A stretch of DNA of 44,220 bases from a virus, in IMG/VR virus record IMGVR_UViG_3300010430_000123, positions 1 through 44,220 of that record. One strand, written 5' to 3'. The notes under the pieces are model-generated. The model searched no databases. It saw nothing but the letters and a program-made list of their open reading frames with translations, and was not told where the DNA came from. A program made the position numbers and the translations under genes. This document shows, in pieces, positions 1 through 44,220 of this stretch (within the stretch, counting starts at the first letter, position 1; each line of letters begins with the position of its first letter).

Positions 1-198
1 GATGCCCGGCACGACGTAGAATTCGGCCAGACCGTTACCGTCGGTGATGATGGGCTGGGATACCGGTGTGGTCCCGGCGCGGTCGGAGTAAAGCTGTACT
101 TCCGTAGTGGTCCCGGTGGTGTAAAGGTTGACGCTGGCGCCAATGAGAATGTTGCCTTTCGCGTCCATCACCGTCTGCTGAAATTTCGCCAGTGCCAT
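1..198 (-). CDS. Tailspike/tail fibre protein, N-terminal part (continues at 44209)
   Basis: These are the first 66 codons of the receptor-binding tailspike; the gene runs off position 1 and continues in frame at 44209 once the 11-bp end overlap is collapsed, giving 821 aa in total. The start ATG (198-196) overlaps the TGA of the tail-tip gene by one base and has a GGAG 8 nt upstream. The N-terminus (MALAKFQQTVMDAKGNILIG) resembles the virion-attachment domain of siphophage fibres. See 41942-44209 for the rest. Confidence 0.88.
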   Translation of the reverse strand, partial: MALAKFQQTVMDAKGNILIGASVNLYTTGTTTEVQLYSDRAGTTPVSQPIITDGNGLAEFYVVPGI

Positions 199-3100
199 CA
201 GTTAAACTCCGCTCCGCGCACATCGCCTTTATTGGCCCATGTTATCATATCTGCCCCCTCGGAAATGGCATAACCCGCCTTCCCGCCGAAGCCCATTCCC
301 CTGCCGAAGTCGATCACTTCAGCCAAGCCCCGATCCCCGTCAGTGGCCGCATCGCCACCGTTGCCACCGCGCCCGAAGTTGTCGGGGTCGAACTGCACCA
401 GACCCCGGCCACCGCCGACCAGGAAGTCGCCAACCGATGGATCGGTGCGCACAGACCAGCTACCGTTTTCCAGGCAGTTTTTAACGTCGGATATTGCATA
501 GCCCGCACCGCCACCGCCGTGTGCCGAGGTGTTGGTTACTAGGTTGGTGCTTATGAAAACGACGCGGGCCGTACCGCCACCCCCGCCGCCGGCGGCAATG
601 GTGCCCCGATTGTCGATTTCAATATCGTATTCCACCTTCAGGGCATGGCCACCATCACCACCCTTAACGGCGTTGTAGTATTTGATGTCGCCGTCGAACA
701 GCTCATCAATAGTATCCGTGGTCGCATGGCACGAACCGTTGCCGCCCTCGCCAATGACCCGTGCGCCGGCCTCGACCACCAGACGAATCACCGTCCCGAC
801 CGGCCAGTCGCCCGTCTCAATGGCGTGACTGACCGGGTACTCGCGCACCTCGACATCGGCGTCACCGATAGCGCCATCGTCCACGTCGGTGTAGGTGGAA
901 CCCCTGGCAATCGTTCGCATCGACCCAATGCCCTGGCGCTGCAAGATGGGGATTTGCCCGAAATTGATGGTTTCGATATAGCTCGGCGACGCGGTGGCGT
1001 CGATGTAGGATATGCCCCCGCTGTAATACAGGTCATCGGCGGACGTGAACGGGTCGGGCATGTTGGTATCGCCGACCGTGTACCCGCCAATAGTCACGCC
1101 GGACGTGATACGGAACGTGATGGTCTCCACCCCGGTGGGCGGCGAGCGGCGTTCCTCATAGAACGAACGCAGGTTGATATTTGCATAGTCCGCGTCAATG
1201 AGAATTTCGATATCGTTCGGGTCTTCGGGCTCATCCGGCAGCAGGAACTCTTGGGCGCTGTACTCAAACACGGAGCCCTGTTGCGCCTCGCGGGCTTCGT
1301 AGACTTGCAGGTTCGCCAGCTCCGGTACACCGAACTGGTCCACCCGGAGCCGGTTGGTGATCTGGATAAAGTCAGACAGCCAGATAGCCCCATCCTTGGC
1401 ATCAACGGAGAACTTGCATTCGCGGGGGATGTTGGCGTACCGGCGCAGGATCGCCTCGCCCAATTCATCCGCCGCCCCGCCGTTGCCCGCGTCGATCCAG
1501 CGGGAATAGATCGCCTTGATTTTCTGGATGCCATTGCGCTCCGGGGATTCCGCGTCCGCGTCAGTGATAATGCGCACCGCCCGGTAGTTATCGGTTTCGT
1601 CCAGCTTGCGCACCGGGTTGCGCTGGCCGTAGTAGACCCACACTTGGGTGATGAGCTGGTCGGGTAGGTCGGTCCAGGATATCGAGTCCGCGAGCAGGTT
1701 CTGGTTGTCGTTCAGGTCGAACACCTGATCATCGGAAGCCGACCGGATCGCCCGGATGAAAACCTTGGACTGGCGTTCATCCCACCAGATAACGAAATAC
1801 ATCTGCTCGCACATTTCAGATACCAGCGTGCTAATGCCCACCGGCTCGGAAATGAACGTACTGTACAGCGTGCCCATGTAGGTGGAGAATTCCGCATCCC
1901 ACTGCGTCTTGTCCAGGTACACGGCGTCAATGCCTGCATAGGTGTTGAGCAGGTCATAGAGGATATCGGGGGGCGTCTCGGACGTGTAGACAAGGCACCA
2001 CTGGGCGGTGTCGTCGGCGTCGTGGGTTTCGGCATCGGTGGCCCGTTGGGCGCGCACGATGTCAAACACGTTCGTCCCGCTGGACTGACGCGTGTAGGAA
2101 ACCACTTCGTCATTGATGCGGAGGAACCCCGACATGGGGTAAATGTCGGTGGACCACGCACCGCCACCCTCCGGCGGGGCCAGCTCAAGCTCCGTCACCG
2201 TGTCGTCAATGTCGTTGAGCAGCTTGCCGGGGGACGCCTTCGGAGCCTGGGCCTTGCTGTTCTGCGCCAGGGTCAGCACGTCCTCGCCCTTGACCGTCAC
2301 CTGACCAGAGGCATTCGGCCCACTGAACCCGGTAATGAAGAACGTGCGGGTGGTCATGGACTCCGGCTCAATCACGCCGTCTTTCATGTACCCGGATTTC
2401 AGGTCAAGGCGGCGATGCATGTAGTACGGATTCCGTGCCCGCCACTTGGCCCAAAACGTGGACCGCTCAAAGGGGTCATAGTCGCGCTGTGAGGTGTACT
2501 TATCGACAAGGCGGTCAGTGTGCGGCGCATCCTGGAACGTCGCTGAGAGGGTCGCACGCACGCCCAGGGCCTTGCTGTTGCCGTCGGCCCCGCCGGGGTT
2601 GATCTTCGCGGCGGTGGTTTTAGCGGCAGTGAGCATGGGGATGTAATAGTCATCCCGTGGAATGTTGCGCTGGGGGCTGGCGAAGTTCAGTTCCAGCGGG
2701 TCGCCGAGGGTGTACGACTGGATGGCCTGACACGTGGCGCGAGTGTTGAAGCAGGGGCCGTTGTCTATGTTTTGTGCTACCTTCTGCTCATTCCCGTTCG
2801 TAGGCCAGTATTCAACCGCATCATTGCTTGTTACCTGGGGGCGCGCAAAAAAGAAAGACGCATCCGTCCCGGTGTCGTCGTCGGCGGATGCAATCATGGC
2901 GAACTCTACATTCTCGGCGTTATCCTCCCAGTACGCCGAAAAGTCCACCGTTATGCTAAATCTGAAATAATCGTTCGGCTCGGCATCTACGGAAAAATCG
3001 ACAACCTCCGCAGTCGGGCCAACCATGCTGGCGGTGCCAGCATCAACATCATATTCAAGAACGTTATTTATGCTGAATGAACCGCTGTCGGCATCGCCGA

Positions 3101-3494
3101 AAATCCTGAACGATAGCCGGGTGGTGCCCACGAAGTCGCCAGCGCGAATGGATGCAAGGGCCTTAATTTCATTGCGCAGAGACGCTGGAATCGGGGTTCC
3201 CGAGACCGAGGGTGATGTTTCGTAATTCACCTCAAGGAAGGCAGCGGACTCGCCGGGAGCGTTGACCTTTAGCGCCTCGGCTGAATCAAATGGACCTTGC
3301 TGGCTAAACAGTATAGAGGCGCCCGGGGGAAGCGCATCGTAATACTGGCCAGCCTCCGAGAAGGTGGAGTCATATACAAAGTTTTCCACTTCGTTTGCGG
3401 CGCACGGGAACTCACCCCATGTCAGCTCGCAAAAGTCTTGGTGCAGAGTCAGAACCTCGATAGGTTCCCGGCCAAGGCGGTCAACCTCACTCAT
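198..3494 (-). CDS. Large tail-tip/host-specificity protein with glycine-rich C-terminus
   Basis: A 1098-aa tail-tip protein placed after the tape measure and a minor tail gene and before the tailspike, the usual slot of the central tail/host-specificity protein. Residues up to about 900 look like a mixed beta structural protein. Residues about 960-1095 are very glycine-rich, with blocks such as GGGGGG, AHGGGGAGY and GRGGNGGD. Such blocks are known from phage adhesins (S16 gp38 type), where polyglycine II sandwiches present receptor-binding loops; that role is inferred here. The ATG overlaps the upstream gene by 8 bp and has a GGAGGG 8 nt before it. No enzymatic motif was recognised. Confidence 0.8.
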   Translation of the reverse strand: MSEVDRLGREPIEVLTLHQDFCELTWGEFPCAANEVENFVYDSTFSEAGQYYDALPPGASILFSQQGPFDSAEALKVNAPGESAAFLEVNYETSPSVSGTPIPASLRNEIKALASIRAGDFVGTTRLSFRIFGDADSGSFSINNVLEYDVDAGTASMVGPTAEVVDFSVDAEPNDYFRFSITVDFSAYWEDNAENVEFAMIASADDDTGTDASFFFARPQVTSNDAVEYWPTNGNEQKVAQNIDNGPCFNTRATCQAIQSYTLGDPLELNFASPQRNIPRDDYYIPMLTAAKTTAAKINPGGADGNSKALGVRATLSATFQDAPHTDRLVDKYTSQRDYDPFERSTFWAKWRARNPYYMHRRLDLKSGYMKDGVIEPESMTTRTFFITGFSGPNASGQVTVKGEDVLTLAQNSKAQAPKASPGKLLNDIDDTVTELELAPPEGGGAWSTDIYPMSGFLRINDEVVSYTRQSSGTNVFDIVRAQRATDAETHDADDTAQWCLVYTSETPPDILYDLLNTYAGIDAVYLDKTQWDAEFSTYMGTLYSTFISEPVGISTLVSEMCEQMYFVIWWDERQSKVFIRAIRSASDDQVFDLNDNQNLLADSISWTDLPDQLITQVWVYYGQRNPVRKLDETDNYRAVRIITDADAESPERNGIQKIKAIYSRWIDAGNGGAADELGEAILRRYANIPRECKFSVDAKDGAIWLSDFIQITNRLRVDQFGVPELANLQVYEAREAQQGSVFEYSAQEFLLPDEPEDPNDIEILIDADYANINLRSFYEERRSPPTGVETITFRITSGVTIGGYTVGDTNMPDPFTSADDLYYSGGISYIDATASPSYIETINFGQIPILQRQGIGSMRTIARGSTYTDVDDGAIGDADVEVREYPVSHAIETGDWPVGTVIRLVVEAGARVIGEGGNGSCHATTDTIDELFDGDIKYYNAVKGGDGGHALKVEYDIEIDNRGTIAAGGGGGGTARVVFISTNLVTNTSAHGGGGAGYAISDVKNCLENGSWSVRTDPSVGDFLVGGGRGLVQFDPDNFGRGGNGGDAATDGDRGLAEVIDFGRGMGFGGKAGYAISEGADMITWANKGDVRGAEFN

Positions 3495-4299
3495 CCGTCA
3501 GGCCCTCCACGCTTACCGTTACCTCCATGAAATCCCGAATGCCCATGTTGCTGGGTCGAATGTCTGATTTCGTCCAAGCGTAGGCCACCTCGTTGGGGTA
3601 AGTCTCCGGGCGCCATGCGATGAAGAACGGCGTAGTCCGAGCCGACTTCACGAACGGGTCGAAGTATTGGCGATACCAAGCAGCCTTCAGGTGGCGCCAC
3701 TGGTACGACGTGGTGACGCCCTTGCGGATGATCGACCGGCCAAGCCACTGGCCACCCTCGGACCGGCTGGGAACGATATCCGTGGAGCGAGACAGGGGCG
3801 CCGGGGCGTGCCCGCCGTAGATCGCCCGCTGCATCGCCAGGGCTTGGCCCATGTAGATCACGCCGATAAACGGGGGGTCGCCGCCGTCCAGGGTGACGCG
3901 CCAGTATTGCGCCGTGGTGTCGTCGAACAGGAACAGGACCGGATCACCAGTTGATGCAATGACACTCGCCGCCTCAGTCCAAGCCAGCCCGTCGTCGCTG
4001 TGCTCCACGGCCACGGTGTGCGGGCCGGTCACGCCGAAGTTGTGCGCACCGATGCCAACCGCGTTCACGGTCATGGGGTCGGTGTTGTCAACGGTCCACT
4101 CCGCCGGGAGGGACGCGGGTTTCCAGCCGTCATAGGTCGTAGCCCGTGCGGCGTCTTCAGCGGGGAACGCAGCGGCAGAGCTGGACCCCGTGACATTCTC
4201 CGGCAACGCCAGATTCTCGTAAAGGATGCGAGCGTGCGTCAGCGGGAACCCCGAGGAACCAGCGGACAGGATGAGGCTTGAGGAAATGACTACGCTCAT
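3487..4299 (-). CDS. Minor tail protein (distal-tail position)
   Basis: A 270-aa minor tail protein. Its start ATG overlaps the tape measure stop (ATGA, 4299-4296), so the two are probably translationally coupled. Residues about 60-150 (WTVDNTDPMTVNAVGIGAHN, then a YWRV strand) look like a galactose-binding/discoidin-type jelly roll. The C-terminal part contains FIAWRPETYPNEVAYAW and ends in beta-rich sequence, as in distal tail and tail-tip adaptor proteins. Position between tape measure and tail tip supports a distal-tail or hub-adaptor role; the exact role is inferred. Confidence 0.65.
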   Translation of the reverse strand: MSVVISSSLILSAGSSGFPLTHARILYENLALPENVTGSSSAAAFPAEDAARATTYDGWKPASLPAEWTVDNTDPMTVNAVGIGAHNFGVTGPHTVAVEHSDDGLAWTEAASVIASTGDPVLFLFDDTTAQYWRVTLDGGDPPFIGVIYMGQALAMQRAIYGGHAPAPLSRSTDIVPSRSEGGQWLGRSIIRKGVTTSYQWRHLKAAWYRQYFDPFVKSARTTPFFIAWRPETYPNEVAYAWTKSDIRPSNMGIRDFMEVTVSVEGLTDE

Positions 4300-6347
4300 G
4301 TTGATGTCCTGATGGTCATGCCCTGGTCGCCACGCTCGTTGATCGCAGAGATCAGGCCGTCAATCTGCTCCCCGGTGTAAATCTGCGAGGGGTCAACGCC
4401 GCGAATGTTGATAATGGTGCCGCCACTGCCGCCGGTTCCCCGCACAGCCTCAGACGTGGCGACCTGGGGCGCAGTGCCACCACCGCCGCCGCCAGCACTG
4501 CCGCCGCCGCCAGAACCAAAGCTCTGAGACTTGATAGCGGCAATCTGTGAGCCCGTCTTCGCCAGAGACGCGGCAGTGTACGCAGCAGCCACCGCAGGCG
4601 CCCAGGGACCACCAGTCGCCATGCCTGCCTCCCACGCCATCACGGCGGCGTCGTAGCCACCCACAACAGCGTTGGAGATAGCCAGGGCCTTCTTGATTTC
4701 AAACGCCTTTTTGGATTGGGATGACATGGAGTTGATCATGGACCCGAGGGCATCCGTGACCATGCCCGCCTCGGCACCAAGCCCCTTGGCCACAATGCTG
4801 TTCATGGCGTCGTAGCCGCTACGCTGGATGCCGACCTGCTGCTCCATGTAGTCCTGCATCGATTTCAAGCGCTGTTCCTGATATTCCTGCTCGCTGATCA
4901 ACCCTTGTTCGCGGTGCAGGGTGTCCAGATCGCGCAGGCGTTGCAGGTGTTCGGCGTGTAGAATTTCCTCGCTCTTGGCCCGCTCCAATAGAATTTCCAG
5001 GCGGCTCTTGTTTTCCTCTTCCATCCGGCGCAGGGCTTCCTCGCGCTGCTGCTGGACTTTCTCTTGGCGCTTTTTCTCGGATTCGTCGTCCGAGAATACC
5101 GACATGCCCGCGCCCTCTTGGGACATGGCCTCGCTCATGCGCTGCTGTAGCGTTTTCGCGGCTTCGTCGGCGGACTGCTGAACTTCCTTCACCCACTCTT
5201 TTATCCCATGACTCGGCATGGGCTCCATGAGGATGTCCTGGATATCCTGCATGGCAATCTGAGTGGCGGAGCGGGCCGTCTGCAGGTTCTGATAAATATC
5301 TCGACCCAGGCCAGACATTCCAACCCGCTCAATGTCGACGCCCGGAACCTTGTTCAGAAGCCCGATGAAGTCATTGGTCGCAGCAGCGGGGCCGTTGACG
5401 ATCGTGTCGGCTGCCTGCCAAAGCTGCTCTTCTAGCTTCAGGAAAGCCAGTACGCCAGTGCGCCCGGCCACCTGAAACACACGCTTCACGCCCTCAATGG
5501 AATCCATTATGAAGGCGGCGCCGTCGATCACCTTCTGGAAATTTTGCTCGATGAGGTTCCCGAAACCCCCGGCCTCTTGAGCGGCTTGGTCGATCAGGTT
5601 GGCCACGCCAGCCAGAATGGGGGCCAGTTGGGCGCCAAGCTGGTTTTTAACCGTTTCCATGGTCTGGTCGAACTTGGCCATCTGCTGCCCGGCCAGCTCA
5701 AGGCGGGCAACGTCAATCTCAGACAGGATGCGCCCGGCCCGCTCGGCCTCGTCGCCCAGCGCACGAAGAGCCTGCCCGTTGCTCTGTAGAAGTGGCAGCA
5801 ACAATGTAGAGTCGGAGGCCATGGCCTCCATCTGGAACACCAGCTCATTGCCGGACAGACCGGCTTGCTCCATGCTGCTGACAAACAGTTGCAGGGCCTG
5901 GGGACCAGACAGCTTTCGGAACTGCTCAGCGGTTACCCCAACTTGCGGAGCGACACGCTCAAAGAAATCCACCATCGGGCCGCCGCCCGTCTGTATGAAA
6001 TCACCGATGCGATCCCGCATGTCCTTGTAGATGTCGGCGAGCTTTTCTTGCTCAATGCCCACCGTGCGGGCAGCGGCAGCATTACGCTGGAACTCCGTTG
6101 TGGAGGCGCGGGAAATGCGTGAAAGATTGGAGATTTCCCGGCCCGCCTGGGCGGCGGAGCGAGTGATTGCGACCGCACCAATGGCGGCGGCAGAGGATAG
6201 AGCCGCGCCTCACTTGGCAGCGGTAGTAACACCGGCACGAAACTCACTGGATAACTGCTTAACCTGCTCCTTGGAGCTTGATACCTTACGCTCAAGCTCG
6301 GAGTTGTCAGCCGTTATCGTGAATTTCAGTGTGGGATTGTCTGCCAC
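4296..6347 (-). CDS. Tape measure protein, interrupted by an in-frame TGA at codon 46
   Basis: The tape measure protein sets tail length and passes through the tail tube. Reading from GTG 6347 (GGAG 8 nt upstream), codons 1-45 give MADNPTLKFTITADNSELER and a coiled-coil stretch typical of tape measure N-termini. Codon 46 is TGA (6212-6210). The same frame then stays open to 4296. Without the stop the product would be 683 aa; long coiled coils (residues about 380-480), a hydrophobic Ala-rich segment and a Gly-rich stretch near the C-terminus fit the family. The longest uninterrupted part opens at GTG 6062, which has no convincing ribosome site. The TGA may be a sequencing error, a recent mutation or read through; it is not a reassigned code, because many genes here end in TGA. 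Confidence 0.8.
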
Positions 6348-6914
6348 GTTTCCGCTCCAGTCGTTTGCTCAGCCGCTCCACGTCCCGGCGGGTCAGGCTG
6401 CCCGCGTAGGGCTTTGGCGGGTTGGCCTGCTGAAACTTGGCGGCGGCGATCCACCAAAATTCAGTTGGGTGGGTGCGCCAAAACTCCACCGGGCTGTAAC
6501 CCCAGCCCACCCAAATTTCATAGCAGGCCCGGACTATTCCGCCTCGCTTTTTTTTTGGCCGTCATCCTCGCTTTCCGGGGTGCGCGGATCGCCCACCTCC
6601 AGGTCGGCGTCTGGCTGACCCATGGCGAGAATCTGCGCCAACGCACCGGTCATCTGCCCAAGGTCCTCATAGTTCGTCTCGGACCTAATCTGGTTGGGCG
6701 TCACCGGGTTGCGCGGGTCGGCGTAGTTGAGCGCGGATGCGTAGGCGCGGTAAATCTTGGCCGCCGGATAATCCCCCTTGCTCATTTTCTGAATCAGGGG
6801 GAAGTACCCAATTACATCCTCGATGGCCTCGATAAGCCCCCAAATGCCGTCTTCCTTGTCGATAACGTGGGTACGTCCGTTGTACTCCAGGGTGACAGGG
6901 CTAAGCTGGCTCAT
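6307..6914 (-). CDS. Tail assembly chaperone GT fusion (-1 frameshift product)
   Basis: The long form of the tail assembly chaperone, made if ribosomes slip -1 on the A9 run at 6556-6548. The frame after the slip is open to the TGA at 6309-6307, giving about 202 aa. The extension includes WGYSPVEFW and a second Trp-rich helix (HPTEFWWIAAAK), typical of lambda gpT-like extensions. It lies between the short chaperone and the tape measure gene and overlaps the tape measure start by about 40 bp, as in lambda-like phages. Frameshifting is inferred from the slippery run and arrangement. Confidence 0.75.
6534..6914 (-). CDS. Tail assembly chaperone G (short form)
   Basis: A 126-aa protein directly after the tail tube gene and before the tape measure, the position of lambda gpG. 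It begins MSQLSPVTLEYNGRTHVI and ends in an acidic, proline-containing tail (PESEDDGQKKSEAE). The known role of this family is to coat the tape measure protein during tail assembly; the short and GT forms are needed in a set ratio. The frameshift site lies in the last codons. Ribosome site GGAG is 8 nt before the ATG. Confidence 0.75.
   Translation of the reverse strand: MSQLSPVTLEYNGRTHVIDKEDGIWGLIEAIEDVIGYFPLIQKMSKGDYPAAKIYRAYASALNYADPRNPVTPNQIRSETNYEDLGQMTGALAQILAMGQPDADLEVGDPRTPESEDDGQKKSEAE
6548..6556 (-). other. Programmed -1 frameshift slippery run (A9)
   Basis: Nine consecutive A residues on the coding strand, read as CAA AAA AAA AGC in the zero frame. A slip of -1 leads into the open T extension. 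It is in the canonical position near the 3' end of the short chaperone gene. No downstream pseudoknot was worked out. Confidence 0.75.
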
Positions 6915-6923
6915 GGGGTCTCC

Positions 6924-7334
6924 TTACGGGGTTTCGGGGGTGAACGTGAATTCACCGCTGGACTGTAGGGACGCGGTAAACGTCACGGCCTCAGCGGTGG
7001 GGGCGCCCAGCTCAAACGAGTTGAGATAGAAATCACCCTCAATGGTGCCAACACCGGGGATGTCCATGACGTGCCCAGTCAGCAACTCACTGGTGGCGCC
7101 GGTCGCGGCTTCCAGCAAGATGGTGTCCTTGGTGACGCCTTCCACGCTCATGTCCATAGAGCGGGTGGCCGGGTCTGCCAGCAGCGTGCGGAAACCGTCG
7201 TCGTCATCGCTGGTGATGTCGATGGGCTCGTTGTTGATGGTCGCGGATTTGCTTTGGCAGCCCGCGATCAGGTCGCCGGTTGAAACGTCGCCACGGTAAA
7301 TGTCTACATCGCGGCCAGCCAGGGGAAAAGCCAT
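6924..7334 (-). CDS. Major tail tube protein
   Basis: A 136-aa protein with tail-tube features: an N-terminal strand (MAFPLAGRDVDIYRG), the phrase INNEPIDITSDDDDGFRTLL, a MDMSVEGVTKD strand, and a terminal beta segment TFTASLQSSGEFTFT. These match the TP901-1/lambda-V-like tail tube fold. It sits between the tail terminator and the chaperone gene. A candidate promoter lies just upstream, fitting a protein needed in many copies. The ribosome site is GAGGA, 9 nt from the ATG. Confidence 0.8.
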   Translation of the reverse strand: MAFPLAGRDVDIYRGDVSTGDLIAGCQSKSATINNEPIDITSDDDDGFRTLLADPATRSMDMSVEGVTKDTILLEAATGATSELLTGHVMDIPGVGTIEGDFYLNSFELGAPTAEAVTFTASLQSSGEFTFTPETP

Positions 7335-7350
7335 GTGTATATCCTCTAGG

Positions 7351-7378
7351 GTTATAACTCGGGGTTAGTTTAGCACAA
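7351..7378 (-). promoter_or_regulatory. Candidate sigma70-like promoter for the tail tube gene
   Basis: On the minus strand TTGTGC (7378-7373), a 16-bp spacer and TATAAC (7356-7351) lie in the 50-bp gap before the tail tube gene, one of the few real gaps in the structural cluster. Inferred from motif and position only. Confidence 0.4.
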
Positions 7379-7384
7379 ATTGAT

Positions 7385-7789
7385 CTAGTAATCGTCCACC
7401 AGACAGCGCACGTTCAGCTCCCAGATGGGGCGGTCATTCTCAAGGTACAGGGGGCCGATCACCGGGCCGATTGGGGCGACGGACAGTACCTCGCCAGAGG
7501 CGCCCGTGATCCTGTACCCGTCATCCGCCCGGAAGAACCGAATAATCTCCCGCATACGGGCGTCGCCCGCCACGGCACCCGATGGGTTGGCCACCAGGAT
7601 GATGCGCACATCGGGATACTGGACGACATAGTTGTCATCCCCGGCGCTACCGGCGGCGCGGAACAAGATGAACGGGGTGTTGCCGTTGACCTGTTCGTCG
7701 GTCCAGCGGAAATATAGGGTGTCGTACCCGGCCAGCAGGCCCTCGGCGTCAAGGTGGCCCTGGATTCGTTGCAGCAGCTCGGCGCTCAT
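7385..7789 (-). CDS. Tail terminator/neck protein
   Basis: A 134-aa protein just upstream of the tail tube gene, the usual slot of the tail terminator (lambda gpU-like). It begins MSAELLQRIQGHLD and contains DVRIILVANP and an amphipathic helix with IRFFRADDGYRITG, then ends in strands, the small alpha/beta layout expected of terminators. Its ATG overlaps the stop of the preceding gene (ATGA). Function is assigned mainly from order and size. Confidence 0.6.
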   Translation of the reverse strand: MSAELLQRIQGHLDAEGLLAGYDTLYFRWTDEQVNGNTPFILFRAAGSAGDDNYVVQYPDVRIILVANPSGAVAGDARMREIIRFFRADDGYRITGASGEVLSVAPIGPVIGPLYLENDRPIWELNVRCLVDDY

Positions 7790-8148
7790 ACGTCGAAATT
7801 CCTATCAATGAGGTTTTCGAGGTCGGTCTTAATCATTTCTTCCACGCCCTTTTCCAGGAACTTGTTTGAGGCGCTGGACTTCTGCCAGTTCTTTTGAGGG
7901 CCATCATGGACAAATGGCGCATAGCTGGCGCCGTATCCAAGCTCGCCCTCATAGCCGTTCGTGGTCTTCTTCACGCGGCGGAACTGGCTATTGATCAGGT
8001 TGGACGTGTCCACCGGGGTGTAATAGGCGGCATAGCCTGCAACGGTAATCAGTACCTCAGTGACGAACCTATTGGACAGCGGCCCGGATATCCGGCGGGC
8101 CTGCTCGTCGAAATACCGCATCACGTCATCTTCGCCTTCAACCGCCAT
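7786..8148 (-). CDS. Neck/tail completion protein (HK97 gp10-like)
   Basis: A 120-aa protein containing a helix followed by AAYYTPVDTSNLINSQF and YGASYAPFVHDG, the hallmark of the HK97 gp10/lambda gpZ family that joins tails to heads. It ends in a helix (EKGVEEMIKTDLENLIDRNF), common in the family. It lies between head-closure and terminator genes, separated from the former by 2 bp. Confidence 0.72.
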   Translation of the reverse strand: MAVEGEDDVMRYFDEQARRISGPLSNRFVTEVLITVAGYAAYYTPVDTSNLINSQFRRVKKTTNGYEGELGYGASYAPFVHDGPQKNWQKSSASNKFLEKGVEEMIKTDLENLIDRNFDV

Positions 8149-8150
8149 GA

Positions 8151-8522
8151 TTACCGCGCACCCCTCGATGTGTAAACGGCCCAGTCCGGGGTCTCATTGC
8201 CGAACGGGGACATATCCCAACTGGTCACTTGGCGGATCATCTGCCCGCCAGCGTCCAGCGGATTTGCGATACCCGTGCGGTCAAACTTGGCGATGTAGTC
8301 GCCCCGCCCCGGTATCGGGGAACTGCCGTATTCCGCCTCAAACCAATACGTAGCAGACGGCACGAACTCCCGCCCGTCTTCATCGGTTTGGGTCTGCCCC
8401 GTGTCCTCCCAAGTGCACGCGATAGTATACGGCGTGCCATAGGTGGGCTGGCTGAATTGGTCCAGCGTCTTGGGCCAAATGGTGGCGATATTGGTGTAGC
8501 TCCAATTGGCTAGGCTACTCAT
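8151..8522 (-). CDS. Head closure/connector protein
   Basis: A 123-aa protein between the head-tail adaptor and the gp10-like neck protein. The predicted short beta protein (TPYTIACTWEDTG, ATYWFEAEYG, GDYIAKFD) fits the small-barrel head-closure (stopper) proteins found in this slot. No catalytic motif. It overlaps the upstream gene by 8 bp. Assignment rests on order and size. Confidence 0.55.
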   Translation of the reverse strand: MSSLANWSYTNIATIWPKTLDQFSQPTYGTPYTIACTWEDTGQTQTDEDGREFVPSATYWFEAEYGSSPIPGRGDYIAKFDRTGIANPLDAGGQMIRQVTSWDMSPFGNETPDWAVYTSRGAR

Positions 8523-8895
8523 ACGACGGACCTATGGAGCCGAAATACAGGTTTGCCGTGTTGTCCAGAATGGCTCTAACGCACCCCGTACGGTCCAGTT
8601 GCTTGAGGGTGCCCCAGTATGGGCTGCCGTCGCCGCGCCACTGTCCGTAGCTTCGCGAGGCGCCAGAGGGGGCCGACTCGCTGGTGACCGAGCCCCGGCC
8701 CTCATTGGACTGGACCCACAGCATGTGTCGGATGGCGTACAGCTTGAGAAGCCGCTGCATGTTGTCGCTGACCGAGTTCTTGTCCAGGCAGGCGTCGGCC
8801 TCGGCGATCACGTCAATCACGATCTGGATTTCAGCATCGGGCACCGAGGTGACAAAGCCGTCCTTTACTTCCTCTACGGTGATCGTAACCGCCAT
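8515..8895 (-). CDS. Head-tail adaptor (connector) protein
   Basis: A 126-aa, mostly helical protein in its first 70 residues (VEEVKDGFVTSVPDAEIQIV, then DACLDKNSVSDNMQRLLKLY) with a looser C-terminal half. This is the usual look of gp6/gp15-type connectors that bind the portal. It lies after the capsid and two small head genes and before the head-closure gene. Inferred from order and predicted secondary structure. Confidence 0.6.
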   Translation of the reverse strand: MAVTITVEEVKDGFVTSVPDAEIQIVIDVIAEADACLDKNSVSDNMQRLLKLYAIRHMLWVQSNEGRGSVTSESAPSGASRSYGQWRGDGSPYWGTLKQLDRTGCVRAILDNTANLYFGSIGPSYE

Positions 8896-8907
8896 GACGC
8901 CTCCGTC

Positions 8908-9201
8908 TTACTCGGTTTGTTCCAGTGCCTGCCGGATGCGCTCAGCACCCCACCGGCCATCAGGAGTGGAGCCCGTAACGTCCTTGTAGCGGGCTCGCAA
9001 CGCTTCCAACTCATCATCTTGCTCGCCCTCATCCTTGGGGGTCGCAACGTGGAATACTCGCTCAGACACGGAGCCCTCCACATGGCCAAACCGCTGCCAA
9101 TGGCTCGGCGGATCGGCGCTCAGAATCAAATCACTGCCGGGCATTACCATCACCCGGTCAATCTTCAGGCCGAGGCCTGTCACGGTGAATCGCTTTGCCA
9201 T
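8908..9201 (-). CDS. Small head-region protein with C-terminal LEM/SAP-like helix
   Basis: A 97-aa protein starting MAKRFTVTGLGLKIDRVMVM with GGAG 7 nt upstream and only 1 bp after the preceding gene. The N-terminal half is a beta segment. The C-terminal half (ELEALRARYKDVTG, then DGRWGAERIRQAL) looks like a small helix-extended-helix motif often seen at the ends of phage head genes. Function unknown; a head-completion or assembly role is inferred from position. Confidence 0.6.
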   Translation of the reverse strand: MAKRFTVTGLGLKIDRVMVMPGSDLILSADPPSHWQRFGHVEGSVSERVFHVATPKDEGEQDDELEALRARYKDVTGSTPDGRWGAERIRQALEQTE

Positions 9202-9202
9202 G

Positions 9203-9502
9203 TCAAAACTCCAACAGTTGGGCGTCGAGGTCTTTGCCGTTCGTGATCGTGACTTTCGGGGACAGCTTGCCCTCGATGGTCTTGAGCCGAACACAGATAG
9301 CGGAGCCGGGCTGTATCACGCCCACCGGGTACGATTCCTTGCCCTCAATCACCGGGTCAATGGATTCGCTGGACGGATTGGACAGGATCAGCAGCGGGGA
9401 CCGGTGCGGCTTGTAGTCGAACGCATCGCCGCCTTCCAGAATGATGGGCTCAGCCTCGACGATGCCGCGCTGTCGCATGTTTACGGGTTTGATCTTCGCC
9501 AT
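9203..9502 (-). CDS. Hypothetical structural protein after the major capsid
   Basis: A 99-aa protein beginning MAKIKPVNMRQRGIVEAEPI with PVGVIQPGSAICVRLKT in the middle, predicted all-beta. It is the first gene after the terminator that follows the capsid gene. Probably a minor head or decoration protein; no family recognised with confidence. Confidence 0.55.
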   Translation of the reverse strand: MAKIKPVNMRQRGIVEAEPIILEGGDAFDYKPHRSPLLILSNPSSESIDPVIEGKESYPVGVIQPGSAICVRLKTIEGKLSPKVTITNGKDLDAQLLEF

Positions 9503-9516
9503 TCGTACCTCCTGAC

Positions 9517-9540
9517 AAAAGAGGGGCCCGAAAGCCCCTC
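9517..9540 (-). terminator. Rho-independent terminator after the major capsid gene
   Basis: On the minus strand a 7-bp stem GAGGGGC/GCCCCTC with a 6-nt loop is followed by TTTT. It lies 26 bp downstream of the capsid stop codon, a common place for a partial terminator that raises capsid expression over the genes behind it. Confidence 0.8.
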
Positions 9541-9566
9541 CCTGTGCATCACTTCACTGGTTCGAG

Positions 9567-10631
9567 CTAGCTGATGTCTCGGGCGTACAGGACACCAGAC
9601 CGGCCAGCGTAGTCAGCCTTAATCTCAAGGCCCACGTTGGTCCATACCAGGAAGTTGTAGTTGTCGAACGGGTTACGGCGATCCAGGGGAACCGTGGTTA
9701 CCGCCATGCCCACCAGGGGGCGGATGAACTGGCTGTCCAGAACCACGCCAACCACTTCGTTGCCGGACAGGCTTTCGTCTTCCTTGATGTCCGCAACGCC
9801 CACCAGCTTGAGCAGGGATTCGCGGATGGTGCCGAAGCCTACGTCATTGGTGGAGTAGAAGTTCTGGAAGTTGCTCATAATCTCGCCGGAGACATAGAAC
9901 GTCACGGGCTGCTTGACGTTGTTGTCGTTCAGGCGGACTTGATCCAGCATGGCGATCCAGCCGGCGCGAATGGCGCTGGCATCGGTGCTGGTGGCAAAGT
10001 TGATGTTCAGGCCGCCCGCATCCAGGTCCACGTCGATGGTCTTGGTGGAGTTCTTGATGCCGTAGGCACTGGTGCCTTTGAACGACACGTCGGAGCCGTT
10101 GTAGATGTGATCGGCCATCTTGTCACGGATAGCACGCACGGCGTTGGCGTTGTCGTCGATCAGGCCATCAAACGCCTCGGACCGCTGACCCTCCATTTCC
10201 ATCCACTCGCGACCGTATGCGGTCTGGTGGATGACCTTGATAGAGGAATCGTAGTCGTAAGCGGCCTTGTCCAGTTCCGCCGGGGTCTGGCCACTGACGG
10301 AGCTGGTCACGATGCCGGAGTCGGAAGCCCGACGGTAGACGTGCTCAACCTTGCCCACCGGCAGCGACTTGGCCAGCGGCAGCAGGTCGTTGAGCAGGGT
10401 CAGGTTCTCGGCCCGCATTATCTGCTTGGTCTGAGAGTCAAACTCCCGGTACACGTCACGCGGGATGACGGCAGCAGCATTGCCCGTGAAGCCGGTCAGG
10501 GCCTGATTCTGCATAACCAGCGGCTCAGACTGCTTATTCATCTGGTTACGCATGTGGGTCACATGCTGGTATTGGGCCTTGTGGTTCGCACCGCCAATGC
10601 CCTTCTCAAAGTCTTTGCTGAAATACAGCAT
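9567..10631 (-). CDS. Major capsid protein (HK97 fold)
   Basis: A 354-aa major capsid protein following protease/scaffold and decoration genes. The N-terminal helix-rich arm runs to about residue 40 (MRNQMNKQSEPLVMQNQALT). The body contains the E-loop-like and P-domain segments, for example KMADHIYNGSDVSFKG and NDVGFGTIRESLLKLVGV, and the C-terminal strand NYNFLVWTNVGLEIKADY. No separate delta domain is obvious, consistent with a separate scaffold supplied by the protease gene. Strong ribosome site AAGGAGA. A terminator follows. Confidence 0.85.
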   Translation of the reverse strand: MLYFSKDFEKGIGGANHKAQYQHVTHMRNQMNKQSEPLVMQNQALTGFTGNAAAVIPRDVYREFDSQTKQIMRAENLTLLNDLLPLAKSLPVGKVEHVYRRASDSGIVTSSVSGQTPAELDKAAYDYDSSIKVIHQTAYGREWMEMEGQRSEAFDGLIDDNANAVRAIRDKMADHIYNGSDVSFKGTSAYGIKNSTKTIDVDLDAGGLNINFATSTDASAIRAGWIAMLDQVRLNDNNVKQPVTFYVSGEIMSNFQNFYSTNDVGFGTIRESLLKLVGVADIKEDESLSGNEVVGVVLDSQFIRPLVGMAVTTVPLDRRNPFDNYNFLVWTNVGLEIKADYAGRSGVLYARDIS

Positions 10632-10646
10632 TATGGTATCTCCTTG

Positions 10647-11117
10647 TTACGCGGCAGCGTCGGCGTTGTAGCCAGCGGTGGCTACGCGAGCACGGACGCG
10701 GGCAGTGGAACCGGAGGGGCTTGCGGCCTCTTCGGAATAGAACAGGACTTCCTCGGTGCCGTCAGTGGCGGCGACCTTGACAGTGCCGTCACCGTTGCTG
10801 GTCAGCGGGGAGTCGACAACGACAGTCTCACCGTCAGCAACGATGATGTTGTAGGTTTCGCCCACTCGCGGCCAGAAAGCACCGGCAGTATCACCAGCAG
10901 CCCAGGCATCAGTAACGCCGCCCTGCTCGATGATGTTGAGGTCGATGACGCGGTAAGCGCCGCCCTGGCCCTCGACGTTATGGGCAATCCACTCGCCGGA
11001 GCTTTTCAGCACCAGGGTGCCGGGCAGCGGGGTTTGGCCAGAAGCCAGCACCGCCTCTTGATAGGTCGGCTTCACAACGTCAGCCGGACCGGAAAAAACA
11101 ACGTTCGCGGTAGTCAT
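10647..11117 (-). CDS. Head decoration-like protein
   Basis: A 156-aa protein between protease/scaffold and capsid, the slot of decoration proteins (lambda gpD-like) in many siphophages. It is Gly/Ala/Val-rich with a beta pattern (GTLVLKSSGEWIAHN, then YNIIVADGETVVVDSPL) and ends RVRARVATAGYNADAAA. Ribosome site GGAG 9 nt before the ATG. Decoration role inferred. Confidence 0.6.
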   Translation of the reverse strand: MTTANVVFSGPADVVKPTYQEAVLASGQTPLPGTLVLKSSGEWIAHNVEGQGGAYRVIDLNIIEQGGVTDAWAAGDTAGAFWPRVGETYNIIVADGETVVVDSPLTSNGDGTVKVAATDGTEEVLFYSEEAASPSGSTARVRARVATAGYNADAAA

Positions 11118-11123
11118 ATCGAA

Positions 11124-12281
11124 TTACTCCGGCAGCTCGTCGGAAAGTTCATCTTCGTTCGCGCCGCCTTGATTGTGCGCGCCGAAGATATTGTGGGCGG
11201 AACCCGGCTTAGCCTTGGCCGCCAGCTTGTTCAGGGCGGACAGGGGAACCTCTTTGGCTTCCTCTTCGTCCAGCAGGCCAGCCTCAACCACAGCATTCAC
11301 CAGGGCTTCGCGCTGGGCGTCTTCCCGCTTCTGTGCGTTGGCTTCCAGGGTTTCCAGTTTCTCGCTCAGCGGCTTAACTGCCTCACCGACAGCCTCGCTC
11401 ACTGTGTCTTTGAGTCCCTCGGCGTTGGCGGACAGTTGATCCACCTTGTCTTGCAGCGCCTTGAGCTGCTCTTCAGTGATCGGCATTTGATTGCCCTCTT
11501 GATGATTTACAGAGAAGCCGTCGGCTTCGTTCTCGTCTCCCTCGCGGGAACCACCCATGAGGCCGCGAACGGCACCCATGATGCGATCTTTGATGCTATC
11601 CATGGCGCGGGCCGTGTCCATATCGACAATGGCGCGAGCAAGCCCCATGGCAGCGAATTCAACGTCGTGCTCGGCGCATTCCTCAAGGGAGAAGTTCAGC
11701 ACCGGCAGGGGGTTTTCGGGGTCTTGGGCGTTGACCATCATGCCTACGCCCTGTTCGGGGGTGGCAGCACCGATATCGCCCAGCAGAATGGCGTCGTGGT
11801 CAAACACCATATTGCGGGCAATCCAGCCATACCCGTCGCCCTCAGCCTCCTCCTGCTCAAGCACCAGCCCGGTGGAGGTGTGGATCGGCTCACCCTTGTT
11901 GATGGCCTCCATCAGTGCCCGGCCCTTCTCGGTGCGCTCGGCCACTTCCACGTCAATGGCCTTGTCCAAGTAGACACGGCCACCCTCGCGGCGGACGTTC
12001 TCGTTGTAGGCGCCAACCCAGTATTCGTTAATGGCTACCGGGTCACTGGCGGAGATATAGGAGCCATCACCGTTCTGAGGGTGGCCCAGCGGGGCCGGGG
12101 TGCGCTCCAGAGTCATGTAGGAGCGCTCGATTTCCTCGGCAGGGTACAGCCCGCCATTCATAATAATGCCATCCGGGAGCGTGGCAGAGGGGACAATCAG
12201 GTAGTCCCGCCCGTTCCGCTTCTCCCGGCGGATGTCGGCATTCCGAACCTTGGTATGGACGTTCACGCGAACTTGCGGCAT
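11124..12281 (-). CDS. Prohead protease fused to scaffold (DUF2213-like)
   Basis: A 385-aa maturation protease with a scaffold tail. Start chosen at ATG 12281, which has GGGGAG 5 nt upstream; upstream in-frame sequence looks non-genic and holds a promoter. Residues 1-190 form the protease domain: His67 (LGHP), Ser136 (HTSTGL) and His162 (DHDA) fit the Ser-His-His triad of assemblin-type S21 proteases. Residues about 270-345 are a charged coiled coil (QLKALQDKVDQLSANAEGL) typical of scaffolds, and the last 40 residues are flexible and acidic. Its own promoter and an upstream terminator separate it from the accessory cassette. Confidence 0.82.
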   Translation of the reverse strand: MPQVRVNVHTKVRNADIRREKRNGRDYLIVPSATLPDGIIMNGGLYPAEEIERSYMTLERTPAPLGHPQNGDGSYISASDPVAINEYWVGAYNENVRREGGRVYLDKAIDVEVAERTEKGRALMEAINKGEPIHTSTGLVLEQEEAEGDGYGWIARNMVFDHDAILLGDIGAATPEQGVGMMVNAQDPENPLPVLNFSLEECAEHDVEFAAMGLARAIVDMDTARAMDSIKDRIMGAVRGLMGGSREGDENEADGFSVNHQEGNQMPITEEQLKALQDKVDQLSANAEGLKDTVSEAVGEAVKPLSEKLETLEANAQKREDAQREALVNAVVEAGLLDEEEAKEVPLSALNKLAAKAKPGSAHNIFGAHNQGGANEDELSDELPE

Positions 12282-12339
12282 TGGCACTCCCCGCGATTCG
12301 TGGACAGGCCCATATAACAGACCCGCGACTATAGCAAGG

Positions 12340-12369
12340 ATTATACATGCCTTTTGGTTATAAGGGCAA
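12340..12369 (-). promoter_or_regulatory. Sigma70-type promoter for the head operon
   Basis: Minus strand TTGCCC (12369-12364), 18-bp spacer, consensus TATAAT (12345-12340), about 60 bp upstream of the protease/scaffold start and immediately after a terminator. The perfect -10 and position make it the best promoter in the structural region. Confidence 0.65.
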
Positions 12370-12375
12370 CAGGGC

Positions 12376-12400
12376 AAAAAAAGACCCGCCGGAGCGAGTC
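12376..12400 (-). terminator. Rho-independent terminator of the accessory cassette
   Basis: Minus strand stem GACTCGC/GCGGGTC (7 bp including one G-T pair) around a TCCG loop, followed by seven T. It lies 23 bp after the last accessory gene and isolates that cassette from the head operon. Confidence 0.85.
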
Positions 12401-12422
12401 AAGAGCGCAGGGTTGTTTGGTT

Positions 12423-12719
12423 TCAGCGGTGGTCACCCCATCCGTAACCCGTGATCCACTCAAGGGCGGGTGGCGCCACAGTGCGATCCGGCTCCGGCGA
12501 GGACATTACAGCGTGCTGATAAGCAAGCTCATACTGAATGGCGATCTGTGACGAAGCCAGCAAACCATCCAGGATGGCCTGATTGAGGTCTTTCCCGGCG
12601 CGGAGGCGGTGAACGGCATCACGCAACGCTGATTCCACGGTTACAAACTCAATCGCCGAATGTGGGTGCGATTCTTTTGAGGGCTCCCAGTCACAGAAAT
12701 CTTGGGCTGCCTTTGCCAC
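12423..12719 (-). CDS. Hypothetical protein; likely displaced C-terminal half of the neighbouring Ea22-like gene
   Basis: A 98-aa frame opening at GTG 12719 without a convincing ribosome site. The same frame stays open upstream into the end of the Ea22-like gene, where it reads DEREIAALRDVAKAAQ. That phrase occurs as DEREIAALRE in the Ea22-like protein at 33988-34887, encoded by an identical 32-bp stretch. This suggests the two minus-strand frames were one gene, now split by a -1 shift near a run of five C (12756-12768 region). The rest (VTVESALRDAVHRLRAGKDL) is helical and unrecognised. Confidence 0.45.
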   Translation of the reverse strand: MAKAAQDFCDWEPSKESHPHSAIEFVTVESALRDAVHRLRAGKDLNQAILDGLLASSQIAIQYELAYQHAVMSSPEPDRTVAPPALEWITGYGWGDHR

Positions 12720-12733
12720 ATCCCGCAGTGCCG

Positions 12734-13561
12734 CTATCTCCCGCTCATCCGGGCGGGGGCGGACAGGGCGTCCATGAGGGCCCGCACTTCGTCTCCGGCG
12801 TGGAACACAGCCAGTCCAATATCGTCAGTGGGCAGTCGCTCCAGCAGTGCAGCCGCAGCGGATCGCAGCCCATCAGGATCGCTTACAGGTTGTTGGTCGG
12901 GGTCGGCATTGGCCATTGCCTCCAGGGCATTCTCCCAGGGGCAGTTAGCGCTGCTGTGCTCGCCTATTTCGACACCCATATGCTCGGCAATTGCATCGGC
13001 CAGCTTGTCGGCGATGTCGTGGTATTCGTCGCGCTCTTCGATGACCTGGGTCATTTCCCGGTCATGCTGATCCAAGGTTACCGTTTCCGGCTCCTCGGCG
13101 GGCGCGGTGGGGGTGGCGGCGAGCATGGCAGCGCGGCAATCGTTCCAGCCCTCGGTGTACTTGAGGTCGTCCCGGCCCGCTGCCTGATTCCACTCCCGCT
13201 GCTCCGGCACCGCCACCTGGGGCGCAGCAACCGTCAAGGATTCCTTGTCAGTTGGGGCAGTCATAATATCTACGAGGGCACGCACATGATCCCCCGTGAA
13301 GTAGTCCGACACAGGGGCTTGTGCGGCCCCATCCCCCGCCATGGCGGCATCAATAGCCTGATCCGCCTTGGCCTTTTCGTTGTCATAGCCGCACAGATAC
13401 TCTTCCTCCATGAAGTAGCTGTTGCCGTCGCACAGCCAGCGGTAACGCTCGGCATCTGCGCGCAATTCCGCCACTTCAGCCCGCAGCCGCTCCACCTCTG
13501 CCGCTGCTTGGGGGCACAGGGTCTTGGTCAGTTCGTGGTCGTAGGTCCAGTCTGTTGTCAT
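12734..13561 (-). CDS. Ea22-like mosaic accessory protein
   Basis: A 275-aa protein starting at ATG 13561 behind CAGGAGGA. It has an N-terminal coiled coil leading into ERYRWLCDGNSYF, the signature of phage Ead/Ea22-type proteins. Further modules follow: APQVAVPEQREWNQAAGR, GWNDCRAAMLAATPTAPAEE, and a helical block EMTQVIEERDEYHDIADKLA. The APQVAVPE and LAATPTAPA modules recur in the plus-strand proteins at 31306 and 33988, with near-identical DNA. The family is accessory and of unknown biochemical role. Its 3' end seems frameshifted (see 12423-12719). Confidence 0.6.
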   Translation of the reverse strand: MTTDWTYDHELTKTLCPQAAAEVERLRAEVAELRADAERYRWLCDGNSYFMEEEYLCGYDNEKAKADQAIDAAMAGDGAAQAPVSDYFTGDHVRALVDIMTAPTDKESLTVAAPQVAVPEQREWNQAAGRDDLKYTEGWNDCRAAMLAATPTAPAEEPETVTLDQHDREMTQVIEERDEYHDIADKLADAIAEHMGVEIGEHSSANCPWENALEAMANADPDQQPVSDPDGLRSAAAALLERLPTDDIGLAVFHAGDEVRALMDALSAPARMSGR

Positions 13562-13584
13562 GTCATCCTCCTGATTGTTTCGCA

Positions 13585-13926
13585 TTATTTCAGTGGCCGC
13601 ATATCGTCAACGGCATCGGGAATCCAGATGTCGTACAGCCAGCCGTTATTGTAAAACTGCCAAATTGCCACCTGCTCGTTATACTCGGTAACCTTCATCT
13701 GCCACGCGGCACTCGTAATGTCCCGCTCCATGCTGCGATGCAGGCTCTCTCTGGCCTCCATTTTTGCCATCTTCGCATTGATGTTTAGGTGGCTCAGAGG
13801 AATCACCAGAATTGCCAACACCAACACCGGGAACGATATAAGCCCGATCATGCACAGACCGCTATCGAACATAACCGCCACCGCAGCCAGGGCCGTGATT
13901 ATCAACAAGATTGCCAAAATAGCCAT
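13585..13926 (-). CDS. Small membrane protein of the accessory cassette
   Basis: A 113-aa protein with two hydrophobic segments at residues 1-20 (MAILAILLIITALAAVAVMF) and about 25-44, then a soluble charged C-terminus (KMAKMEARESLHRSMERD). Strong TAGGAGGA ribosome site. It begins the three-gene cassette lying between the MuF gene and the head protease, bounded by a terminator. A moron-type function at the membrane is possible; no family recognised. Confidence 0.6.
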   Translation of the reverse strand: MAILAILLIITALAAVAVMFDSGLCMIGLISFPVLVLAILVIPLSHLNINAKMAKMEARESLHRSMERDITSAAWQMKVTEYNEQVAIWQFYNNGWLYDIWIPDAVDDMRPLK

Positions 13927-13997
13927 ATTTCCTCCTATGTGTTTCCACCAACCCTACCAATCCCGGCGACGATTGTCTTATATCGTTTTGGAATAAC

Positions 13998-15824
13998 CTA
14001 CTTCTCTTGTCGAAGCTTTCGGCCTAAGCCTGGGCTGACGGGTTCGCCGTTCTCGTCCAGAAGGGTCTCGATCTGCGTGCAGCGGCAGTTGCTCGTTATT
14101 ACATCATCAGCTATCATGAGGCCACTTTTCTCTTGGAGATCGTACACATGGCCAACGTAGCCAAACCGCTCGACACTGACGACATGATCCAGCTCAGCAA
14201 GGCCGGAGCCACCCTCAAGGAAATCGCCGCCCAGGCCGGGATATCCAGTCGGACCGTTTACGAACGATTCAAGCGGGCCGGGTTCAGTCCTATACGCGAG
14301 AACGCCCCCGTGAACCGGTTTGATGTGCTGGCGCTTCACCGGCAGCATGAGGCTGGCAAGTCCATCTTGCAGCTTAGCAAGGAGTGTGGCGTTTCCCGAA
14401 TTAGCCTGACCCGATGGTTCAAGGGTCGAGGCCTGCCCATTCGCGGTCGCAGCGACGCCAACAGCCTGCGAATGGCCCGACTGACCCCGGAAGAAAGAAA
14501 GCAGCTTGCGGGCGCCGCCCACGAGGCGAGGCGCGGCATGTCCGACTCGGATGCCACCAGGGCGAAGCGGGCCCAAGGGCGTCGCGACAGGGTGGGGATG
14601 TTTGAGCGCGAGATCATCCAAGAGGTGCGCAGCCGAGGATTCCAGGTTGACGGGCAGCATCCTATCGGCCCGTACAATGTGGACGCCTTCATTCATTCCC
14701 CGGCCATCGCCGTGGAAGTCTACAGCACGCACCCCGGCATCCAGAGAATGGCCGCCCTCAGAAATCGCAGTAAACACATCCTCGACAGGGGAGTCTCGGT
14801 GTTCGTTATTCAATGCACCTACCCCAACCGCAAATTCTTGCTTGGCCCTATAGCAGACAAGCTGGTCGCCTTTGCGGATATCGCCAGCAGGAACCATGCC
14901 ACGACTGGTCAATACGGGGTGATTAGGGGTGACGGAAAGATTCCGCCCACCAGCAGTCACGATATTGATAGCGTCGCCCGCGTAATGGGCTTTTGAGCCC
15001 GCTATAAAGCGACCCCGCACCAAGGTACCGGGCAGGTAGCAGTTGATCGAATTCCCGTCCCGAGAGTAGAAATCCCGGACCTCCTGGGTGGAGTAGTAGT
15101 TGCCGTGCTTGGCGCGGTGGGATTGGCGGGTAGTCGGCAGCAGGGCGGACATCCACAGCATGGTAGTGCGAATGCCGAGGTTTTGCTGGGCATCGTCGGC
15201 CTCGTCCAGCCTGCCCCGCCGGAGCGCCGTGGTGACCTCTGTGCGGGCGATACGGTCAGCGCGGGACTTGGCCACACCAAAGCGGTCACGGATGTCCCTG
15301 GCGATGTCACGGGGGCTCTGGCCCAATTCCATGCCCCGGCGGAGCGTCTGCGCCAGATCGGTGGCTGTCTGGCCCTCAAAGCCGCGCATTTCCTCAAATA
15401 CCCGCGAGGCCACCAGGGCGACACGCCGCTGGTAGGGGGCACTGGATACGACCTGCACGATGTCTCGGGTGTAGTCGTCGGTCAGGTGTGACAGATTGGT
15501 GACAGCGTGCGCCGTGCCTTCCTCGTAGGCGGACCGGACCTGATCGGCGGTGTAATCGTCCGGACCCTGGCCCATGCGCTCCCGCAGTTCCCGGTTGATG
15601 CGCTCCATTTCGGACACGTCAACTTGGTATTCATATCGGGACAGGTTCACGTCGAAGGCGTTGACGGCTACCCGGTTGTACGGCAGGTTCTTGAGTTCTT
15701 CCAGCAGCCACCCCCGGACGGACGACAGGTGCTTGCCCATCTTGCCCCGGATGCGGCGGATGCGCTTAACACCACCCACCGGGTTATTGGGGTGGCGGGG
15801 GAGGATCGGCTGGTTACTCGGCAT
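13998..15824 (-). CDS. MuF-type minor head morphogenesis protein containing an intein
   Basis: A 608-codon gene after the portal, overlapping it by 11 bp. The N-extein (residues 1-261) has the head-morphogenesis helices and the MuF region (RADRIARTEVTTALRRGRLD, then LPTTRQSHRAKHG). The intein spans residues 262-579. The C-extein (580-608) starts CRCTQIETLLDENGEPV. Joining the exteins gives GNSINCRCTQ, restoring the conserved NCRC motif of MuF proteins, which supports splicing. The spliced product is 290 aa, normal for the family; it is thought to act inside the procapsid at the portal. The intein carries an antisense homing endonuclease gene. Confidence 0.88.
   Translation of the reverse strand: MPSNQPILPRHPNNPVGGVKRIRRIRGKMGKHLSSVRGWLLEELKNLPYNRVAVNAFDVNLSRYEYQVDVSEMERINRELRERMGQGPDDYTADQVRSAYEEGTAHAVTNLSHLTDDYTRDIVQVVSSAPYQRRVALVASRVFEEMRGFEGQTATDLAQTLRRGMELGQSPRDIARDIRDRFGVAKSRADRIARTEVTTALRRGRLDEADDAQQNLGIRTTMLWMSALLPTTRQSHRAKHGNYYSTQEVRDFYSRDGNSINCYLPGTLVRGRFIAGSKAHYAGDAINIVTAGGRNLSVTPNHPVLTSRGMVPAGDIRKGDQLVCYRAKQEFAVGVGALNNEHRDSPVEDVFTAISEGGHSLDAGVRAVDFHGDGRGMNEGVHIVRADRMLPVNLESSAAHLLDDLALKHPHPVATPLGPLRPGGIRVGHAAPRLVGGARKLLSFFRGQSGHSQAVGVAATANGQASTLEPSGQANSGNATLLAKLQDGLASLMLPVKRQHIKPVHGGVLAYRTEPGPLESFVNGPTGYPGLGGDFLEGGSGLAELDHVVSVERFGYVGHVYDLQEKSGLMIADDVITSNCRCTQIETLLDENGEPVSPGLGRKLRQEK
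14088..15041 (-). other. Intein in the MuF protein (318 aa)
   Basis: Block A starts at Cys1 (CYLPGTLVRGRF, codon 15041-15039). Block B is LSVTPNHPVLTSRGMVPAGD with the TxxH signature. Block F is GHVYDLQEKSGLMIADD. Block G is VITSN followed by Cys+1. The last intein residue is Asn; the usual penultimate His is replaced by Ser, as in some other inteins. There is no LAGLIDADG or HNH domain in frame between B and F; that middle stretch (PVEDVF, VDFHGDGR, VHIVRADR) resembles phage MuF inteins and is overlapped on the other strand by a homing endonuclease gene. Confidence 0.9.
14148..14996 (+). CDS. Antisense HTH + Vsr-like (EDxHD-type) homing endonuclease inside the intein
   Basis: A 282-aa protein on the strand opposite the intein, wholly inside it. 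ATG 14148 has GGAG 9 nt upstream; a TTG at 14133 is less likely. Residues 21-46 (ATLKEIAAQAGISSRTVYER) and about 72-97 (ILQLSKECGVSRISLTRWFK) are two helix-turn-helix motifs. Residues about 108-130 form a charged NUMOD-like helix. Residues 151-225 look like a Vsr/MTES_1575-type nuclease: GFQVDGQHPIGPYNVDAFI (Asp179), AIAVEVYSTHPG (Glu190, His195) and a downstream Arg-rich helix before GVSVFVIQ. Vsr-like homing endonucleases (I-Bth0305I type) are known from introns and split-intein loci. The motifs cannot be a by-product of the intein frame. Most probably it spreads the intein; expression needs a promoter against the structural operon. Confidence 0.85.
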   Translation: MANVAKPLDTDDMIQLSKAGATLKEIAAQAGISSRTVYERFKRAGFSPIRENAPVNRFDVLALHRQHEAGKSILQLSKECGVSRISLTRWFKGRGLPIRGRSDANSLRMARLTPEERKQLAGAAHEARRGMSDSDATRAKRAQGRRDRVGMFEREIIQEVRSRGFQVDGQHPIGPYNVDAFIHSPAIAVEVYSTHPGIQRMAALRNRSKHILDRGVSVFVIQCTYPNRKFLLGPIADKLVAFADIASRNHATTGQYGVIRGDGKIPPTSSHDIDSVARVMGF

Positions 15825-17172
15825 TCAGCTCGTCCGCTTCCGGGTCAAAGTCGTCTTCCTCGTCGAAATCGCCGTCGGCCTCGTTGGGCTCATACCCCAC
15901 CACTTCGCGCATTTCGTCAGCAGAGAATACCGCGTCACCACGACCCAGCATCTTCTGGTTGATGTCGGCCATCTTATCGGCCAGGGCCAGCTTGTCCTCT
16001 TGGCTCGGCGCGGTCAGGTCATCCCAATCCACGACGAATGCCCGTTCCCGAATCACGCCAACATCCATCAAGTAGCGGATGATGCGGCGAATCTCGGGCT
16101 TGGCCAGCGTCTCACGGCGCGCCATAATGGTGGAGTTCCACTCGTTGGAATCCTCCTGGCTGGCGCGGTCGCCGGTCTGGTGGCCCATGAGGATGGGCAG
16201 CGGGCACGGCAGGGAGGCGGCGAATTCCTCAAGGGCGACATTGAAGAACTCGCGCGGGCTGGGCAGGCTAATGGATAGTGGCTTGGAGTCGATGCCCTGA
16301 AGCAGCAGCGACTTGTCCGCACCCGAGTAGAAGTCCCGCAGAATCTCGTCTAGCTTGTCCGGGATGCCGTCGACCTCCACCCCCATCATAGCAGCCAGGG
16401 ATTGGAGATTGGCCTGGGGATCAACGTTCATCTGCATTGGGGCGCGGGCCGTCTTCCAGAAGCCCTCACCACCGGCACCGACGATCTTCTCCATGGTCAG
16501 CAGGGCATTGAGGCCCGCCTTGAGGGCCGGGGTGCCGAATATGGACCCGTCGTCCGCCCCCTCCGCCCAGATATGAACACGGGTGTGGTGCAGGGTCAGG
16601 ACTCGACCGGGGTTGTCCGTGGATCGGTCGCCAATCTCGGATTCGTTGAATGAGTAGGTTTCCGGCTCACCGTACCGGGGGCTTCGGGGGTCGGAGACGT
16701 AGGCCGAGGGCTCAAGCTGGGACTGGAACGCCGGGATGATCTTCACCAGCCCATTCAGGCCGCCCGGCACGCGGTCCACGGGCTCATGCGGCTCCTTGCC
16801 GTCCGCGAAGATGAATACCAGTCCGGCATACTGGCCTACCCGGTTGCGCTCATCGGCGCCCTTGAGCATCTTGAAGAAGTCCAGGCGCTCAAACATCGCT
16901 TCTAGGTCAAGCTCCCACTTGGTGGGGTCGTGCTGCTCGTCGCTCTCAAGGATGGCCGGGAAGGTCTGCCACGTTTTCTCCACATGGCGGATCACGCCAG
17001 CGCGGGCAATGCCGTTGCGCTGGTACATCGAGTAATAGGTGTCGAAATCCGGATACTGCGGATAGCCGTAGTCCAGCCAAGCCGCCGGGCGCTTGGAGTC
17101 CATCGACCCCGGCGCAAACTGCTGGATGAACCGGCTGCGCAGGGCGTTGACGAATAGCTGTTTCACGTCCAT
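15814..17172 (-). CDS. Portal protein (DUF1073 family)
   Basis: A 452-aa portal after the large terminase. Typical features are the N-terminal YYSMYQRNGIARAGVIRHVE segment, LHHTRVHIWAEGAD before the wing, a central helix block, and the family motif SLPCPLPILMGHQTGDRASQ followed by NEWNSTIMARRE. The C-terminus is highly acidic (EADGDFDEEDDFDPEADELN). The portal forms the dodecameric DNA gate and docks terminase. Length fits DUF1073-type portals. It overlaps the MuF gene by 11 bp. Confidence 0.85.
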   Translation of the reverse strand: MDVKQLFVNALRSRFIQQFAPGSMDSKRPAAWLDYGYPQYPDFDTYYSMYQRNGIARAGVIRHVEKTWQTFPAILESDEQHDPTKWELDLEAMFERLDFFKMLKGADERNRVGQYAGLVFIFADGKEPHEPVDRVPGGLNGLVKIIPAFQSQLEPSAYVSDPRSPRYGEPETYSFNESEIGDRSTDNPGRVLTLHHTRVHIWAEGADDGSIFGTPALKAGLNALLTMEKIVGAGGEGFWKTARAPMQMNVDPQANLQSLAAMMGVEVDGIPDKLDEILRDFYSGADKSLLLQGIDSKPLSISLPSPREFFNVALEEFAASLPCPLPILMGHQTGDRASQEDSNEWNSTIMARRETLAKPEIRRIIRYLMDVGVIRERAFVVDWDDLTAPSQEDKLALADKMADINQKMLGRGDAVFSADEMREVVGYEPNEADGDFDEEDDFDPEADELNAE

Positions 17173-17207
17173 GGAGCGGGCCTCTTATAACGTTTGGTTA
17201 TTGTAAC

Positions 17208-18653
17208 TCATCGGTGCTTCGATTTCAGCCATATGCCCGCCCCGGCTGGCTGGGCCAATTTGTTGAACGCCCCGGAGGCCGCGTCGATCTGGTCCTTGTA
17301 CTTGCCGACAGGGAATGTCTTGTGCTCGTCGATGAAGTCCTTGTTCCATGCCCCGGCCAGAACCTTCACGTTCCCGGCCTCGACCTGCACACTGTACGGC
17401 TCGGCTCGCACCGCCTTGTCCCCGGTGGCCCTTTCAGCCCGAATGCTGTACCCAGCCAGATTGCGGACAGTGGATTCAGCTGACTCCTTGCCACCAGACC
17501 CCGGCTCCTGCTCGATCCAGATGGACGTCCTGGCGCCGTCCAGATCGGCAGCCTGCTTAATAGCCTTCTCTCGCTCAGCAGCGCCCCACTGGCCGCGCAC
17601 CACGTCGATCACGTAGAAGATGCCATCCTTGCCCCTGGCCATCTTGACGCCAGCCGTATATGCCCCGCCGCCCTCAGTCCCGGCCTTGTCCCAGTACCGT
17701 ATCGGGTTGCCGATATCAGCAGGCAGCTCCCGAACCACGCCGATCTTGCCCCAATCGAAGAATCCGCCCCCTCGGGGGGCCGGGCGCTGTTGCATCTGGC
17801 CAGCCGTGGCGTATGTGCCCATCACCCTCTTGTCCCGCTCCACCACATGGCGGGGGAACCGCTCAGGGAACAGCAGCTCGCCCTCTTCCTTGCGCGGGTC
17901 CTGGAACCCAATGGACGTCACGCACCGCCGTTCCGGCTCAAACTCCATGGGCAGGCACAGGTGCTCATACCCCAGTTCGTTCTCTAGGATATACCCGCTC
18001 ACGTCCAGCTCATGGAGCCGCTGCATGACGATCACAATGGCGGATGAGTCGGGATTGGTCAGCCGGGTGGGCAGGGTCTCTTGGAATACCCGCAGGGCCG
18101 TCTCCCGGTGGGCATCAGACAGTGCCGCCTCCACGCTGTGCGGGTCATCCCATATCACCCGATCCCCACGCTTGCCCGTCATGGAGGCAACGGCGCACGC
18201 CTGCCGGAACCCGGTCTGGTCATTCTCGTAGAAAGTCTTTTGGTTCTGGTCGCTGGTCAGGGCTAGGGGCCACCGGGTCTGGTACCAGTCGGACATCAAC
18301 AGATTGCGCATCTTCCGGGTATCCCGGACAGCAAGGCCCTGCTCATGGGATGCCCCGATAACCCTAGTGTGCGGCCTGCCTAGCGGGCCCCACTCCCAGG
18401 CAGGCCAGAATACAGACGTAAGGGTCGATTTCATGGTGCCCGGGGGGATGTTGATCAGCAGGCGCGTCAGGTCGCCGTAGGTGATGGCCTCCAGGTGCTC
18501 GCAAATGGCCTCAACGTGCCACCCGTGGATGTAGGGCTGGCCGGGCTCAAGGACATGCCACGCCTCACGGACGAATGTGGCGAGCGACCGGCGGCAGGCC
18601 TCACGCTCAATGGCCAGCCAGTCGGCCTCAGTCAGATTCGGTATTGCGGGCAT
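17208..18653 (-). CDS. terL: Terminase large subunit
   Basis: A 481-aa packaging ATPase-nuclease. The Walker A-like motif is at residues 67-78 (INIPPGTMKSTL), Walker B at about 166-171 (VIWDDP), and a coupling-type segment VMQRLHELDVSGYIL follows. The C-terminal RNase H-like nuclease shows acidic residues in RYWDKAGTEGGGAYTAG (about 316-332), IEQEPGSGG (about 378) and DQIDAASGAFN (about 456). It overlaps the small subunit by 26 bp, with GGAG 7 nt before the ATG. Headful or cos packaging cannot be decided from this alone. Confidence 0.92.
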   Translation of the reverse strand: MPAIPNLTEADWLAIEREACRRSLATFVREAWHVLEPGQPYIHGWHVEAICEHLEAITYGDLTRLLINIPPGTMKSTLTSVFWPAWEWGPLGRPHTRVIGASHEQGLAVRDTRKMRNLLMSDWYQTRWPLALTSDQNQKTFYENDQTGFRQACAVASMTGKRGDRVIWDDPHSVEAALSDAHRETALRVFQETLPTRLTNPDSSAIVIVMQRLHELDVSGYILENELGYEHLCLPMEFEPERRCVTSIGFQDPRKEEGELLFPERFPRHVVERDKRVMGTYATAGQMQQRPAPRGGGFFDWGKIGVVRELPADIGNPIRYWDKAGTEGGGAYTAGVKMARGKDGIFYVIDVVRGQWGAAEREKAIKQAADLDGARTSIWIEQEPGSGGKESAESTVRNLAGYSIRAERATGDKAVRAEPYSVQVEAGNVKVLAGAWNKDFIDEHKTFPVGKYKDQIDAASGAFNKLAQPAGAGIWLKSKHR

Positions 18654-19053
18654 CCATCAGCTCCCGCAGGGCGGCGCCGGATAGTTTGGAGGCGTCCAGG
18701 GCCGGGCGCGGAGACATCGAGCCATCTTTCGAGGAATGGTCTACGGCCTGCTTGTCGCTATACCCGTGGTTGGCCAGGACCAGTTTGACAATGGTGCTGT
18801 TGAACTCGTTATTGATACCCCGATTGAGGGCCACGTGCTCTTGCAATGCGTCCACAGCCGCTAACGTGTCCCGAAAACGGGGATATTTCTCTTCCCACAC
18901 GTAGGTTGTTTGCTTACCCACCCCAAGGTAGCAGCACAGCCCGACCCGACTGGGAACCACGTCCCCGATGTCTTTCCACTCATATACATAGCGGTCTGCC
19001 TGAGCTTGCAGGTCATCGTTGTACTTGGTGGGTCGGCCTACTGGGTTGCCCAT
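18628..19053 (-). CDS. terS: Terminase small subunit
   Basis: A 141-aa DNA-recognition subunit next to terL. It begins MGNPVGRPTKYNDDLQAQAD, the GRPTKY opening common to this group. A winged-helix-like region follows (VGLCCYLGVGKQTTYVWEEK), then the oligomerisation helices with INNEFNSTIVKLVLANHGYS. The C-terminal tail SPRPALDASKLSGAALRELM probably contacts the large subunit. Partner gene order and overlap support the call. Confidence 0.85.
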   Translation of the reverse strand: MGNPVGRPTKYNDDLQAQADRYVYEWKDIGDVVPSRVGLCCYLGVGKQTTYVWEEKYPRFRDTLAAVDALQEHVALNRGINNEFNSTIVKLVLANHGYSDKQAVDHSSKDGSMSPRPALDASKLSGAALRELMDARNTESD

Positions 19054-19055
19054 TG

Positions 19056-19151
19056 CTACGCCCCAGCTCCACCTGACTGGATTCCAGAGCTGCCGCCACC
19101 AATCGGGCGGGCGCGGTGACCTTCTTGGAATTGCATATCGGTGTCGGCCAT
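19056..19151 (-). CDS. Possible 31-aa peptide upstream of terS
   Basis: A short frame MADTDMQFQEGHRARPIGGG ending two bases before the terS ATG. The TerS ribosome-binding sequence lies inside its last codons, so it could couple translation to terS. It has no strong ribosome site of its own. The 19152-19230 stretch upstream holds no other gene that I can support. Confidence 0.3.
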   Translation of the reverse strand: MADTDMQFQEGHRARPIGGGSSGIQSGGAGA

Positions 19152-19230
19152 AGTCTTGCCGTGATTCGGTGTGGGTGGAGCCAGCGGCAGGGATGGCCCT
19201 GCAAGCATAGATGCGCTGGCGGTTAGGGGC

Positions 19231-19680
19231 CTATTGTAGCATATCGCCGGTTTCCACTGAATAGACGCAAACCTTGCCGCCGGAGAACACATCCCGCTTT
19301 TTGGCGGCGGTTATCGCGTCCTCAGCACCAAGCCCGCAGTCCATGGCGGCCAGGGCAAAGCTGGCGCCCGATCCGCAGGCCAGATGCAGGCCGCTGTCGG
19401 ATGGGACAGGGTACGTCCACACCTTGCCATCATGGATACCGGTCTGGTAGACGACGCCACCAGCAATGGCAAATCCCTCAATGTCGTGTTCGCACTCCCC
19501 GCCGCCCTCCGGGGCCCAGGCATTCATAAACCGGTCCATGTGCGGGGTGGCGCCAGACAAGAAGAATATGCCGTTGCGGTGCAGAAATCGCTTGTCGGCG
19601 CTGTCCGTGCGGATCATGTCGCCCGCCACCTCTCGGCTGTCCGTGGCGATATGGGGGTGCTTGTAGGCTATGGTTGTCAT
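19231..19680 (-). CDS. HslV/proteasome beta-like Ntn-hydrolase
   Basis: A 149-aa protein starting MTTIAYKHPHIATDS; removal of Met exposes Thr1 as nucleophile. Asp13 and Lys29 (after Met removal) are 16 residues apart, the same spacing as proteasome Asp17 and Lys33. The middle strand reads GIFFLSGATPHMDRFM and the C-terminal half has CGSGASFALAAMDCGLGAED followed by DVFSGGKVCVY, matching the conserved GxG-x-AxAA and D-x-x-x-GG patterns of HslV-like proteins. ATG follows the previous stop by 1 bp with GGAG 7 nt upstream. Substrate unknown; the place before the terminase genes suggests a head-assembly or host-takeover role. Confidence 0.75.
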   Translation of the reverse strand: MTTIAYKHPHIATDSREVAGDMIRTDSADKRFLHRNGIFFLSGATPHMDRFMNAWAPEGGGECEHDIEGFAIAGGVVYQTGIHDGKVWTYPVPSDSGLHLACGSGASFALAAMDCGLGAEDAITAAKKRDVFSGGKVCVYSVETGDMLQ

Positions 19681-19681
19681 G

Positions 19682-20476
19682 TCACCACTCCACTCTAATA
19701 TGGGTGATGCCGTATAGCTCGCCAATACCCATGACTTCCTCTACCCGGAACCCCATTTCACGCAGGCTATCGGCGAGGAATGGCAGCACCTCCGTTCTCA
19801 GCAATACGCAGATGCCCGGCCCTGGCGGGAAAATGGCCACCCAGTCTTTGCCCCCATCAGCAACCCACGGGTCACACCCATCCAACTCAAAGCAATAGCC
19901 TCCCTCTTTGGCCATGTGGCTGATTTTGTCCACAGCCAAGTTCAGGGCGTCCAGCTTTAGCCGGGGCGCCAGCGCGGCCTCACGATCTGCCCGCAGCCTC
20001 TCTGCATCCTCGGACAATCGGCGCATCTTGTGGGCTACCGTGCCATTTTGTGGCCCGACCTCGCGAAACTCTTGGCGGCGACGCTCTTGGGCCTCCCTGT
20101 CAAGCCTTTTGGAAAGATCGCTCATTTCCTGAAGCTGCTTTTTCAGCATGAGGCTGCTTTCCTCCATGCGCTCACGGCGCCCTTGTTCGGCCTCGGCGCT
20201 CGACTTGCGCGACTCCCGCGCCGGCCTCCGGCTTCGGAAGTACCAGCGGGGACGAAACGGCATTCGATCAAGGCCGCCACGCCAGACAGAACAACCGCGC
20301 ATGATCACATGCCCAATACCGATTGGCAGCAGAAGGGCATAAGTCATGCACCACAGCGTGTCTCTCCGACCCCATCCGCTCCAATATCCGAATTCGGACC
20401 ATTCCAGGCCGCATACAATCCCGTAGATCAGAACAGCAACAGCCAGATAGGCAGCGATACATAGATAGAGTGTCAT
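19682..20476 (-). CDS. Membrane protein with long coiled coil
   Basis: A 264-aa protein whose ATG overlaps the previous stop (ATGA). It has two or three hydrophobic segments in residues 1-70 (LYLCIAAYLAVAVLIYGIVC, then LWCMTYALLLPIGIGHVIM). A basic linker follows, then a coiled coil at about residues 105-185 (RRERMEESSLMLKKQLQEMS). The C-terminal domain ends PGICVLLRTEVLPFLADSLR and GITHIRVEW. No known family; an inner-membrane-anchored cytoplasmic protein is inferred. Confidence 0.65.
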   Translation of the reverse strand: MTLYLCIAAYLAVAVLIYGIVCGLEWSEFGYWSGWGRRDTLWCMTYALLLPIGIGHVIMRGCSVWRGGLDRMPFRPRWYFRSRRPARESRKSSAEAEQGRRERMEESSLMLKKQLQEMSDLSKRLDREAQERRRQEFREVGPQNGTVAHKMRRLSEDAERLRADREAALAPRLKLDALNLAVDKISHMAKEGGYCFELDGCDPWVADGGKDWVAIFPPGPGICVLLRTEVLPFLADSLREMGFRVEEVMGIGELYGITHIRVEW

Positions 20477-21090
20477 TGGGTGTCCTCCGGCAGGCGGAGA
20501 AGGCCGGCGTCGTAGCACTGCTCCAAGAATTGGCGGCGGCACTTCCACTCCATGGTGGTGATGTTGCTGATCGAACCCATGGCAGCCTCCACCGCCCGCT
20601 CCTTGTCGGATTTGAGGGGGCGGAGGATCGCTGCGACAGAGCCCCCAGCGGTGCCGGTTCTCAGATTCCATCCGACGGCGACCGTGGCCGCCAGTGCCTG
20701 TCTGTGAGCTAGAATCTCGACCCGATCACCCGGCCGCCACTCAGAAGGATCACCCGGCACTTTCGACGAAGCTGCGTATTCGCACATTGTCCCGACCGGC
20801 GGCAGGCCATCCTCGGGCCCGCGCCATTGGGTGGGGCGGGGGATTAGGTCCTGTAGGTCCTTCTGGGATTGGGAGGGGCGCGGAAAATAGGGATGTAGTG
20901 GCTCACCATCTCCCGGCACCCATACGGCCTCATCGCCGGAACAGTATTCGTAGCAAGGGTTCGGCCCCCGGGTTATCCCCCGATACCAGCGAACGAGACC
21001 TAGGGAGTGGCGGTCTGCTGCAAACTCCGCGCCCTCCGGCGCCACTTCATCCCAATAGGCCGGGTCTGTTTTCAGTCTTTCGATATCCAT
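20473..21090 (-). CDS. Hypothetical phage protein
   Basis: A 205-aa protein behind a GTTAGGAGGAATC ribosome site. It has a phrase often seen in phage accessory proteins: WRPGDRVEILAHRQALAATV followed by AVGWNLRTGTAGGSVA and LRP. The central part is proline-rich. The C-terminal helix reads TMEWKCRRQFLEQCYDAG. Function unknown. It starts a small unit with a possible promoter at 21121-21149. Confidence 0.6.
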   Translation of the reverse strand: MDIERLKTDPAYWDEVAPEGAEFAADRHSLGLVRWYRGITRGPNPCYEYCSGDEAVWVPGDGEPLHPYFPRPSQSQKDLQDLIPRPTQWRGPEDGLPPVGTMCEYAASSKVPGDPSEWRPGDRVEILAHRQALAATVAVGWNLRTGTAGGSVAAILRPLKSDKERAVEAAMGSISNITTMEWKCRRQFLEQCYDAGLLRLPEDTQ

Positions 21091-21120
21091 GATTCCTCCT
21101 AACTCTATGATTATCTTACA

Positions 21121-21149
21121 ATTATACCGATTTCGGCCCAGTCACGCCA
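21121..21149 (-). promoter_or_regulatory. Possible promoter with consensus -10
   Basis: A perfect TATAAT on the minus strand (21126-21121) lies 30 bp before the ribosome site of the 21090 gene, in a real intergenic gap. The -35 position (TGGCGT, 17 bp away) is poor, so activation by another factor would be needed. Confidence 0.35.
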
Positions 21150-21354
21150 GCATGGGCGACTGATCCTCCACCGAATCCTCGCAATCCACACGGATCAACA
21201 CCGGCCACCTGACGCCCACCCTTGGGCACTCCGCACGCAAGTCACGGTGCATGGTGGCCAGATACCGCGATGGGTCGGCCTCGGGGGTATTGACCTCCAT
21301 TGCTATGAGCTTGCTCCCGCTGGATTCTCGGGCATAGGCCTTATGCTTTGGCAT
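21142..21354 (-). CDS. Hypothetical protein
   Basis: A 70-aa protein overlapping the upstream gene end by 14 bp. It reads MPKHKAYARESSGSKLIAME with a WPVLIRVDCEDSVED strand near the C-terminus. It may be a small alpha/beta protein; no family recognised. Confidence 0.5.
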   Translation of the reverse strand: MPKHKAYARESSGSKLIAMEVNTPEADPSRYLATMHRDLRAECPRVGVRWPVLIRVDCEDSVEDQSPMLA

Positions 21355-21637
21355 GGTTCGGGGCTCCGGTTTTCAGTCTGTCTAGGAGTTCGTCGTAGGT
21401 GTATTCGCTGGGCCGGTGGTCGGTGCGGTCATCGATGCGGCGGAGATTCAGGTCGTCAGCGTCCGCGTCTGAGCCAGAAACCCAGTCGACCGTTAAGCAG
21501 TTGCGATCCGTGGGGTGCCAGTCATGTTGCGCCGCCGGCCCGCGAATTGTCCCAACGTCTCCGTCGAGCAAACATCGCACCCGATCCCCAGCCCGCAGCG
21601 GGCGCCCGTTTACGTCGTGTCCGAGGATGTCAGTCAT
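21341..21637 (-). CDS. Hypothetical protein with SH3-like barrel features
   Basis: A 98-aa protein, start chosen at ATG 21637 with GAGAGGGG just upstream and an 8-bp overlap with the previous gene. The sequence LRAGDRVRCLLDGDVGTIRG is a KOW/SH3-like barrel pattern common in small phage proteins. It ends in a helix (YTYDELLDRLKTGAPNHAKA). Function unknown. Confidence 0.6.
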   Translation of the reverse strand: MTDILGHDVNGRPLRAGDRVRCLLDGDVGTIRGPAAQHDWHPTDRNCLTVDWVSGSDADADDLNLRRIDDRTDHRPSEYTYDELLDRLKTGAPNHAKA

Positions 21638-22118
21638 TGCCCCTCTCCTGCTTGCTTTGCTCCACCAGCCGGGCACCGAAAAACTCGACCTTCTCGGCAT
21701 CGTACAGCCCGCCATCATAGCCACGTTTTTGCTTGCCAAGGCGGGCCGCAGCACGTCGCCACAGGGCCTTGAAGGCGTTTCCCTCGGCGTAGTTCATCTG
21801 GAGTGCTTCGATGATGTCGTTACACTCCGCGTCGTATTGGTCATGGGCTGGGTCGGTGGGTTCCAGGACTCGCACAGTGTAGTAGGAGACGCTGCCGCCG
21901 GTGTATTCCGAAGATCGCCCCTGTATAGGAGTGAAATCCACGAATTCCCACCGGTTTAGGGCGCCCGCATCTCCCAAGACAAAGACGATATCCGACTGCA
22001 TTCCGCCGTGGTATTGGTAATATTTACTCCCAATCCAGGCCGGGCGGCGCCGTCCCGATTCCGGGCGCGCCACCGCTGTATGTGTTGCCCAGTGCGGAGC
22101 CAATTCCTCAATATCCAT
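21630..22118 (-). CDS. Hypothetical protein
   Basis: A 162-aa protein behind a TTAGGAGGATGT ribosome site, overlapping the next gene by 8 bp. Short phrases include WIGSKYYQYHGGMQSDIVFV, a strand region SVSYYTVRVLEPT, and a C-terminal helical part FKALWRRAAARLGKQKRGYD. Not recognised; a soluble accessory protein. Confidence 0.55.
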   Translation of the reverse strand: MDIEELAPHWATHTAVARPESGRRRPAWIGSKYYQYHGGMQSDIVFVLGDAGALNRWEFVDFTPIQGRSSEYTGGSVSYYTVRVLEPTDPAHDQYDAECNDIIEALQMNYAEGNAFKALWRRAAARLGKQKRGYDGGLYDAEKVEFFGARLVEQSKQERGND

Positions 22119-22126
22119 ACATCCTC

Positions 22127-22207
22127 CTAAATCATGTTCAGGGCCGCACCGAGCATCACATACCCGCCAGCGGCCAGTCCAAGTGTGTAGATAATGTATC
22201 CTGTCAT
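22127..22207 (-). CDS. 26-aa membrane peptide
   Basis: A short frame MTGYIIYTLGLAAGGYVMLG plus a few residues, almost wholly hydrophobic with a GxxG packing pattern, fitting one transmembrane helix. It fills the gap between the TraR-like gene and the 22118 gene; its stop lies in the ribosome site of the latter. It begins just after the GTTAC element at 22209-22248, which would act as its control region. Its own ribosome site is weak (AGAAAG). Confidence 0.5.
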   Translation of the reverse strand: MTGYIIYTLGLAAGGYVMLGAALNMI

Positions 22208-22208
22208 A

Positions 22209-22248
22209 GGGTTACTTTCTGTTGTGTTTGTGTTACGAATTGTAACCG
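22209..22248 (-). promoter_or_regulatory. GTTAC-type repeated element, copy 1
   Basis: A 40-bp element reading on the minus strand as GGTTACAATTCGTAACACAA then ACACAACAG and AGTAACCC. It matches the plus-strand copy at 36760-36799 in 32 of 40 positions. Its core GTTAC-N5-GTAAC is an inverted repeat. It lies directly upstream of the 26-aa membrane peptide gene. Probably an operator or activator site. Confidence 0.5.
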
Positions 22249-22439
22249 CGACGCTCGGCCAGTTCGGCACAGTCGATGCAGCGGGTTACGCCGCCGATCC
22301 GCTGGCGCATTTCCGGGATCGGGTCGTGGCAGTCCAGGCAGTGCGTCCGGCTGGGGCCACTCTGCTGGCGGGCACGGCGCACCGACTCGGAGACAGTGCG
22401 GTCTATGTAGTCTTGGGCAATATCGGCTTCATCGGCCAT
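22233..22439 (-). CDS. TraR/DksA-type zinc finger protein
   Basis: A 68-aa protein starting MADEADIAQDYIDRTVSESV at ATG 22439, behind GGAGG. Four cysteines form CLDC-x16-CIDC, with the intervening DPIPEMRQRI typical of the TraR/DksA family. Short TraR-like proteins bind the RNA polymerase secondary channel and mimic DksA plus ppGpp. A role in shifting host transcription is inferred. Confidence 0.8.
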   Translation of the reverse strand: MADEADIAQDYIDRTVSESVRRARQQSGPSRTHCLDCHDPIPEMRQRIGGVTRCIDCAELAERRGYNS

Positions 22440-22441
22440 GG

Positions 22442-22759
22442 TTAATCCTCCATCAGCATCTTTACCAATGCATCCACATCTTCCATAGCACACCGACCAA
22501 CGTCACCATCGTGCGGGTAGACCTCCCAGTACGGCGAACCACAGCACCCGAGACGGTCATAGCAGTCAAGGTAAACGCTTTTGATGTGGCCATCTGAGCG
22601 GCGGAATCTGAAGCGCGCAACCGCACCAGCGAATGGCGGGATAGGGGCAATCTGGCACCCATCAGGAACAGGAATAAAGGGAATCTCTTCCACCCAGCGC
22701 CGGTATTCCATGGCGTCTTCGACCTTGTAGCACATATCTCTAACGTTGACGCTACTCAT
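22442..22759 (-). CDS. Hypothetical protein
   Basis: A 105-aa protein whose ATG overlaps the previous stop (ATGA). It has VARFRFRRSDGHIKSVYLDC, DRLGCCGSPYWEVYPHDGD and an acidic C-terminal helix. Several cysteines occur but no clear metal site. Not recognised. Confidence 0.55.
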   Translation of the reverse strand: MSSVNVRDMCYKVEDAMEYRRWVEEIPFIPVPDGCQIAPIPPFAGAVARFRFRRSDGHIKSVYLDCYDRLGCCGSPYWEVYPHDGDVGRCAMEDVDALVKMLMED

Positions 22760-23010
22760 TTATCCATCCTCCTATCAATAAACATGCTCAGGTAGCAGCC
22801 CATCCAGCCGCCGGTTCCAATCCAGAACATCAGCCAGGCAAGCGATCCTTGATCCTTGGCCACCTGACCGATAATAACCACCTCGGCGACGGCAAGTCCA
22901 TAACTAAATGCAGGGACAAGCCAATATCTGCCGCGCATCACGTTCAGTTGCTGCATCGATTTCAGCGCAACACCGATGAAGGCAGCCAGGAAGGCGGAGG
23001 CATAAATCAT
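22756..23010 (-). CDS. Small integral membrane protein
   Basis: An 84-aa protein with three predicted transmembrane helices (ASAFLAAFIGVALKSM; YWLVPAFSYGLAVAEVVIIG; LAWLMFWIGTGGWMGCYLSM) and a basic end. Start at ATG 23010, which overlaps the TGA of the A1-like gene (ATGA) and has GGGAGG 8 nt upstream. Coupling to the A1-like gene suggests a joint role at the membrane early in infection. Confidence 0.65.
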   Translation of the reverse strand: MIYASAFLAAFIGVALKSMQQLNVMRGRYWLVPAFSYGLAVAEVVIIGQVAKDQGSLAWLMFWIGTGGWMGCYLSMFIDRRMDK

Positions 23011-24533
23011 ACCCCGCACCTCCCTTTGATCACATGAATATGGGTTCGCTTGCCATTGGGGTACATGGCAACCATGGAGTTGATCCAGCTTGATGGGGCG
23101 CCGTGGGTATATTCGGGGTCCAGAATGGAGAAGGTTCCAGCACTGTAGGCGCCGTCAATGATGGCAACATCATGCGAGTGACCCTTACTCACCTTCGCCC
23201 CGATCCGGGACAGGTTGCGGGTTGACCCTCGCGCACCGTTCGGCCCCTTGTCCCCGTGATAGGCATGCTCCACCCCGCCCAGCATCAGGCCCTCATTGCG
23301 CCCAATGAACGTCATGCGCCGGTAGTGCTGGCACAATTGCGCCGCCCAGTATTCCAGTGGGCTCATCGGTTCCCGGCCCTCCATTATCTCGCCAAGGTAG
23401 TAAGCCCTGGTCTGGGCATAGACCCAGGCGTTGCGCACGTCGTTGGCGTTCTTCTCGCATTCCAGCCACTTGGTGAAGTGGTCGTTGTGGTTCGATGCGA
23501 TGATGTGGAGCCGGTCGGTTCGGGATGCCAGCTCGTCCATGACGGCGCAGGTCGTCTCAATCTCCGAGTACACGCAGTCCGTTCCGGTCTGGTGGCGCTT
23601 GAACTTCTCGAAGAAGGTGTTGTGGTGGCTCGCTGAGCCGAAGTTAAGGACATCGTGGCCGATCACCCGCTTGGGGCGTAGCCGGTCGCAGACGCGATTA
23701 TAGGCGCCCATGGCGTCTTGGCTGACCATTTCCGCGTGAATGTCGCCGGGCACCAGGGACGTCAGGCGGTGGCCGTCCGTCACGCTGTCGCCGCCGTACT
23801 TGCAATCCAGGTCGTAAAAGGCGCCATTCTCTTGGCCGTGAATGTGCCGCAAATGGAACAGGTCACCGTCCTTTTGTACGACCACAGCACCATAGACGTG
23901 ATGGAACTCGCCCTTACGACCGGCTTTGCTGTCCGAGTAGTTGGGCCGGGTTACGCAGCCGGTGGTGTACATGAGCTTGGCCATGCTGGCGGCGCGGGTC
24001 GGAGTTGACTCAAGCGCCACCTTGGTGTGGCCATAGATCGTGCTGGACTCACCTCCGAACGCCTCAAGGCTGGACAGCGGACGGATCGCCGTCGGGCTAA
24101 TGCGAATGGACCCCATCAAACGGAGATTGGGCGCTAGGTCGGAATCCTCACCGAACAGATACGGCCTGACCTCAGAGGCCCACCACTCCCCATCCTCGGA
24201 CTTGCCCGCCTCCTTGGGGCTGGTCGGATTGCGGTATCGCATCGGGATAACGATAAGCTGGTAACGGTGGAGCTTGCAATAATGCTCAAGGGTGCGCAGG
24301 AACTTGCGGTGGACGGATGTGTTGTTCTGCGCCGCCGTGACCACGTAGCCCTGTGTCGCTCTATCGATTCGCCCTCCGGCCAGCGGCTCCGACAGTGGCG
24401 CGTTTTGAGCCTTGTGCCACCGCACCTGCTTGGCGACGTTGGACAGGTCGCGCCCGTACCGCTTGGCGATTTCGGCGGCGGTCATCCCTTCATCAACCAT
24501 GCGGCCCACGTCTTCTATCGTCAGCTTCCCCAT
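23007..24533 (-). CDS. T5 A1-like metallophosphoesterase
   Basis: A 508-aa protein resembling the T5 A1 family. The N-terminus (TIEDVGRMVDEGMTAAEIAK) is a helix-turn-helix. Calcineurin-like metal motifs follow: GDIHAE (about 262), GHDVLNF (about 293), SNHND (about 349), HGDKGPNG (about 424) and KGHSHD (about 451). In T5, A1 is needed for host DNA breakdown and second-step DNA transfer; whether it has those roles here is inferred. It heads a run of coupled genes ending with the TraR-like protein, an early host-takeover module. Confidence 0.75.
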   Translation of the reverse strand: MGKLTIEDVGRMVDEGMTAAEIAKRYGRDLSNVAKQVRWHKAQNAPLSEPLAGGRIDRATQGYVVTAAQNNTSVHRKFLRTLEHYCKLHRYQLIVIPMRYRNPTSPKEAGKSEDGEWWASEVRPYLFGEDSDLAPNLRLMGSIRISPTAIRPLSSLEAFGGESSTIYGHTKVALESTPTRAASMAKLMYTTGCVTRPNYSDSKAGRKGEFHHVYGAVVVQKDGDLFHLRHIHGQENGAFYDLDCKYGGDSVTDGHRLTSLVPGDIHAEMVSQDAMGAYNRVCDRLRPKRVIGHDVLNFGSASHHNTFFEKFKRHQTGTDCVYSEIETTCAVMDELASRTDRLHIIASNHNDHFTKWLECEKNANDVRNAWVYAQTRAYYLGEIMEGREPMSPLEYWAAQLCQHYRRMTFIGRNEGLMLGGVEHAYHGDKGPNGARGSTRNLSRIGAKVSKGHSHDVAIIDGAYSAGTFSILDPEYTHGAPSSWINSMVAMYPNGKRTHIHVIKGRCGV

Positions 24534-24543
24534 GCCGTACCCC

Positions 24544-24744
24544 TCAGTAGTTTTGAGGCTCTTGGCGCATTACCGGGCGCCAGTGCCGCATTTCGTCAGA
24601 CAGGGCTTTGGCATGGCGTACAGCCACCGCCCGGCTGGTGGTCCGCTTGCCGCCCAGCAAGGCCCAGCCGTCATCCTCGATGGTCGGCAGGACGGTGGCG
24701 TTATAGGGCTTCTCGCCGTAGTGGATTGATGTGTGCTTGCTCAT
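24544..24744 (-). CDS. Hypothetical protein
   Basis: A 66-aa protein with a good AGGAG ribosome site, 10 bp before the A1-like gene. It reads MSKHTSIHYGEKPYNATVLP, then GGKRTTSRAVAVRHAKALSD, a beta-then-helix layout seen in many small phage proteins. No function assigned. Confidence 0.55.
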   Translation of the reverse strand: MSKHTSIHYGEKPYNATVLPTIEDDGWALLGGKRTTSRAVAVRHAKALSDEMRHWRPVMRQEPQNY

Positions 24745-24756
24745 GGTTACTCCTGG

Positions 24757-25023
24757 TTATTCGCCGTCCGATGCGCAGTTCAAAATGTGGCGGGCCAGCT
24801 CCCACTCCATGCGGGTGTGGCCCTCGTTCCCTGAAAGTAAGAAACAGCGCGCCACCAAATCCTTCGGAGGATCGTTCGGGTAAAAATCATGGCTCACGGT
24901 ATCAGGCCCCCAACGAACCTCACCGTCTGGGTCCAGTCCAATCAAGTAAGCATCTTCATCATCAGGCCACTCGGATACATTGCGAGCCAGCCACTCAAGG
25001 TCTTTGCTGATTTCGTAAGCCAT
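24757..25023 (-). CDS. Hypothetical acidic protein
   Basis: An 88-aa protein directly downstream of the structured non-coding region, with a CTAGGAGGATTT ribosome site. It is rich in Asp and Glu (WPDDEDAYLIGLDPDGEVRW) and ends in a helix with HTRMEWELARHILNCASDGE. No family recognised. Confidence 0.55.
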   Translation of the reverse strand: MAYEISKDLEWLARNVSEWPDDEDAYLIGLDPDGEVRWGPDTVSHDFYPNDPPKDLVARCFLLSGNEGHTRMEWELARHILNCASDGE

Positions 25024-25034
25024 AAATCCTCCTA

Positions 25035-25670
25035 GTTATAAGTGCGGCGCCCACGCTTGACGTGAGTGCGGTTTTAAGGCTCGCTCCGCCTGCTCTGCGT
25101 ATTGGCCCGCAGCGGCTTCACCGCATCAGAGTGCCGCCGGTACCGTCCCACGACGAGCGCCCCGTGGGCAGGCGCGTCTCCCGGACGACACTCTGATACA
25201 GTAGCCGGTTACGGGCTCCGGCGCAGGGATTACGCTCCTGCCGATTATCCGAGGCTGTACAGACCTCGCTCACGTCGCGCCGCCCGAAGGCGGAGAGTGA
25301 TGCTTACCCGTCATCGGGGGCGGACGCAATGCCGTTTTATCCCCTGATAGGTCACCGCATCGGCGAAGGGTTGGCGGTTATTCTCGGGCTCCATCGCAAC
25401 TTCGCCCTACGCGTATTCACCGCTACCCGATGAACGTCGGGGATCGCTTACTGCGCAACTCAACCCTTCCCGATAAGGTGCGCCGCTTACGGCGGCGAGT
25501 CGGACTGGTGGCCGGTGCTGATCTCCGGCTTAGCTCAAGCATTCCGAACTACCGGTGAGGTAACCGGTTAGTCACTCTTTGCCCTCGGCGCATCAGCCTG
25601 CGCATTCACCAGACAATTAAACTCTACCACGCCCATCACTCAGGTCCAGCTTTTTCATATACCGATTAGT
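25035..25670 (-). ncRNA. Candidate giant structured non-coding RNA (GOLLD/ROOL-like in size and setting)
   Basis: About 640 bp between the AP2/HNH gene and the 25023 gene hold no credible protein gene. Read on the minus strand it is full of hairpins: CGCCGC/GCGGCG at 25497-25481, CCGCC-UUCG-GGCGG at 25293-25280 (a C-UUCG-G tetraloop in this orientation only), CCCG/CGGG at 25318-25307, and others. Two long helices close larger domains: GAAGGGTTG (25469-25461) with CAACCCTTC (25373-25365), and ATCAGAGTG (25197-25189) with CACTCTGAT (25133-25125). Size and phage setting fit the giant RNAs GOLLD and ROOL; homology is not shown. The AT-rich stretch 25670-25700 could carry its promoter. Confidence 0.6.
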
Positions 25671-25748
25671 TATATAGGATATATTTTTAATAATTCGCCT
25701 GATTTGCTGCATTGGTGCCCCGGAGGCCAACAATGATCAAAATAGCAA

Positions 25749-26543
25749 TCAGCGTGATGCTTCTTTCCGGGATGTACGGTTGCCATTCCTTGCGAGGTAC
25801 TTTCTTACGATCTGCTCTCGAGTCAATCCTTTCCGCATGTGGTAATAAAATGACGATATCGGAATCCCGGCCTCCTTCATCCAGTAAGTGGTCGGCCCAG
25901 AAACGCCGTCCACTTCTATAATTTGAAGGTGAAGACTGGCTTTACTTAAGTCCGACTTCGATCTTCCCGCCTGGATTCTTTGGATTAGGGCCCCATAAGT
26001 CACACCATAAAAAGCGGCGGCCTCTTTGGCCGACATCTCCCCGTGATCCGTCTGAACTCGCACCGACCTCGATGTATTTGCCGCCTGCTGCTCGGGAAGC
26101 TCCCACCTGCAATTCTCGGGACAATAGTTCCCATCGTTATCAATTCTTCCAATCGTGTGCAGCTCCGTTGGGGCCACTCCCATATCGGATATAAAGTTCT
26201 GAAAGGACTTGACCCATTGTTCGCACACTCGAATACCCCTTCCCCCGTAGCGATGATAGCGCTGGCTTTTCGGGTTATAGCAACGCGTCAGCATATTATT
26301 CCAAGCACGGTACTCCTTGGACTTGCTCATGCCGTGCGTCCTTTTGGTTTTGGACAGCAGGTCACTACGGAGACACCCACAACTCAGGGATCGTCCGGAG
26401 GTGTAATTACCCTTGTAAACCTCAAGCTCCTTGCCGCAATCGCAACGGCAGAGGATGTATACTCCCTCCTTTCTGCGAACACACTCGATAGCCACAAGCC
26501 TTCCCGATCTATCACCAGGACTCACTATCACCCTTTCTTTCAT
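25749..26543 (-). CDS. AP2/HNH-type putative homing endonuclease
   Basis: A 264-aa free-standing nuclease-like protein overlapping ninG by 32 bp. An N-terminal zinc-ribbon-like part has CRCDCGKE and SCGCL. The central block reads YRAWNNMLTRCYNPKSQRYH, then YGGRGIRVCEQW and IDNDGNYCPENCRW, the conserved pattern of phage HNH/AP2-type endonucleases. The C-terminal half holds one or two HTH-like modules (SAKEAAAFYGVTYGALIQRI; MKEAGIPISSFYYHMRKGLT). Likely a mobile gene inserted into the nin region next to the non-coding element. Confidence 0.75.
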   Translation of the reverse strand: MKERVIVSPGDRSGRLVAIECVRRKEGVYILCRCDCGKELEVYKGNYTSGRSLSCGCLRSDLLSKTKRTHGMSKSKEYRAWNNMLTRCYNPKSQRYHRYGGRGIRVCEQWVKSFQNFISDMGVAPTELHTIGRIDNDGNYCPENCRWELPEQQAANTSRSVRVQTDHGEMSAKEAAAFYGVTYGALIQRIQAGRSKSDLSKASLHLQIIEVDGVSGPTTYWMKEAGIPISSFYYHMRKGLTREQIVRKYLARNGNRTSRKEASR

Positions 26544-27111
26544 TTATCCGCCTCTGATGCCGCGCCCGCCTGCCAAAAACAGACTTCATTCTCCGCAGGT
26601 AATCAATGCTAAACCTCTTCGGCCCAGCCTCCGACTCTAGGGCGAGCACCGCATCAATGCCTACACGATCAACAAGTCCAATTCTATAGTTTACAGCGTT
26701 CGATGACAAATGGACATTACAGGGGGCGCACTGTTTGTGTACGTTGAGAGTGTTGAATCGCAGCTCCGGGGCGGCTCCGACTGACCTATAGTGCCCCGCA
26801 TGCCATTGCCCCTGGTGGTGACGACCGCAGGATATGCAGGGAAGCGCCCGGTCTCTCTCGCGTATATAGGCGTTAAACTCTTTCTGCGCCTCCCTGGCCC
26901 ACTGGGACCGTGTTTTGAGCGCCGCCTTGCGCTCCCTGAGACGTTTTCGGCTTTCCTCGGCCTCGCGGTCGGCCTTGCGCTTGCGCTGCTCCTGAGCCTT
27001 TTGGAGCCCGTGTGCGGCCATGTGATCCAGATTGCAGAACCCCGCCCGCTGCCAGTGATCCGACTTGGCTTTGGGCGGTATCTCGGTGCGGCAGTGTCGG
27101 CACTTACGCAC
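26512..27111 (-). CDS. ninG: NinG-like recombination protein (Rap family)
   Basis: A 199-aa homologue of lambda NinG/Rap, an endonuclease that aids RecA- and Red-type recombination. Start chosen at GTG 27111: GGGAG is 7 nt upstream and the length matches lambda NinG (204 aa). Matching regions are a Cys pair near the N-terminus (CRHCRTEIP), a basic coiled coil, RSQWAREAQKEFNAYIRERD, LPCISCGRHHQGQWHAGHYR, and RFNTLNVHKQCAPCNVH with the metal-binding His and Cys. It overlaps the previous stop by 8 bp. Confidence 0.85.
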   Translation of the reverse strand: MRKCRHCRTEIPPKAKSDHWQRAGFCNLDHMAAHGLQKAQEQRKRKADREAEESRKRLRERKAALKTRSQWAREAQKEFNAYIRERDRALPCISCGRHHQGQWHAGHYRSVGAAPELRFNTLNVHKQCAPCNVHLSSNAVNYRIGLVDRVGIDAVLALESEAGPKRFSIDYLRRMKSVFGRRARHQRRINERKGDSESW

Positions 27112-27502
27112 CGGGCCGCTCCCGCATGGGGCGCCAGTGAGTGACAGGAATCGCGCCCGTGCGCCAACCGCCGACACGCCCCACCCATTCACCGTTCCAC
27201 CGCTCACCGATCAGGCACCCTTTCCGCCCCTCGCATCTTACGAAGCAGCTTTCGCCATCTTCGGGAATTGCGCTCTCAACGCCAATCCATCCGGAATCCT
27301 CCCCGGTATCCCACTGGACATGCGGGTGCAGCCTCATGCCGTACTTGATGATCTGCGATGCGGCCCAGTTTGCCGTGGCGTCACGGTCGCGCCCGAACAG
27401 CACAGCCAGGAACGCCGCCGACAGAAACAGCCAAGCCACCGGGCGATAGAACCAGCGCCGGGTCACTGTGAAATAGATTGTTACATTGCAGCTGATTGTC
27501 AT
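27104..27502 (-). CDS. Membrane-anchored DUF551-like protein
   Basis: A 132-aa protein whose ATG overlaps the ninB stop (ATGA). Residues about 12-38 contain a transmembrane segment (RPVAWLFLSAAFLAVLFG). The C-terminal domain includes GEWVGRVGGWRTGAIPVTHW and ends WRPM, the typical end of DUF551 phage proteins. A second DUF551 protein lies at 35803. Function unknown. Confidence 0.6.
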   Translation of the reverse strand: MTISCNVTIYFTVTRRWFYRPVAWLFLSAAFLAVLFGRDRDATANWAASQIIKYGMRLHPHVQWDTGEDSGWIGVESAIPEDGESCFVRCEGRKGCLIGERWNGEWVGRVGGWRTGAIPVTHWRPMRERPGA

Positions 27503-27918
27503 GCCATTCCTCCGTTTTCCTGCATCCACTTAACGTATTCGCTGTCGGCAGGCTTGACCAAGAGACACCCCTTGTCCGCCGCCCACTGGTCTACCATGTC
27601 CATGTACTGCGCCATTTCCGCGCGGTCCAGGGACGCGGTGGAGCGCAGTTGCGCTTCGATCTTTACCCGGCCAATCTGCTTATCCTCGTATCCAAGGAAC
27701 TGGTGGCGCATCAGGTCGTGCAGGCTGTCCTTGTCGATTTCATGGCCTCGGGCGGTGAACCACTTTGCCATATCCGTCAGCCAGCGCCAATACAAATCGT
27801 TTTGATTGAGTGACCGCCTGACCGGCCCCACGGATACCGCGCACGGAAAGCCCTGCTCGTTGACCAGCTCCATGAGTCGGCCAGTGTCGGCCAGGGAGTT
27901 GAGTTGGGTTTTCTTCAC
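27499..27918 (-). CDS. ninB: NinB-like recombination protein
   Basis: A 139-aa NinB-like protein. GTG 27918 overlaps the P-like gene stop (GTGA) and gives a length close to lambda NinB (146 aa). The motif RRSLNQNDLYWRWLTDMAKW, then DKDSLHDLMRHQFLGYEDKQ and MAQYMDMVDQWAADKGCLL, match the family. NinB (Orf) binds single-stranded DNA and SSB and can replace RecFOR functions. Its neighbours O/P-like and ninG reproduce the lambda replication-nin order. Confidence 0.82.
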   Translation of the reverse strand: MKKTQLNSLADTGRLMELVNEQGFPCAVSVGPVRRSLNQNDLYWRWLTDMAKWFTARGHEIDKDSLHDLMRHQFLGYEDKQIGRVKIEAQLRSTASLDRAEMAQYMDMVDQWAADKGCLLVKPADSEYVKWMQENGGMA

Positions 27919-28556
27919 GCCCCACCCCCGATAGCCTTCTGGGCGGTCGCCAGTGCATCCGACAGGCGCATGGGGCCGGGGCGCTTCTCTTGGCCCTGCT
28001 CGCGCACGGCGAGGCACTTCTGCGGATCACCGATCAGCCGAGGCTCGGGCACGAACGCATCATGCTCGCCCGCGTTGGACGCTTCCTGAACGCCCACCAG
28101 CTTGGCGGGGAAACGCTCGGGCGGGCGGGATAGGTACGACTGGTAACGCTTCTTGAATGCATTGCCCGTGAACGGCAGCTCCTTGTCCGTCACCTGACAT
28201 AGCTTGATCCAGCCGCCCATTTCTTCGATAGCCGCCATGGTCCGGGGGTCATCGAATATGACGGTCTGGTAATTCCCCACCCGGCGCATCGTGTCCTCGA
28301 CCTGTGACCATGCCGACAAAGCCCTGGTGTCGCCGTCGCCGTCGATGTGGCGCACGATGTCCGCAGGCTTGGGCACGAAATCACCGTGCTGCGTGTCGTT
28401 GACGTGGGCGGTCAGGGCGCGGCGGATGTCGTCAAGCTCGTAGCGTTGCAGCGCGGCGAACGTCAGGTCCAGCGCTCCGTCCGAGGGGGACTTGCCGTAC
28501 AGGTCGAACGCCTGCGTCCACAGGGTGACAAATTCCGGGTAGTCGGTCGCATTCAT
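27915..28556 (-). CDS. Replication protein P-like (helicase-loading candidate)
   Basis: A 213-aa protein directly after the O-like gene (ATGA overlap), the lambda gpP position. The N-terminal half matches a phage domain often found in such proteins (YPEFVTLWTQAFDLYGKSPS, then FVPKPADIVRHIDGDGD). The middle, GNAFKKRYQSYLSRPPERFP, is another conserved phrase. It probably brings host DnaB helicase to the origin-bound O-like protein; this is inferred from context, as no helicase gene is present. Confidence 0.65.
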   Translation of the reverse strand: MNATDYPEFVTLWTQAFDLYGKSPSDGALDLTFAALQRYELDDIRRALTAHVNDTQHGDFVPKPADIVRHIDGDGDTRALSAWSQVEDTMRRVGNYQTVIFDDPRTMAAIEEMGGWIKLCQVTDKELPFTGNAFKKRYQSYLSRPPERFPAKLVGVQEASNAGEHDAFVPEPRLIGDPQKCLAVREQGQEKRPGPMRLSDALATAQKAIGGGA

Positions 28557-29416
28557 GGGATAATCCCTCGCTCTCTCGCCATGCGCTCGCCGCGCTCTTG
28601 GGGTGTCTCTTTCCGCTGGCCCGGACCTTTGCCAGCCGGGGGCGGCGTCCAGTCGTCCAGATAGTGCTCGCTGGGTCCGAAGAACGTAGCGCCCTGTTTG
28701 ACGTACTCGGTCCCGATCTTGTCAGTCAGTCGGCAGAACGCAGCGTAACGCTGGACACCCGCCAGGATGTCGTCAGGGTTCGCCCCGGCCTTGACCCTGG
28801 CCTCCCAGGCTTTGCAAGCATCCCGCTTTGGGTTGCCGCCTGCTCGCTTGGGGTATTCAGCCCATGCCCGCTCAAACTCTTCTGGATACCCCCGCTTGCC
28901 AGCACGACCTTTGCCCACACCTTGCGGCTTGGCCGGAGGTGTGGATTCAGGATTCAGGATGGGGGATTCAGGATTCAGTAAGAGGGAATCAGCACGATCA
29001 CTAGTAGAGTCCTCCGGTATTGATCCGGATTTATCGCGATTAATCGTGAGCCCTTGCAAATCAATGAGTTGCCTCCCTTCGTCACTATAGTCCGCAACAG
29101 CGGCTCCCTTATCACGCTCGTTCTTATGCGGGTTCTGATGCAGGGTGAAATTGGGAATGTTGAGCAGCACCCTATCGCCGTCCGAGTAGAACCGTACGAA
29201 TCCAGATTTATCCAGATTAATCGCGAGCCGCCCCACGTCGCAGTCGTCGTAGGGCAGAAGCTTCACCTTGATTCGATGGGCTCGCCACTCCAGGTTGCCG
29301 TTGTAATCGGCCAGGGTCCACAGGCCGATGAACAGCAGGCGCCCCAGCGGATCGTTGTTGAGGGCCAGAGTGTCATTGTCGAAGAATGCTGGCTTGATGT
29401 TTCGGGCGCGAGCCAT
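28553..29416 (-). CDS. O-like replication initiator with internal repeats
   Basis: A 287-aa initiator candidate. Residues 1-110 form a winged-helix DnaD/O-like domain: MARARNIKPAFFDNDTLALN, LLFIGLWTLADYNGNLEWR and VLLNIPNFTLHQNPHKNERD. The linker (about 120-160) is encoded by iteron-like DNA repeats. The C-terminal domain (GYPEEFERAWAEYPKRAGGN, then KAWEARVKAGANPDDILAGV) is the DnaT/DnaB-interacting type seen in phage replication proteins. A TAATG overlap couples it to the upstream gene. Origin inside the initiator gene, as in lambda O, is inferred. Confidence 0.75.
   Translation of the reverse strand: MARARNIKPAFFDNDTLALNNDPLGRLLFIGLWTLADYNGNLEWRAHRIKVKLLPYDDCDVGRLAINLDKSGFVRFYSDGDRVLLNIPNFTLHQNPHKNERDKGAAVADYSDEGRQLIDLQGLTINRDKSGSIPEDSTSDRADSLLLNPESPILNPESTPPAKPQGVGKGRAGKRGYPEEFERAWAEYPKRAGGNPKRDACKAWEARVKAGANPDDILAGVQRYAAFCRLTDKIGTEYVKQGATFFGPSEHYLDDWTPPPAGKGPGQRKETPQERGERMARERGIIP
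28943..28977. repeat. Iteron-like tandem heptamers in the O-like gene (candidate replication origin)
   Basis: Four exact copies of GGATTCA begin at 28943, 28950, 28964 and 28971, all in 7-bp phase, with a degenerate copy (GGATGGG) between the pairs. They lie in the linker region of the initiator gene, where lambda-like phages carry their origin iterons. Confidence 0.55.
29023..29052. repeat. 30-bp repeat in the O-like gene, copy 1
   Basis: Matches 29200-29229 in 26 of 30 positions; the shared core is GATTTATC then ATTAATCG. It encodes the similar peptides NRDKSG and NLDKSG in the initiator. It flanks the iterons and may be an initiator or AT-rich unwinding site. Confidence 0.45.
29200..29229. 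repeat. 30-bp repeat in the O-like gene, copy 2
   Basis: Second copy of the 29023-29052 repeat, 177 bp away, with four mismatches. The spacing is a multiple of three, so both copies are read in the same frame. Confidence 0.45.
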
Positions 29417-30087
29417 TAGATAACCTCCCGGTCATCCAGAAACGCATCGACGTTCATGTGGTGGGGCCGGAACTCCACGACCCATACCCAAGGGTTTGCG
29501 GCCCAGGATTTCTCGCCGTTGATGCCCTCCCAGAGGTAACGGAAAGCAGGCTTGTGCCGGGCGCCGGTTTGCTCAGGCGGCGTGGCGGGAACGACGCCTT
29601 CGCACTCGGCATCTTCCTCGCTAATGTCCTGCAACCGCTCCACGCGCACGTCGGTGATTTCCAGAGTGAGTCGGCTGGCCCACTTCGGCATGTGGATGCT
29701 GGGCTTTGGTCGCGTAGCATCGAAGCTGGCGACATTCCCATCGGCCCAATACCAGATTAAATCCGGGTGAGCGTCCCATTCGCTTGGCGGGGCTCCTTCG
29801 TTGCCGTGCCAGCCGCTGAACGCTTCGCGCACCCACAAAACGTCACCGGGGACGCCGTAGGGGCAGGCCAGATCAAAACCGCCAGCGGCCATAGGCGGAA
29901 CGCCCCGCCGGTAACTGGTCGTTGAAGCGGTTAGAACGCCATCCTTGACGTCCATATCCCAGGCCTCACCGGACAGGCGCTCATAGGTCAAAACGGGGGC
30001 CTTCACGATCCGCCGCGTCTCCGTCTTCCGCCCATCCAAGATGGCGCGCACCATGTCGGGCTTGAACAAAATCGGTCGTGCTTTCAT
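29416..30087 (-). CDS. ASCH-like phage protein
   Basis: A 223-aa protein starting MKARPILFKPDMVRAILDGR with KTETRRIV, then CPYGVPGDVLWVREAFSGW and SRLTLEITDVRVERLQDISE, and ending with NPWVWVVEF. This layout (ILxGRKTxTRR and GDxLWVREx) is the hallmark of ASCH-like proteins common in phages, thought to bind RNA or modified nucleotides. Ribosome site GGAGG. It is the second gene of the minus arm. Confidence 0.7.
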   Translation of the reverse strand: MKARPILFKPDMVRAILDGRKTETRRIVKAPVLTYERLSGEAWDMDVKDGVLTASTTSYRRGVPPMAAGGFDLACPYGVPGDVLWVREAFSGWHGNEGAPPSEWDAHPDLIWYWADGNVASFDATRPKPSIHMPKWASRLTLEITDVRVERLQDISEEDAECEGVVPATPPEQTGARHKPAFRYLWEGINGEKSWAANPWVWVVEFRPHHMNVDAFLDDREVI

Positions 30088-30138
30088 AATACCTCCACTG
30101 TGTGTAGTGCCCCGGTTAGCTGCCAGCGCCGGGGTTCT

Positions 30139-30342
30139 TTATGCCTGCTCGGCCAGATCAAGGATGTCCTGCACATTCACGTTCAGGTGCTCCGCCGCCT
30201 CTTTCAGTTGGCCGTACTTCCAATCCTGCCGGGCCAGTCTTTGATGCATCCCATGGGGGCTCAGGCCCAGACGGCGCCCCAACTCTCTGCCCGTTACGCC
30301 GCGCATAGCGGCCATTCCCTTCACAGCTTTACCGATATGCAT
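30139..30342 (-). CDS. Small Cro-like HTH regulator
   Basis: A 67-aa protein with a helix-turn-helix at about residues 17-38 (TGRELGRRLGLSPHGMHQRL) and a C-terminal helix (EAAEHLNVNVQDILDLAEQ). It is the first gene of the minus arm, divergent from the plus arm with a 93-bp intergenic space. It is placed to act as a Cro-like switch on both arms. No partner CI-type repressor is visible. RBS CTAGGAG. Confidence 0.75.
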   Translation of the reverse strand: MHIGKAVKGMAAMRGVTGRELGRRLGLSPHGMHQRLARQDWKYGQLKEAAEHLNVNVQDILDLAEQA

Positions 30343-30367
30343 GCCAGTCTCCTAGTTAATTTAATAT

Positions 30368-30396
30368 TTGACACTATATCGGGAACGAGGCATGAT
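30368..30396 (+). promoter_or_regulatory. Rightward early promoter in the divergent region
   Basis: Consensus TTGACA (30368-30373), 17-bp spacer, CATGAT (30391-30396), 40 bp before the first plus-arm gene. The minus-strand start of the HTH gene lies only 25 bp away, so an operator for that regulator is expected here, though no clear palindrome was seen. Confidence 0.65.
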
Positions 30397-30435
30397 AGCA
30401 ACCATAGACATTCAACAACAGGCTAGGAGGAAACG

Positions 30436-30726
30436 ATGGAGGGGCCGAAACAACTTGATGGCGGAGGCAAACCGGGAGTCAAGCGGGAGCTAACCCTGAC
30501 CATAAACGACGTAGACGAATCGGTATGGAGGGGCGACCAGGAGGATTCCGAGGCATTTTTCTCTATGTTCCCCATGAAGCTGGAAGTTGAGGACCAAGAT
30601 ATAGACGCTCAAGAGGGCGACCTGATTGGCCTTGATGACATTCAATACACGGTAGTAAAGCGGATATCTGGTCGGGAGTTCCTGGTTCGTCTGATGCCGC
30701 CCAACCACACTCAGGAGGAAGCATGA
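30436..30726 (+). CDS. Hypothetical protein, first gene of plus arm
   Basis: A 96-aa protein behind GGCTAGGAGGAAACG. Predicted beta-rich core: ELTLTINDVDESVWRGDQED, then EGDLIGLDDIQYTVVKRISG and EFLVRLM. As the first early gene it may encode a host-control protein; no family recognised. Confidence 0.6.
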   Translation: MEGPKQLDGGGKPGVKRELTLTINDVDESVWRGDQEDSEAFFSMFPMKLEVEDQDIDAQEGDLIGLDDIQYTVVKRISGREFLVRLMPPNHTQEEA

Positions 30727-31235
30727 AAGACCAACACGAGCTAACCATGGCAGAGGCGGTCGATGTTATGGAGGATGTGGCGCGATTCATGAACTCGTGC
30801 GCTCGCTGGCGCCAGCGAGACCATGTGTTTTTTGCAGGCCCGGATCGCGGCGTCGATCACGCCAAAGAGCTGGCAAGCTGCGGGGTTATAGATCGGGACG
30901 AAGTGCTGGCCACTCTGACGCCCATCCGCTGTATTCAGATGCTATGGGAGCGGTGGCGCAATTCTCCGCGCAGCGAGCGGGGCATCAACGCCGAAGCCGT
31001 GGCATGCAACCTGTGGCCGTTCATGGAGCGGTTTTGCAGCACCCCGCAAGACCGTGCCGTAGCGGCGATACAGGGACTGGTGGACGAAATCAAAAGCGGC
31101 GTGAAGGAAGTGCTGAATATCGAGGAAAGCAGCCAGCCCCGGACGGTGCATGGCGATGAGTGGATTAACGGGTATAAACCCGGTGCGCAGCGCACCATGC
31201 ATATCACGTTCCGGGTGATCGACAAAGACAAGTAG
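30723..31235 (+). CDS. Hypothetical helical protein
   Basis: A 170-aa protein coupled to the upstream gene (ATGA). Largely helical (LTMAEAVDVMEDVARFMNSC; DRAVAAIQGLVDEIKSGVKE), ending GAQRTMHITFRVIDKDK. Function unknown. Below it, 31236-31305 holds only a 70-bp intergenic leader with a CTAGGAGG ribosome site. Confidence 0.55.
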   Translation: MKDQHELTMAEAVDVMEDVARFMNSCARWRQRDHVFFAGPDRGVDHAKELASCGVIDRDEVLATLTPIRCIQMLWERWRNSPRSERGINAEAVACNLWPFMERFCSTPQDRAVAAIQGLVDEIKSGVKEVLNIEESSQPRTVHGDEWINGYKPGAQRTMHITFRVIDKDK

Positions 31236-31305
31236 TTTAAATAATCCCCCAAAAGCTAAGCCAGACTACGCTTTACAGGTAGAAGATAAACTAGGAGGAA
31301 CAGGA

Positions 31306-31893
31306 ATGACCGGTTATTTTGTATCACCCCAAGAGGCACTGCGCCGTGTACTGGGCGGCCTGAATAACGGGGACCGCATGCTGTGGTCTCCAGAGATTGA
31401 TGTGATCCGCGCCGCCCTCTCCCATGCCGAGGGGGAGGCGCAGCCTTACGCCTGGGTTCCAGAGGGCGAGGATAACGATTCGTCGGTGATCATGTTCTGC
31501 GCTGAGGATCGGGACGACTACGAGCGAGAGGGCATTACCATGGTGCCGCTGTTCAAGGGGCGACCCGCGCCCGAGCCGAAACACCTGACCATGGCGGTGC
31601 TGCCCAGCAAGCTTATCTCTGACGGCTACACGTGGGAGCAGATCGCAGGTGGACAGGTATCAGCCGATGACGCCGAGGATATTTTGCAGGCCATCGCAGA
31701 GCAGACCTTGTCCGCCCCCCAAGTGGCGGTGCCGGAGGATGCGATACTGGCTCGCGGGTGGTATCACCATGTCTCCGGCGACGACTACGATATTTACGAC
31801 GCCAAAGACGAAAACTGTGATCGTTGCACCGAGGTCGCCATTGTCCGGGCCGACGCCATCACTCCCACACATAAACAGGAGGAATCAGAATGA
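31306..31893 (+). CDS. Ea22-like mosaic accessory protein
   Basis: A 195-aa protein built of phage modules: an N-terminal LNNGDRMLWSPEIDVIRAAL, then SHAEGEAQPYAWVPEG and EDRDDYEREGITMVPLFK (typical YxWxxxG-x-VPLF segment), then APQVAVPEDAILARGWYHHV. The DNA for SHAEGE (31413-31438) is identical over 26 bp to 34107-34132. Such proteins are frequent in lambdoid accessory regions; function unknown. Confidence 0.6.
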   Translation: MTGYFVSPQEALRRVLGGLNNGDRMLWSPEIDVIRAALSHAEGEAQPYAWVPEGEDNDSSVIMFCAEDRDDYEREGITMVPLFKGRPAPEPKHLTMAVLPSKLISDGYTWEQIAGGQVSADDAEDILQAIAEQTLSAPQVAVPEDAILARGWYHHVSGDDYDIYDAKDENCDRCTEVAIVRADAITPTHKQEESE

Positions 31894-32093
31894 CCGGCAA
31901 CGTAATATCCATCGCCGAGGACAAGATAGCCAGCATCTTGGCTGACCTTGAGCGCCAGACCGAAGGCTATGTTCGGTCCGTGGAGATTGATGACATCGAA
32001 ACCACGGACGCAGAAAGCGCCCGGCCCCGCCTCATTCGCAAGGTGTTTGTGAAGCTGGACCCGAAACCTGGAACATCATGGAGCGGATCATGA
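31890..32093 (+). CDS. Hypothetical protein
   Basis: A 67-aa protein coupled to its neighbour on both sides by ATGA. It reads ISIAEDKIASILADLERQTE, then VRSVEIDDIETTD and LIRKVFVKLDPKP, a helix then two strands. Lies just upstream of the recombination genes. No function assigned. Confidence 0.55.
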   Translation: MTGNVISIAEDKIASILADLERQTEGYVRSVEIDDIETTDAESARPRLIRKVFVKLDPKPGTSWSGS

Positions 32094-32257
32094 CCGAACA
32101 GGAAGCACATCAACAAGAGCAGGAGGAACGGCGATGGTTTGAGGCGGGATGCCCAGCCCTCGAGCCTCGCCCGTTTTCCGACGAATGGATGGCCCGGATG
32201 CGTTCAGCAGAAAACCAATTGCAGGAGGTACTAGCGTGGACATCGAAGAGGTCATAG
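32090..32257 (+). CDS. 55-aa hypothetical protein
   Basis: A small frame MTEQEAHQQEQEERRWFEAG continuing for 55 aa, coupled to the upstream stop by ATGA and overlapping the Rad52-like gene by 22 bp. Its coding sequence contains that gene's ribosome site. Acidic, Glu/Gln-rich helix at the start, then FSDEWMARMRSAENQLQEVL. Not recognised. Confidence 0.55.
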   Translation: MTEQEAHQQEQEERRWFEAGCPALEPRPFSDEWMARMRSAENQLQEVLAWTSKRS

Positions 32258-33039
32258 CGCGGCTATCGCAGCCGCTTCCGGTGGAGGCCCTACACTTTCG
32301 GGTGGGGGCCACCAGCAAGGACAAGAGCAAAGGAATTGCGCTGGCATACATCGACGCCCGTGACGCCATGCGGCTGCTGGACAGCGTTGTTGGTGCGCAG
32401 AACTGGCAGCGCCGCTATCCATGGTCGGATGGCCAGAGGCTTTACTGCGAAGTCGGGATACGGTTTGACGGCGAATGGGTGTGGAAGGGGGACGGTGCCG
32501 GGGAGACCCAGGTGGAGGCCGAGAAGGGTGCATTTTCGGATGCGTTCAAGCGAGCCTGCGTCAATTGGGGGATTGCCCAATACCTGTACTCCTGTCCGAA
32601 TACGTGGTATCCGCTTGAGGCCGCCGGGCGGTCTTACAAATTCAGTGGCCCAACACAGGATCGGATCAGGCAGGATATTGGTGAGTGGCAAAAACGGATG
32701 TTCGGCGCCAATGACTACCTTCTGAATGCAGCCATCAAGGCCATCGAAGCCGATGACGTGTTCCAGTTCATGGAGGTCACGCGCAAGGATCAGGCGGCAT
32801 GGAATGGCTTGTTCGGCAAGCTGAACAGTCACCAGAAATCCAAGGTTCGTACCATGGAGCAGCGCTGCTCAGAAGCGGTGGCGCAGTATGTGGACGGAAT
32901 CCGGGAGGCTATTTCCAATTCCGACCTGACTGGCCTGTCTGAACTTAAGCAGGAGCTACAGGCAGGGACGCAACTCAAAATCGCGGTCGGCAAAGAGCTG
33001 AGCGCGGATGAAATCGCACACTTGAAAAAGGTGGAATGA
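32236..33039 (+). CDS. Rad52/Rad22-like single-strand annealing protein
   Basis: A 267-aa annealing protein. Start at GTG 32236 behind GGAGG. The core (about 15-150) contains LAYIDARDAMRLLDSVVGAQ, then WQRRYPWSDG and EAEKGAFSDAFKRACVNWGI, the hallmark of the Rad52/22 family with the conserved AFSDAFKRA helix and YLY(S)xP. The C-terminal region is helical. It probably works with the adjacent SSB and with NinB/NinG in recombination during replication. Confidence 0.82.
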   Translation: MDIEEVIARLSQPLPVEALHFRVGATSKDKSKGIALAYIDARDAMRLLDSVVGAQNWQRRYPWSDGQRLYCEVGIRFDGEWVWKGDGAGETQVEAEKGAFSDAFKRACVNWGIAQYLYSCPNTWYPLEAAGRSYKFSGPTQDRIRQDIGEWQKRMFGANDYLLNAAIKAIEADDVFQFMEVTRKDQAAWNGLFGKLNSHQKSKVRTMEQRCSEAVAQYVDGIREAISNSDLTGLSELKQELQAGTQLKIAVGKELSADEIAHLKKVE

Positions 33040-33040
33040 T

Positions 33041-33418
33041 ATGAACGTATTTACAGCATCCGGCAACCTTGGCAAAGACGCCGCCGTTCGACAGGCTGGC
33101 GGCTCCACCGTCACCGGATTCCCGGTCGCAGCTAAGGCGGGCTTTGGCGACAAGGAACAAACCATCTGGATTGACTGCTCACTGTGGGGTAAGCGCGGTG
33201 ATGCGCTGGGCCCGTATCTGGTCAAGGGCCAGCAGGTGATCGTATCCGGCGAGCTGTCAACGCGGGAACACAACGGCAAGACATACCTGCAAATGCGCTG
33301 CAACGATGTCACACTGGTTGGCGGCAAGCCCCAAGGCGGTGCGCGCCAGGGTGGCCAGCAGCAGGAGCAGGGCGGGCAGGCGGAGCCGGACTTCGACGAC
33401 GACATACCTTTTAAGTGA
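33041..33418 (+). CDS. ssb: Single-stranded DNA-binding protein
   Basis: A 125-aa OB-fold protein 1 bp after the Rad52-like gene. The fold region includes MNVFTASGNLGKDAAVRQAG, IWIDCSLWGKRGDALGPYLV, and KGQQVIVSGELSTREHNGKT. A Gly/Gln-rich linker follows. The end DFDDDIPFK keeps the DDDIPF tip that docks host replication proteins, with an unusual extra Lys. Confidence 0.9.
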   Translation: MNVFTASGNLGKDAAVRQAGGSTVTGFPVAAKAGFGDKEQTIWIDCSLWGKRGDALGPYLVKGQQVIVSGELSTREHNGKTYLQMRCNDVTLVGGKPQGGARQGGQQQEQGGQAEPDFDDDIPFK

Positions 33419-33482
33419 GTCCCTTTTAATTGCCCCCATAAGGTGGTAGCCTAGTCCGGGACGTAAAAACTAGGACAGGTAT

Positions 33483-33911
33483 ATGGAAGAAAAGAAGTGC
33501 TTTAAATGCGGAGAGGTGAAACCACTCTCCGCATTTTATCGCCACCCCCGGATGGCTGACGGGCATGTGAATAAATGTATTGAGTGCAACAAAAGGGATG
33601 TTAGGGAGAACAGGTCCAAAAGAGTGGAATACTACCGGGAATATGACAAAGCCAGAGGCAATAGGCAGGACAGTCAATACATCAGGGAGTACAGACAGAA
33701 ATATCCCAACAAGTACAGGGCGCACGGAATTGTTGGGCGAGCAATACGAGCCGGGAAGCTGGCCAGGCAGCCATGCGAAAAATGCGGCGATGGCGGCAAT
33801 TCGCACGCCCATCACGATGACTACCTAAAACCTTTAAACGTTAGGTGGCTTTGCCCGTCATGCCACAAGGCGTGGCATGATGAAAACGGCGAGGGCCTAA
33901 ACGCACAGTAA
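33483..33911 (+). CDS. HNH-type zinc-finger protein (free-standing endonuclease)
   Basis: A 142-aa protein. The N-terminal CFKCGEVKPLSAFYRHPRMA with NKCIECNKRDV forms a zinc ribbon. A basic helical linker with YYREYDKARG follows. The C-terminal part has CEKCG-x5-HAHHDDY and CPSCHKAWHDEN, a zinc-bound HNH-like core. This domain pair is common in free-standing phage HNH homing endonucleases. It stands between ssb and an Ea22-like gene with its own ribosome site. Confidence 0.75.
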   Translation: MEEKKCFKCGEVKPLSAFYRHPRMADGHVNKCIECNKRDVRENRSKRVEYYREYDKARGNRQDSQYIREYRQKYPNKYRAHGIVGRAIRAGKLARQPCEKCGDGGNSHAHHDDYLKPLNVRWLCPSCHKAWHDENGEGLNAQ

Positions 33912-33938
33912 CAGTCTGTTACAAAACTACAACAGAAC
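33906..33938 (+). promoter_or_regulatory. GTTAC-type element, copy with palindromic core
   Basis: Contains a perfect 15-bp palindrome GTAACAG-T-CTGTTAC (33908-33922), overlapping the HNH gene stop codon, then TACAACAGAAC, which matches the tail of the other copies. Lies about 50 bp upstream of the Ea22-like gene. Likely operator or activator site. Confidence 0.5.
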
Positions 33939-33945
33939 ACCATCC

Positions 33946-33966
33946 GGGCCACTGATATAGTGGCCC
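33946..33966 (+). other. Perfect inverted repeat before the Ea22-like gene
   Basis: Arms GGGCCACT (33946-33953) and AGTGGCCC (33959-33966) flank GATAT. There is no T-run after it, so it is not a standard terminator. The TATAGT inside could also act as a -10. It may be an operator or an mRNA leader hairpin, 7 nt ahead of the ribosome site. Confidence 0.45.
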
Positions 33967-33987
33967 TGTAACTAGGAGGAAATAGCA

Positions 33988-34887
33988 ATGACTGAGCAGC
34001 AGAGAGAAGCAGGCCGTCAGGAGCTTTTCAGCCTGATGCGCCAAGAGCACGGCGTAACGTGCATGGAGTCAGAACTGACCGACATCGAGCAGTGCGTTCT
34101 ATCCTACGCCCTCTCCCATGCCGAGGGGGAGGTGGTTGATAAAGAAGATCTCGCCGACGCTCTTTATCTTGCAGGCTACAGCGCGGCACGCAAAGAGCGG
34201 GATTACGATCCGCGCGGCTGCGATCAGTGGCAGGCGGTCGTCGATGCCATCTACACCCACCCCGCGCCCCAGGTGGCGGTGCCGGAGGGCTGGCTCATAC
34301 GCCGAGTGGATGACCGGATCACAGTCCAGCATCCCGACATTGGTGGTTACTGCGCGTCAATGGACGAGGACGATAGATCATCCATCGCACCGGTAATTTT
34401 GTATCACTTGGCCGATGCCATGCTCGCCGCCGCCCCCACCGCGCCCGCCGGGGAGTCGGACGATAGCGACATGCCACTGGAGCTGGTAGAACTGCCGCAC
34501 GTCCTGGCTTGGGCTGACGGCATCCGTGGCGATATGTGGACCGAATACGCGGACCGCATCACGGACGAAGAGGCGCGCGTGGCGCAGGCGGTATGGGCGG
34601 CTCACACAGGGGAGCAACCTGCAAGCGATCCTGGTAGATCAAATAAACAAGTAGGTTGTGAGCGAGAAGACGGCACATTGAACATTCATGATGAATCTAA
34701 AACCTGTGCTGTATGTGCACCGGATGAGCGGGAGATAGCGGCACTGCGGGAGGCTCTGGAGAAAATCGCGCCTTACCCGAAAAGCCCGGAGTGGGAACTG
34801 GACTACCCGACCTGCCGCCGTATTGCCCGCGAGGCATTGGAGCAGGGTAGCCGTCTCCGCGCCGGGAAGGAGGGTGAGCCGTCATGA
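33988..34887 (+). CDS. Ea22-like mosaic accessory protein
   Basis: A 299-aa protein with several phage modules: SYALSHAEGEVVDKEDLADA, APQVAVPEGWLIRRVDDR, ADAMLAAAPTAPAGES, CAVCAPDEREIAALREALEK and WELDYPTCRRIAREALEQG. DNA for the second, third and fourth modules is identical or nearly so to the minus-strand cassette at 12.7-13.2 kb; the first matches 31413-31438. The family is accessory; no reaction is known. Confidence 0.62.
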   Translation: MTEQQREAGRQELFSLMRQEHGVTCMESELTDIEQCVLSYALSHAEGEVVDKEDLADALYLAGYSAARKERDYDPRGCDQWQAVVDAIYTHPAPQVAVPEGWLIRRVDDRITVQHPDIGGYCASMDEDDRSSIAPVILYHLADAMLAAAPTAPAGESDDSDMPLELVELPHVLAWADGIRGDMWTEYADRITDEEARVAQAVWAAHTGEQPASDPGRSNKQVGCEREDGTLNIHDESKTCAVCAPDEREIAALREALEKIAPYPKSPEWELDYPTCRRIAREALEQGSRLRAGKEGEPS

Positions 34888-35144
34888 GACGAACCAAACT
34901 GAAAGCGATGCACGACGCCCTGGCCAACGACTTCAACACCACCGTCGACCTGGCCATCAATGAGAAATTCGGAATCGAGACCACCACCGAGTTCTGCATT
35001 TTCTCGATGCGCAAAACCACCCGCCGGGATGACGGCGAGCCGATCCCCTTCGAGGTGAATCACTGGCTGTCTGGCTTCTCCGAGGGGTACGCCGCTGCGA
35101 TGCAGGCCGTTGAGCGCGCCGCCGAGCAAGGAGCACCCCAATGA
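34884..35144 (+). CDS. Hypothetical protein
   Basis: An 86-aa protein coupled to both neighbours by ATGA. It is helical at both ends (KLKAMHDALANDFNTTVDLA; YAAAMQAVERAAEQGAPQ) with a beta centre (TEFCIFSMRKTTRRDDGEPI). Not recognised. Confidence 0.55.
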   Translation: MRRTKLKAMHDALANDFNTTVDLAINEKFGIETTTEFCIFSMRKTTRRDDGEPIPFEVNHWLSGFSEGYAAAMQAVERAAEQGAPQ

Positions 35145-35356
35145 CTGAGCGCCCGACTGCAATCTATAGCCTCATTGTCCCTCAGCAGGGAGCCGGAATG
35201 CATGAGTGTGGCCGGTTCTGGCTGGGCGTCCGGCATATCTGCGAGCTGGCGCAAATGGCCGGTGAACGCATCGAGACCGTGGGCACCGGCCTCGGCCATA
35301 AGGGGCTGCCCTACATGGAAATGCGACTGTATCGGGAGGTGCATCATGACCGCTGA
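35141..35356 (+). CDS. Hypothetical protein
   Basis: A 71-aa protein coupled by ATGA, overlapping the next gene by 11 bp. It reads TAIYSLIVPQQGAGMHECGR, then RHICELAQMAGERIETVGTG and LPYMEMRLYREV. Small alpha/beta protein; function unknown. Confidence 0.55.
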   Translation: MTERPTAIYSLIVPQQGAGMHECGRFWLGVRHICELAQMAGERIETVGTGLGHKGLPYMEMRLYREVHHDR

Positions 35357-35525
35357 GCGCACAGACCGCGAGCCATCCCCAAAACGGCTCGAATACCACA
35401 CCCATTGCGGAGACTGCGGCCGGTTTATCCCAAAAGAGCGGTGGGTAAGGAAAGATCACCCGACCAAGAGGCACGCGCTGTGCTGGGACTGTTACTGCCT
35501 GTACGACGATCCGGCATTTATGTGA
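35346..35525 (+). CDS. Small zinc-finger protein
   Basis: A 59-aa protein with HCGDCGRFIPKERW and RHALCWDCYC, a Cys4-type zinc site common in short phage proteins. Start ATG 35346. Possibly a DNA- or protein-binding adaptor; function unknown. Confidence 0.6.
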   Translation: MTAERTDREPSPKRLEYHTHCGDCGRFIPKERWVRKDHPTKRHALCWDCYCLYDDPAFM

Positions 35526-35536
35526 GGACTGAGCCG

Positions 35537-35806
35537 ATGATTCAAATGCAAATACCTACAGTGATCGACCCTGACGAGGCACCGCCGGGGTTCTACGCGG
35601 TGCTCAAGTCCGAGGTGGCCACTCCCGAGATGGGGAACATTTGCCGGGCCTGCGATTGGCGTCCGGAGTGCTCGGGCGAACGATACCGGTGCATGAGCTA
35701 CACGGTCATTACCGAGGAAGGCAACGAATTGCGCCGCGAAGATGGGTGCAGCGTCGTGTTCAAGCGCCGCGCCGCTGCCGCCATGGCAGAGGGAGGGGAG
35801 CAATGA
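35537..35806 (+). CDS. Cysteine-rich phage protein
   Basis: An 89-aa protein starting MIQMQIPTVIDPDEAPPGFY; then NICRACDWRPEC and RYRCMSY give a four-cysteine cluster. The pattern GFYAV then NICxxCDWxxxC is frequent in phage early regions. It overlaps the DUF551 gene by ATGA. Metal binding is inferred. Confidence 0.6.
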   Translation: MIQMQIPTVIDPDEAPPGFYAVLKSEVATPEMGNICRACDWRPECSGERYRCMSYTVITEEGNELRREDGCSVVFKRRAAAAMAEGGEQ

Positions 35807-36102
35807 GCAGATGGATTAGTGTTGAGGATGCCCTGCCTGAAGTGAGCGCCCTGGTGGTCGTGTACACGCCGCCTCAGCCGGGCGACCACGACGACGAAGG
35901 GCACTACGACCTCGATTTAATCAGCGAGGACTACGAAGACTGGTTTGCCCACTGCGAGAGCTACGAGCACTTCCTGGCTGTAGCCCCGCCAGACTGCGGC
36001 AGCGTTGTAGGGCCGAGCGAAAAAGCGCCGTACACGCATTGGATGCCACTACCCGCCCCGCCGGAGCCCCACCAGGGGCGTGGGGGTGGCGAGTGCGACT
36101 GA
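35803..36102 (+). CDS. DUF551 protein
   Basis: A 99-aa protein beginning MSRWISVEDALPEVSALVVV, then WFAHCESYEHFLAVAPPD and ending YTHWMPLPAPPE. The opening W-I-S-V-x-D-x-LP and closing THWMPLP are diagnostic of DUF551. Unknown function, frequent in lambdoid phages. Confidence 0.75.
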   Translation: MSRWISVEDALPEVSALVVVYTPPQPGDHDDEGHYDLDLISEDYEDWFAHCESYEHFLAVAPPDCGSVVGPSEKAPYTHWMPLPAPPEPHQGRGGGECD

Positions 36103-36500
36103 CGAAAGCCGAGCGCCAGCAGGTCCACGACAAATTCGGCGGCCTCTGCGCCTATTGCGGAGGGGAGCTGCCGGAGCGCTGGCACGTCGATCACCTGGAA
36201 CCGGTGCGCCGCGACCTGGGCTTCGTGGGCGGGCGACTGGTTTCTTCGCAGACCGACTGCCAGCACCCTGACCGGCACTGTCCGGAAAACCTCATGCCGG
36301 CCTGCCCGCCCTGCAACATCAGCAAAGGGCCGATGGACCTGGAGGTATGGCGCGGCTGGCTCAAGAAGCACGTCGAGAGCCTGAACCTGTACCAGAAGAC
36401 CTACCGGATGGCCAAAGCCTACGGGCTGATCCAGGAGACAGGCGCCGAGGTGGTGTTCTATTTCGAGCGCCAGGCCGCCCAGCGCGGCAGGGAGGAATAA
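36093..36500 (+). CDS. HNH endonuclease
   Basis: A 135-aa HNH protein, start chosen at GTG 36093 (GTG CGA CTG A overlap with the previous stop). LCAYCGGELPERWHVDHLEP supplies the first Cys pair and the catalytic DH. PENLMPACPPCNISKGPMDL supplies the N, the second Cys pair and the terminal part. The family includes host-nicking and homing enzymes in T7-like and Pseudomonas phages. Confidence 0.82.
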   Translation: MRLTKAERQQVHDKFGGLCAYCGGELPERWHVDHLEPVRRDLGFVGGRLVSSQTDCQHPDRHCPENLMPACPPCNISKGPMDLEVWRGWLKKHVESLNLYQKTYRMAKAYGLIQETGAEVVFYFERQAAQRGREE

Positions 36501-36502
36501 GG

Positions 36503-36691
36503 CTGAACATCTACCAGCAGACAGAGCGCAACCGGGATGCCTTGCGGATATACCGTGAGGCTTGCCGGATACTCAGGCTGCCCAAGGACATGCGGCGGGT
36601 GGAGATTGAGCGGAGCCCATACCGGGACAGGCTGGTCGATGAAGTGATTCGGGTGGATCGTTACCGTAAAAAGAACCCGGCGGCCAGTTAG
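36503..36691 (+). CDS. Hypothetical protein with apparent CTG start
   Basis: A 62-aa helical, basic protein (TERNRDALRIYREACRILRL; RVEIERSPYRDRLVDEVIRV). No ATG, GTG or TTG lies after the upstream GGGAGG; the best-placed codon is CTG 36503, 7 nt from it. An unusual CTG start, or coupling to the HNH gene 2 bp upstream, is inferred. Not recognised. Confidence 0.5.
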   Translation: MNIYQQTERNRDALRIYREACRILRLPKDMRRVEIERSPYRDRLVDEVIRVDRYRKKNPAAS

Positions 36692-36727
36692 GAGGATGGA
36701 GGAAGCCGCCGGGCTAGGAGGTGCCGC

Positions 36728-36844
36728 ATGACGCGGCAGGAGGATGAGGGCATTGTATCCGGTTACAAATCGTTACACAAGAGCAGCAGACAGTTACCCG
36801 GAGGTTCGGTATCGTTTGGGTACATTGAACGAACGGAGGAATGA
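36728..36844 (+). CDS. 38-aa peptide
   Basis: A short frame MTRQEDEGIVSGYKSLHKSS ending in an ATGA overlap with ATG 36841. An AGGAGG lies 6 nt before its ATG. The frame overlaps the GTTAC element at 36760-36799, so one of the two may be incidental. The region 36692-36846 holds no other gene. Confidence 0.4.
   Translation: MTRQEDEGIVSGYKSLHKSSRQLPGGSVSFGYIERTEE
36760..36799 (+). promoter_or_regulatory. GTTAC-type repeated element, copy 2
   Basis: Reads CGGTTACAAATCGTTACAC followed by AAGAGCAGCAGACAGTTACCC. It agrees with the minus-strand copy at 22209-22248 in 32 of 40 positions. It lies about 50 bp before the 36847 gene. Two GTTAC half-sites are 10-11 bp apart, one helical turn, fitting a dimeric DNA-binding protein. 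Confidence 0.5.
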
Positions 36845-36846
36845 GG

Positions 36847-37074
36847 ATGACACAGGAACTCAAGCACAGCGGCCCAGCCTTTCCGGTCCATTGTGACCAG
36901 ACGGGGCAGCAGCTTTTCGGCATGACCCTGCGGGACTACTTCGCGGCGAAGGCAATGCAGGGTCTAATAAGCGCCTGCGACAGCGAGGGCACATGGACCG
37001 GTGAGGGCCCAACCACCGCCGAGCAGGCTTACATTATGGCGGATGAAATGCTGGCCGCGCGGGGCGATGGGTAA
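36847..37074 (+). CDS. Conserved small phage protein
   Basis: A 75-aa protein; ATG 36847 is preferred because GGAGG is about 8 nt away, while ATG 36841 is too close to it. It contains HSGPAFPVHC and GMTLRDYFAAKAMQGLI, a phrase common to many phage early proteins of unknown function. It ends in TAATG overlap with the next gene. Confidence 0.65.
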   Translation: MTQELKHSGPAFPVHCDQTGQQLFGMTLRDYFAAKAMQGLISACDSEGTWTGEGPTTAEQAYIMADEMLAARGDG

Positions 37075-37343
37075 TGACCTACGCACAAGAATCAGCTCAA
37101 CGGCGCACCCTGTCATCGGCACAGCACGCCCACGATAACGCGGTGCCTGACTTCACCGATCCGTCAGCGGAATGGTGGGAGGAACGCGGCGAGCAGGTCA
37201 TGGCGGACATTGGCGCGGCGCTGGACGGCGTGCCGGGGCTGGCCGAATCAGACGCCAGCAAGATTTACGATGCGGTGGACAAGATGCTGTTTGCTCACCG
37301 CGAGGACATAGCTAAGGCTATAGGAGACAACGATGCAAACTAA
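37074..37343 (+). CDS. Hypothetical protein
   Basis: An 89-aa protein starting in a TAATG overlap. Acidic and helical in the C-terminal half (EQVMADIGAALDGVPGLAES; AVDKMLFAHREDIAKAIGD). Overlaps the next gene by 11 bp. Not recognised. Confidence 0.55.
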   Translation: MTYAQESAQRRTLSSAQHAHDNAVPDFTDPSAEWWEERGEQVMADIGAALDGVPGLAESDASKIYDAVDKMLFAHREDIAKAIGDNDAN

Positions 37344-37662
37344 CTACCAGCACCCGTTCAAAGACTGCGGGCCGACCGTTATCGTGGACTACTGCGCTAA
37401 CGGCACCCTGGCTACACTGGCGCTTTCCGAATGTGTGATTGCCCTACGGCTTGGGGGCTTGGCGCCGGGGCGGACAGACAGCGTATCGGAGAAGGTGGAC
37501 CGGCTTTTCAGGACGCACACAGCGGAGTGCGAGGATGCGCTGTACTCTGCGGTGATGGACCCGGAAAGTCTGGTGGAGGAACACTTGCGGGTGGAGTGTA
37601 TCCATGAACACCTGCGGCGCCAGAACAGCGAATTGCAGATGATGATGGAGGGCGGGGAATGA
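37333..37662 (+). CDS. Hypothetical protein
   Basis: A 109-aa protein behind GGAGACAACG. It reads DCGPTVIVDYCANGTLATLA, then a helix-rich C-terminus with HLRVECIHEHLRRQNSELQM. ATGA overlap with the next gene. Unknown function. Confidence 0.55.
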   Translation: MQTNYQHPFKDCGPTVIVDYCANGTLATLALSECVIALRLGGLAPGRTDSVSEKVDRLFRTHTAECEDALYSAVMDPESLVEEHLRVECIHEHLRRQNSELQMMMEGGE

Positions 37663-38039
37663 CTGAGCGCACAGACCGCGAGCTGCTGGAGCTGGCCGCG
37701 AAGGCGGCGGGCATTCGCCTTGAATGGGATGGCCCGACGGAGCTTTGGCAGCCGATGTATTACGAGGGCAAAACGTACCATGCGTGGGACCCTCTCCTAG
37801 ACGACGGCGACGCCCTGAGGCTGGCGGTAAAGCTCGGCTTCACTGTCGAAATAGAGGGGCCTGAAGTCCGCTGCCCGGCGACCATAATCCACTGCGCGGG
37901 ACTGGGTGGTGAGATTTTATGGGAGCGTCACGGCGCCAGACCGAAATACGCCACGCGCCGCGCTATCGTCCGCGTCGCTGCCACCATGGCAGAGGGAGAG
38001 AGTGATGGCAAACTGGACGGAACACCAAAACCCGATTAG
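37659..38039 (+). CDS. Phage ABA-sandwich-domain protein
   Basis: A 126-aa protein with TDRELLELAAKAAGIRLEW, then AWDPLLDDGDALRLAVKLGF and ATRRAIVRVAATMAEGE. This WDPLxDDGDALRLAVKL phrase is typical of the phage ABA sandwich family found in early accessory regions. Role unknown. It overlaps the next gene by 35 bp. Confidence 0.7.
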   Translation: MTERTDRELLELAAKAAGIRLEWDGPTELWQPMYYEGKTYHAWDPLLDDGDALRLAVKLGFTVEIEGPEVRCPATIIHCAGLGGEILWERHGARPKYATRRAIVRVAATMAEGESDGKLDGTPKPD

Positions 38040-38436
38040 CGCCGAGCAGAGGCTGGCGGCGTGGAACCTGTCACACGGCATGGACTGGCAAGCATCGCTC
38101 GCACGGTTGCGCAATGCCGGTTTCCGTGAGGCGGAGTGCGCCAGCATCCTGGGCGTTACCGTCGAGGAACTGCGGGCGGAGCGTAGCCGGGACCGGGAGC
38201 CAGAACGACCCGGTGGCGATGGGTGGACCTTCGCCAGCATCCGCCAGGAAGTCAGCCGGGGCGCCACCATCAAACGCCTGTGCCGTATCACCGGGATACC
38301 GGAAAGCACAGCCCATTATCGTATCAAGGTCAAAGGCTGGAAGTTGGAAGATGCAGTCACGAAACCAGCGGAGCCCCGGCGGAAGTCCGGTAAGCGATGC
38401 GCGGCAGCACGGAGAAAGTCACTTGAGCGTTCCTGA
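38005..38436 (+). CDS. HTH DNA-binding protein
   Basis: A 143-aa protein, start at ATG 38005 behind GAGAG. The N-terminal part has SLARLRNAGFREAECASILG and VTVEELRAER (one HTH-like block); the middle has IKRLCRITGIPESTAHYRIK (a second HTH). The end is very basic (RRKSGKRCAAARRKSLERS). A phage regulator is inferred; it might read the GTTAC elements, but nothing proves this. Confidence 0.6.
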   Translation: MANWTEHQNPISAEQRLAAWNLSHGMDWQASLARLRNAGFREAECASILGVTVEELRAERSRDREPERPGGDGWTFASIRQEVSRGATIKRLCRITGIPESTAHYRIKVKGWKLEDAVTKPAEPRRKSGKRCAAARRKSLERS

Positions 38437-38599
38437 GCCCACATTTACACACCCGGAATATGCCATCGAGGAAGCGCAATTCTTGGCGGATCAGACCGGA
38501 TGCCGGCAGGCGATATGCTTCCATGATGCCGGGTACTGCGTCCGACTTGCCGACCGGGTGCGCCGGGGCGTGCTGGAAATCATACGCCCGATGGACTAA
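38423..38599 (+). CDS. Hypothetical protein with TTG start
   Basis: A 58-aa protein reading SVPEPTFTHPEYAIEEAQFL, then TGCRQAICFHDAGYCVRLAD and ending LEIIRPMD. TTG 38423 has GGAG 8 nt upstream and overlaps the previous gene by 14 bp. Small alpha/beta protein; unrecognised. Confidence 0.5.
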   Translation: MSVPEPTFTHPEYAIEEAQFLADQTGCRQAICFHDAGYCVRLADRVRRGVLEIIRPMD

Positions 38600-38603
38600 C
38601 ACA

Positions 38604-38622
38604 CGGTTACAATTCGTTACAC
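38604..38622 (+). promoter_or_regulatory. GTTAC-type element, copy 3
   Basis: CGGTTACAATTCGTTACAC, 18 of 19 bases as in the 36760 copy. Lies in the 92-bp gap 38600-38691 before the next transcription block. No clear promoter hexamers were found with it. Confidence 0.5.
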
Positions 38623-38691
38623 GATAGATACAGACGGGCCTGGAGCTGATTGGTAGAGTTAAACCATCGACAACGAAGATGGAGAAAAAAA

Positions 38692-38904
38692 ATGAAAGAT
38701 ATCATTGCCGAAATCCCGGATGCCACCAAAATAGAATGCAACGCTCGCGGCCTCTGGACGGTTCACGGGATCACCAAATCCGGCTGGGAAGTTGCGGGGT
38801 CTGGCAGCGACGTAAAGGGCGCAATTGAGGCATATTGTGACGCCAGGACCGAGCAGCTTGCTTTTGATTCCGTAGACCTGGATACCCCTTGGGAGGACGC
38901 ATGA
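38692..38904 (+). CDS. Hypothetical protein
   Basis: A 70-aa protein, start ATG 38692 after GGAGAAAAAAA. It reads IIAEIPDATKIECNARGLWT, then SGWEVAGSGSDVKGAIEAYC and an acidic end. Small alpha/beta protein. ATGA overlap with the next gene. Confidence 0.55.
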   Translation: MKDIIAEIPDATKIECNARGLWTVHGITKSGWEVAGSGSDVKGAIEAYCDARTEQLAFDSVDLDTPWEDA

Positions 38905-39086
38905 ACGACCTCAAGATAGAAGCCAAATCAGAACGCGGTAGCCGCCGCTGGCATATTTACATGGCCATGGGCGACCGCTATCAAGTAGCCAATGCTCCGA
39001 ACCTGCGGGAAGGCTTGCAGGAATGCGCCCGAAACCTGGGCATCAGTGCGGAGCGGATTGTTCGGGAGGGACTGAAAGATGAATAG
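38901..39086 (+). CDS. Hypothetical protein
   Basis: A 61-aa protein, ATG 38901 in an ATGA overlap and behind GGGAGG. It contains SRRWHIYMAMGDRYQVANAP and LREGLQECARNLGISAER, a strand pair then a helix. Unrecognised. Confidence 0.55.
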   Translation: MNDLKIEAKSERGSRRWHIYMAMGDRYQVANAPNLREGLQECARNLGISAERIVREGLKDE

Positions 39087-39525
39087 CACCGACCGCGCCC
39101 TGCTGCGCCTGACCTTCGGCGCCCTGGTGGGATTGATCATCGTGCTGGCCATCTGCTGGCAGCCCGCCCAAGCCGAGCCCCTGTGCGACCGTGTACTGTT
39201 CGGCGGGTGGAGCTACCACGCCGACCGGGAATACGACTACAACGAGACCCACGACATGATCGGGGTGCAGTGCCGGAACGTCAGCGCCATGCGGTTCACC
39301 AATTCATACGGCGATGAAGCCTATGGACTGGGTTACGACTGGGTGGGCTATCGCAACGGCCCGTTGAAAGTCGGCGCCTACGCGGCAGTCTGGACCGGCT
39401 ATGAGGGATACGATTACGGTATGCCGGTGGGCGGTGTGCGTGCCCGGCTGAACGTCGGACATGCTGCCCTGGTGGTAACGACTGCGGTGGAAGTGTCTAC
39501 CCTGCACCTGGAATGGAGGTTCTGA
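39079..39525 (+). CDS. Secreted outer-membrane-barrel-like protein
   Basis: A 148-aa protein with a signal peptide (LTFGALVGLIIVLAICWQPA, cleavage likely after AQA). The mature part has alternating Tyr/Gly strands (FGGWSYHADREYDY; YGDEAYGLGYDWVGYRNG) and ends LHLEWRF; a terminal Phe is typical of outer-membrane barrels recognised by BAM. It may be an envelope-modifying or superinfection-exclusion protein; inferred. Overlaps the previous gene by 8 bp. Confidence 0.6.
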   Translation: MNSTDRALLRLTFGALVGLIIVLAICWQPAQAEPLCDRVLFGGWSYHADREYDYNETHDMIGVQCRNVSAMRFTNSYGDEAYGLGYDWVGYRNGPLKVGAYAAVWTGYEGYDYGMPVGGVRARLNVGHAALVVTTAVEVSTLHLEWRF

Positions 39526-39526
39526 C

Positions 39527-39718
39527 ATGATCGAGTGGTTCTATGTCGGCAAGGTGGGGCGCGGGCACATCGTCCGGGCCAATGAGATATTCCACCAGAT
39601 ACCGGAACAGGTGTGGCGCGATCCCGAGGCGTGCGCCAGGGTGTTCAATCAGATGTACTGGGAAGCGAGGGAGGTGTCATGCGCGGATTCGACTTGGCCG
39701 GTTTCCTGGCCGTTATAG
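39527..39718 (+). CDS. Hypothetical protein
   Basis: A 63-aa protein with GGAGG 8 nt upstream, one base after the previous stop. It reads MIEWFYVGKVGRGHIVRANE, then VWRDPEACARVFNQMYWEAR. No family recognised. Overlaps the next small gene by 40 bp. Confidence 0.5.
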   Translation: MIEWFYVGKVGRGHIVRANEIFHQIPEQVWRDPEACARVFNQMYWEAREVSCADSTWPVSWPL

Positions 39719-39756
39719 TGCTGTCCCTGATATTCCTCGACGTGGCGATATTCTAA
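39679..39756 (+). CDS. 25-aa membrane peptide
   Basis: A short frame MRGFDLAGFLAVIVLSLIFL with DVAIF, one hydrophobic helix, behind GGGAGG. It ends in a TAATG overlap with the SleB-type hydrolase. Such a coupled peptide could be a small holin or a secretion aid; inferred from coupling only. Confidence 0.55.
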   Translation: MRGFDLAGFLAVIVLSLIFLDVAIF

Positions 39757-40163
39757 TGCTGCCAGAAGCCATCCTATGCCTCGCTACGGCGATCTACCAC
39801 GAAAGCCGGGGCGAACCACTGCCGGGACAGTTCGCGGTGGCAGAGGTCATTATACGGCGTCAGCGGAGCGGGCGCTGGCCGGATACAGTCTGCGGCGTTG
39901 TGTACCAGCGGATGCAGTTTGCGTGGACCCGGCGCAAGGTGATGGTTGATTCCGAGTCCGTGGCGTGGCGCCAGTCCCTAGCGGTCGCCAAGGCGGCCTG
40001 GGTCAGCCGGTGGAATGGATGGGGCGCTGCCACTTTTTGCGCAGACCACTTTCATTCAGGGCGCCCGCCCGGCTGGGCCGAGGGCATGACGGTGGATAGG
40101 GTCATCGGTGGGCATGTGTTCTACTGTGCGGATTCCAGCCACTCACGCCCGGCCCGGTTCTGA
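39756..40163 (+). CDS. SleB/CwlJ-type cell wall hydrolase
   Basis: A 135-aa hydrolase_2-family protein. Start ATG 39756 in a TAATG overlap. The opening ILCLATAIYHESRGEPLPGQ holds the catalytic-type Glu16, followed by VAEVIIRRQRSGRWPDTVCG, VVYQRMQFAWT and, near the end, FCADHFHSGRPPGW. SleB-type enzymes cleave the glycan strand. No signal peptide. It converges on Rz1 and overlaps its end by 43 bp. Confidence 0.8.
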   Translation: MLPEAILCLATAIYHESRGEPLPGQFAVAEVIIRRQRSGRWPDTVCGVVYQRMQFAWTRRKVMVDSESVAWRQSLAVAKAAWVSRWNGWGAATFCADHFHSGRPPGWAEGMTVDRVIGGHVFYCADSSHSRPARF

Positions 40164-40375
40164 TCGTTGCACTCCGCCAGGGCCTCTTGCAGCATCAGGG
40201 TGTATTCCAGTGCGAGATAACCTAACTGCCCGTTAGCGGGCGCAGGGACAGCACAGGGGGCGAAGTACCCAGCCGGGGGCCGGACGTACTCAATTTGTGT
40301 TTTGACCGGCCCCGAGGCGCAGGCGCTCAAGAGAAGCGTCAGGCACAGGCACGGAGTAGCAAGCCTTGAGTTCAT
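40121..40375 (-). CDS. Rz1: Rz1-like outer-membrane spanin lipoprotein
   Basis: An 84-aa lipoprotein whose first third lies within the Rz gene in another frame. The signal sequence MNSRLATPCLCLTLLLSACA has a lipobox LSAC (Cys19). A proline-containing segment VRPPAGYFAPCAVPAPANG follows, as in Rz1. Together with Rz it bridges and fuses inner and outer membranes at the end of lysis. Confidence 0.85.
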   Translation of the reverse strand: MNSRLATPCLCLTLLLSACASGPVKTQIEYVRPPAGYFAPCAVPAPANGQLGYLALEYTLMLQEALAECNDQNRAGREWLESAQ

Positions 40376-40679
40376 CGGTTGCACCTTGCAAGTCGTTGCG
40401 GATACCAGACCGGAGTTGATCGAACCGGGCGGCAGTCTCTTTGCGCCACTCGGCCCATTCCTGCTCAATGCTTTCACGCCGTGCAAGTTCCTCGCCCAGT
40501 CTGGCGGCCTGTGCGGCGTTCTCAGTCGCGATCTGCTCCGCCCTGGCCTTGGCCCCCTCCAAAGCGATGACCTCGCTTCTGAGCCCATTCACATACCAGC
40601 CGACGCCGATTAAGCCAAGGACCAAAGCGGCCCCGGCTAGCCACTTCCAGTGACGCATCAACAATGCAATAGCAGGCAT
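40290..40679 (-). CDS. Rz: Rz-like inner-membrane spanin
   Basis: A 129-aa protein with one transmembrane helix near the N-terminus (WLAGAALVLGLIGVGWYV) and a long periplasmic coiled coil (LEGAKARAEQIATENAAQAA). A strong GGAG ribosome site is 6 nt upstream. The nested Rz1 gene confirms the class. An overlapping frame in 40522-40761 (MGKVERWAFLILLLVAVPAI) could encode another small membrane protein, but lacks a ribosome site. Confidence 0.85.
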   Translation of the reverse strand: MPAIALLMRHWKWLAGAALVLGLIGVGWYVNGLRSEVIALEGAKARAEQIATENAAQAARLGEELARRESIEQEWAEWRKETAARFDQLRSGIRNDLQGATDELKACYSVPVPDASLERLRLGAGQNTN

Positions 40680-40730
40680 ATCTAACTCCTATCAGGAAAC
40701 TGATAGCGGGCACCGCCACCAGCAGGAGAA

Positions 40731-40937
40731 TCAGGAACGCCCATCTTTCGACCTTGCCCATACGAACCACCCCCATACCGTGGCGGGAATACCGATAAGG
40801 GCAGTATACGCCGTTGCGGCAGCGCCGGAAATAAGCGTGATGTCATCGAACACTTGGTGGGTGGCGTACGTCACCAGGGCCATGCCCCATATCACGGCAA
40901 AGAACGTCAGCCACTTGGCCCGCTCACCGCCCGGCAT
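40731..40937 (-). CDS. Holin-like membrane protein
   Basis: A 68-aa protein with two transmembrane helices (LTFFAVIWGMALVTYATHQV; AYTALIGIPATVWGWFVW), a charged N-terminus and a basic C-terminus. Its ATG overlaps the endolysin stop (ATGA). Small two-helix proteins here commonly serve as holins; coupling to the endolysin supports this. Confidence 0.65.
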   Translation of the reverse strand: MPGGERAKWLTFFAVIWGMALVTYATHQVFDDITLISGAAATAYTALIGIPATVWGWFVWARSKDGRS

Positions 40938-41359
40938 CAGGGGTACTCCGGGGCCACAAGCTCGAAATGGACAAGGTCGTTGAGCCCATTGTCAGAGACT
41001 TGCGTATCCATGTCCCAATCCCCGCCCCACCTAAGTCTGTGGCCGATATCCCCGGTCCGTAACAAATATGAAGCAATCCCCATCACGTGCCCGGCAAAAA
41101 ACCTAAATCTCGCCAAATCCTCCCAGTCAATTGGATAAGGAGCGACATCTATCGCCATGCTGGGGTTTTCGTTATGCTTGCTCTGAGGGTATTTAAGTTG
41201 AGATTTTCCGGAAGCATAAGCGGCGTTTTGGGCATCCCGCCCGCGCCGACCCTCCAGAACCGAGCAATCAAATGACTCAATCACCACGCCAAAAATAACC
41301 CTGAGGTCATCGTGGCATGATTCCAGCCTCTTGAGGCTGGACGCGCTAAACCTTGGCAT
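40937..41359 (-). CDS. Endolysin, peptidase M15 (VanY-like)
   Basis: A 140-aa L-Ala-D-Glu or D-Ala-type endopeptidase. Zinc ligands fit SKH-x8-D: His62 and Asp71 (AIDVAPYPIDWED), then His131 (DLVHFEL). RWGGDWDMDT is the usual loop between them. No secretion signal, so it needs the holin to reach the wall. ATG directly follows the TGA of an HNH fragment. Confidence 0.88.
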   Translation of the reverse strand: MPRFSASSLKRLESCHDDLRVIFGVVIESFDCSVLEGRRGRDAQNAAYASGKSQLKYPQSKHNENPSMAIDVAPYPIDWEDLARFRFFAGHVMGIASYLLRTGDIGHRLRWGGDWDMDTQVSDNGLNDLVHFELVAPEYP

Positions 41360-41494
41360 TCATCTTTTCCCGTGATTGTCGTGAAACCCGAGGCGGCGCT
41401 CTGCCTTGCGCCGGTCATGGCGCCAAAATATCTGGCCAGACTCGGGGTCGTATCGGAAAAACTCATGCGCCTCTTCGGGTGTTATCTTGCTCAC
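41360..41494 (-). pseudogene. Truncated HNH-type endonuclease fragment
   Basis: A 44-codon frame from GTG 41494, behind AAGGAGGA. It reads ITPEEAHEFFRYDPESGQIF with W, the usual start of HNH homing endonucleases (FxYDPExGxIxW), but stops before any HNH core. It lies inside the lysis cassette and probably is a remnant that still supplies the endolysin with translation coupling. Confidence 0.5.
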
Positions 41495-41513
41495 AATATC
41501 CTCCTTGGTTTCC

Positions 41514-41585
41514 TCAAAGGATATCATGTTCCAGAAAAACAACAAACGTGCCCATGGGGGTGTAGCCGTAGCGAGTCAGCCTCAT
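41514..41585 (-). pseudogene. 23-aa frame resembling the start of DUF5675
   Basis: ATG overlaps the XhlA-like stop (ATGA). The peptide MRLTRYGYTPMGTFVVFLE resembles the N-terminus of DUF5675 phage proteins (yTPMGTFG), which often lie beside holins. It ends after 23 aa. Probably the remaining 5' end of a gene cut by the loss or insertion event that left the HNH fragment. Confidence 0.4.
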
Positions 41586-41806
41586 TTCACTACTCCGTAA
41601 ATCGCAGCACCGACAGACGCAATAGCCACAACGCACCCGGCAATGTACTTGCCCATCCGTATTCCGCCACGGGCTTCCGATAGCTCGCCGCGTATCGCCT
41701 TCAGCTCGGCCATGATTTCAGCGTGACTAGCCTCAAGGGCCGTGATCCGCTGGTTCTGGACAGCGAGCTGAGTTTCCGGCAGTGCGTTTCCGTATTCGTC
41801 CATCAT
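41582..41806 (-). CDS. XhlA-like (hemolysin/holin-associated) protein
   Basis: A 74-aa protein with a coiled coil (TALEASHAEIMAELKAIRGE) and a C-terminal transmembrane helix (YIAGCVVAIASVGAAIYGVV), the XhlA layout. In known phages XhlA aids holin or endolysin function at the membrane. First lysis gene after the tailspike. The 135 bp upstream (41807-41941) hold only very short frames. Confidence 0.65.
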   Translation of the reverse strand: MMDEYGNALPETQLAVQNQRITALEASHAEIMAELKAIRGELSEARGGIRMGKYIAGCVVAIASVGAAIYGVVK

Positions 41807-41941
41807 GGTGTTAGCTCGGTGCTGTTGGGTCGTTGTACTGGTCCATATCAGCCTCTTGTATCGGTGCCCGAAGTCTTACTCACGATAACCTCCCGTATTT
41901 ATCCATGCTGATTCCCTATTCAGATTGCCGGGGTGGGTTGG

Positions 41942-44209
41942 TCAGAAAACCAAGAGCTCGCGTGGGTCTGTCGTGTTGTTCTCTCGGTCCACTCGGTGGG
42001 CGCTTTTGACGGCCCTGGTGTAAATATAGCCTTCGTTTGGCGAGAAGTCGTAGACGCTCCCTACCACGTTGCCGGGGTTAACGCCGCCTGGGGGCGACAT
42101 CGTCTCGGTTACCGTGGATGACGTGCCCCCTTCGACCCAAACATGCGCCTCGCGTGAAAGGAAGTTCGCCCGTTGCCTCCAGCCCAGAGACCCTGACGAA
42201 TACGCCCGGCTATCGCTCACGTCGCAGCCGATATTCCATGATTTCGAGCCCAGCACGTCGGCCACAATCGGCCCCATAGATGACCGGTACTCACCATTGA
42301 TCCTGACTGTTGCGGAACCGTCGTGCGTTGTGGTGGCGTTGTCGGTGTTCGCCTCGAAGCGAGTACCGCAATATCGGGAAGTGCAATTCAGCTCCAGACC
42401 CACGCCTCCGACCGCTCCGTCGCTGCTTTCATCGTAGGAGAAGCCGTCGTGGGCGATTCGGGAAAGGATGCAATCCTGGGAGTAAATTTCCGCGCCGGAG
42501 GACGTGACCGCGTCGCCTTCAACAAGGTGTTTCCCGGTACAATTCTTTTGCATGAACACCGCCCGCTTCCCAGCGGCCAGCACCCCTGAGCCGCCAACGA
42601 AATCGCAATCCTCAATGTATAGCTGACTCCCCGCCGGGAGCGTGCCGTTCGACTGGGTGAGCAGGACAAAAATATCAGGATCACCCGTCAGGTCCCGCGA
42701 GTCGAATGCGTGAACATACACAGTGGAGCCGTCGAGGAACCAGCTACCGGGGGTGCTGACAACCTCGGCGGCGCTTGCGACCAGTTCAAGCTCTTGCCAA
42801 TCGCCCTCGGCGTCCACGTTGCTTCGGTCTACGACAAGCCCGGCGCTGGAAATCGAGCCCGTCGCTTTATAAGCATTGCCGCTGTAGGATGACCAGTCTC
42901 CGCTATGGTCGAAGCTGGCAATAAAAAGAGCCCGCTCTCCATTATAGGGCTTGACCACCGCGTCTTTGGACGGGCTTACATTCGTTGGATGCTGGCGGAA
43001 ATGAGGCTCCGAGGCATCCACGTAGAAAGTCGCGGCAGTAATGCCGCCGTCGGCTTCGACCTGTGACCGAGCAAACCCTATAGTTCGGTACGGGGCGCCG
43101 ACGCTGCCATCTCCGGACCCGTTGCTCCCGCTGGGTGATACATACACATCGGCATCCGTTACCGGCGCATAGTCAGACAAGTCAAAACTCTCCGTGACCG
43201 CATGACCCTCAGAGTCGAGGTAAAGCACGGACGGCAGCGGGATCGACCCTTGCCAGGAGAAAGGGCACTCTGGTTTGTCCGTGCTGAAACCATAGGCTCG
43301 GCGATCCGCGAACGCCATGCTGCGCGCCCCCGCGAAGCCTCCCTCAGAAAGATCAAAAATCTGCTGTCCGGCGGACTGCGCTATCGCGGACTCGCAGACA
43401 AACGTGACCCCCTCGTCAGGCACAACAACGGCCCCCGGCATGAACGTGACCGGCGTTTCCACTGCGGTATCGGATGCAACCCGATAAGTTCCAGCGCTGA
43501 GCACAAGCCCCTTTCCAACGCTGGCGGCATCCAGGATGCGCGGGGTGGCATCTTCAATGCCGGTGTCCGGTGTCGAAAACCAGCCCGACCAGACGGGCCC
43601 ATTGCTGTTTCGCCGAATCAGTTTTCCGCCGACGATGAACGTATACCCGTTATCGTCCGTTTCGCCGTTCTCATCGCCGAGCACAACCAGATCGCTTCCA
43701 CCGCCATCTCCAGGCTCTAGCGCCCCATTCAAACGAATAGACTGCCCATCCTGCACCCCCGTCAGGGCGCGGAGGGCGGCGATGTCGGGGACGGCAAGGA
43801 CCCGCTTGCGTATCGCAGCGGTGGATGGGTAGGTCTCGATCTCCACAGCAGAGCCCGCATCGTTGCGATACAGGATCAGGAAATCGTCTTCGTCTTCGCT
43901 GGGGACCGTGAAGTAACCACCGTCGCTGGTGGCCGCGAGCCCCGCTGCCGTGTCCCCGTAAACCCCCGCAGCGAGCTGGGCGGCGTCACGGGCGTTCTCG
44001 GCTTCGTCGGCGGCGGCCTCGGCGCGGTCGGCCTCTTGGGTGGCGAAGATTTCCACCGCATCCACGGCGACCGTGATGGCGTTGTCGATTTTCTCGCTGG
44101 ACCAGACCCGCGCATCATCTGTAATGGTGTCGTCAATCAGGGTAACCGCGCCGATTTCGTAATCGGTGAGTGTGGTGGACACACCGCCAAGCTCGGCCTT
44201 CAGGTCGTA
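41942..44209 (-). CDS. Tailspike with beta-helix, main part (starts at 198)
   Basis: The main 756 codons of the 821-aa tailspike; together with 1-198 it is one gene once positions 44210-44220 are merged with 1-11. Continuing from the N-terminal domain, residues about 122-145 are an Ala-rich coiled coil (ATQEADRAEAAADEAENARD). Then comes the linker AAGLAATSDGGYFTVPSEDE and a middle domain (WSGWFSTPDTG). From about residue 415, DVYVSPSGSNGSGDGS opens a right-handed beta-helix to about 720, as in pectate-lyase-like tailspikes that cleave or bind surface polysaccharide. The end is a small trimerisation-type segment. A depolymerase activity is inferred only. Confidence 0.85.
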   Translation of the reverse strand, partial: YDLKAELGGVSTTLTDYEIGAVTLIDDTITDDARVWSSEKIDNAITVAVDAVEIFATQEADRAEAAADEAENARDAAQLAAGVYGDTAAGLAATSDGGYFTVPSEDEDDFLILYRNDAGSAVEIETYPSTAAIRKRVLAVPDIAALRALTGVQDGQSIRLNGALEPGDGGGSDLVVLGDENGETDDNGYTFIVGGKLIRRNSNGPVWSGWFSTPDTGIEDATPRILDAASVGKGLVLSAGTYRVASDTAVETPVTFMPGAVVVPDEGVTFVCESAIAQSAGQQIFDLSEGGFAGARSMAFADRRAYGFSTDKPECPFSWQGSIPLPSVLYLDSEGHAVTESFDLSDYAPVTDADVYVSPSGSNGSGDGSVGAPYRTIGFARSQVEADGGITAATFYVDASEPHFRQHPTNVSPSKDAVVKPYNGERALFIASFDHSGDWSSYSGNAYKATGSISSAGLVVDRSNVDAEGDWQELELVASAAEVVSTPGSWFLDGSTVYVHAFDSRDLTGDPDIFVLLTQSNGTLPAGSQLYIEDCDFVGGSGVLAAGKRAVFMQKNCTGKHLVEGDAVTSSGAEIYSQDCILSRIAHDGFSYDESSDGAVGGVGLELNCTSRYCGTRFEANTDNATTTHDGSATVRINGEYRSSMGPIVADVLGSKSWNIGCDVSDSRAYSSGSLGWRQRANFLSREAHVWVEGGTSSTVTETMSPPGGVNPGNVVGSVYDFSPNEGYIYTRAVKSAHRVDRENNTTDPRELLVF

Positions 44210-44220
44210 GATGCCCGGCA
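44210..44220. repeat. Terminal direct repeat (same as 1-11)
   Basis: GATGCCCGGCA occurs at 1-11 and 44210-44220. Collapsing it keeps the tailspike frame open; a plain head-to-tail join gives a stop within seven codons. It is therefore an assembly or permutation overlap, not a biological repeat. Confidence 0.85.

Follow-up and report, generated by a model that had tools for sequence, protein, structure and literature searches.

A phage MuF intein with a putative homing endonuclease gene encoded antisense within it

Homing endonucleases are normally encoded in frame within an intein or stand beside it. I-Bth0305I, a Vsr-like/EDxHD enzyme, is the product of a group I intron. Antisense genes for His-Cys homing endonucleases in group I introns are described in the accessible text of PMC9548176. 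The accessible text of PMC11855218 describes the ShiLan element, in which a phage DNA methylase harbours an HNH endonuclease out of frame, with no detectable intein or intron. For overlapping frames in actinobacteriophages, it cites a preprint whose subject is actinobacteriophage inteins of 'non-canonical architecture'. In the literature searched, which reached neither Gorbalenya 1998 nor this preprint, no intein was described as carrying an endonuclease gene in antisense. Here, we analysed a stretch of viral DNA of 44,220 nucleotides (the window; IMG/VR record IMGVR_UViG_3300010430_000123) in which an intein and an endonuclease gene occupy opposite strands of the same DNA (Table 1).

Table 1. 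Coordinates in the window of the MuF host gene, its intein and the antisense gene, with the basis of each assignment (in VITSN/C, the slash marks the splice junction)
Feature	Position	Strand	Basis
MuF-like minor head protein gene, host of the intein; precursor of 608 aa	13998..15824	-	Pfam Phage_Mu_F 5.9e-12; phrog_758 head morphogenesis 7e-79
Intein, 318 aa, Cys1 (15041) to Asn318 (14088), then Cys+1	14088..15041	-	Pfam Intein_splicing 7e-6; AlphaFold2 HINT fold; PDB RecA/RadA intein matches
Intein block A (CYLPGTLVRGRFI; includes CYLPGTLV)	15003..15041	-	sequence; alignment of relatives
Intein block B (RNLSVTPNHPVLTS; includes TPNHPVLT)	14901..14942	-	alignment of relatives; selection test
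Intein block F (GHVYDL; GHVYDLQ); codons double as Shine-Dalgarno and ATG of the antisense gene	14136..14153	-	sequence of relatives; start-signal analysis
Intein block G, C-terminal residues to VITSN, then Cys (VITSN/C)	14088..14111	-	sequence; relatives
Antisense homing-endonuclease gene (putative), 282 aa + stop, wholly within the intein	14148..14996	+	domain matches; relatives; codon and selection tests
Shine-Dalgarno GGAG, 9 nt before the ATG	14135..14138	+	sequence; SD-like cores upstream in most nonredundant relatives
HTH unit 1, residues 10-43	14175..14276	+	HTH_23 3.5e-11; AlphaFold2 helices 10-18, 23-30, 34-43
HTH unit 2, residues 60-93	14325..14426	+	HTH_3 1.6e-5; AlphaFold2 helices 60-68, 73-80, 84-93; Cbp1 2lvs profile match
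PD-(D/E)xK / MTES_1575 / Vsr-like nuclease domain, residues 151-248	14598..14891	+	MTES_1575 2.8e-4; profiles; fold; invariant residues

A preliminary description of this DNA had proposed that the MuF gene contains an intein in which blocks A, B, F and G are present and an in-frame endonuclease domain is not. Its coordinates were confirmed to the base. A Pfam scan found no endonuclease domain in frame in this intein or in 44 relatives (45 of 45 without), and Intein_splicing was matched by all 45 inteins scanned. In the AlphaFold2 model, residues 1-65 and 279-318 form the HINT fold with pLDDT values of 92-98. Residues 153-278 have values below 50 and are predicted to be disordered. The model matches RecA and RadA inteins in the PDB. 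With its four blocks, Cys1, terminal Asn and Cys+1, the element is, as judged from its sequence, a class 1 HINT intein that would be expected to splice.

The plus-strand gene lies codon for codon antisense to the intein frame, codon position 1 of the plus strand facing position 3 of the minus strand and vice versa. Its product had been described as carrying two HTH motifs and a Vsr/EDxHD-like nuclease behind its own GGAG-ATG start. Profile searches with both products bear this out, with Intein_splicing found on the minus strand and HTH_23, HTH_3 and MTES_1575 on the plus strand, so that recognisable motifs are indeed present in both frames over the same DNA. The MTES_1575 match of the window protein alone (2.8e-4) is under Pfam's gathering score; 39 of 45 members of the endonuclease family match the profile. 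Across 45 endonucleases, residues E153, D179, E190 and R207 are invariant and H195 is nearly so; the catalytic acidic residues could be aligned to 3hrl. Searched against the PDB, profile A1 matched 3r3p (title 'Mobile intron protein'), which we take to be I-Bth0305I, at 8e-7 and 3hrl at 6e-6, as well as 2lvs. With profile A5, 3hrl still scored below 1e-3, and 3r3p was no longer among the matches below 1e-3. In the AlphaFold2 model (mean pLDDT of 88), two HTH units of three helices each are followed by a helical linker and a nuclease of alpha/beta type. Foldseek gave weak matches (E about 3e-3), with the DUF559-like nuclease 3hrl at the top, then 4g6v (CdiA toxin nuclease) and 2lvs (CRISPR-repeat-binding HTH). 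Since the mean pLDDT of 88 contrasts with values below 50, the plus-strand product is predicted to fold and most of the minus-strand middle is not. With a Vsr-like/EDxHD domain and its catalytic acidic residues, the product is by sequence a nuclease of this type, and site-specific cleavage would be expected of it.

A TTG start at 14133 was discarded; it overlaps the Shine-Dalgarno sequence and is not a conserved start. A scan of the plus strand for sigma-70 promoters gave one weak match, as compared to 0.8 expected by chance, and none that was convincing. PADLOC, used to look for a link to defence systems, returned weak HTH matches only. Elsewhere in the window, HNH-type ORFs are found at 33483-33911 (+) and 36039-36500 (+), with Pfam HNH matches of 0.0028 and 1.8e-6, and a NinG homologue at 26512-27207 (-; 1.5e-58). 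A 264-aa ORF at 25749-26543 (-) resembles by eye an AP2/HNH-type phage endonuclease (YRAWNNMLTRCYNP... RIDNDGNYCPENCRW) and has no convincing Pfam match.

The start signals of the plus-strand gene are written into the codons of block F. The block F His codon, read on the complementary strand, gives its ATG, and the Y-D/N-L codons likewise give its Shine-Dalgarno sequence. Across 99 nonredundant loci, the endonuclease starts 60 or 63 nt from the C-terminal edge of the intein. The block F Leu codon is CTC in 70 of 83 cases (19% expected, P=6e-37) and the His codon is CAT in 74 of 83 (41% expected, P=2e-19). This bias is synonymous for the intein and is meaningful only for the opposite strand.

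The same architecture was found at about 280 related loci in phages, prophages and metagenomes. A tblastn search with the plus-strand protein gave 126 phage records and one Chloroflexota plasmid. IMG/VR scans with two alignments gave 299 and 241 relatives, 80 of which were kept from each, and GTDB genomes added 14. Most relatives were gathered by endonuclease similarity, which favours intact copies; among 201 loci collected in this way, a few of them copies of one contig, the in-register antisense frame is free of stops over the endonuclease in 200. The remaining two antisense frames of these loci have on average 14.8 and 8.3 stops. The intein N block is present in 198 of the 201 loci and both N and C blocks in 195; three loci (L021, L002 and L026) are without intein blocks. 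When the search was started from the intein, with a pattern overlying the nuclease core, the endonuclease was found at 80 of 80 loci, one copy being shortened by a contig end and another (L213) interrupted by a premature stop. A profile search of 399 genomes returned three inteins, each with the antisense gene. In the annotated phage and plasmid records inspected, no CDS was annotated in the frame of the intein-embedded gene.

Cys1 is present in 180 and Cys+1 in 190 of 191 inteins. A subgroup (L144, L145, L158, L159, L169, L170, L174, L175 and L184) begins with Ala in place of Cys (AE[LIV]PGN...), which resembles class 2 inteins, and retains Cys+1. Two copies are without the usual HTH pair: a short variant in Rhodococcus phage REQ3 (L020), and a Streptomyces platensis plasmid copy (L023) with an apparent zinc ribbon. 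In L154 (987-5483, -), NUDIX and ADP-ribosyltransferase domains are joined to the MuF protein that bears the intein.

In Acinetobacter Obolenskvirus phages, the endonuclease gene is free-standing (L021, 455-1348, +; L204, 4001-4894, +) and lies tail to tail beside a MuF gene that is intact and has no intein. Its start region reads HVHSL in antisense, resembling a relic of block F. In the tree, the free-standing copy nests among intein-borne copies (SH-aLRT 97), which suggests, within the limits set by long branches, that it escaped from an intein.

An antisense frame of a GC-rich intein might be open by chance, in which case the plus-strand ORF would be a functionless by-product. High GC often leaves in-register antisense frames open: among equal-length control windows in ordinary genes, the antisense frame is open in 30-41% at above 60% GC and in 1.4% at below 50% GC. 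Besides, the ORF reaches into conserved intein blocks at either end. Because so many GC-rich controls are open too, an open frame alone is not strong evidence, and its use as sole evidence was discarded; it also occurs in L002, a free-standing copy devoid of intein blocks. However, AT-rich relatives are open as well, in 19 of 19 cases below 50% GC against the 1.4% of controls. Codon usage in the endonuclease frame was compared to that expected from the extein or neighbouring genes. An intein frame that has to remain open bars the endonuclease from using TTA, CTA and TCA. No TTA, CTA or TCA codon occurs at 19 nonredundant phage and plasmid loci, for 96 expected, nor in 102 nonredundant contigs, for 505 expected; redundancy was cut at 85% protein identity, and some phylogenetic dependence remains in these counts. 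The free-standing relative L021 has 12 such codons for 10.8 expected. The zero counts therefore show that the intein frame is kept open.

Selection was also measured in each frame. Among single-base codon changes in 33 independent pairs, 1572 are synonymous in the endonuclease frame only and 684 in the intein frame only (1:1 expected, P=2e-81). Overall omega in these pairs is 0.25 for the endonuclease frame and 0.90 for the intein frame. Over endonuclease residues 21-232, omega is 0.11-0.31, as compared to 0.67-2.8 in the intein frame. The pattern is reversed at residues 251-282, antisense to blocks A and B, with 0.73-0.78 for the endonuclease and 0.22-0.26 for the intein; the DNA of block B is thus the antisense of a weakly constrained endonuclease C-terminus. 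Comparing dN/dS on each strand, as the preliminary description had proposed, hence reveals purifying selection on the plus frame and an intein frame that is largely free except for this reversal. Residues 183-215 are constrained in both frames (omega of 0.23 for the endonuclease and 0.67-0.69 for the intein). The central intein motif VDFHGDG was considered as a possible intein-specific element. It is the antisense of the nuclease core (VAVE) and has an intein omega of about 0.7 against 0.23 for the endonuclease. A partial dual constraint is possible there, because the intein frame is moderately constrained.

Codon avoidance, omega by frame, the start-codon bias and the free-standing homologue rule out a chance antisense ORF, against which the nuclease and HTH profile matches also stand; the probability that we leave to it is practically nil. 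Instead of a product having no homologues, or only unconstrained ones antisense to inteins, we found invariant E153, D179, E190 and R207, the 3r3p match, purifying selection and a free-standing gene.

Comparison with intein-free genes points to a mobile element. In Gordonia phage Angelicage, the joined MuF flanks align without gaps to intein-free relatives at up to 97.4% identity, and 76 records contain most of the query in one place. MoontowerMania is an intein-free Gordonia phage whose flanks are 97% identical to those of Angelicage. The joined flanks of Salmonella phage vB_StyS-sam are likewise contiguous with intein-free relatives (271 records with most of the query). As read from these alignments, insertion in the Gordonia and Salmonella relatives is precise and in frame, with intein-free alleles. 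Between the Gordonia phages Angelicage and Keitabear, the MuF flanks are 95.5% and 91.3% identical and the inteins have almost no DNA similarity. Inteins of 316 and 275 aa occupy the same site in the Gordonia phages L007 and L015, whose MuF flanks are 91-95% identical. Therefore, either the site was invaded separately or the intein was replaced. Intein-free alleles, together with different inteins in near-identical MuF genes, indicate that the element is mobile.

Host exteins fall into 28 clusters, mostly MuF at HP[NH]/C[RK]C, where the slash marks the insertion point. In Virus Rctr197k (L009, 616-1968, -), the intein and its antisense gene are found in a dCMP deaminase (Pfam 5.6e-11), at the zinc motif PCVA/C, so that the element can use non-capsid hosts. 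The extein of L105 (2194-4929, -) resembles by eye a papain-type cysteine protease, the intein preceding the putative catalytic Cys (KYGT/CVVA). No Pfam host domain matched this extein; the host is probably a cysteine protease.

These host genes also bear on whether the antisense gene might regulate the head operon, transcriptionally or post-transcriptionally, through an HTH protein and an antisense RNA over MuF, with the nuclease being vestigial. The two HTH units would suit such a role, as would an antisense transcript overlying a late structural gene, for which the promoter scan gave no convincing start. But the nuclease residues are the most conserved ones, insertion occurs at several sites and in the dCMP deaminase, and the MuF gene is uninterrupted in those phages of the same groups that lack the intein. 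We therefore regard a regulatory role as very improbable.

Overall, given the architecture and the selection observed, it is very likely that the element is a mobile intein served by a homing endonuclease from an autonomous gene in antisense. The preliminary description had read the antisense overlap as another way of building a mobile intein, and the relatives, the selection in each frame and the invariant residues support it. The endonuclease gene occupies the usual place of the in-frame domain, between blocks B and F, on the opposite strand. The minus strand would give the MuF precursor, from which the intein would be spliced out, its middle being a mostly disordered loop. From the plus strand, the endonuclease would be transcribed and independently translated, using the ribosome-binding site and ATG inside the block F codons, and its expression may thereby be uncoupled from the late head operon. 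In co-infecting phages or prophages, the enzyme is predicted to cut intein-free MuF at HP[N/H]/C[R/K]C, after which repair would introduce a copy of the intein along with the antisense gene.

The same cleavage could serve primarily against competing phages (superinfection exclusion), the spread of the intein being a side effect. Free-standing T-even homing enzymes are known to exclude rival phages, and the target alleles here belong to related phages of the same group. However, all but a few copies lie inside a self-splicing element at a cleavage-type junction, and the element moves between unrelated host genes. Exclusion is moreover compatible with homing and not an alternative that excludes it; as the primary function, we consider it unlikely.

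For a homing gene placed in this way, a frameshift would presumably also destroy MuF. Decay could therefore proceed only through missense changes, in-frame deletions, or stops that the intein frame reads as Leu or Ser. L213 is consistent with the last of these routes: a premature stop splits its endonuclease at about position 775 (reverse-strand coordinates) and the intein frame is still open. It is possibly a decay stage of the homing cycle.

Since both frames are under selection, the same DNA would specify a functional protein on each of its strands. With several hundred loci, and with intein-free controls, this is a clean natural example of antisense dual coding that is verified by selection. 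It is likely that the elements form a widespread and overlooked class of mobile inteins, with an independently translated, codon-for-codon antisense endonuclease, start signals in block F, both frames selected and an overlap that shields against decay. If so, overlap with an essential capsid gene would protect a selfish gene from the decay that homing endonucleases usually undergo, and the homing life-cycle model becomes directly testable through the prediction that overlap slows decay. A new pool of compact, HTH-guided site-specific nucleases is also predicted among these enzymes. A mobile intein with one of its halves on each strand is a design that we did not find in the searchable literature.

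The cited preprint on actinobacteriophage inteins concerns the same data domain (PhagesDB) and may include Gordonia MuF cases, so that part of the present finding may already be described there. Compared to canonical mobile inteins (HINT with an in-frame LAGLIDADG or HNH domain), the element has the same splicing blocks (A, B, F and G), is likewise inserted ahead of a Cys in a conserved motif, shows empty-site polymorphism and has its endonuclease between blocks B and F. In contrast, the endonuclease is here a protein of its own, encoded by a separate gene on the opposite strand. The nuclease fold and the E...D...E..H...R pattern are shared with I-Bth0305I (3r3p) and DUF559/MTES_1575 (3hrl). 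Unlike in I-Bth0305I, the nuclease domain follows two HTH units and is antisense in an intein. With ShiLan, as far as the accessible text of PMC11855218 describes it, the element shares an insertion that leaves the reading frame of the host open and conceals an endonuclease in a frame overlapping it. That enzyme is of the HNH type, in a shifted frame of the same strand and with no intein, whereas the present one is Vsr-like, on the opposite strand, in register and within an intein. Finally, the genes described in the accessible text of PMC9548176 are likewise homing endonuclease genes antisense to their host element; that element is an intron, whereas here the strand antisense to the endonuclease must itself stay translatable.
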